A stretch of DNA of 33,836 nucleotides from an uncultured bacterium. GTDB taxonomy: Bacteria; Cyanobacteriota; Vampirovibrionia; Gastranaerophilales; Gastranaerophilaceae. Location: assembly GCA_945833895.1 (NCBI GenBank), contig CAMAGQ010000002.1:1-33836 (forward strand). Reading direction: 5' to 3'. The notes under the pieces were generated by a model, which was not told where the DNA came from, searched no databases, and saw nothing but the letters and a program-made list of their open reading frames with translations. Positions 1 through 33,836 of the stretch are shown piece by piece (position 1 is the first letter of the stretch; the number at the start of each line of letters is the position of its first letter). Both the position numbers and the translations under genes were made by a program.

Positions 1-22
1 TCTCATAATAACAAGAATATTA

Positions 23-355
23 CTAATTATTTTCGATTTCTGCTTGGCGTTTTTCTTCGGATTTTATAAATTCGCAGACTTCTTCCAGTCTTTTATCTTC
101 CATTGCATCAATCAGGTCTTGGATATCCTTGAACTTCCCGAGTGCAAAACCTGTTTCCGCAAGCAGCACGCAATCGTTACATAGCCGATACTTGCCGTAT
201 TGTATTGAACCGGCAAGACTTTTGGTCTTTCCGCAGCAATTACATTCAAAAGACTCATTCGCCATTTCGGGATTTTCTTCAAGGTCATCTATCACCATTT
301 GATTGACAACCTGTTGCATTTCTTCGATTATTTCCTCTTGAGTTCTGTTTTCCAT
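23..355 (-). CDS. Hypothetical protein with CxxC...CxxC zinc-ribbon-like motif
   Basis: 110-aa ORF directly downstream of pdxJ on the same strand; CNCCGKTK...LCNDC motif; start overlaps a short intergenic gap of 12 bp. Confidence 0.7.
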   Translation of the reverse strand: MENRTQEEIIEEMQQVVNQMVIDDLEENPEMANESFECNCCGKTKSLAGSIQYGKYRLCNDCVLLAETGFALGKFKDIQDLIDAMEDKRLEEVCEFIKSEEKRQAEIENN

Positions 356-367
356 CTTAAAATTTCC

Positions 368-1078
368 TTATTTAATGAGTTCTTTCATTTCGGCTGTAGC
401 CTGTGCAAGCCCTGTAAATACCGCTTTTGAGATAATACTGTGACCGATATTCAACTCGTACAAACCTTCAATTTCGTGCATTCTTGAAACATTTTCATAA
501 TTTAACCCGTGACCCGCGTTAACTCTCAATCCCAGGCTTTGTGCAAGTTTTGCGGAATTATACAGTTTTTCAAACTCAACTTCTTCCTTATCTGTTCCGA
601 AAGCGTTTGAATACTGTCCTGTGTGCATTTCAATAAACTGTGCACCTGTTTGTGCTGATGCTTTAACCTGTTCTTCTGTCGGGTCGATAAACAAACTTAC
701 TTCTATTCCTGCATCTTTTAACGGCTTCACAAACTTGGTGATTTTTTCAAGTTGACCTGCAACATCAAGTCCGCCTTCTGTTGTAACCTCTTGTCTTTTT
801 TCAGGAACAAGGCAAACCGATGCTGGCATAATTTCAAGTGCAATTTTTTGCATTTCATCAGTAACCGCCATTTCAAGGTTTAGTTTTGTTTTGATTGTTT
901 TTATAAGTGTTCTGACATCTTCATCTTTTATGTGCCTTCTATCTTCTCGCAAGTGTGTAGTGATTGAAGTTGCACCGTTTTGCTCGCAGATTTCGGCGGC
1001 AAGTATCGGACTTGGCTCAACTCCGCCTCTGGCATTTCTTAATGTTGCTATATGATCGATATTTACACCTAAAAGCAT
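368..1078 (-). CDS. pdxJ: Pyridoxine 5'-phosphate synthase
   Basis: MLLGVNIDHIATLRNARGG N-terminus, TTHLREDRRHI, VNAGHGLNYENV, ELNIGHSIIS motifs of PdxJ. Confidence 0.97.
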   Translation of the reverse strand: MLLGVNIDHIATLRNARGGVEPSPILAAEICEQNGATSITTHLREDRRHIKDEDVRTLIKTIKTKLNLEMAVTDEMQKIALEIMPASVCLVPEKRQEVTTEGGLDVAGQLEKITKFVKPLKDAGIEVSLFIDPTEEQVKASAQTGAQFIEMHTGQYSNAFGTDKEEVEFEKLYNSAKLAQSLGLRVNAGHGLNYENVSRMHEIEGLYELNIGHSIISKAVFTGLAQATAEMKELIK

Positions 1079-1090
1079 TGTTTTATCTCC

Positions 1091-2422
1091 TTATTTCAAT
1101 TTCATTTTGTTTATTTTCAAAAGTGCCGTGTATGTCGGCAGTATTGTAACTTTTTCCTCAGGGTTTTCACATTCTGTTGCTAGTTTTATGGCTGTTTTTA
1201 TGTCAGGTTCTATCGTAATTCTGTCCGGTTCAATTCCTGCGTACTTAAGCCTTAAAGCCATATCATTTGCACGTGTTCCTGAGGTTATGATAAGTTTTTT
1301 CGCATCTTTTAACTGTTCAAAATCGCTGTCCCAAAGCCACGAAATATCTCTTCCGTCAGCGTAGTTGTCGTTTATTGCTATAACGATATTTGAATCAGGG
1401 TTAACAGTTTTTAAGACTTCACTTGCACCAGTCGGGTTTTTTATCAGTTGAATCAGAGTTTCGTGACCGTTTATTGTGCGTTTTTCGGCACGCCCGAATA
1501 TTGATTTGTACGAGTAAAGTGCCTCTTGAATTATACCTGTTTTTATTCCGAGCATTAAGGCTTGAGAGATTGCAGCCAAGGCGTTATAAGCATTATATAA
1601 ACCGACAAGATTTACTTTGAATTTGTAGTCGTGGTTGTCGTAAGTTACGGTAATTTCTGAGTAATCCGAATAGATTTTAACCTTTGCGTTAAAATCGGGA
1701 ACAGGTCGTTTGTAACCGCATTTTTCACAGTAGTAATGACCTTGCTGTGCAAAAAATTGCTTGTTATATTTTAACGGTTCACCGCAAACGCAATTGAAGG
1801 CTTCCTGCGGAGCAATTGAATTTGAGTTGTGAATATCAGAGCAGATTTCGACTTCTTCAAACCCGTAATAAAGTGCCTTGCGGTCTTTTCCTAGGTTTGT
1901 AACAAGCGGATCATCAGCATTAAGTAGAGGTACAAGTTTATCATTTTTCTCAATTGCATTCCTGATAAATCCTGCGGTTGTCGCCAGTTCGCCATACCTA
2001 TCAAGTTGGTCACGGAACAAATTTGTTACAACAAGGTAATCCGTTTTGAAATAGTCATAAAACTTTGTGAGATAGGCTTCGTCAGATTCAATAACGGCAC
2101 TGTCAAAATGTTTTGGCAAATTGAGAGCAAAAACATTTGCAATTCCTGTCAGCATATTTGCACCCTTGACGTTATGTATAAGTTTTTTACCGTTGGTTTC
2201 TAATATATGTGCAAGAATTCCTGATGTCGTGGTTTTTCCGTTTGTGCCGGTTACAGAAACAGCACAATCGACGTATTTACGGCAATATGACAGAAAGTCA
2301 GGACAAAATTTTAACGTCATCATCCCGACAAAAGATGTTCCTGACGACTTGTTCAAAACTCTGATTGCCAAATAAATAAATCTTGCAAGTATTAATGCTG
2401 TATAAAATCTCACTCTGCCCAT
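1091..2422 (-). CDS. murT: Mur ligase family protein, MurT type (lipid II isoglutaminyl synthase glutamine-binding/ligase subunit)
   Basis: SVTGTNGKTTT P-loop, Cys4 zinc ribbon CVCGEPL...YYCEKCGY inserted in the ligase domain, C-terminal DUF1727-like region. Confidence 0.85.
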   Translation of the reverse strand: MGRVRFYTALILARFIYLAIRVLNKSSGTSFVGMMTLKFCPDFLSYCRKYVDCAVSVTGTNGKTTTSGILAHILETNGKKLIHNVKGANMLTGIANVFALNLPKHFDSAVIESDEAYLTKFYDYFKTDYLVVTNLFRDQLDRYGELATTAGFIRNAIEKNDKLVPLLNADDPLVTNLGKDRKALYYGFEEVEICSDIHNSNSIAPQEAFNCVCGEPLKYNKQFFAQQGHYYCEKCGYKRPVPDFNAKVKIYSDYSEITVTYDNHDYKFKVNLVGLYNAYNALAAISQALMLGIKTGIIQEALYSYKSIFGRAEKRTINGHETLIQLIKNPTGASEVLKTVNPDSNIVIAINDNYADGRDISWLWDSDFEQLKDAKKLIITSGTRANDMALRLKYAGIEPDRITIEPDIKTAIKLATECENPEEKVTILPTYTALLKINKMKLK

Positions 2423-2513
2423 AAAATAGTCCTTTAGACGTATTCAAAATTCTGTGCTAATATAATAATATATTACAAGATTAATATAATACAAAAGTGA
2501 GAAAAGTTGAAAG

Positions 2514-2867
2514 ATGTTACATTTATTTTTTACAATAACATTTGTTGCGGAAGTTATAGTTTGCTGTTGGATAGTTTCTAAATTGAAGAAATTAGACGAA
2601 ATTGTCCTTGAGAAAAACGCACAGGTTCTTGAATATCAACCGGTATTGAAGTCTGCACTTACAGAGGTTAAAGCAAACGTTAATAAGTCAATGCTTACCT
2701 TGACTTCACTTGTTACATTCATCGGAGAAACGAAGGGCGAATGTAAGAAATTATTCAGCAAAAACTTTCTATCGGCACTTGGCTGTTTAATCTTGAAAAT
2801 TCCGTTCAAACAAATTATGTCGGCCTTAGATGTTATTCTGATGGTAAAAAAAATATTGAAAGTTTAA
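2514..2867 (+). CDS. Small hypothetical protein with N-terminal transmembrane segment
   Basis: 117-aa ORF, hydrophobic N-terminus LFFTITFVAEVIVCCWIV; first gene of a co-oriented run of small membrane proteins. Confidence 0.6.
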   Translation: MLHLFFTITFVAEVIVCCWIVSKLKKLDEIVLEKNAQVLEYQPVLKSALTEVKANVNKSMLTLTSLVTFIGETKGECKKLFSKNFLSALGCLILKIPFKQIMSALDVILMVKKILKV

Positions 2868-2901
2868 AAACCTTCACTGACGGGGGGTTTACCCACAAGT
2901 A

Positions 2902-2930
2902 TTGTAATTGTATAAAAAATATGGTATTAT
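2902..2930 (+). promoter_or_regulatory. Sigma70-type promoter for the YtxH-like gene
   Basis: TTGTAA (2902-2907), 17-nt spacer, TATTAT (2925-2930), about 27 nt upstream of ATG 2957. Confidence 0.5.
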
Positions 2931-2956
2931 GACATTGAAAGACGAGGTTTACAACT

Positions 2957-3289
2957 ATGAGTAAGAACAACGATACATTTATGTTTTCAATGGGTTTAGT
3001 TGCGGGTGTTGTAGGCGGTATTGTAGCAGGAATATTGCTTGCACCAAAACCGGGTGAAAAATCCAGAGAAGAGTTAAAGGAAGCCGTTTGTGACTTTTAT
3101 GACAAACACGCTCCACAGATTTGTGATGCTAAAAAACAAGCAATGGAATCCATTGACCTTGTTAAGTATAAATTAGAAAGACAGTTCCGTAAATTGAATA
3201 ATTCTGTTAAGTCTAAAAAAATGCAAAAAGCAAAGGCTTTGGAAGATTTTGAAAACGGTTCGGAAAATGAAAACGAATTTGATTACTAA
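2957..3289 (+). CDS. YtxH domain-containing protein
   Basis: GLVAGVVGGIVAGILLAPKPGEKSREELKE: Gly-rich TM followed by LLAPKPGEKSR, typical YtxH. Confidence 0.85.
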   Translation: MSKNNDTFMFSMGLVAGVVGGIVAGILLAPKPGEKSREELKEAVCDFYDKHAPQICDAKKQAMESIDLVKYKLERQFRKLNNSVKSKKMQKAKALEDFENGSENENEFDY

Positions 3290-3313
3290 TTAATAATAAA
3301 GGAAAATTAAAAC

Positions 3314-3682
3314 ATGAGTATAGAGACATCAGAAATTATTTTAAACGGCGGGTTAACATTTCTTGCAATTTCAACAGCAGTAGTGTTGGGTTTTGTGGGA
3401 TATTACCTTGTGAAATTATTGAAAGATGTATCAGTTTTGGCGAAAAACGTTAACGAAACATCTTTAATTTTAAATACTGAACTTAAGCCGACTTTGCAAG
3501 AGTTAAACGATACAATGCGTTCAATTAACTCTATTATTCAAAGTACGGATGAAGGTATGGTAAATGTGAAAAACAGTTTAGAAAACGCAATTACCAAAAC
3601 AAAAACTCTTTCAGACAGCCTTCTTGGCGGATTTCTTAAAGGGTTCATGACCATATTTACATTTTTTGGAAGAAAGAAGTAA
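3314..3682 (+). CDS. DUF948-like membrane protein
   Basis: N-terminal TM, then helical amphipathic region (LKDVSVLAKNVNETSLILNTELKPTLQELNDTMRSINSI) like DUF948 proteins. Confidence 0.55.
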   Translation: MSIETSEIILNGGLTFLAISTAVVLGFVGYYLVKLLKDVSVLAKNVNETSLILNTELKPTLQELNDTMRSINSIIQSTDEGMVNVKNSLENAITKTKTLSDSLLGGFLKGFMTIFTFFGRKK

Positions 3683-3750
3683 TCTTTCAGGTAATGAAAA
3701 ATTAAATATGCTATATTAATATAGATTTGATAGTTTAAAAGGAGATAAAT

Positions 3751-4050
3751 ATGTCAGTATCAAAATTTTTAGGCGGATTTATAGTAGGCGGTGCGATTGG
3801 TGCGATTGCCGGCATCTTGCTTGCTCCAAAATCCGGTGAAGAAACAAGAAAAATATTAGCCGATACAGCACAAGATATGGTTAGACGTGCGGATGAAACA
3901 GCAAAACAAATTCAAGTAAAGGCAGATGATGCGGTTTCTGATTTACAGAAAAAAGGCGAAGAAATCAAAGAAAAAATCCAAGATTTAATCGCTAAACAAA
4001 AAGATTCTAAAGAAGAAAACGCTAACAATGATGCTCCTGCTGAAGGTTAA
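3751..4050 (+). CDS. YtxH domain-containing protein
   Basis: FLGGFIVGGAIGAIAGILLAPKSGEETRK; SD AAGGAG before the ATG. Confidence 0.88.
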   Translation: MSVSKFLGGFIVGGAIGAIAGILLAPKSGEETRKILADTAQDMVRRADETAKQIQVKADDAVSDLQKKGEEIKEKIQDLIAKQKDSKEENANNDAPAEG

Positions 4051-4074
4051 TATATTTAAAGGATGTATCTAAGG

Positions 4075-4100
4075 AGAGGTCGCATTTGCGGCCTCTTTTT
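4075..4100 (+). terminator. Intrinsic terminator after the YtxH cluster
   Basis: AGAGGTCGC-ATTT-GCGGCCTCT stem followed by TTTT. Confidence 0.85.
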
Positions 4101-4182
4101 GTGCCAAAATTTAACAACTTGAAATATTTTAAATACGTAATAAAATTGATATATACACAGTAGGTAAAAATAGGATATTTCC

Positions 4183-6435
4183 ATGCTTAACAAAGAATTT
4201 ATTAATAAAATCAGAGAGTTTTTTCTATCATCACTTTTTATGAAAGTATTTTTTCTGGGGTTGTTTACCGTTGTAATTACGGCGATAATTTCGACTCAGA
4301 ATTTCTTTTTCCAAAGTATTGTTGAAAACGGAATAAGTAAAAAGGATATTATTGCTCAAAAAACTTTAACGGTTGAAGATGTAAAACGAACCGAGCAGCA
4401 CAGACGTGAAGTTGCTCAAAAAACCGAACCGATTCTTGTTCCTGCGGAAGATGATTTTATTAAGTCCAATCTTGAAACCATTGAGAATTCTATTTTGCAA
4501 ATCAGGAAAAAGGATTCCTCAAAGGCGGAAAAAGCATCAGAATTAAACGTTTTATTTGATTTGTCCGATAATTCAAAAAAGGATTTTATAATAAATTACA
4601 TGCTGGAAGTTGATGAACCAAGTCTGAGAGAGGCTTTTGAAAAGGCTTCTTTGTCATTGGTAAACATTTTGAAGGTCGGAATTACCGAAAAAGATTACGA
4701 GCGTGACAATATTAAAAAAGTTATTCAAAATAATCTGGTTGCAAATGTTTCCAAAAGACAGGTTTCGGTTATTTCGGCAATGTTGGAGCAGGTAATCGTT
4801 CCAAACCTTGTTGTTGATGAAGCTGCAACGGAAATCGCTAAAATGAGTGCTCAGGATTCTGTCAAACCTTACAAAGTAACTTTCCAAAAAGGCGAAAAGA
4901 TTGTGTTTGAAGGTGAACCTGTCACAAGATTAAAACGTGATGCTCTGAGAGCCGCAGGCTACAATGTTTATGAACTTAACTGGCAGGGCGTTTTGTCAAT
5001 TTACATTCTTGTATTGCTTTTAACAATGATATTCATTGCATACTTGAAAGTTGCGAAATTGCCTTATTTAGAACCTCGATATCTGGCACTGTCAGGAATT
5101 TTGGTAATGACAGTGTGTGCAACGGCAGTTGTTTTGCCTGTCGGCTCATCGCCTTATGTCTTGCCTATTCCCGCGGTAATTATTATTTCTGCAATATTTT
5201 TAAATCCGAGGGTTTCGTTCCTTTTATCAGTGTTGGTAATAATTGTTCTGACTGTAGGAATGCAGTATAACGCTCAATTTACCATTGTATTTTTGATATT
5301 GTCGCTAATCGGCATGATTACGATATCAAAAATCCGCTATTCAAGACGTTTTGACCTGATAAAAGTCGGTTTTAATCTAGGTGTTGCGGGTGTTCTGATA
5401 TTGTTAAGTTTGTATTTTATCGACAAATGCTTGATAGATGTAAGTAACTCTTTAATCTTGCGTGATTGCAAATATATTTTCATAAACGGGTTAGTTAATT
5501 CAATTATCGTACTCGGACTTTCACCGTTGCTGGAAAATGCGTTCCAAATAATTACACCGTACGGTTTAGCAGAACTCGGCGACCATAATCAGCCGCTATT
5601 AAAACGTTTACAAATGGAAGCTCCGGGAACTTATCACCACAGTTTAATGGTTTCAACCCTTTGTGAAGCGGCAGCGGAGGCAATCGGAGCCAATCCGATT
5701 TTAGCCAGAGTTGGTGCGTTTTATCACGATATCGGGAAGTTAAAACGTCCGTTCTTCTTCGTGGAAAACCAATCCTACTACAGCATAGGAAATCCGCATA
5801 ACAAACTTAATCCGAGATTAAGCAAAATGGTTATTATTGCCCACCCTAAAGACGGACTGGAAATTGCAAAGAAAAACGGCTTGCCGAATGCTATTTGTGA
5901 TTTTATTGTACAGCACCACGGTGAAGGTATCGCAAAATACTTCTACAATCAGGCTGTAATTGAAGAAGGTGCGGAAAATGTTAAGATTGACCAGTTCAGA
6001 TACCCGGGTCCTAAACCTAACACGAAGGAAACTGCTATTCTGATGATTGCGGATGCTGTAGAATCAGCCGTCAGAGCTATGAAAGGTGCTACAAACGACG
6101 AAATCGAAAATATTATAGATAAAATTATTGTCGAACGCTTGAACGACGGTCAGCTTGCGGACAGCCCACTGACACTAAAGGATTTGAAGGTTATTGCAAT
6201 GACTTTCAGCCGTATATTGAGAGGTATGCAGCACAACAGAATTAAATATCAGGAAAACATTGCAGAAGAATTTGGTAAAAACAAAATCGAAATGCCTAAC
6301 GTTATTCTTGATGAGGATTTGGCAAATAAAATTAACGAACTGGAAGAATCTAAACGCTCAAATAATCAAAAAATATCGAATGAAAACGATAATAACAAGT
6401 CAGATTTGGGCAATGACAGTAATAAGGATTTATGA
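4183..6435 (+). CDS. 7TM-HD family cyclic-di-AMP phosphodiesterase (PgpH-like)
   Basis: N-terminal extracellular 7TMR-HDED-like region, multiple TM helices, then HD domain TYHHSLMVSTLCEAAAEAIGANPILARVGAFYHDIGKLKRP...IVQHHGEG. Confidence 0.92.
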   Translation: MLNKEFINKIREFFLSSLFMKVFFLGLFTVVITAIISTQNFFFQSIVENGISKKDIIAQKTLTVEDVKRTEQHRREVAQKTEPILVPAEDDFIKSNLETIENSILQIRKKDSSKAEKASELNVLFDLSDNSKKDFIINYMLEVDEPSLREAFEKASLSLVNILKVGITEKDYERDNIKKVIQNNLVANVSKRQVSVISAMLEQVIVPNLVVDEAATEIAKMSAQDSVKPYKVTFQKGEKIVFEGEPVTRLKRDALRAAGYNVYELNWQGVLSIYILVLLLTMIFIAYLKVAKLPYLEPRYLALSGILVMTVCATAVVLPVGSSPYVLPIPAVIIISAIFLNPRVSFLLSVLVIIVLTVGMQYNAQFTIVFLILSLIGMITISKIRYSRRFDLIKVGFNLGVAGVLILLSLYFIDKCLIDVSNSLILRDCKYIFINGLVNSIIVLGLSPLLENAFQIITPYGLAELGDHNQPLLKRLQMEAPGTYHHSLMVSTLCEAAAEAIGANPILARVGAFYHDIGKLKRPFFFVENQSYYSIGNPHNKLNPRLSKMVIIAHPKDGLEIAKKNGLPNAICDFIVQHHGEGIAKYFYNQAVIEEGAENVKIDQFRYPGPKPNTKETAILMIADAVESAVRAMKGATNDEIENIIDKIIVERLNDGQLADSPLTLKDLKVIAMTFSRILRGMQHNRIKYQENIAEEFGKNKIEMPNVILDEDLANKINELEESKRSNNQKISNENDNNKSDLGNDSNKDL

Positions 6436-6950
6436 TAAATTACAATTTATTTATTGATAATATTTTTGAAAAATGGACACCTGATGAAGAGGATGTTCTT
6501 GATAAGACACGCAAAATTTTTGAGTATTACTTAAATACTCCTGAGGTTTATGAAAATTCTTGTCTTGTCAATCAGGAATATAGTTCGATTTCGTTTGATT
6601 TTCTGTTCTGCGACAGTTCAAAGACTCACGAAATCAACAGAGATTACAGAAATAAAGATTATCCTGCCGATATTATAACCTTTGCGGTTTTTGCAGATTC
6701 AGAGGAGAGCGAAAGATTTGTTCTGGATTTGGAAATTAATTTAGGAGAGGTTATAATAGGATTAGATAGAGTTATGGAAGAATCGGAAAAGAAAGGGATT
6801 ACAAAAAACGAAGAGTTAATGTTTTTGATAAGCCACGGCATAATGCACCTGTTGGGGTTTGACCACCAGACAGAAGAAGATTTTCAATTCGTTGTAACCC
6901 ACCAAAAGAAGGCTCTGGAAGGTATAGGGATTATTTATGACAAAATATAA
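6432..6950 (+). CDS. ybeY: Endoribonuclease YbeY (rRNA maturation factor)
   Basis: YPADIITFAV, GEVIIGLDR, HGIMHLLGFDH zinc motif; 4-bp overlap with the upstream gene. Confidence 0.95.
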   Translation: MINYNLFIDNIFEKWTPDEEDVLDKTRKIFEYYLNTPEVYENSCLVNQEYSSISFDFLFCDSSKTHEINRDYRNKDYPADIITFAVFADSEESERFVLDLEINLGEVIIGLDRVMEESEKKGITKNEELMFLISHGIMHLLGFDHQTEEDFQFVVTHQKKALEGIGIIYDKI

Positions 6951-7317
6951 GAAACAAAATTTTTCAAACACATTTAAAAACGCAAGAAAGGGTATGCGTT
7001 TGACCCTCAAAAGTGAACGAAATATAAGAGTACACATGCTGGTTGGAGCGTTTGTGCTTGCAAGTGCACTTTGTTTTGGTTTTTCAATTTCAAAGATATG
7101 TATTTTATTGCTGACAATTTCAGCTGTAATCAGTGCAGAGATGTTTAATTCTGCGATAGAATTTTCACTGGATGCGATTTTTCACAACAGGTATTGCAGA
7201 ATGGTTGGAATGGCAAAAGATATAGCGGCAGGTGCTGTTATGGTTGTCACGGTAACAGCGGTACTGATTGGAGTATTGCTATTCGCTCCTGAAATTATAA
7301 ATTTATTTGCACACTAG
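6937..7317 (+). CDS. dgkA: Diacylglycerol/undecaprenol kinase family protein
   Basis: SAEMFNSAIEFSLDAI...AKDIAAGAVMV motif, three TM helices; overlaps ybeY. Confidence 0.92.
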   Translation: MTKYKKQNFSNTFKNARKGMRLTLKSERNIRVHMLVGAFVLASALCFGFSISKICILLLTISAVISAEMFNSAIEFSLDAIFHNRYCRMVGMAKDIAAGAVMVVTVTAVLIGVLLFAPEIINLFAH

Positions 7318-7364
7318 GATGAAAGCAATAAAATTTCTCACTGGAAAATTTTTCTAATTTATTC

Positions 7365-7370
7365 TATACT
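7365..7370 (+). promoter_or_regulatory. -10 element (TATACT) placed 6 nt before the TPR gene ATG
   Basis: TATACT-ACGGTT-ATG; no Shine-Dalgarno sequence; -35 is weak. Confidence 0.4.
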
Positions 7371-7376
7371 ACGGTT

Positions 7377-7994
7377 ATGAGAAGATTAATTTTATTATTA
7401 CTTGTTGCAATGTTTGCAATAAGTACAGGGATACCGACAGAGGCTATGGATTTGCCTTGGAAAAAGACAGAAGAAACTGTTGAAAGAGATGCAACTTCTG
7501 AACAGGCAAGAGTTCTTTATGCACAAAACGACATTGACGGAGCATTAAAACTTTTAAAAAGCAAGGGCGAAATGACCCGTTCCGCAGAAGATTGGCTGCT
7601 TATCGGAAATATTTTGCAAGACAAAGACAGATTTGATGAAGCGGTTTACATGTTCAAAAAAGCAATCGAAGTCGATCCGAAATATTACAAGGCTCACTAC
7701 AACCTCGGTTACATCTATTTGACCCAAGAAAAACCGAATATGGCTCTTTCGGAATTTAAACAGGCAGTGAAATACAAAGACAACTTTGCCTACGGTTATT
7801 ACAATATAGGCTGTGCGTATTTGCAGTTAAAACAGTACAGAAACGCAAGATACAATTTCTTCAAAGCCCTTGATGCTAAAGGCGATGAACCGATGATTTA
7901 TTACAATCTTGCTTACACATTCAAGATGCTTAACAACGAAAAACAAGCAAAAACTTACTACGATTTATACAACAAATTAATGGAAAGACAATAA
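7377..7994 (+). CDS. Secreted/periplasmic TPR repeat protein
   Basis: N-terminal signal peptide MRRLILLLLVAMFAISTGIPTEA; tandem TPR motifs (YKAHYNLGYIYLTQEKPNMALSEFKQAV). Confidence 0.88.
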   Translation: MRRLILLLLVAMFAISTGIPTEAMDLPWKKTEETVERDATSEQARVLYAQNDIDGALKLLKSKGEMTRSAEDWLLIGNILQDKDRFDEAVYMFKKAIEVDPKYYKAHYNLGYIYLTQEKPNMALSEFKQAVKYKDNFAYGYYNIGCAYLQLKQYRNARYNFFKALDAKGDEPMIYYNLAYTFKMLNNEKQAKTYYDLYNKLMERQ

Positions 7995-7996
7995 AA

Positions 7997-8692
7997 ATGG
8001 CACTATATAAAGGTATAATTTTTGATTTTAACGGAACATTATATTGGGATTCGGCAAAGCACAAACAGGCATGGAGAGAATATTCCAAAAAGTTAAGAGG
8101 GACGCCGTTTTCCGATGAAGAAATGATTAAATACATGTTTGGAAGAACAAACGAGCAAATTATCCGTTATGCAATCTCAAAACAGCCGACACCTCAAATG
8201 GTCGAGGAACTCGGCGAGGAAAAAGAAGCCTTATACAGACAAATGTGCCTTGATGATGCCGAAAATTTCCATCTTGCAGACGGCGTCGTCGAGTTTTTGG
8301 ATTTCCTTAAAGAAAATAATATTCCAAGAACGATTGCGACTATGTCAGATAAAAATAACGTGGATTTTTACATAGAACATTTTAACCTTGCAAACTGGTT
8401 TGATATTGATAAAATCGTATATTCGGACGGAATTATCCCCGGAAAACCCGCACCTGATATTTACGAAATCGCTGCCAAAAACCTTGGACTGTCCCCGAAA
8501 GATTGCATTGTTGTAGAAGATGCCGTTTCAGGAATAGACTCAGCCAAAGCGGCAGGAATTGGCAAAATTATAGCAATTTGTTCAGAAGAAAGTCCTGAAC
8601 TGTACGAAAAAATACCTGCTGTTACAGGGATTATCAAAAGTTTCAGAGATTTCGACCGCTCGTTGTTTGAAACAAAAGTTATGGTAAAATAA
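7997..8692 (+). CDS. HAD-family hydrolase, beta-phosphoglucomutase-like
   Basis: DFNGTLYWDS motif I, GKPAPDIYEIAAKNLG, VVEDAVSGIDSAKAAG. Confidence 0.9.
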   Translation: MALYKGIIFDFNGTLYWDSAKHKQAWREYSKKLRGTPFSDEEMIKYMFGRTNEQIIRYAISKQPTPQMVEELGEEKEALYRQMCLDDAENFHLADGVVEFLDFLKENNIPRTIATMSDKNNVDFYIEHFNLANWFDIDKIVYSDGIIPGKPAPDIYEIAAKNLGLSPKDCIVVEDAVSGIDSAKAAGIGKIIAICSEESPELYEKIPAVTGIIKSFRDFDRSLFETKVMVK

Positions 8693-8709
8693 ACATTTCC
8701 GACCTGATT

Positions 8710-9183
8710 TTACCCCTCGTTATTGATTTTATTTATTGTATTTGTGGTTGATTTTCCCTGAACAAATTCGATAAACTCAACTCTTGTGTTATTTTTTCGC
8801 ATAATATCTGCCTCGGGAAGAGTTTCCATTGTGTAATCAGCACCTTTTGTATAAACATCAGGCTTAATCTCGTCAAGCAATGCCCCCGGACTGTTCTCAT
8901 CAAACATTACAACATAATCAACACAAGATAAAGCACACAAAATCTCAGCCCTGTCGTCTTGATTGTTTATAGGGCGGCTCGGACCTTTTATCGATTTCAC
9001 GGACTTATCGGAGTTCAGCAGTACGATTGAATAATCAGCAAAACTCTTTGTTTTCTGCAAATACCTGACATGCCCCACGTGCAAAATATCAAAACAACCG
9101 TTCGTTGCAACAACAGTTTTACCGCTTTTTTGCAAATTACGTACAAACCCTGCAACATTTTCTTTTCTTAAAACCTGTCCCAT
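8710..9183 (-). CDS. rfaE2: Cytidylyltransferase-like, D-glycero-beta-D-manno-heptose 1-phosphate adenylyltransferase (RfaE2/HldE C-terminal type)
   Basis: TNGCFDILHVGHVRYLQKTKSFAD...SVKSIKGPSRPINNQDDRAEILCAL; SD AGAGG upstream on the minus strand. Confidence 0.88.
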   Translation of the reverse strand: MGQVLRKENVAGFVRNLQKSGKTVVATNGCFDILHVGHVRYLQKTKSFADYSIVLLNSDKSVKSIKGPSRPINNQDDRAEILCALSCVDYVVMFDENSPGALLDEIKPDVYTKGADYTMETLPEADIMRKNNTRVEFIEFVQGKSTTNTINKINNEG

Positions 9184-9227
9184 AAATAAACCTCTCTGTT
9201 GTGATAATTATACACAAAACACAGCGA

Positions 9228-9265
9228 GGGGTAAATATAGGGGGTAAATATAGGAGTAAATAAGG
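9228..9265. repeat. Three-unit ~13-bp tandem repeat (GGGGTAAATATA / GGGGGTAAATATA / GGAGTAAATAAGG)
   Basis: Read directly from sequence. Confidence 0.8.
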
Positions 9266-9309
9266 CTTTTTGCTATTGTAAGTTGAGGAAGGGCTAGGGT
9301 GGGTGCTTA

Positions 9310-9336
9310 TTTTCCCTCTCCTAGGGAGCGGGAAAA
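9310..9336. repeat. Imperfect palindrome, REP/MITE-like intergenic element
   Basis: TTTTCCCtCTCCTAGGGAGcGGGAAAA, arms of about 12 nt with one mismatch, flanked by GGGCTAGGGTGGG and GGTGAGGGTT. Confidence 0.65.
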
Positions 9337-9481
9337 GGTGAGGGTTCAATTAAATTCATGTAGAGGGTTATTTGGGGGAAACCCAACATTGATACTAAAC
9401 AAGCCAAGTCGTTCGGGTTTCTTCGCATTTTGTACAAATTTCTGCCCACTACAAAACATTTTTCTCAGAATGACGGAACCG

Positions 9482-9676
9482 TTACAAATCTTTGAAGTTA
9501 CCTATATATTTACCCCTGCCCCTCTGCTTCTGAAATTCTGCATCAAGAGTATCGAGTTGCTTTTGGAACTCAACTTCATTTATCGGCGGGTATATGCCTG
9601 CATATTTTGCCAGAAAGCCGCCTACGGTATTTACATCATCCATTAAGCCTTCAAGTTTTAAATCTGAAATGTTCAT
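9482..9676 (-). CDS. Small hypothetical protein (64 aa)
   Basis: Minus-strand SD AAGGAG positioned before the ATG; no recognisable domain. Confidence 0.55.
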   Translation of the reverse strand: MNISDLKLEGLMDDVNTVGGFLAKYAGIYPPINEVEFQKQLDTLDAEFQKQRGRGKYIGNFKDL

Positions 9677-9754
9677 TATATGCTCCTTTATCTGTTTTGA
9701 TAAAGTGTGCTGAAAATAATAATTGCCTTTAATCTCTTATTTTGTTACAAAAAA

Positions 9755-10777
9755 TTAATATAATTCCATTTCAATAACTTTTTTGCATAATCTTACGGTA
9801 TTCAGAGCCGCACCTATTCTGATATTATCGGCAACGCACCACAGAGAAATTCCGTTATCAAACGCAAGATTTTTTCTTATACGTCCGACAAATACAGGAT
9901 TTACGCCTGAGGCATCACGTGTTGTAGGATATTCAAAGTTATCAGGATTATCCATAACTGTTATGCCGAAAGAGTTACCTAAAATTTCACGAACTTCTTC
10001 AGGAGTTACAGGTTTTTCAAACTCAATATCAACGGCTTCGGAATGTCCGTTATACACCGGAACACGTGCCGCAGTGCAAGAAATCGGCAAATCTTGAGGC
10101 AAGTGAAGAATTTTTTTTGTTTCGTTTACAACTTTCATTTCTTCTTTTGTATAACCGTTTTCGCAGAATACGTCAATCTGCGGAATAACGTTGAACGAAA
10201 TAGGCTTTTTGAACGCAACATTTGTAAAATCTTCACCGTTCAAGGTTGCTTTTGTGTTTTCGGTTAATTCGTTTATGGCTTTCAAGCCTGCACCAGAAAC
10301 AGCCTGATAAGTAGATACCAATAATTTTTTTATTCCAAACTTTTCATGAAGAGGTTTTAACACCAACATAAGTTGAGAAGTTGAACAGTTCGGGTTTGCG
10401 ATAATCCCTTGATGTTTTCTCAAATCTTCGTCGTTAACGTAAGCAATAACAAGAGGTACATCTTTTTCCATTCTGAATGCTGATGAATTATCAATGATAA
10501 CCCCGCCGCGTTTTACGATTTCAGGAGCGAACTTTTGAGATGTTGAACCGCCTGCTGATGCCAGTACGATATTCACGTTGTCAAAACTTTCAGGAACTGC
10601 TTCTTCTACAGTGTATTCCTTGCCCTGAAATTCAATTTTTGAACCCGCACTTTTTGCACTTGATAAAAATTTTATTGAATTAAATTCAACTTTTAATTCG
10701 TCAATAATTTTAGTAATTTCTCTTCCAACAACACCGGTTGCACCTAATACTGCAATATTCGCTTTTTCTTTTGTCAT
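9755..10777 (-). CDS. asd: Aspartate-semialdehyde dehydrogenase
   Basis: VLGATGVVGREI, IIDNSSAFRM, IIANPNCSTSQLMLVLKPLHE, TYQAVSGAG motifs; SD GAGGAAATT-ATG. Confidence 0.97.
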   Translation of the reverse strand: MTKEKANIAVLGATGVVGREITKIIDELKVEFNSIKFLSSAKSAGSKIEFQGKEYTVEEAVPESFDNVNIVLASAGGSTSQKFAPEIVKRGGVIIDNSSAFRMEKDVPLVIAYVNDEDLRKHQGIIANPNCSTSQLMLVLKPLHEKFGIKKLLVSTYQAVSGAGLKAINELTENTKATLNGEDFTNVAFKKPISFNVIPQIDVFCENGYTKEEMKVVNETKKILHLPQDLPISCTAARVPVYNGHSEAVDIEFEKPVTPEEVREILGNSFGITVMDNPDNFEYPTTRDASGVNPVFVGRIRKNLAFDNGISLWCVADNIRIGAALNTVRLCKKVIEMELY

Positions 10778-10980
10778 AATTTCCTCTTCTTTTTGATAAA
10801 AATTTTTACTTATCTATAATACTACAAGAATGGTAATAAAAACGAAAATTTTCGCAATGTTTTAAAAAGATTTTACAATATGCGGAAAAATTATTACTTT
10901 TTGTTAAATTTTGTAATTATTTTGAAATTTAGTGAAAAAAAATACATTAATATATTTAAGAGAGATTTTAAGGATTACTA

Positions 10981-11886
10981 ATGTCAATCAGAATTGAAAC
11001 AGATTTAGCATACATCCAGAGCCGATTGAACATCTCCGCATCAAAAATGGAGTTGTACAAAGAAAAGACACTGGAAGAAATTATTGAAGCAGAAGCCGCC
11101 GAGGGCAATCAGGCTGCAATTCAAATGGCTGCCGATATGTTCACGAATGTTTCACAATTGATTGAACTTTTCCAACTCGCAGACCCTGATAACAAACTTG
11201 CGATAATGACCGGCATGTCATCTTCTCAACTGGATAATATCGTTCCACTGCTTGAAAAAAACGACCTTGTGGAAGGTTTGAACTACTTTACGCAAGATGC
11301 TCTGCTTGATTTGTTGAAAAAAATACCGAAAGAAGAACTCATCAACGTGGTTTTGGAACTTTTCTCTCAGCAGGAAATCATTGAATACATGCCTGAAGAG
11401 CAGCTAGATAAATTGCTGACGGGACTTGATATGGATAAAAGCATGCTCCTTAATAATTTGCAAATGCTGCCTGAAATATACCTTCAACAGATTTATGAAA
11501 GTGTTTCCGGTGAAGAAGCAGACGGCAATTCTGGTGAAATGATTGCACAGATTAGCCAACTTGGAGATTTGGATTATAGAAATGCAATCCAAAACCTCCA
11601 GCCTGCTCAGAAAAAATTGTTATCGTATAAACTTGTTAATCAGGAAAACAAATTCTTTGAAACCTTTGACACAGATGCTTATACAAAAATTATAAACCGT
11701 GAACGCGATAAAGAGGAACTTGTCAAAGGGATGCGGGTTATCAGACCTGAATATTTGCAAAAAATGATAACGGAACTTCCGCAAGATTTGCTTTCCGTTG
11801 TTACAACTCAAGTTGATACGGAAAAATTTGCGGATGCTTTGATTAACAAATATCCTGAAATAATCGCAAAAATTGTTGCTGGTTAG
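10981..11886 (+). CDS. Soluble helical-repeat protein, possibly MgtE_N/FliG-like armadillo fold
   Basis: Repeated helical units (LLDLLKKIPKEELINVVLELFSQQEIIEYMPEEQLDKLL; PEYLQKMITELPQDLLSVV) with no TM; SD AAGGA. Confidence 0.5.
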   Translation: MSIRIETDLAYIQSRLNISASKMELYKEKTLEEIIEAEAAEGNQAAIQMAADMFTNVSQLIELFQLADPDNKLAIMTGMSSSQLDNIVPLLEKNDLVEGLNYFTQDALLDLLKKIPKEELINVVLELFSQQEIIEYMPEEQLDKLLTGLDMDKSMLLNNLQMLPEIYLQQIYESVSGEEADGNSGEMIAQISQLGDLDYRNAIQNLQPAQKKLLSYKLVNQENKFFETFDTDAYTKIINRERDKEELVKGMRVIRPEYLQKMITELPQDLLSVVTTQVDTEKFADALINKYPEIIAKIVAG

Positions 11887-11899
11887 TTTGAATTAAGTT

Positions 11900-13756
11900 T
11901 TATGCTAACCATTTATTCATCTGTACAAAACCGTCAAAGCCGCCGCCTACAGAGTGTTTTGATGAGTAATGATGTTTTGTTACGGCATCACTTGAGTTGC
12001 CTTCGATAGTATCAAATGAACCGTCAGGATAAACTTTTGAAACAATTCCGACGTGACCTGTAGATGATGATTTTGTCCACATTGCCAAGTCACCTTTTTG
12101 CGGAGTGTAATTTGAGTTTATACTTGCATAACAACCTGCATTTTGTGCTTTATGTTTGATTTCTTGAGATGATGCCGTGTAGCCAAAAGTTTCGCTGTTG
12201 TTAGAATTTTGTCCTGCTCCGTATAACCATGATAAAAATGAGGCACACCAAGGGTTGCCGTCAACAGAACCGTTTTTATATTTTCTGATTTCGGCACTGT
12301 CATTTGATGAACCGTTTTCACGAACTCCTATTTGAGATTCCGCAAGTTCAACCGCTTTGTCTGCCTTATCAGATGTGTCTGAATATTTTGATACGGCGTT
12401 ATCGGCTTCTTTTTGAGAAATAATTTTGTTAATCTCTTGAACTTCTTTTTGTGCAGATTGGTATTCGGAATTTGCCTGAGAAAGTTCTCTTGCTTTTACT
12501 GCTTCAACGTTTTGAATAGCCTTGTTGTATTGTGCGAGTTTCGCTTTTGTTGCTTCTGTGCAGTTTTTATTAACAAGTTCGTCTAACTTTGCTTTTTCTG
12601 CTTGAAGTTTTGTTTTTTCGGCTTCAAGTTTAGTTTTTTCTTTGTTTAACTTTTCAAGATTTTTGTTCAATTTTTCCAGTTGAGATTTTTGTTTTTCAAC
12701 TTCTTTTTTCTTTTCGGAAATTTGTTTTGTTAATTCGTTTTTCTTTGCAGAAAGTTGAGCATCTTTTTCTCTGTCCTCAGGTTTGCCTGATGGAGCAGGA
12801 AGTTTAGACAACGCACCTTCCAAAGATGCAAGCAATGTTTCTGAATTTGAAATTGTTGATTCTTGTTCAGAAATTTCAGATTTTTTTGCGGTAATTTCTT
12901 GTGCATTTTTGTCTAATTCAACTTGATTTTTCTCGATTTTCGCATTGTTTTTAATAATTTGTTTTGCGAATTTCTTAGCACCTGAATCGTTTTTCAAAGC
13001 ATCTTCGTAAGCCTTTTTAGCGTTTTCTGCTGCGGCTTTTGCAGACTTAATACCTTCGGTATTACCTGATTGAACGGCTTTCAAGGCTTCACGTTTTTCT
13101 GATAAGTTTGCTTCTCTGTTTGCTTTTTCTGACTTCAATTCAGGCAAACTCATATTGTGAACAGTTTTTGGTTGAACCTGAGCAGGAGCAGAATGTCTGA
13201 CAGCACCGCCGCCTCTTGTTGTAGAAACCCTTGCAGGGGCTTGAGAAACTTGAGGTTGAACTGTTGGCGTTTGTACAGGTTCAGGCATTTCCAAGAAATT
13301 TGCAATACTTTCAAGGTCAATTCCTTCTTCTTTGATTAACTTTTCAAAATCATCAAGAGAAAGAGTTTCGCCGTCGCCATCTTTCAATGCAAGATTTTTC
13401 ACGTATTCTTTTGCCTCTTCAACAGAAATTTCACCGTCACTATTTTTATCGGCTGCTGCCTTAACCTTATCAAGCGAGAAAAATTCTTTCAACACGTATT
13501 CTAAAGGTGATATCTCAACGTTTTCGGTATTATTTGCAGGAGTTTTCAAGACTTTATCGTAATCGATGTTAGCCATTTCCTCTTTATTTGCACCGGTAAA
13601 AATAGAATTACCGTTGAATTTCACGGATGAATTGTCATTGTTAAACAAAGATGTTGCAAAAGGATTTTCGCCGGCGTTAACCTGCGGTTTGATTGAATAG
13701 CCTTGAGCAATTCCGTTTGCTGAAATCTTTTTGTTTAAAAACTCATAATAATTCAT
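11900..13756 (-). CDS. EF-hand / long coiled-coil / C-terminal CHAP (amidase-peptidase) protein
   Basis: DKNSDGEISVEE and DGDGETLSLDDF EF-hand-like loops; about 250-aa Lys/Glu coiled coil; C-terminal GNPWCASFLSWLYG...PQKGDLAMW...TGHVGIVSKV...TIEGNSS CHAP motifs; no N-terminal signal peptide. Confidence 0.85.
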   Translation of the reverse strand: MNYYEFLNKKISANGIAQGYSIKPQVNAGENPFATSLFNNDNSSVKFNGNSIFTGANKEEMANIDYDKVLKTPANNTENVEISPLEYVLKEFFSLDKVKAAADKNSDGEISVEEAKEYVKNLALKDGDGETLSLDDFEKLIKEEGIDLESIANFLEMPEPVQTPTVQPQVSQAPARVSTTRGGGAVRHSAPAQVQPKTVHNMSLPELKSEKANREANLSEKREALKAVQSGNTEGIKSAKAAAENAKKAYEDALKNDSGAKKFAKQIIKNNAKIEKNQVELDKNAQEITAKKSEISEQESTISNSETLLASLEGALSKLPAPSGKPEDREKDAQLSAKKNELTKQISEKKKEVEKQKSQLEKLNKNLEKLNKEKTKLEAEKTKLQAEKAKLDELVNKNCTEATKAKLAQYNKAIQNVEAVKARELSQANSEYQSAQKEVQEINKIISQKEADNAVSKYSDTSDKADKAVELAESQIGVRENGSSNDSAEIRKYKNGSVDGNPWCASFLSWLYGAGQNSNNSETFGYTASSQEIKHKAQNAGCYASINSNYTPQKGDLAMWTKSSSTGHVGIVSKVYPDGSFDTIEGNSSDAVTKHHYSSKHSVGGGFDGFVQMNKWLA

Positions 13757-13889
13757 CTTTTCCCCGTTTAAAAAATCTCTTAATATTTCACATATATATA
13801 AAGGTTAAATATTTATGAAAATTGATTAATTTTCGAATAATTGAAACAATTCTTCATATTTCGTTACAGCCAAATATAAAAATTTCACC

Positions 13890-13895
13890 TATAAT
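13890..13895 (+). promoter_or_regulatory. -10 element (TATAAT) placed 6 nt before the radA ATG
   Basis: TATAAT-AGAAAT-ATG, no Shine-Dalgarno sequence. Confidence 0.5.
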
Positions 13896-13901
13896 AGAAA
13901 T

Positions 13902-15272
13902 ATGGCGAAAGTAAAAACGAAATGGATATGTCAGCAGTGCGGTTACGAATCGGCAGGATATTTGGGAAAATGTCCCGAATGCGGTTCGTGGAGCAGTTTT
14001 GTTGAAGAAGTTCAAACAAACTTAAAACCTCAAAACATTTCACCGCAAGGAATTTCAAACGAGGCAAAACCCTCTTTAATCAAGGATATTCATATTGGTG
14101 AAGAGGTCAGAGTAAGCACAAACATTTCGGAGTTTGACAGAATTTTAGGCGGAGGACTTGTTCAAGGTTCATTGATTTTGATTGCGGGCGACCCGGGGAT
14201 AGGAAAATCAACAATACTGCTTCAAACAAGCGGTGAACTTGCAAAAAATAACCAGAAGATTTTATACGTTTCTGCGGAAGAATCCGCAAGCCAATTGAAA
14301 CTCAGGGCGAACAGGCTCGGAGTTATTTCGGATAATTTGTACGTTTATCCTCAGACAAATTTGGAAAATATCAGGCAACAAATTGATGAAATTCAGCCTG
14401 ATACGGTTGTAATAGACAGTATTCAAGCGATTTACTCACAAACCGTCGCAAGTTCGGCGGGAAGTGTTTCGCAAATTCGTGAATGCTGCAACATACTTAT
14501 GCAGATTGCCAAAACTCAAAACATTACTGTTATTGTGATAGGTCACGTTACAAAAGACGGCAACATCGCAGGTCCTAAGATTTTAGAACACATGGTTGAT
14601 GCCGTAATTTCTTTTGAAGGCGACAAATACAAGTCTTACAGAATGCTCAGAGCATTGAAAAACCGTTTTGGAAACACATCGGAAGTCGGGATTTTTGAAA
14701 TGCACGAGAAAGGACTTGTCGAAGTTAAAAACCCTAACGAACTGTTCTTAAACGAGCGTTCACAGGATGCAATCCCCGGCAGTGCAATTATTGTAACAAA
14801 CGAAGGCACAAGACCGTTGCTCGTTGAAATTCAGGCACTTGTCGGCACAACGCCTTATCCGACCCCAAGAAGAGTAACAAACGGGGTCGACACAAGCAGA
14901 CTTTTGCAAATCCTTGCGGTTCTTGAAAAACGGGTTGGATTGAATTTGTCAAAACAAGATGTCTACGTAAACGTTATGGGCGGATTGGAAATTGATGAGC
15001 CGAGTGCAGATTTAGGAATTGCCCTTGCTATCGCAACTTGTGCCAGAGATGTTGTGGTTGACCCGCAAACGGTTATCATCGGCGAAATCGGTTTATCAGG
15101 TGAAATTCACCCTGTCTGCAATCTTGACAAACGTTTAAACGAAGCGGTTATTTCAGGGTTCAAAAAGGCAATTGTTCCTTACGCTAACCGTGATGTTGAA
15201 AACGACAAAATAAAAGTCGTTCCCGTTAAACGTTTGATTGACGCAATCTCAGCCTGCATCTCTCCAAATTAA
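13902..15272 (+). CDS. radA: DNA repair protein RadA
   Basis: N-terminal zinc finger CQQCGYESAGYLGKCPECGSW, Walker A GDPGIGKST, KNRFGNTSEVGIFEM, C-terminal Lon-like domain. Confidence 0.97.
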   Translation: MAKVKTKWICQQCGYESAGYLGKCPECGSWSSFVEEVQTNLKPQNISPQGISNEAKPSLIKDIHIGEEVRVSTNISEFDRILGGGLVQGSLILIAGDPGIGKSTILLQTSGELAKNNQKILYVSAEESASQLKLRANRLGVISDNLYVYPQTNLENIRQQIDEIQPDTVVIDSIQAIYSQTVASSAGSVSQIRECCNILMQIAKTQNITVIVIGHVTKDGNIAGPKILEHMVDAVISFEGDKYKSYRMLRALKNRFGNTSEVGIFEMHEKGLVEVKNPNELFLNERSQDAIPGSAIIVTNEGTRPLLVEIQALVGTTPYPTPRRVTNGVDTSRLLQILAVLEKRVGLNLSKQDVYVNVMGGLEIDEPSADLGIALAIATCARDVVVDPQTVIIGEIGLSGEIHPVCNLDKRLNEAVISGFKKAIVPYANRDVENDKIKVVPVKRLIDAISACISPN

Positions 15273-15273
15273 T

Positions 15274-15512
15274 TTATTTTAGTCCTGACAATACAGTTTT
15301 AAAATAGTTCGGGTCTGTAACAGCATTCTGCGAGCATGCAATACCGTTATTTGCAGCATTTGATGTTTTTGAACAATATTGCTCTTTATCAAAATTAGTA
15401 CCCGTAGCCCCCATTGGCACAATATCATCATTAACCATTTGGAATGCAAAAGTGTCAACCCCCATACGATTAGGAAGTTTGCCATGCCCGTTTAAAAAAT
15501 TTTCTCAGAAAC
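15274..15512 (-). pseudogene. C-terminal remnant of a pilin-like (prepilin-type) protein
   Basis: Frame reads ENFLNGHGKLPNRMGVDTFAFQMVNDDIVPMGATG...CSKTSNAANNGIACSQNAVTDPNYFKTVLSGLK, in-frame TGA upstream, no N-terminal prepilin signal. Confidence 0.6.
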
Positions 15513-15594
15513 CTCGTTTAATTAATTCAACAAAAGATTGATACCTTTTTCATACTGTATGCGATATAATTGGATTACGAAAAAGGAGAATATT

Positions 15595-16083
15595 ATGACA
15601 TTAGAAACCGAACTCGGAAAATTTCTCATTGAAAATAACTTAACGATAGCAACCGCAGAATCCTGTACAGGCGGACTATTGAGTTCAAAACTAACAGACG
15701 TTGCGGGAAGTTCTGCCTACGTCAAGTTGAATTTCGTAACTTACGCAAACGAAGCCAAGCACGAAATCCTCGGGGTTAGTTGGGATATTCTTAACACAAA
15801 AGGTGCTGTAAGCGAAGAGTGTGCAGAGGCAATGGCTAACGGGCTATACGAACGCACGGGCTGTGATATCGCACTTTGCACAACAGGAATTGCAGGCCCT
15901 GACGGCGGTACAAAAGAAAAACCGGTTGGATTGGTTTTTATCGGAATAAGATATAAATCAATCGTTACGGTGAAAGAAGTTCGCCTATCACCAAATATCG
16001 AACGCAAACAAATGAAAGAAGAATTTGCTAACCAAGCCCTGAAATTGGCTCTTTCAACCGTTAAAGAAAATCGTTTGTGCTGA
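15595..16083 (+). CDS. CinA C-terminal family nicotinamide-nucleotide amidohydrolase
   Basis: ATAESCTGGLLSSKLTDVAGSSAY, AEAMANG, TGIAGPDGGTKEKPVGLVFIG; ORF track begins at 15538 but SD GGAG supports ATG at 15595. Confidence 0.93.
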   Translation: MTLETELGKFLIENNLTIATAESCTGGLLSSKLTDVAGSSAYVKLNFVTYANEAKHEILGVSWDILNTKGAVSEECAEAMANGLYERTGCDIALCTTGIAGPDGGTKEKPVGLVFIGIRYKSIVTVKEVRLSPNIERKQMKEEFANQALKLALSTVKENRLC

Positions 16084-16106
16084 TAAATTACAATAATTTT
16101 TACAAC

Positions 16107-16139
16107 AAAAAACACCGGCAGCTGCATGCCGGTGTTTTT
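16107..16139. terminator. Bidirectional intrinsic terminator between convergent genes
   Basis: AAAAAACACCGGCA-GCTGCA-TGCCGGTGTTTTT. Confidence 0.92.
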
Positions 16140-16157
16140 GTATTTTATTTGAAAATA

Positions 16158-17201
16158 TTATCTGCCTGTTTTGTTCAATTCGGCAACATCAGCGACTCTC
16201 ATTGCATAGTAAGGAACATCCTGTCCTTTTTCAACCAAGAAAAGAACGAATGTGTTGTTGAATAGGAAATCTCTGCCGTTACCCGGTGCTAAAGATAAGC
16301 ATTTCGCAATCATTGCGGCTTCACTTTTTAATTTAACACCTTCGTTATTCATTTTGAAATCAACAGTTTCGATAGTTTTATCGATTACAATATCTGTACC
16401 CTTGATTGTATGACCTTCAACGTCAGGGAAATTTGTTTCCAAATACAAACTGATATCAGGAATTAACAAAGAATCTCTATACTGGAACATTTGAGAACCG
16501 CTATATCTCTGAGTTTTTCTCAAAATATCGTTATAGTATTTGTTGAAAGTCTTATCTGTGTTTGTTCTGTACAAAATAACCTGATCAGCACCTTTAGTTT
16601 TCAACTTAACGGCATAGTCATTTTCGGAATTGTAGAATAATACTGTTACATTGTCGTATAATGCTTTATTACTTGAACTGTTTATACCGAAATATTTAAC
16701 AGGTGCGGAATTCTTACCGAACCAACCTTCAGGAAGTTTATCAAACGCTTTTATGAATTTGAAATCTTTTTTCAACATTGCGTAAACAAAATATTTACTA
16801 GGGTCTTCTGACCAATCAAAAGTGTCTAAAATATCGCTTGTTTCGTCGAATTTATGCTTAATCCCGCGTTCAATTGTCTGTTTTAATTTCGGGGAAACAG
16901 TTCCATGTTTAATATAGTAAGAAGCACTGTCTAAATTATCTTTAGTAAATTCTTTTTCATTAAGAGCGGCTGCTACAGGAGAGTTGTAATCATCAAACTC
17001 AACAGGCCCGCCGATTATTGCATCTGAGAATTTGTTCCAAACAAGTTGGAAAGTTCCAACCCAAAGTCTGTTCGGTGCTTCTGATACTGTTGACATTGTC
17101 GGCAGTACTTCTATACTTTCCGCCAGTGCAGGTACTGTTTGAAACAGCATAAATACAGTAAAAATCATTGCTGCCAATTTCATTGTTAATTTTTTTTGCA
17201 T
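16158..17201 (-). CDS. Secreted hypothetical protein
   Basis: 347 aa with signal peptide MKLAAMIFTVFMLFQTVPALAES; no recognised domain; start overlaps the stop of the upstream ORF. Confidence 0.75.
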   Translation of the reverse strand: MQKKLTMKLAAMIFTVFMLFQTVPALAESIEVLPTMSTVSEAPNRLWVGTFQLVWNKFSDAIIGGPVEFDDYNSPVAAALNEKEFTKDNLDSASYYIKHGTVSPKLKQTIERGIKHKFDETSDILDTFDWSEDPSKYFVYAMLKKDFKFIKAFDKLPEGWFGKNSAPVKYFGINSSSNKALYDNVTVLFYNSENDYAVKLKTKGADQVILYRTNTDKTFNKYYNDILRKTQRYSGSQMFQYRDSLLIPDISLYLETNFPDVEGHTIKGTDIVIDKTIETVDFKMNNEGVKLKSEAAMIAKCLSLAPGNGRDFLFNNTFVLFLVEKGQDVPYYAMRVADVAELNKTGR

Positions 17202-17581
17202 TAGTCCTCTTTCCTTCCGATGTTTAATACTTTGAAAAAACTCTTTAAAAACCCTCTCGTGTTTTGTTGGTGTAATATCGGAGCCGAATCATAGTATTTT
17301 TTGTAATTGTCTATTATATTTTGAGGCAAATCTTCTCCTTTTTCAAGTACATAAGAAAGGAATTCTATATAATCATCCTGTTCTTCTTTATATAAAGCAT
17401 CCCTCAAACGCAAATCTTCATCTGCCTCATAATGAATAAGTGCGTGATACACAGCAACAAGACTGTCATCAGTTGTATCTTTGGGAAATTGTAATAAAGC
17501 CTCTCGAACACTGCACGTTCCAATTCTAACGGCACGCAGCAACTTTGAAACAAAGACTCTATCTTCTAAATTTACTGACAT
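17201..17581 (-). CDS. Hypothetical protein in operon with BlaI-like regulator
   Basis: 126-aa ORF, starts 7 nt after the regulator stop codon. Confidence 0.7.
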   Translation of the reverse strand: MSVNLEDRVFVSKLLRAVRIGTCSVREALLQFPKDTTDDSLVAVYHALIHYEADEDLRLRDALYKEEQDDYIEFLSYVLEKGEDLPQNIIDNYKKYYDSAPILHQQNTRGFLKSFFKVLNIGRKED

Positions 17582-17588
17582 AAAAACT

Positions 17589-17933
17589 CTATTTTACCAA
17601 TAATTCGACGGTTTCTTCTTCAACAAAGCGAGCCATTTCAGCCATATTACCGCCAAAGAAATTATCCGCAAATTCATGGAGCATGTCAAGAGCCATTTCT
17701 CTTTTATCCATTGTTGTCTTATAGAAAAACTTTTTACCAACCTTATATCTAACCAAAACACTTTTTGCAACAAGTCTGTCCATTACGGTTTTAATAGTTG
17801 TGTAGGCTCTTTCTGTTCCGTTTTTGGATAAATCGTCCGCAACATCCTGTATTGAAATGTCTACATCTTCATTTTCACGGGCAAAATTCCAAAAAGTATT
17901 TAAAATTTCGATTTCAAGAGATCCGCAACTCAT
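17589..17933 (-). CDS. BlaI/MecI/CopY-family transcriptional regulator
   Basis: Winged-helix pattern LEIEILNTFW...AYTTIKTVMDRLVAKSVLVRYKVGKKFFYKTT; GGAGG SD supports start at 17933 rather than 17945. Confidence 0.85.
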   Translation of the reverse strand: MSCGSLEIEILNTFWNFARENEDVDISIQDVADDLSKNGTERAYTTIKTVMDRLVAKSVLVRYKVGKKFFYKTTMDKREMALDMLHEFADNFFGGNMAEMARFVEEETVELLVK

Positions 17934-18024
17934 ATATTCCTCCATACGTTTGTACTACTAATTACTATAATTGTAACATAAAATATTATTTTTTCAATAT
18001 CCTTATTTTTATTTTATAACAAAT

Positions 18025-19182
18025 CTAAATATCTAAATCCAGTAAATCTTGTTCTTTTTTATAATTTTTTTGACGGCGAACCTTTTCGTTTTTCTTTTTT
18101 GCTTTTGGGGAGAGGTTCATGTACGCATTATCAACGGAAATTTTAGTTATAACTTCACTGTTTTTTCTGTCGTAAAAGGTCAGCCAGTATTTTCGGTTTA
18201 TATTATCAACGGCAAAAGAAACCTGTTCGATAAACTTATCCCCCGGTTTGATTTGTCTGAACATCAACTTTGTATTGCCAAAAATTGACGGACTGAACTT
18301 TGCATTGTAATCGTTTACTAAAGCCATGTCAAAACCTGACAGGGTTTTATCCGACATATTAGAAATAAGTACGGTCAAAGTTATTGTATTTGCTTCCCCA
18401 AACGGGTCTTTTTCGTGTTTTACATCGTTTATACTGATAGTCAACCCGTCATAAAAAACTTCCTCTTGTTTCAAGGCTTCTTTTTTATAGACAGGCAAAT
18501 CCATTGAGGTATTAATTTTGACTTTAATTTCGTCGCCCGGAGCGATTAAAACGTGGTTGCCTTTTCTGATTAATGCAACGCCAAGCCCTGCAACTCCGCC
18601 AACTGCAGCACCACCTGCAAGTGTATAACCTTGAGATGCAATAGCAGCACCGAGTCCAAGCCAATTCAACGCCATCAAGCCTCCGACAGCACCGCCTGCA
18701 ACAGTATATCCGACATCTTGAGCCACAATCTTTGCCCCCTGCGTGATAGGGTGTAATTTTGTAGTCATTTTGCCTTCGATAGGAATTTCTCTGCCGTCAG
18801 GCGTAACCAGATAATCAAAAGATAAATCCATTGTTGCTTCTTTACCCATTCTACCGGGAACTGTGGTATTTGTAAGTTTTCCGTGAGCATAAGTGCCTTT
18901 AGGAATTATAATCCCCTTATCTCCATATACATCATCGGTAACTTCAGCAAAAAACTCATCCCCTTCGACAGAAAATGAAGAATCCAAAACCTGCGAAACA
19001 GTCATGTTTATAATTTCTTTACGGTTTAGAGTTTCAACTTTACCCGTAAATATATCATCTTCCATTTGTTTAAATTCGTTTGATTCCGTAACAGAACCCT
19101 TCAACGGCTCTGCGGCTGAAACAGGAAGCATAAACATGCCCAAAACGGCTAATGTAATTGTTAAGCATAAATACTTTTTCAT
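18025..19182 (-). CDS. Secreted protein with glycine-zipper segment
   Basis: Signal peptide MKKYLCLTITLAVLGMFMLPVSAA; IIIPKGTYAHGKL; TVAGGAVGGLMALNWLGLGAAIASQGYTLAGGAAVGGVAGLGVALI Gly-zipper region. Confidence 0.65.
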   Translation of the reverse strand: MKKYLCLTITLAVLGMFMLPVSAAEPLKGSVTESNEFKQMEDDIFTGKVETLNRKEIINMTVSQVLDSSFSVEGDEFFAEVTDDVYGDKGIIIPKGTYAHGKLTNTTVPGRMGKEATMDLSFDYLVTPDGREIPIEGKMTTKLHPITQGAKIVAQDVGYTVAGGAVGGLMALNWLGLGAAIASQGYTLAGGAAVGGVAGLGVALIRKGNHVLIAPGDEIKVKINTSMDLPVYKKEALKQEEVFYDGLTISINDVKHEKDPFGEANTITLTVLISNMSDKTLSGFDMALVNDYNAKFSPSIFGNTKLMFRQIKPGDKFIEQVSFAVDNINRKYWLTFYDRKNSEVITKISVDNAYMNLSPKAKKKNEKVRRQKNYKKEQDLLDLDI

Positions 19183-19209
19183 TCTTCAAAACCTCCCAAC
19201 AAAAACATC

Positions 19210-20775
19210 CTAGCCTTGCTGATTTTCAACCTCTTTTGCAAGTTCTTCAATATAACTGTTCAATTCTGCGGGTTCAAAACTTGAACAAGAGTTCCAGATT
19301 AAGGTTTGGCGAGGTTCATTCAACAGCGGACTTGGAAATTCGTTATTACACAAGCCTTTCAACATGTTTGTAGAACCGTCAACACTTGAAGTGAAATTCT
19401 TACAGCAGCTGCAGATTTTCAATTTCAGACCGTAATCTTCCATTTTTGATTTTAACTGTTGCAAAGCATCAATCATTCTCAAGTGAGAATCTGTAACATA
19501 TTTTTTATTTTTGTACAAAAATCTGATTTTAGACAAACCGCTTTCGGTTGAAATAAATTCCAACTTACACGCCCTGTCGCCGTATTTTGTAATTGCAAAA
19601 ACGTCAACAACCAACTTATCCGCTTCGTTATCGGTGTTTGCCCCAAGTTTCGACATCAAAAATCTTACAAGCGGGAAGTTTTTGATAATGTGGCAAAGTG
19701 AATAAATCGGATACATAAATAATAAAATTGTTTCTTTGAAATTTAATTTTGCATTTATCAAACCAATTCCAAATGCCGCCAACGAAAGCAGTGCCGAAAA
19801 GATTACGACATTACACTTAACGATAAACTGACAATGATACGAATATAAAATTAAAACTAAATATGCAACAATCAAAGTCCAGCAGTTAGGGTTAAGCAGC
19901 GAGCAAACATATTCAAGGAACGGAAAATTCCACGATTTCAGATTTGTAAAATTTTGAGCAAGAAGTTTAAATCTCACACTCAAACGAGGTTTTTTGAACG
20001 AACAATCCTGCCCGAGAGCATAAGACTGAATATTCGGATTGTACATACATTTGTGCCCTGTTTGTGCAAGTAAAAGACTAAACTCAAGTTCACTGTTAAT
20101 ATCTTTAAAATTAACCTGATCAAGTTCATCAATAACAGATTTTTCTACAATAAACAGCCCTGAATCAATTCTTGTTGCAAGCCCCAACAATGTTCTAGCC
20201 TGTTTAAAGAAATTTGCTATATATTTTTTGTGAACAGCCTTAATTTTATCAACAATATCAAGGTTTGTACGATTAACGTTTATTTCACCTGTTACGGTAT
20301 CAGATTTATTTAATGAGGCATTTGCGAGGGTTAAAAAGTTCGCACCGACTCTTCTTGTGCCGTCAATAAATATGTACGCATCAATTGTACTGTCAGACTT
20401 GATACTGTCTAACAACATTGAAATTGCCTTATTTTTGCCCAATAAACCGTGGTCTTGAATGTTCATAACGTACACGAACTTGTCATTTTCAAACATTTTT
20501 TCAGAACCGTCGTTACAATCGTCCAAAATCGCATAAATCTTGAAGTTTGCAAGAGGATAATCCTGCATCTTTAATTCTTCAATCAATTCCGCTAAGCAAT
20601 CCTTGTGATTGTGAGAATATACAATTACCGCAAAATTTCTTTTGGTATCGTCGTATTTTGAATACTTTTTCTCTATCGAAAACGGCTTGTCATTGAGGTT
20701 TCTCAGCGACAATATAAACAGATAAATCGTGTAAATTATCAAGTAAAAATAAATTATATATAAAATAGCATCCAT
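19210..20775 (-). CDS. Membrane glycosyltransferase family 2-like protein
   Basis: FAVIVYSHNHKDCLAELIEELKMQDYPLANFKIYAILDDCNDGS...DAYIFIDGTRRVGANFL; TM segments; SD GGGAG. Confidence 0.8.
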   Translation of the reverse strand: MDAILYIIYFYLIIYTIYLFILSLRNLNDKPFSIEKKYSKYDDTKRNFAVIVYSHNHKDCLAELIEELKMQDYPLANFKIYAILDDCNDGSEKMFENDKFVYVMNIQDHGLLGKNKAISMLLDSIKSDSTIDAYIFIDGTRRVGANFLTLANASLNKSDTVTGEINVNRTNLDIVDKIKAVHKKYIANFFKQARTLLGLATRIDSGLFIVEKSVIDELDQVNFKDINSELEFSLLLAQTGHKCMYNPNIQSYALGQDCSFKKPRLSVRFKLLAQNFTNLKSWNFPFLEYVCSLLNPNCWTLIVAYLVLILYSYHCQFIVKCNVVIFSALLSLAAFGIGLINAKLNFKETILLFMYPIYSLCHIIKNFPLVRFLMSKLGANTDNEADKLVVDVFAITKYGDRACKLEFISTESGLSKIRFLYKNKKYVTDSHLRMIDALQQLKSKMEDYGLKLKICSCCKNFTSSVDGSTNMLKGLCNNEFPSPLLNEPRQTLIWNSCSSFEPAELNSYIEELAKEVENQQG

Positions 20776-20859
20776 AAATTCTCCCTCGTCTTATATTATA
20801 TGGTAGATTAAAACAAGAGAAATTTCAACTATGTATCAGTTTGATAACATAACTTGCTG

Positions 20860-21444
20860 TTAGATTTCAATAACCACAGCACCTTGACGGAAAACCCTCA
20901 ACTCATCGTTCATAACCCCGACAACAGTTGATTCAAGCCCTTTTGCAGTATAGCCGTAATCAGGAATAACAATATCCGCAAGGTTTTGCATATTGGAAAG
21001 AGCCTGTTCGTAAGTCTTTGCCGAAGGTTGATGTGATAAATTTGCACTGGTTGTTGCAAGAACGTGCCCCGGAGCAATTTCGCAAATCTCACGAAAAACC
21101 TCATTATCAGGAACTCTTATTCCGACTGTTTTCATCCCTGAGGTGATGTAGTCAGGAGTTTTTTCACTTTTATCGGCAACAACGGTCAATGCCCCCGGAA
21201 AATATTTTTTGATAAGTTTTTGCCCGATTTTTGGGATAGGTTTAACATAATCCAAAAGGTTGTAAACTTCGTTAGACATCAAAATCAAAGGTTTATGAGC
21301 TTCACGTTTTTTAATATCGTATATCTTTTGAACCGCAGAAGGGTTGTCAGGCAAACAGCCAAGCCCCCAGACAGTATCGGTTACATAAGCAATAACCCCG
21401 CCGTTAAGTAAAATTTCCTGTATTTTTTCTTTATCTTCAATCAT
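20860..21444 (-). CDS. Sua5/YciO/YrdC threonylcarbamoyl-AMP synthase family
   Basis: GGVIAYVTDTVWGLGCLPDNPSAVQKIYDIKKREAHKPLILM, TSANLSHQPSA; M52 of the listed ORF chosen because upstream codons overlap the divergent gene at 21545. Confidence 0.92.
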   Translation of the reverse strand: MIEDKEKIQEILLNGGVIAYVTDTVWGLGCLPDNPSAVQKIYDIKKREAHKPLILMSNEVYNLLDYVKPIPKIGQKLIKKYFPGALTVVADKSEKTPDYITSGMKTVGIRVPDNEVFREICEIAPGHVLATTSANLSHQPSAKTYEQALSNMQNLADIVIPDYGYTAKGLESTVVGVMNDELRVFRQGAVVIEI

Positions 21445-21544
21445 AATTCCACCATTGTTATAAAAGATGATATCATCAAACATATTGACAATTCTGAAAA
21501 CATTATTATTATAAAAGTAGGCAGAAATCAAATGAGGTAGAAAA

Positions 21545-22096
21545 ATGGCATCAGGTTCATCAATAATCGCAAACATATCATCAAATTTAACAAACACATA
21601 TTCATACTTGGCATCACTTTATCCTGAGGACGGAGTGACTTATAAGAATATTACCAAAGCGAGAAACGATAATTCAAATTATCTGACCTTGAACCAACCT
21701 TTTGCATCGTATCTTCAAACAAACTTTTCAAGTTTTGACAAAGACGGTGACGGAAAAATCGGTGCGGATGAAATGTCAAAAATCACAAATACTATGGCAA
21801 CCTCAGGAGTATCAAGAGCGGAACTTTCTCAACTTGCCGCATCAGGTGCGTATTCTGCAGAACAATTGAGTAAAATTATTGATAACTTTGATGATATCGA
21901 TACAAATAATGACGGAAGAGTTACGAGTGAAGAAATTGCCGCATATACTTGTGATTGCACAAAACAAGAACGCTTAGACGAAGAAAACTATAAAAAATCA
22001 ACTCAAATGTCAGTATTTTATGGCGACGAAGACGCCTCAGAAGATGTTTCAAGTTATAGCATATTGAGTTATAAATACAAAAATTTCTTACAGTAA
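21545..22096 (+). CDS. Small EF-hand protein
   Basis: DKDGDGKIGADE and DTNNDGRVTSEE canonical EF-hand loops; no signal peptide; SD GAGGTAG region. Confidence 0.85.
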   Translation: MASGSSIIANISSNLTNTYSYLASLYPEDGVTYKNITKARNDNSNYLTLNQPFASYLQTNFSSFDKDGDGKIGADEMSKITNTMATSGVSRAELSQLAASGAYSAEQLSKIIDNFDDIDTNNDGRVTSEEIAAYTCDCTKQERLDEENYKKSTQMSVFYGDEDASEDVSSYSILSYKYKNFLQ

Positions 22097-22105
22097 GTAA
22101 AAATT

Positions 22106-22133
22106 TTGAATTGTAATGTCAAAGAATGATAAA
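22106..22133 (+). promoter_or_regulatory. Possible promoter for the downstream RNA candidate
   Basis: TTGAAT (22106-22111), 16-nt spacer, GATAAA (22128-22133); each 4/6 to consensus. Confidence 0.3.
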
Positions 22134-22136
22134 ACC

Positions 22137-22448
22137 ATGTCATCTTGGACAGTTAATTGTTGCAAAAATGAACAGAACCGGAACTTGTTCCGGTGATTGT
22201 TGTTTGCTTAACGCTGAAACTATTTTAGAGTTGCAAGTTTTGGTTGGGAATTCCCCCCTTTAGGTTTACACTGCCTTTAAGGGATGTCGATGAGAATTTC
22301 TTCTCATACGTTTGGAGGATATTTGTACCCTTTTTCTAAAGATTTTACTTTTGTGGTCGAAATATAAAATATAGATATGAGAAACGAAAGTTTTTCATAC
22401 CTCCTCCCCAAGTCTGGTAGCCGTTCTTTTTTAAGACGGCTTTTTTTT
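22137..22448 (+). ncRNA. Candidate structured RNA, family not identified
   Basis: No plausible plus-strand CDS; hairpins ACCGGAAC/GTTCCGGT, CCCTT-AGG/CCT-AAGGG, ATGAGAA-TTTC-TTCTCAT, ATGAGAAAC-GAAA-GTTTTTCAT, long-range GGAGG/CCTCC and TTGGG/CCCAA, then an intrinsic terminator; 5' end uncertain. Confidence 0.55.
22419..22448 (+). terminator. Intrinsic terminator of the RNA candidate
   Basis: AGCCGT-t-CTT-tttt-AAG-ACGGCT followed by 8 T. Confidence 0.88.
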
Positions 22449-22458
22449 GCCAAATTTT

Positions 22459-22490
22459 TCAAATAAAAAGCAAGTTTAAAAAAAACTTGC
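22459..22490 (-). terminator. Intrinsic terminator of the 22541-23188 gene
   Basis: On minus strand GCAAGTTT-ttttt-AAACTTGC-TTTTTATTT. Confidence 0.88.
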
Positions 22491-22540
22491 ATGACATAAA
22501 ATGTTTTAGGGATATATTTAAATTTTGAGGTTTAAATAAC

Positions 22541-23188
22541 TTATTTTATATTAGAAATCAATCGTTCGTCGATTTTTCTATCAATCTTTTTAACAAGAGT
22601 TCTCAATCTGGCATCCTCGTTTTGGCGTAATGTCGGATTTATTGAAATATCTCTTCTGTATTTTTTATACATCTGGATTTCTCTGTTCTTAATATCTCTT
22701 CTGATAGAGATTTTTTCTTCATCTTCCGTAATATGTTTAGAGAATTTAGCAATTACAGAAACCAAAGAAAGTACAAACAGCACCCACAAAATCTTGTCTA
22801 GCGGAACGCTTTCTCCGACAATAGCCGGTTCTCCATGAATAGGCTCAACAATGACCGTTGAATTGCTTATATCATTAGCAGTAACGTGTATTCTTAACTT
22901 ATTACGTTTCGGAGTTTCGATAACCAAACCGTCAATACTGTTAGTTCCTTTATATAAAGCGTTTACGGATTCCGCAGAAGAAATTCCGCTGAGTTCAAGT
23001 ATTAACTCGTTATTTTCAGGGGTCTTTTTAGTGACCTTTGTCATTTTATCAGAACCCAATATTACGTTATATCCTGTATCATTTTTTTCCAGAGTTATTG
23101 TATGTAAGAAATTACTCTCAGCAAAAACAGATGTCGAAGATAATATCAATGTAACTAAGAATGTGAATATAATTAAAATTTTCTTCAA
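22541..23188 (-). CDS. Signal-peptide protein with possible AMIN-like domain and a TM segment
   Basis: Signal peptide MKKILIIFTFLVTLILSSTSVFA; beta-rich HTITLEKNDTGYNVILGSDKMTKVTKK...LELSGISSAES; TM ILWVLFVLSLVSVIAKF. Confidence 0.6.
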   Translation of the reverse strand: MKKILIIFTFLVTLILSSTSVFAESNFLHTITLEKNDTGYNVILGSDKMTKVTKKTPENNELILELSGISSAESVNALYKGTNSIDGLVIETPKRNKLRIHVTANDISNSTVIVEPIHGEPAIVGESVPLDKILWVLFVLSLVSVIAKFSKHITEDEEKISIRRDIKNREIQMYKKYRRDISINPTLRQNEDARLRTLVKKIDRKIDERLISNIK

Positions 23189-23387
23189 ATCCCTTACCTC
23201 CCTAATCTACGTATCTATCATAACCTTCATTTTTAAAAGTGACATCAATCTATGGGTGGAAATCGGTACAACCTTAGAATTAGTTTTATGTTAACTTTTG
23301 TAACAAATAAAACACAAGTTGAAATTCGACTGTTTTTAAAAACTTTATATAAGTGTAAACACGAAGATAAGATATCAGGAGACAGCA

Positions 23388-23738
23388 ATGATTCTATTAT
23401 TTGGAGAGCAAAAAACAAGAACAGCATCTACACACAAAAACAACAATGTTAAAAATAATCCGGTAGAAAATGCAGGAATTTTGGCAATGAGTTTAAGCGA
23501 TGCAAAAAGCATGTTGACAATGGGTGAATTTGACACCTATGTTTCTTCAAATCCTACAATGATTGACTATTCAAACTTTGCAGGTTCTGAATCATTTGAC
23601 GCTTCTTCTGTCGGCTTTATGAGTGAATTCTCAGCAGCAGTTGCTTGTTTAGGCGGCGATTGCGGCGGCTTCAGTGACTGCGGTTTCTCAAGTTGCAGTT
23701 CAGGAAGTTCTTGCGGTTCATTCTCATCTTGCTGTTAA
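23388..23738 (+). CDS. Small protein with Cys/Gly/Ser-rich C-terminal tail
   Basis: SD GGAGA before the ATG, own downstream terminator, C-terminus AVACLGGDCGGFSDCGFSSCSSGSSCGSFSSCC (7 Cys). Confidence 0.75.
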   Translation: MILLFGEQKTRTASTHKNNNVKNNPVENAGILAMSLSDAKSMLTMGEFDTYVSSNPTMIDYSNFAGSESFDASSVGFMSEFSAAVACLGGDCGGFSDCGFSSCSSGSSCGSFSSCC

Positions 23739-23765
23739 TAAAGTTTTTATTATGATGGATAACTC

Positions 23766-23796
23766 GGGCAGATAATTATTTTATCTGTCCTTTTTT
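23766..23796 (+). terminator. Intrinsic terminator after the Cys-rich ORF
   Basis: GGGCAGATAA-TTATT-TTATCTGTCC followed by TTTTTT. Confidence 0.9.
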
Positions 23797-23938
23797 ATGC
23801 GAAAAATCCCGACAAAAAACTTTTTAAAATATGTTACAAAATCTTAACAATACGGCTTAAAATATTAAAGTTATAGGAAAAAATGCCGATATAAAGAATA
23901 CGATAACTTTAAGGAAAAGCGAAAGGATATAGTAACAA

Positions 23939-26005
23939 ATGGGATTGGCAGCATCACAAGCAAGATTGTTAACAATAACCGCTCGTCTGGCAGACAACGA
24001 GTTAAGATCTCAAACGATTAACAATGCCAAAATGAGATTGGCTACTCAAAGTTCGCAAGCTAGCGAAAACTATGTTAATGCTCTTAACAATGCTACTATG
24101 AAATTCACAAACTACGCTCTTGACGGGGAATCTCAAGTTCAAAACTTAACCTTTAACGCTTTGACTGCATACAGTTCATACAACAATCAATACGGGCTTA
24201 TCAACTCTTCAGGACAATTGCTTGTCAGCGAATCTGAAGCTGCTCTTTTTGAAAAATCAGCAGGCAATTTAGATGCGTACTTGCAATACCACGGTTTGAA
24301 TTACGAAACTACCTACTACGAAAATGTAGGTAATATTACTAATGAAGGATATATTGAACCGTTCAATTTCATAACCGTTGAAGATATGAAAACCTACTTT
24401 GAACAATATGACAGTTACGAAAACTCTCAAGAAGTTGAAAAATACAATAATGCATATAATACTTATATTTCATCAACAGGTGCTTTGGAAAATGTAAGTA
24501 AAACCGTAATGAAAAATTTCTTTGTATCAAACCAAAATCTTCCTACTGTTACAATGAATGGCGGCACTTATGCGATGAATTATACAACCAGAGATTTAGC
24601 AGGAATGTTAGGTGAATTGAAAGCAGCATTAAACGACCCTAACAACACTTTCTCATTCAACAACCCGATTATCGGAGCACTTGGACTTGGTGTAAGTAAA
24701 ACTCCGGGTGAACCTTCCGCATTAGAAAACTACAACGAATTATTGAACTCTATAACTGTAAACCCTGACGGCAGTTATAATTCAACCGGCAATACTTCCG
24801 TTAAAATGGAAGAGAGAGATGGAAAAACTGTTTATATAATTGATGATTCTATTGAAATCACAATGACTGAAATCAATACAACCGAATCTATCAAATCAAC
24901 ATCAGAGTCATTAGAGGTTACAGGGGTGCTTGGAACTCTTGCAACTACAATTGGCAGTTTGAAAGCAATAGCAAAAGACGATGACGGAAATGTATCTGAA
25001 GAAACTTCTTATCGCATGGAAGGTATAGGAGCTGACGGATTACCTATAGTAAAATCTAATTCTAAAGTAAATACATCCAGCCCTGAAGATGCACAACAAG
25101 TTGTAAACGATATCCTCAATGAAATTTTGAAAGATATGGAAAGTTCATTCGGAATTGATTTTGCAGAGGCACTTTTTGATAATGATAACGCAGGTGCTGC
25201 GGCAAACAGAGCATTCTTTGAACTCAAAACAGGAACTAAAGTAACCGATCCGATTCCTGGTTCAACAAAGAGTTTGCAAGAATATTACATAGATTATGTA
25301 AACGCTGAAAACATTTATTTTAATACCATTTTCGCTGCTGATTCAATTGAAACGGTAAAAAATGATATTGATAAAGGTTTTGCAGAAAACTTCCTTGATG
25401 AAAACGGAAATCCTATTGAACTGACTTACAGAGATTTAACAGATGTAGATTTTGTACTCCGCTATATGAATGCACAAGGTTTAGCACCATCTGAAACTTT
25501 CTTGACAGTTGTTAAAGAATTTGTCGTAGACCAGATTATTGACGAATACGGCACTCCAAAATATGCCTGGGTAGATTCAACCGATACCAATAACGAAGGC
25601 AATGCGGATGCAAAGGCTCAATGGTACACAAATCTGTTCAACAGAATGTCTAAAGGATATAAAGCACTTGAAAACGGCTTGGCATCTTCTCCACAATGGA
25701 TTGAATATGCACTTGAAAGCGGTATTGTTACAATGGAACAAGTTGACGGAACTTACCAATGGCAAGGTTTGGATTACAAGGCTTGTGCGAGAATTACCGA
25801 AGAAACAGACGATGCTGCAGTTGCAAAAGCAGAAGCAGAATATTCAAGAGCAATGAATGATATTGAAGCAAAAGATAATATCTATGACCTTGAATTGAAA
25901 AACATTGATACTGAACATTCTTCATTGCAAACAGAATACGATTCAATCAAAGGAGTTATCTCTAAAAATATTGAAAGAACATTTAATTTCTACAAAAACG
26001 CATAA
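23939..26005 (+). CDS. Large hypothetical protein with MGLAASQARLLTITARLADNE N-terminal signature
   Basis: 688-aa ORF, SD AAGGA upstream; distinctive helical N-terminus and C-terminus (LKNIDTEHSSLQTEYDSIKGVISKNIERTFNFYKNA); no Sec signal. Confidence 0.8.
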   Translation: MGLAASQARLLTITARLADNELRSQTINNAKMRLATQSSQASENYVNALNNATMKFTNYALDGESQVQNLTFNALTAYSSYNNQYGLINSSGQLLVSESEAALFEKSAGNLDAYLQYHGLNYETTYYENVGNITNEGYIEPFNFITVEDMKTYFEQYDSYENSQEVEKYNNAYNTYISSTGALENVSKTVMKNFFVSNQNLPTVTMNGGTYAMNYTTRDLAGMLGELKAALNDPNNTFSFNNPIIGALGLGVSKTPGEPSALENYNELLNSITVNPDGSYNSTGNTSVKMEERDGKTVYIIDDSIEITMTEINTTESIKSTSESLEVTGVLGTLATTIGSLKAIAKDDDGNVSEETSYRMEGIGADGLPIVKSNSKVNTSSPEDAQQVVNDILNEILKDMESSFGIDFAEALFDNDNAGAAANRAFFELKTGTKVTDPIPGSTKSLQEYYIDYVNAENIYFNTIFAADSIETVKNDIDKGFAENFLDENGNPIELTYRDLTDVDFVLRYMNAQGLAPSETFLTVVKEFVVDQIIDEYGTPKYAWVDSTDTNNEGNADAKAQWYTNLFNRMSKGYKALENGLASSPQWIEYALESGIVTMEQVDGTYQWQGLDYKACARITEETDDAAVAKAEAEYSRAMNDIEAKDNIYDLELKNIDTEHSSLQTEYDSIKGVISKNIERTFNFYKNA

Positions 26006-26113
26006 AAAATTTCCCTCTACAAGCGGGCAGATGTAATTGCTACTTGAAAAATTTCTGACTTTTATATACAATTAATTGCAGAGTTTAGATATAGAAGGGA
26101 TATTTGGGATTAG

Positions 26114-27514
26114 ATGATTAAATTCGATTACAGAAACGCGGATTCTTCCGTAATTGGGACTGAGAACGGATTAGATTTAGCAAGTGAATTTACGCAGTAC
26201 AAAGGACGAATTTCAGAAATTATTGCAGACTTGAACAAGCGAAAAGATAAACCGGGGCAGTGGCTTCAATGGATGAATTTGGGCTACAACGAGGAAACTC
26301 TTTGGTATATTAAAGAATACGCATCTATGGTCAGAGGAAGATTTGACAATGTTCTTGTTCTTGGTATCGGCGGTTCTGCACTTGGCGGACTTGCAGTGAC
26401 AGAGGCTCTTCTGAAACCTTACTGGAACTTTTTGACAAAAGAACAAAGAAACGATTTCCCGAGAATATTCTTTTTAGATAACATTGACCCTGACACAATG
26501 AGCGGGCTTTTTGAAATGCTTGATTTTAAAAAGACGCTTGTGAATGTTATCACAAAATCTGGCTCAACCGCTGAGGTTATGGCACAATTTATGATAGTAA
26601 AAGACCTTCTTGTAAAAGCCGTTGGTGAAGATGAATACAGAAAACACGTAATCGCAACAACAGATAAACAAACGGGGGTTTTAAGGCAAATTGCTGAACA
26701 GGAAGGCTATAAAACCTTTGTTGTTCCTGATGATGTTGGCGGAAGATTTTCGGTCTTTTCAGCAGTAGGCTTGTTGCCGTTCGCTCTTGCGGGAATTGAT
26801 ATTGATGAAATTATGAACGGTATTAAAGATATGGATTTAGCCCTAAAAAATACCGACATAAACGAAAATATTGCGGCTCAGAATGCTCTTATACAGTATC
26901 TTATGGATACTAAAAAAGGTAAGAATTTATCGGTTATGATGCCGTATTCAAGCCGTTTGAAGTACATTTCCGATTGGTACGTACAGTTGTGGGCGGAATC
27001 TTTGGGAAAATGCGAAAACCTGCAGGGGGAACACGTTCACATCGGACCAACTCCGATAAAAGCACTCGGTGTTACTGACCAGCATTCTCAAATCCAGTTA
27101 TACAACGAAGGTCCTAACGATAAAATAATTAATTTTATCAGAGTTGAGAATTTCGATACCAATCTGGAAATCCCGAATATATTTGAATATACAGGAATCG
27201 GCTACCTCGGCGGGAAAACAATTAACAATCTGATTAACGCGGAAGCTGATTCAACGAGGGTTTCGCTGTCTGATTACGCAAGACCGACGGTCACAATAAC
27301 TTTGCCGAAAATCGACGGTTATCACGTTGCTCAATTGCTTTATATGCTGGAAGTTCAGACTGCTATTGCAGGTGAATTGTATAATATCAATACTTTTAAC
27401 CAACCTGGAGTTGAGCAGGCAAAGAATTATACGTATGCGTTGATGGGCAGAGCGGGTTACGAAGATTCTGCAAAAAGTCTGCAATCTAAACTCGAAATGG
27501 TTACAAAATCATAA
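26114..27514 (+). CDS. pgi: Glucose-6-phosphate isomerase
   Basis: VLVLGIGGSALGGLAVTEALL, NVITKSGSTAEVMAQF, GGRFSVFSAVGLLPFAL, DQHSQIQLYNEGP. Confidence 0.96.
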   Translation: MIKFDYRNADSSVIGTENGLDLASEFTQYKGRISEIIADLNKRKDKPGQWLQWMNLGYNEETLWYIKEYASMVRGRFDNVLVLGIGGSALGGLAVTEALLKPYWNFLTKEQRNDFPRIFFLDNIDPDTMSGLFEMLDFKKTLVNVITKSGSTAEVMAQFMIVKDLLVKAVGEDEYRKHVIATTDKQTGVLRQIAEQEGYKTFVVPDDVGGRFSVFSAVGLLPFALAGIDIDEIMNGIKDMDLALKNTDINENIAAQNALIQYLMDTKKGKNLSVMMPYSSRLKYISDWYVQLWAESLGKCENLQGEHVHIGPTPIKALGVTDQHSQIQLYNEGPNDKIINFIRVENFDTNLEIPNIFEYTGIGYLGGKTINNLINAEADSTRVSLSDYARPTVTITLPKIDGYHVAQLLYMLEVQTAIAGELYNINTFNQPGVEQAKNYTYALMGRAGYEDSAKSLQSKLEMVTKS

Positions 27515-27530
27515 TAATCGGTTAACCTGA

Positions 27531-28037
27531 ATGAAATTATTTATCAAAATATGTTTAATATTATTTGTTGCATGCTTTATCGGTTTTAAGTTCATAAATT
27601 CCGTAAACTCACAGACGATTTTACAGGGTTCTGTTGAAAAAGTTCCTGATGGGTTTTTCGGCAGTTGGAATGTTGTATCTAAACTTGTCGAAACAGATTC
27701 TCCTGCAACATTTAAACAAAAAGGTGTCGATATATGGAACTTATACACAGAAAATGACGTCATAATATTATGTAATCCGTTTTCCGGAGCAAGAGCGAAA
27801 ATAAGCATAAGTAATGCAGGAAAATCATTTATTCAATTTTCAAAAACAGGCAAGTATGACGGTAGAAAACTTACGGACAAAGTTAGTATAAACATACAAG
27901 GGGATAGTTTTACGGGAGTTGATGAAATTAAATTGGAAACATTTTCTGATGTTGACGGAAGTATTATTAAAACTCAGACTGCAAAATATGCAATCAAAGG
28001 TGAGCGGATATCAGGACAAGACATAATTTTAAAGTGA
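27531..28037 (+). CDS. Hypothetical exported protein
   Basis: 168 aa, N-terminal signal/TM MKLFIKICLILFVACFIGFKF; lies between pgi and trxB. Confidence 0.65.
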   Translation: MKLFIKICLILFVACFIGFKFINSVNSQTILQGSVEKVPDGFFGSWNVVSKLVETDSPATFKQKGVDIWNLYTENDVIILCNPFSGARAKISISNAGKSFIQFSKTGKYDGRKLTDKVSINIQGDSFTGVDEIKLETFSDVDGSIIKTQTAKYAIKGERISGQDIILK

Positions 28038-28050
28038 GGATACGTAAAGA

Positions 28051-29016
28051 ATGACAAAAGTATATGATTTTGATGTTGTAATTTTAGGAGGAGGCCCCGC
28101 AGGATTATCAGCCGCAATATACGCAGCAAGAGGAAATGTTTCAACAGCAGTCATAGATATTAACCCGTTTGGCGGACAACCGTCAAATTACGCGGCTCTT
28201 GAAAATTATCCAGGAAGCATCAACACTGACGGGTTTGAACTTATGGAAAAATTTGAAGAACAAGCAGATTTATTCGGAGTGCAAAAATTCCCGATGCAGG
28301 AAATTTTATCGGTTGATTTAATCTCCGAAAACAAAGTGATTTTAACAACAGAAGCAAGATTTAACGCTAAAACTGTTATTATTGCAACAGGAGCACAGGC
28401 TAAAAAACTCGGAGTAAAAGGTGAAAAAGAATTCACAGGATGCGGTGTAAGTTATTGTGCAGTATGTGACGGAGCGTTTTATAAAGATAAAATTGTAACA
28501 GTTGTAGGCGGCGGAAATTCAGCCGTTGAAGAGGCAATGTATCTGGCAAGGTTCGCTTCAAAAGTCTTTATCGTTCACAGAAGAAACGAACTTCGTGCCG
28601 ATAAAATTCTGCAAGAAAGACTTAAAATCTTCGCTAATATTGAACTGATTTATAACTCAACAGTCAAAGAAATTGTTGGAGAAGATAAAGTTACAAAAGT
28701 TATCCTGAACAATACGCAGAATAATAACCTGAGCGAACTTGAAACCGATGGCGTTTTCCCATACATTGGAATGGTTCCGAATGTTGAAAAAATCGCAGGT
28801 CAGGTTAAACAGGATGCAATGGGTTTTATATTCACTGATGCGACCTTAAAAACCTCTGTTGAGGGGGTTTATGCAGCGGGAGATGTTCGGGTTACGCCGT
28901 TAAGACAAGTTATCACAGCAGCCGCTGACGGTGCGGTTAGTGCAGTCTATGCGGTAAAATATCTTGAACAAGGTAAATATACAACTCCACTTCCTATGCA
29001 AATCGAACAACTGTAA
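28051..29016 (+). CDS. trxB: Thioredoxin reductase
   Basis: GGGPAGLSAAIYAAR, CAVCDG redox motif, GGGNSAVEEAMYLARFA, GVYAAGDVR. Confidence 0.95.
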   Translation: MTKVYDFDVVILGGGPAGLSAAIYAARGNVSTAVIDINPFGGQPSNYAALENYPGSINTDGFELMEKFEEQADLFGVQKFPMQEILSVDLISENKVILTTEARFNAKTVIIATGAQAKKLGVKGEKEFTGCGVSYCAVCDGAFYKDKIVTVVGGGNSAVEEAMYLARFASKVFIVHRRNELRADKILQERLKIFANIELIYNSTVKEIVGEDKVTKVILNNTQNNNLSELETDGVFPYIGMVPNVEKIAGQVKQDAMGFIFTDATLKTSVEGVYAAGDVRVTPLRQVITAAADGAVSAVYAVKYLEQGKYTTPLPMQIEQL

Positions 29017-29021
29017 AGGTT

Positions 29022-29064
29022 CACCTCAACCCCGAAGAAGTATTCTATCTGCGGTTGAGCGGTG
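29022..29064. repeat. Inverted repeat at convergent gene ends
   Basis: CACCTCAACC ... GGTTGAGcgGTG (7-bp core, 21-nt loop, CAC/GTG extension after a 2-nt bulge), overlaps the stop region of the 736-aa gene. Confidence 0.5.
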
Positions 29065-31255
29065 TTAACTCGGTTATTGTAGGGTCAAGAAGTCTGCGAC
29101 CAACGTTTTCAAAAGAAATTGAGCATAAAGTCTTGTTACCGTATGTGATAATTTTTTCTACAACCCCTCTGCCGTAACGGTGGTGGGTAACTCTGTCGCC
29201 CTGTTGAAATTCTATTTCATCAGCGGCAGGGTTTTCTTCTGCAGGATAAACAGGCACAACAGGCGGCATTTCAAGACTTTCGTCTTCCTCAAACATTTCA
29301 TCTACCGCGTTATCTATATCAAAATTTTCTTCACCTTGCGGTTGAATATTATCTTCAAGGAAGTTCAAATCTTCTTCTGTTAAAGTTTCATCAGGAACGT
29401 TTTCTTCAACTAAAGGCTCAGTAGTATCAAAAATATCATCAGAAACGTCTTCTAACGGTTCTTCTTCCAAGATGTTTTCAAACCCGCTATCTTTAAGTTG
29501 GCTGCCGTCTTCACCAAAAACCTGATCTACGGTTTCAAAACTCAATGAGTCGTTGGCTTTAATCATGCCGTTATCGTATTCTTCTCCTTGAAAACCGCCT
29601 TCTTGATAAATTTCACCCTCTGTCATCATTTCTGTCGGGTCAAATACCTGCAACTCTTCGGGTTCTTCTTCAATATCAAGAATTTTACCTGCCGAATTTT
29701 CGTCAATAATAAACGGATTGTTTTCTAAAGAATTTTCATCTTCCGCAAAAGTTTCCTCATCAGGTTGTTCTTCAGGTGGAAGTTCTTCTTCAACTTCTTC
29801 AATCGGTTGAGGATTTTCCTCCTGAACTTCCGCATCGACAACTTCTATCGGAGTTTGTGCAATTACAGGAATTGAGGCAACAACTTCTTTATCTGCTGTT
29901 TCATTATCAGCATTTTCGTCTGTTGAATTATCGGTTTGTTGGGTCAAGGACACAGGAATTTTATTCCCAAATTCGTCAACTTTTACCAATTGCAAATCTT
30001 CAACAACCGGTATGAATTGATAACGTTCGCCAAGCACGTCTTCTTTTGTTAAATCCAACTCTAAATCAGTCATTGAAACAATAAACGGAATATCTTGTGT
30101 TAATTTACCGCAAACGACACATTCATCAGGGTTTAACTTGTTCAAAAACGTGTTATAAACAGCAAAATCGTGATTTACGTCTTTCGGAGCAAAAAGAATA
30201 ATGTTTTGAGCATGATTTTTCAACTCTTCTTCATACTTATACGCAGAACTTACAAGCAAAGTCGTAAATACGTGGTTATGATTTAAGAATTGTTTTAAAA
30301 GTTTTTTATCCGAATTATCGTCTGTCAGCGGAACAAAGAAGTATATGTACTTGTCAAAAGAGTCAAGCACTCCGTGAACAAAACTCAGCACTTCTTTTTG
30401 CAGGGTTTCAGGAATACTTTTCAAATCAATGATAGAAGCACTCTTATCTTCTAATTTATTTTTCAGAGCAAAAACTTCGTCTTTTGAATTTGCAAAAATA
30501 TTTGAATCACGATATTTCAAAAGTTTGTTTTTCAACAGTGCCAATTCCGGCATTTGAGTTTCTCTGTATTGATTGGTAACGACATCAATAAAATTATCAA
30601 TCGGAAGAAATTCAAAATCTAAAGTCCTTATATACTCTTGAACAGCGTAGAAGATATCTTGAATTACTGCTTTTGTCGGAGCATCAACCTCATCCAGTTC
30701 ATTTTCAAACAAATAATCAATCATTTGAGAATTGAGAGGCAATTTAAAATCTTTACCAAATTCGATTTTTTCATAATCTTCGAACAAGTTGCAATTGTCG
30801 ATAATTACGGTTTTTTCTTTCATTTGGAACAGTTGCCTGATTGAATTTGAAATAAAAGTTACCTTATTTGAATCTTTTTCGGCAAACACAACCAGATTAC
30901 GTTCAAAGATTGAAGAATCAACGATAAGCGTATCATCTTGCTGAGCAAGATTACCGATTTTTAGAGGGTTTTCTACAGGTAAAAGTCCTAAAAGTTCACT
31001 TGCAGGAAGTAGCGAAAGTTCGGAATTTATAGGCGGAACAGACCCGTCATAAACATCAACAACCCCGTCACTGCTGAAAGTAAACATCAATTTTGCTATC
31101 GCAAAATTACTCACTGTATCGGATTTGAGGTTAACAAACTGGGCGACATAAGACTTAACTTCCGAGGACAATACGATAAACCGCCCCAATACAGGCGTTT
31201 CGCTTTCGGTATAGGATAACTTCACTAAATTATTCTTAATCTCCAGTAATTTCAT
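29045..31255 (-). CDS. HerA-like degenerate ATPase with acidic linker and C-terminal UvrD/PcrA- or CarD-like Tudor domain
   Basis: N-terminal beta-barrel-like region (FIVLSSEVKSYVAQFVNLKSDTVSNFAIAKLMF), HerA-like order of segments, long Glu/Asp-rich stretch, C-terminal GDRVTHHRYGRGVVEKIITYGNKTLCSISFENVGRRLL. Confidence 0.55.
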   Translation of the reverse strand: MKLLEIKNNLVKLSYTESETPVLGRFIVLSSEVKSYVAQFVNLKSDTVSNFAIAKLMFTFSSDGVVDVYDGSVPPINSELSLLPASELLGLLPVENPLKIGNLAQQDDTLIVDSSIFERNLVVFAEKDSNKVTFISNSIRQLFQMKEKTVIIDNCNLFEDYEKIEFGKDFKLPLNSQMIDYLFENELDEVDAPTKAVIQDIFYAVQEYIRTLDFEFLPIDNFIDVVTNQYRETQMPELALLKNKLLKYRDSNIFANSKDEVFALKNKLEDKSASIIDLKSIPETLQKEVLSFVHGVLDSFDKYIYFFVPLTDDNSDKKLLKQFLNHNHVFTTLLVSSAYKYEEELKNHAQNIILFAPKDVNHDFAVYNTFLNKLNPDECVVCGKLTQDIPFIVSMTDLELDLTKEDVLGERYQFIPVVEDLQLVKVDEFGNKIPVSLTQQTDNSTDENADNETADKEVVASIPVIAQTPIEVVDAEVQEENPQPIEEVEEELPPEEQPDEETFAEDENSLENNPFIIDENSAGKILDIEEEPEELQVFDPTEMMTEGEIYQEGGFQGEEYDNGMIKANDSLSFETVDQVFGEDGSQLKDSGFENILEEEPLEDVSDDIFDTTEPLVEENVPDETLTEEDLNFLEDNIQPQGEENFDIDNAVDEMFEEDESLEMPPVVPVYPAEENPAADEIEFQQGDRVTHHRYGRGVVEKIITYGNKTLCSISFENVGRRLLDPTITELTPLNRR

Positions 31256-31327
31256 TACAACCCTCTCTATCTGGCAAAATTATACCATAAAATTAAGAAA
31301 TATATATGAATGTTAAGTTATTTAATA

Positions 31328-31912
31328 TTAAACTTCATCTTCCAACTCATTATAGATGTCAATCGTCAGCGTGCAAATTTTCAAATCTCTGTCAACAAGA
31401 CTTTTTATTGTTTGCTTGTAACACTGCAACAAAGCCTTTGTCAGCCCGTTATCTTCGTTTAAGCGTTCTCTTATAGGATTAGCCAATTCAGGCTCTCTGG
31501 TTTTATCTTCGATTTTATCGGCGACAAAAATAATCTTTTCAAAGTCTGACATTTTAAGTTTTCCGACGGTGTGCCATCTGATTGCCGAAAGAATTTCCTT
31601 ATCGCTGACCCCGAAATCGTGTTCTGCAACGTAAGCACTGACAGGAGCATGCAAAGTTTTGTAGTTTTGTTTTTCAGATTCATCAACATGAACATTTTCG
31701 CAAATCATTTGGAGCATTTTACCTGTTGAAAAACATTTCGCACAGTCATGCAACAAACCCGCAACATAAGCCTTTTTTTCGTTCAAGCCGTACTTTTTAG
31801 CAAGACGGACAGCACATTCTGCAACCCCGATTGAATGCTCGTAACGCTCCTCATCAAGATTGTCTTTTAACCATTCTAACAGTTCATTTTCTTCAATTGA
31901 TATATAATCCAT
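31328..31912 (-). CDS. yqeK: HD-domain protein, YqeK family (symmetrical bis(5'-nucleosyl)-tetraphosphatase)
   Basis: RYEHSIGVAECAVRLAKKYGLNEKKAYVAGLLHDCAK, HAPVSAYVAEHDFGV, IRWHTVG; overlaps nadD. Confidence 0.92.
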   Translation of the reverse strand: MDYISIEENELLEWLKDNLDEERYEHSIGVAECAVRLAKKYGLNEKKAYVAGLLHDCAKCFSTGKMLQMICENVHVDESEKQNYKTLHAPVSAYVAEHDFGVSDKEILSAIRWHTVGKLKMSDFEKIIFVADKIEDKTREPELANPIRERLNEDNGLTKALLQCYKQTIKSLVDRDLKICTLTIDIYNELEDEV

Positions 31913-32486
31913 TTTCCTCTATGTACTCCATTACTCTTTGCGGAATATCAAATTTTATATCCGCATTTTTATTTTTTAATTTCTCTCGTATTTCAGTTGA
32001 TGAGATATCTTTAAACGGAAGGTTTTGGATTTCAAAGTCGTAACCTTTGTCTTTTAAATAATCTAAATCCGAAACCGAAAAATTATTTTCTCGTTCAAAA
32101 ACAATAAATTTTACAAGTTTTTTTAATTCATCCGTCTTGTACCACGATTCAATTTTACGAAAAGCATCCGTTCCTATAACAAAATAAATTTTCTCAAGGT
32201 TCGGGTATATTTTGTATAATTCAGTGATAGTAAGATATGTGAACGATTTCCCCGCCCGTTTGTATTCAATATCTAAAACTTCAAACTCAGACAAATCCTG
32301 CACCGCAAGTTCAACCATTTTAAGCCTGTGAACGGAAAGGTTTACGTCGCAATCCTTGTGGGGCGGGATACATGCCGGAATAAACAAAAATTTATCAGGC
32401 TTTAATTTATCATAAATGTATTTCGCAACCCTCAAATGTGCATTGTGAATAGGATTGAACGTACCTTGAAAAACACATAATCTCAT
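31893..32486 (-). CDS. nadD: Nicotinate-nucleotide adenylyltransferase
   Basis: VFQGTFNPIHNAHLRVAKYIYDKL, FIPACIPPHKD, FVIGTDAFRKIESWYKTDEL, ISSTEIREKL. Confidence 0.95.
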   Translation of the reverse strand: MRLCVFQGTFNPIHNAHLRVAKYIYDKLKPDKFLFIPACIPPHKDCDVNLSVHRLKMVELAVQDLSEFEVLDIEYKRAGKSFTYLTITELYKIYPNLEKIYFVIGTDAFRKIESWYKTDELKKLVKFIVFERENNFSVSDLDYLKDKGYDFEIQNLPFKDISSTEIREKLKNKNADIKFDIPQRVMEYIEENGLYIN

Positions 32487-32489
32487 TTC

Positions 32490-33737
32490 TTAGTATCTGA
32501 ACCCGTCAGCCTTCATTCTGTCGATAACTTCCTGCAATTTTTCGTCACTGCAAACAAAAGATACTCTGAAATATCCTTTTCCGTAAGTTCCGAAAGCATC
32601 ACCCGGAACAACAACTACACCTGATTTTTCCAGTAAATCCTCGCAGAATTTGAACGAAGAGTCATATTTTCTCGGAATTGGAAGCCACAAGTAAAAAGTT
32701 GTCTTTGGCAAATCTTTGTCTTCAATTTCCCAGCCTAATTCTCTCAAGCCTTTAACAAAAATTGCCTGTTTCTTTTTGTAGCCAAGGTTTGATTGCCTTA
32801 TGTAATCGTCGCCTTCAGGAGAGGTCATAATGTACGCACAAGCCTTCTGCAAAGCTCTGAAAATCCCGTTATCAATAGTTGACTTAGCCTTAGCAAACCT
32901 TGAGATAACATCTTTGTTACCGCACATCCAGCCTAAACGCCAGCCTGTGATTGCGTATGGTTTTGATAATGTGTATAATTCAACTGTAACCTCCTTAGCG
33001 TTCGGGAATTCCAACACACTCATCGGTTTATCTTCTTCCTTAAAATAAATATCACAATAAGCGGCATCAGAGATTAACAAAATGTCTTTTTTGCGGCAAA
33101 ATTCAACAACAGATTGAAGATATTCTCTTGTTGCCGATACTCCAAGCGGATTGTTCGGATAATTTATAATTATTGCCTTAACTTTGTTTTCGTCGTAACC
33201 GTCAGCAATCAGTTGTTCAAAAACATCTTCCATTTTAGGTTGATAATTATTTTCTTTTGTCAGCGGGATAGAATATGCCGTTCCGCCTGAACATTTTACC
33301 ATCTGCGAATAAGACGCATACCCCGGATCAGGTATTAATATAATATCTTTCTCATTTTCTTCTTTTTTAGGGTTGATTATAAAACGGATTAAATTTGCCA
33401 AACCGTCTTTTGAACCCAACAAAGAAAAGACTTCGCTGTCATGGTCAAGTTTAACCCCGAAACGCTCTTCCATTCTTTGAGCAACAGCCTGACGGTAATA
33501 CGGTTCGCCTCTTGTTACAGAATAAAGGTGAATATTATCTTCCGTGAGATATTCTTTTAATTTTTCAATCAAAACAGCAGGCGGATTTGCCGTAGGAGCA
33601 CCCATTGACAAAGAAATCGGACTACGGTTTTTCTTGGCAAGCGTGTCAGATAACTGTGCGGTTTTTTCTTTCAGTTTTACCATTATGTACGTGTCTAAAG
33701 CCATTGCTTCGTCATTAAATAAATTTTCCATAATCAT
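32490..33737 (-). CDS. Class I/II pyridoxal-phosphate aminotransferase
   Basis: IINYPNNPLGVSATREYL, LISDAAYCDIYF, TLSKPYAITGWRLGWMCGN. Confidence 0.93.
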   Translation of the reverse strand: MIMENLFNDEAMALDTYIMVKLKEKTAQLSDTLAKKNRSPISLSMGAPTANPPAVLIEKLKEYLTEDNIHLYSVTRGEPYYRQAVAQRMEERFGVKLDHDSEVFSLLGSKDGLANLIRFIINPKKEENEKDIILIPDPGYASYSQMVKCSGGTAYSIPLTKENNYQPKMEDVFEQLIADGYDENKVKAIIINYPNNPLGVSATREYLQSVVEFCRKKDILLISDAAYCDIYFKEEDKPMSVLEFPNAKEVTVELYTLSKPYAITGWRLGWMCGNKDVISRFAKAKSTIDNGIFRALQKACAYIMTSPEGDDYIRQSNLGYKKKQAIFVKGLRELGWEIEDKDLPKTTFYLWLPIPRKYDSSFKFCEDLLEKSGVVVVPGDAFGTYGKGYFRVSFVCSDEKLQEVIDRMKADGFRY

Positions 33738-33758
33738 ATTATATACCTCAACTAATCT

Positions 33759-33836
33759 TTATTCTAATATAACTTTTATGCCTGCATTTGCATCGGACCT
33801 TCCAAAGATGCCGTGACAAACTGCTTTGTATAAGGG
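33759..33836 (-). CDS. C-terminal end of a CDS truncated by the window edge
   Basis: Minus-strand open frame PLYKAVCHGIFGRSDANAGIKVILE*, same strand and 22 bp upstream of the aminotransferase gene. Confidence 0.5.
   Translation of the reverse strand, partial: PLYKAVCHGIFGRSDANAGIKVILE

Follow-up and report, generated by a model that had tools for sequence, protein, structure and literature searches.

In the window, the whole 33,836-nucleotide stretch of DNA that was analysed, a gene for an EF-hand protein (21545-22096, plus strand) is followed on the same strand by a small RNA gene and then by a convergent gene on the opposite strand, which, as an initial annotation had noted, has a separate terminator-like stem of its own (22470-22490). 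The EF-hand protein gives a weak match (37.6 bits against a cut-off of 120) to NF041410, a family whose members bind calcium and are substrates of type III secretion. By its BLAST and cmsearch conservation and its predicted fold (z -4.60), the sequence at 22370-22448 on the plus strand is a genuine standalone RNA gene of ~79 nt that is missing from the annotation, and sequence analysis establishes its structure, promoter, distribution and complementarity to mRNAs as well as the gene itself. From 5' to 3', the RNA consists of a hairpin, an unpaired CCUCCUCCCC linker and an intrinsic terminator.

Extent and fold of the small RNA gene

The initial annotation had proposed that the stretch encodes an unannotated RNA, structured and standalone, with a dedicated terminator and a hairpin capped by a GNRA loop. 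That proposal is borne out, the GNRA cap being a trait of this species, and every element it listed is present where it was placed; however, the RNA is ~79 nt long and not, as proposed, 200-310 nt. The dense secondary structure described for the stretch is real when all 312 nt are folded together (-84.2 vs -67.2 kcal/mol for shuffled sequences, z -3.66, better than 100 of 100 shuffles). Yet 22370-22448 alone reaches a z of -4.60, with none of 200 shuffles equalling it, whereas the upstream part, 22137-22336, folds near chance (z only -1.34; 18 of 200 shuffles equal), and the excess of the whole stretch is therefore placed in its last quarter. BLAST with the whole stretch gave matches in 51 of 59 related genomes, nearly all of them confined to the 3' part, and the order-wide match covers only ~50 bases (22399-22448). 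In 57 related loci, all of which match 22330-22448, blastn finds nothing that matches the segment 22100-22289, and the hairpins once assigned to 22177-22194 and 22256-22283 are thus unconserved. The long-range GGAGG/CCTCC and TTGGG/CCCAA pairings proposed to enclose the internal hairpins, whose 5' arms fall before the conserved promoter begins, are likewise unsupported and were rejected for lack of conservation. Just past the terminator, identity in the alignment of the window's genus is 0.48. We infer that 22370-22448 is transcribed, with the 5' end set at 22370 by the position of the promoter and the onset of conservation.

The 5' hairpin, UAUGAGAAAC-GAAA-GUUUUUCAUA (22376-22399, plus strand), keeps its pairing while its sequence varies. 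Within the genus the stem is constant and the loop variable (GAAA, GUAA, UUAU, AUCA and others), and in other families the letters are wholly different (e.g. GACC-GAAA-GGUC) with pairing retained, double changes being found in all four modelled pairs. Next comes the linker core CCUCCUCCCC (22400-22409, plus strand), an anti-Shine-Dalgarno sequence complementary to GGGGAGGAGG and the presumed site of pairing with mRNAs. Its identity is 0.99 in the genus, it is near-invariant across the order and it is found in other families of the class; the linker reads ACCUCCUCCCCAAG in almost every copy, and single-sequence folds predict the core to be mostly unpaired (median 0.72). The core is followed by a conserved AAGUCUGGU (22410-22418, plus strand), invariant in the genus at nine of nine positions (identity 1.00), with AAGUCUAGU as its counterpart in the order's other families and AAGUCACGC in the class's other families. 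The gene ends in an intrinsic terminator, AGCCGUUC...GACGGCU plus a U tract (22419-22448, plus strand), which the initial annotation had recognized and whose conserved stem shows compensatory double changes in five of six modelled pairs. When 80 matches were aligned to the covariance model R2, standard pairs filled 94.1% of cells, double-sided changes occurred in nine of 10 pairs, and the covariation score was 0.449, vs 0.184 for shuffled alignments (0 of 500 equal) and at most 0.087 when slid; because this alignment was fitted to the model, the counts lean towards it. Individual folds, independent of the R2 alignment, mostly give the same hairpin-linker-terminator anatomy. Conservation and compensatory changes in related genomes, two checks suggested at the outset, were thus both positive.

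The same data weigh on three other readings of the locus. A short protein-coding gene starting from an ATG at 22377 (MRNESFSYLLPKSGS...) would account for an open frame that runs from the hairpin and for near-invariance in the genus. However, the frame is lost outside the genus, where the hairpins are wholly different and bring no matching ATG, sequence changes preserve pairing, and in the window a stem encloses the ATG, which has no Shine-Dalgarno (SD) sequence before it; a peptide-coding reading, rejected because its frame is not kept, has next to no probability left. Scarcely more probable is that the stretch belongs to the upstream EF-hand gene as its 3' untranslated or terminator region, or else forms a 6S-like RNA of 200-310 nt. 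Its position on the same strand, 273 bp past the EF-hand stop, and the dense folding predicted upstream speak for such a reading, against which stand an upstream sequence that lacks conservation and whose fold barely exceeds chance, a conserved promoter belonging to the RNA itself and neighbours that vary between species. As to the divergent 6S RNA that the initial annotation had entertained, no 6S match appeared up to E=10 in 22050-22550, and a hairpin, open linker and terminator make a different anatomy from a long hairpin with a central bubble, so that this identity was rejected. More generally, a search of 4227 Rfam families at gathering and relaxed thresholds, also proposed at the outset, gave no credible match in the window, no known family rising over its threshold, and no small RNA was reported for the class in the literature searched.

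Promoter, distribution and genomic setting

Directly upstream of the gene lies a promoter of the sigma28/FliA type (22337-22363, plus strand), made up of TAAAG at 22337-22341, a 14-nt gap and GTCGAAAT at 22356-22363. The consensus for sigma28/FliA/SigD promoters is close to TAAAGTTT-N11-GCCGATAA, and TAAAG-N16-CGA has the same layout. An exact match to that motif precedes 47 of 62 copies of the small RNA, and one with N17 precedes four more, the spacing of the boxes being fixed in nearly all copies, including those with unrelated flanks. In the genus, identity is 0.99 for TAAAG and 0.62 for the promoter gap. The window's genome encodes a FliA/WhiG sigma factor that scores above the NCBIfam curated cut-off and contains 15 TAAAG...GNCGATA sites, vs one for a reversed control. 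Across aligned copies the elements thus run from a palindrome (in the window's genus) through TAAAG-N16-CGA, ~7 nt and a near-invariant onset to the hairpin, the linker ACCUCCUCCCCAAGUCUGGU and the terminator.

The palindrome is an operator-like inverted repeat, ATCTCCTCC-N4-GGAGGAGAT in the genus consensus and imperfect in the window, located at 22290-22318 (no strand assigned), ~20 bp upstream of the -35 box. In 30 aligned loci of the genus its mean identity is 0.67 and it sits at the same place in L002-L030; its two halves change independently of each other and frequently fail to match, behaviour more in keeping with a site in DNA than with a stem in RNA. The repeat is probably, judging by this pattern, the binding site of a regulator. 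The hairpin ATGAGAA-TTTC-TTCTCAT (22290-22307) that the initial annotation had counted as RNA overlaps it, and the palindrome was rejected as a part of the RNA, for it precedes the promoter and its halves change separately.

Covariance model R1 detected the RNA in 297 of 384 genomes of the class, including nearly the whole of the window's family and every sampled member of the order, often in two to five copies per genome. Judging by gene content and the literature, these non-photosynthetic cyanobacteria look like the Vampirovibrionia ('Melainabacteria'), with Gastranaerophilales as the order. In families f9 and f15, weak model hits prove by eye to be homologues, with a sigma28-like box, a hairpin, CCCCAACCUCCUCCCCAAGUC and a terminator. 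Model R2 gave no match outside the class at E<=0.01 among 294 genomes of the phylum, and plasmid and phage collections gave no match to the RNA. Neighbouring genes differ from species to species, so the RNA gene is independent of them. Variants were also encountered. One genome carries the gene in three tandem copies, 362 bases apart (L049, G050:C16). A second paralogue at L037, L045 and L054 (G036, G042) has no 5' hairpin and consists of AAUCUCUUCCCCAAGUCUGGUAGCC and a terminator behind a sigma28 box. A related-looking RNA at L086 and L090 (family f9) has CCCCCCUCUUUUAGUCUGCCGC and then a terminator, and is perhaps a paralogue with a different linker.

Linker complementarity and a proposed flagellar connection

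The window's genus has largely lost the flagellar filament protein, flagellin (PF00669) being missing in 23 of 25 of its tested genomes and found in 14 of 15 sampled members of the order's other families. Similar losses were reported by Soo et al., who found only a subset of flagellar genes kept in most of the Gastranaerophilales genomes they had (PMC4040986), and by Di Rienzi et al. for one genome (PMC3787301). Still retained in the genus are the FlhA export gate, rod-like FlgB/FlgC, FlgG-like proteins, the sigma factor and the small RNA. The flagellin-less genome G000 has one full-length and one partial FlhA match and FlgB/FlgC/FlgG-like rod proteins (G000:C48:4047-6038, G000:C8:5615-6637; L205), a gene content that identifies a reduced flagellum-derived apparatus.

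In flagellated relatives, a search for GGGGAGG-N-ATG unexpectedly gave flagellar genes, namely flgE in three genomes (G036, G038, G039) and flgB in one of them (G038). Hook and rod genes were then considered as a set, gathered with PF00460 in flagellated members of the order and assigned to flg classes by sequence motif; three FlgE among the target proteins were scanned and fall in the FlgEFG subfamily above the NCBIfam cut-off. GGGGAG, a perfect complement to the linker, precedes flgE in seven of 10 cases, flgD in four of six, flgK in four of eight, flgB in three of nine and flgF in one of seven, and is absent before flgC (0/7) and flgG (0/10); the flgE genes of G037, G041 and G043 are among those that do not have it. 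Taken together, flgD, flgE and flgK carry it in their SD in 15 of 24 cases, vs one of 24 for flgC, flgF and flgG (p=1.4e-5) and two of 79 background genes of the same order, these last being crudely called and the GGGGAG rule having itself arisen from the GGGGAGG search. With the three prompting flgE genes held out, 12 of 21 remain (Fisher p=2e-8 vs 2/79, and 3e-6 vs 2/46 background genes with a strong SD, the latter count being an upper bound that derives from the larger set). The tail of the 16S rRNA is CCUCCUUU and reads as GGAUCACCUCCUUU in four genomes of flagellated relatives; the GGGG extension therefore favours the small RNA, as the upstream Gs pair G-U with the rRNA and G-C with the linker. 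Predicted interaction energies point the same way, at -18.0 kcal/mol for flgE vs -10.7 for background, but discriminate weakly. Linkers permuted at equal C/U composition parted targets from background equally well in 30 of 300 trials, so the energies alone do not prove the order of the linker.

These matches point to a mechanism in which a late flagellar sigma factor of the sigma28/FliA type would transcribe the small RNA from its own promoter, and the 5' hairpin and 3' terminator would hold the C-rich linker CCUCCUCCCC open. The linker would then pair with mRNAs whose SD is extended to GGGGAG(G), blocking the binding of ribosomes; the predicted targets in flagellated relatives are the hook-stage genes flgE, flgD and flgK and some flgB. 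Given a late sigma factor and hook-stage targets, the RNA would turn down the stage that precedes its own expression. The features that say most about the locus are the sigma28 promoter, the near-invariant anti-SD linker and the matching SDs of hook genes in relatives, all of which the initial annotation had missed.

Two other roles for the linker must be weighed against masking of SDs. In one, the RNA is a titrator or sponge that uses its CCUCCUCCCC linker to capture a protein or a second RNA, such as a G-rich small RNA, the hook-gene matches being secondary. Conservation of the linker far exceeds what a set of targets needs, the invariant AAGUCUGGU beside the core is unexplained by SD pairing, and the cyanobacterial RNAs Yfr1 and Yfr2, with nearly complementary motifs, offer a precedent (PMC6778093); but hook-gene SDs are specifically extended to fit the linker and those of flgC, flgF and flgG in the same genomes are not, which leaves the sponge an improbable account. 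Somewhat less probable again is a general modulator of translation that imitates the 16S anti-SD and reduces initiation across many mRNAs whenever sigma28 is active. In its favour, CCUCC is common to the linker and the 16S tail, and the window's own genome shows no specific set of targets; however, the extra CCCC discriminates against ordinary AAGGAGG sites, and it is chiefly in hook genes that the matching GGGG extensions occur.

For the window's genome, GGGGAG-N-ATG occurs 21 times vs 24 for the control, with no coherent gene set, and neither its flgB nor its flgC carries GGGGAG. The near-invariant sequence nevertheless argues that the RNA does something in the flagellin-less genus, and, as the RNA, a FliA-type sigma factor and the export gate are all kept there, the circuit probably serves the remaining export and basal-body machinery or new targets. 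We infer repression by the RNA, as well as any role it may have in the window's species, from these patterns of sequence. The preferred reading, in which we have good though not full confidence, is thus of an SD-masking small RNA gene with its own sigma28 promoter that would damp hook-stage genes in flagellated relatives and, in the flagellin-less genus, would probably serve remaining machinery or new targets. In the window itself, a perfect sigma28-type promoter, TAAAGTTATAGGAAAAAATGCCGATA (23866-23891), stands before an ORF on the plus strand (23939-26005) whose 688-aa product starts with MGLAASQARLLTITAR and matches nothing in Pfam or NCBIfam. The same genome has at least two others of this kind, with an MG(L/M)AASQAR start, behind sigma28 boxes. 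The 688-aa protein and its kin are possible substrates of remnant flagellar export. A bolder and distinctly more doubtful proposal is that a flagellar checkpoint RNA, already present when the class was young, was kept with hardly a letter changed after loss of the filament, and that in gut bacteria it has come to control a secretion apparatus derived from the flagellum together with the exported proteins that sigma28 regulates. Either way, retention in flagellin-less gut species raises the question of what role is now left there to the sigma28 regulon and the export system.

Comparison with known small RNAs

By the features tested, the RNA is rated a new family of a kind already known, distinct from Yfr1, from the rhizobial CCUCCUCCC RNAs and from 6S RNA, and sharing two tested features with CjNC1/CjNC4 of Campylobacter. 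Yfr1 (PMC2190773) has a matching anatomy, i.e., a 5' stem-loop, an unpaired linker with an ultraconserved motif and a 3' terminator, and a similar size (54-69 nt). However, its motif ACUCCUCACAC is absent from the present RNA, which has ACCUCCUCCCCAAGUC and a promoter of the sigma28 type, and R2, the one direction in which the two were compared, found nothing outside the class in the 294 genomes of the phylum. The rhizobial anti-SD RNAs SmelA075 and SmelA099 (PMC3927594) contain the same letters, CCUCCUCCC, but display them in three or four hairpin loops, whereas the present RNA has one copy in an unpaired linker between two hairpins; the alphaproteobacterial families of Rfam gave no significant match in 22050-22550 (suhB/mmgR, 16 bits vs a cut-off of 41). 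Escherichia coli UhpU, MotR, FliX and FlgO (PMC10578931) are FliA-controlled small RNAs that tune flagellar synthesis, as is proposed here, but they are derived from untranslated regions and largely use other pairing sites, including coding sequences, whereas the present RNA is an independent anti-SD gene.

In its proposed way of working, the RNA resembles CjNC1/CjNC4 (CJnc10/CJnc170, FlmR), sigma28-dependent small RNAs of thermophilic Campylobacter. These have a terminator hairpin, base pairing is predicted between them and the ribosome-binding sites of flagellar genes from earlier stages, a hook gene among them, in a proposed feedback loop, and they gave Hfq-independent partial repression in an E. 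coli reporter system (PMC4626219, PMC11187230). Common to these and the present RNA are a short length, a sigma28-type promoter directly upstream and a terminator hairpin; complementarity to flagellar ribosome-binding sites is seen in the flagellated relatives, not in the window's own genome. CjNC1/CjNC4 are ~44-47 nt and have sigma54-dependent targets, whereas the present RNA has a 5' hairpin, is class-wide, persists in flagellin-less species and is matched by hook genes near which no sigma54 box was found. If the proposed circuit is true, it would be a separate and far more widely conserved case of that put forward in Campylobacter, and would suggest that late-to-middle flagellar feedback by a small RNA has evolved more than once.
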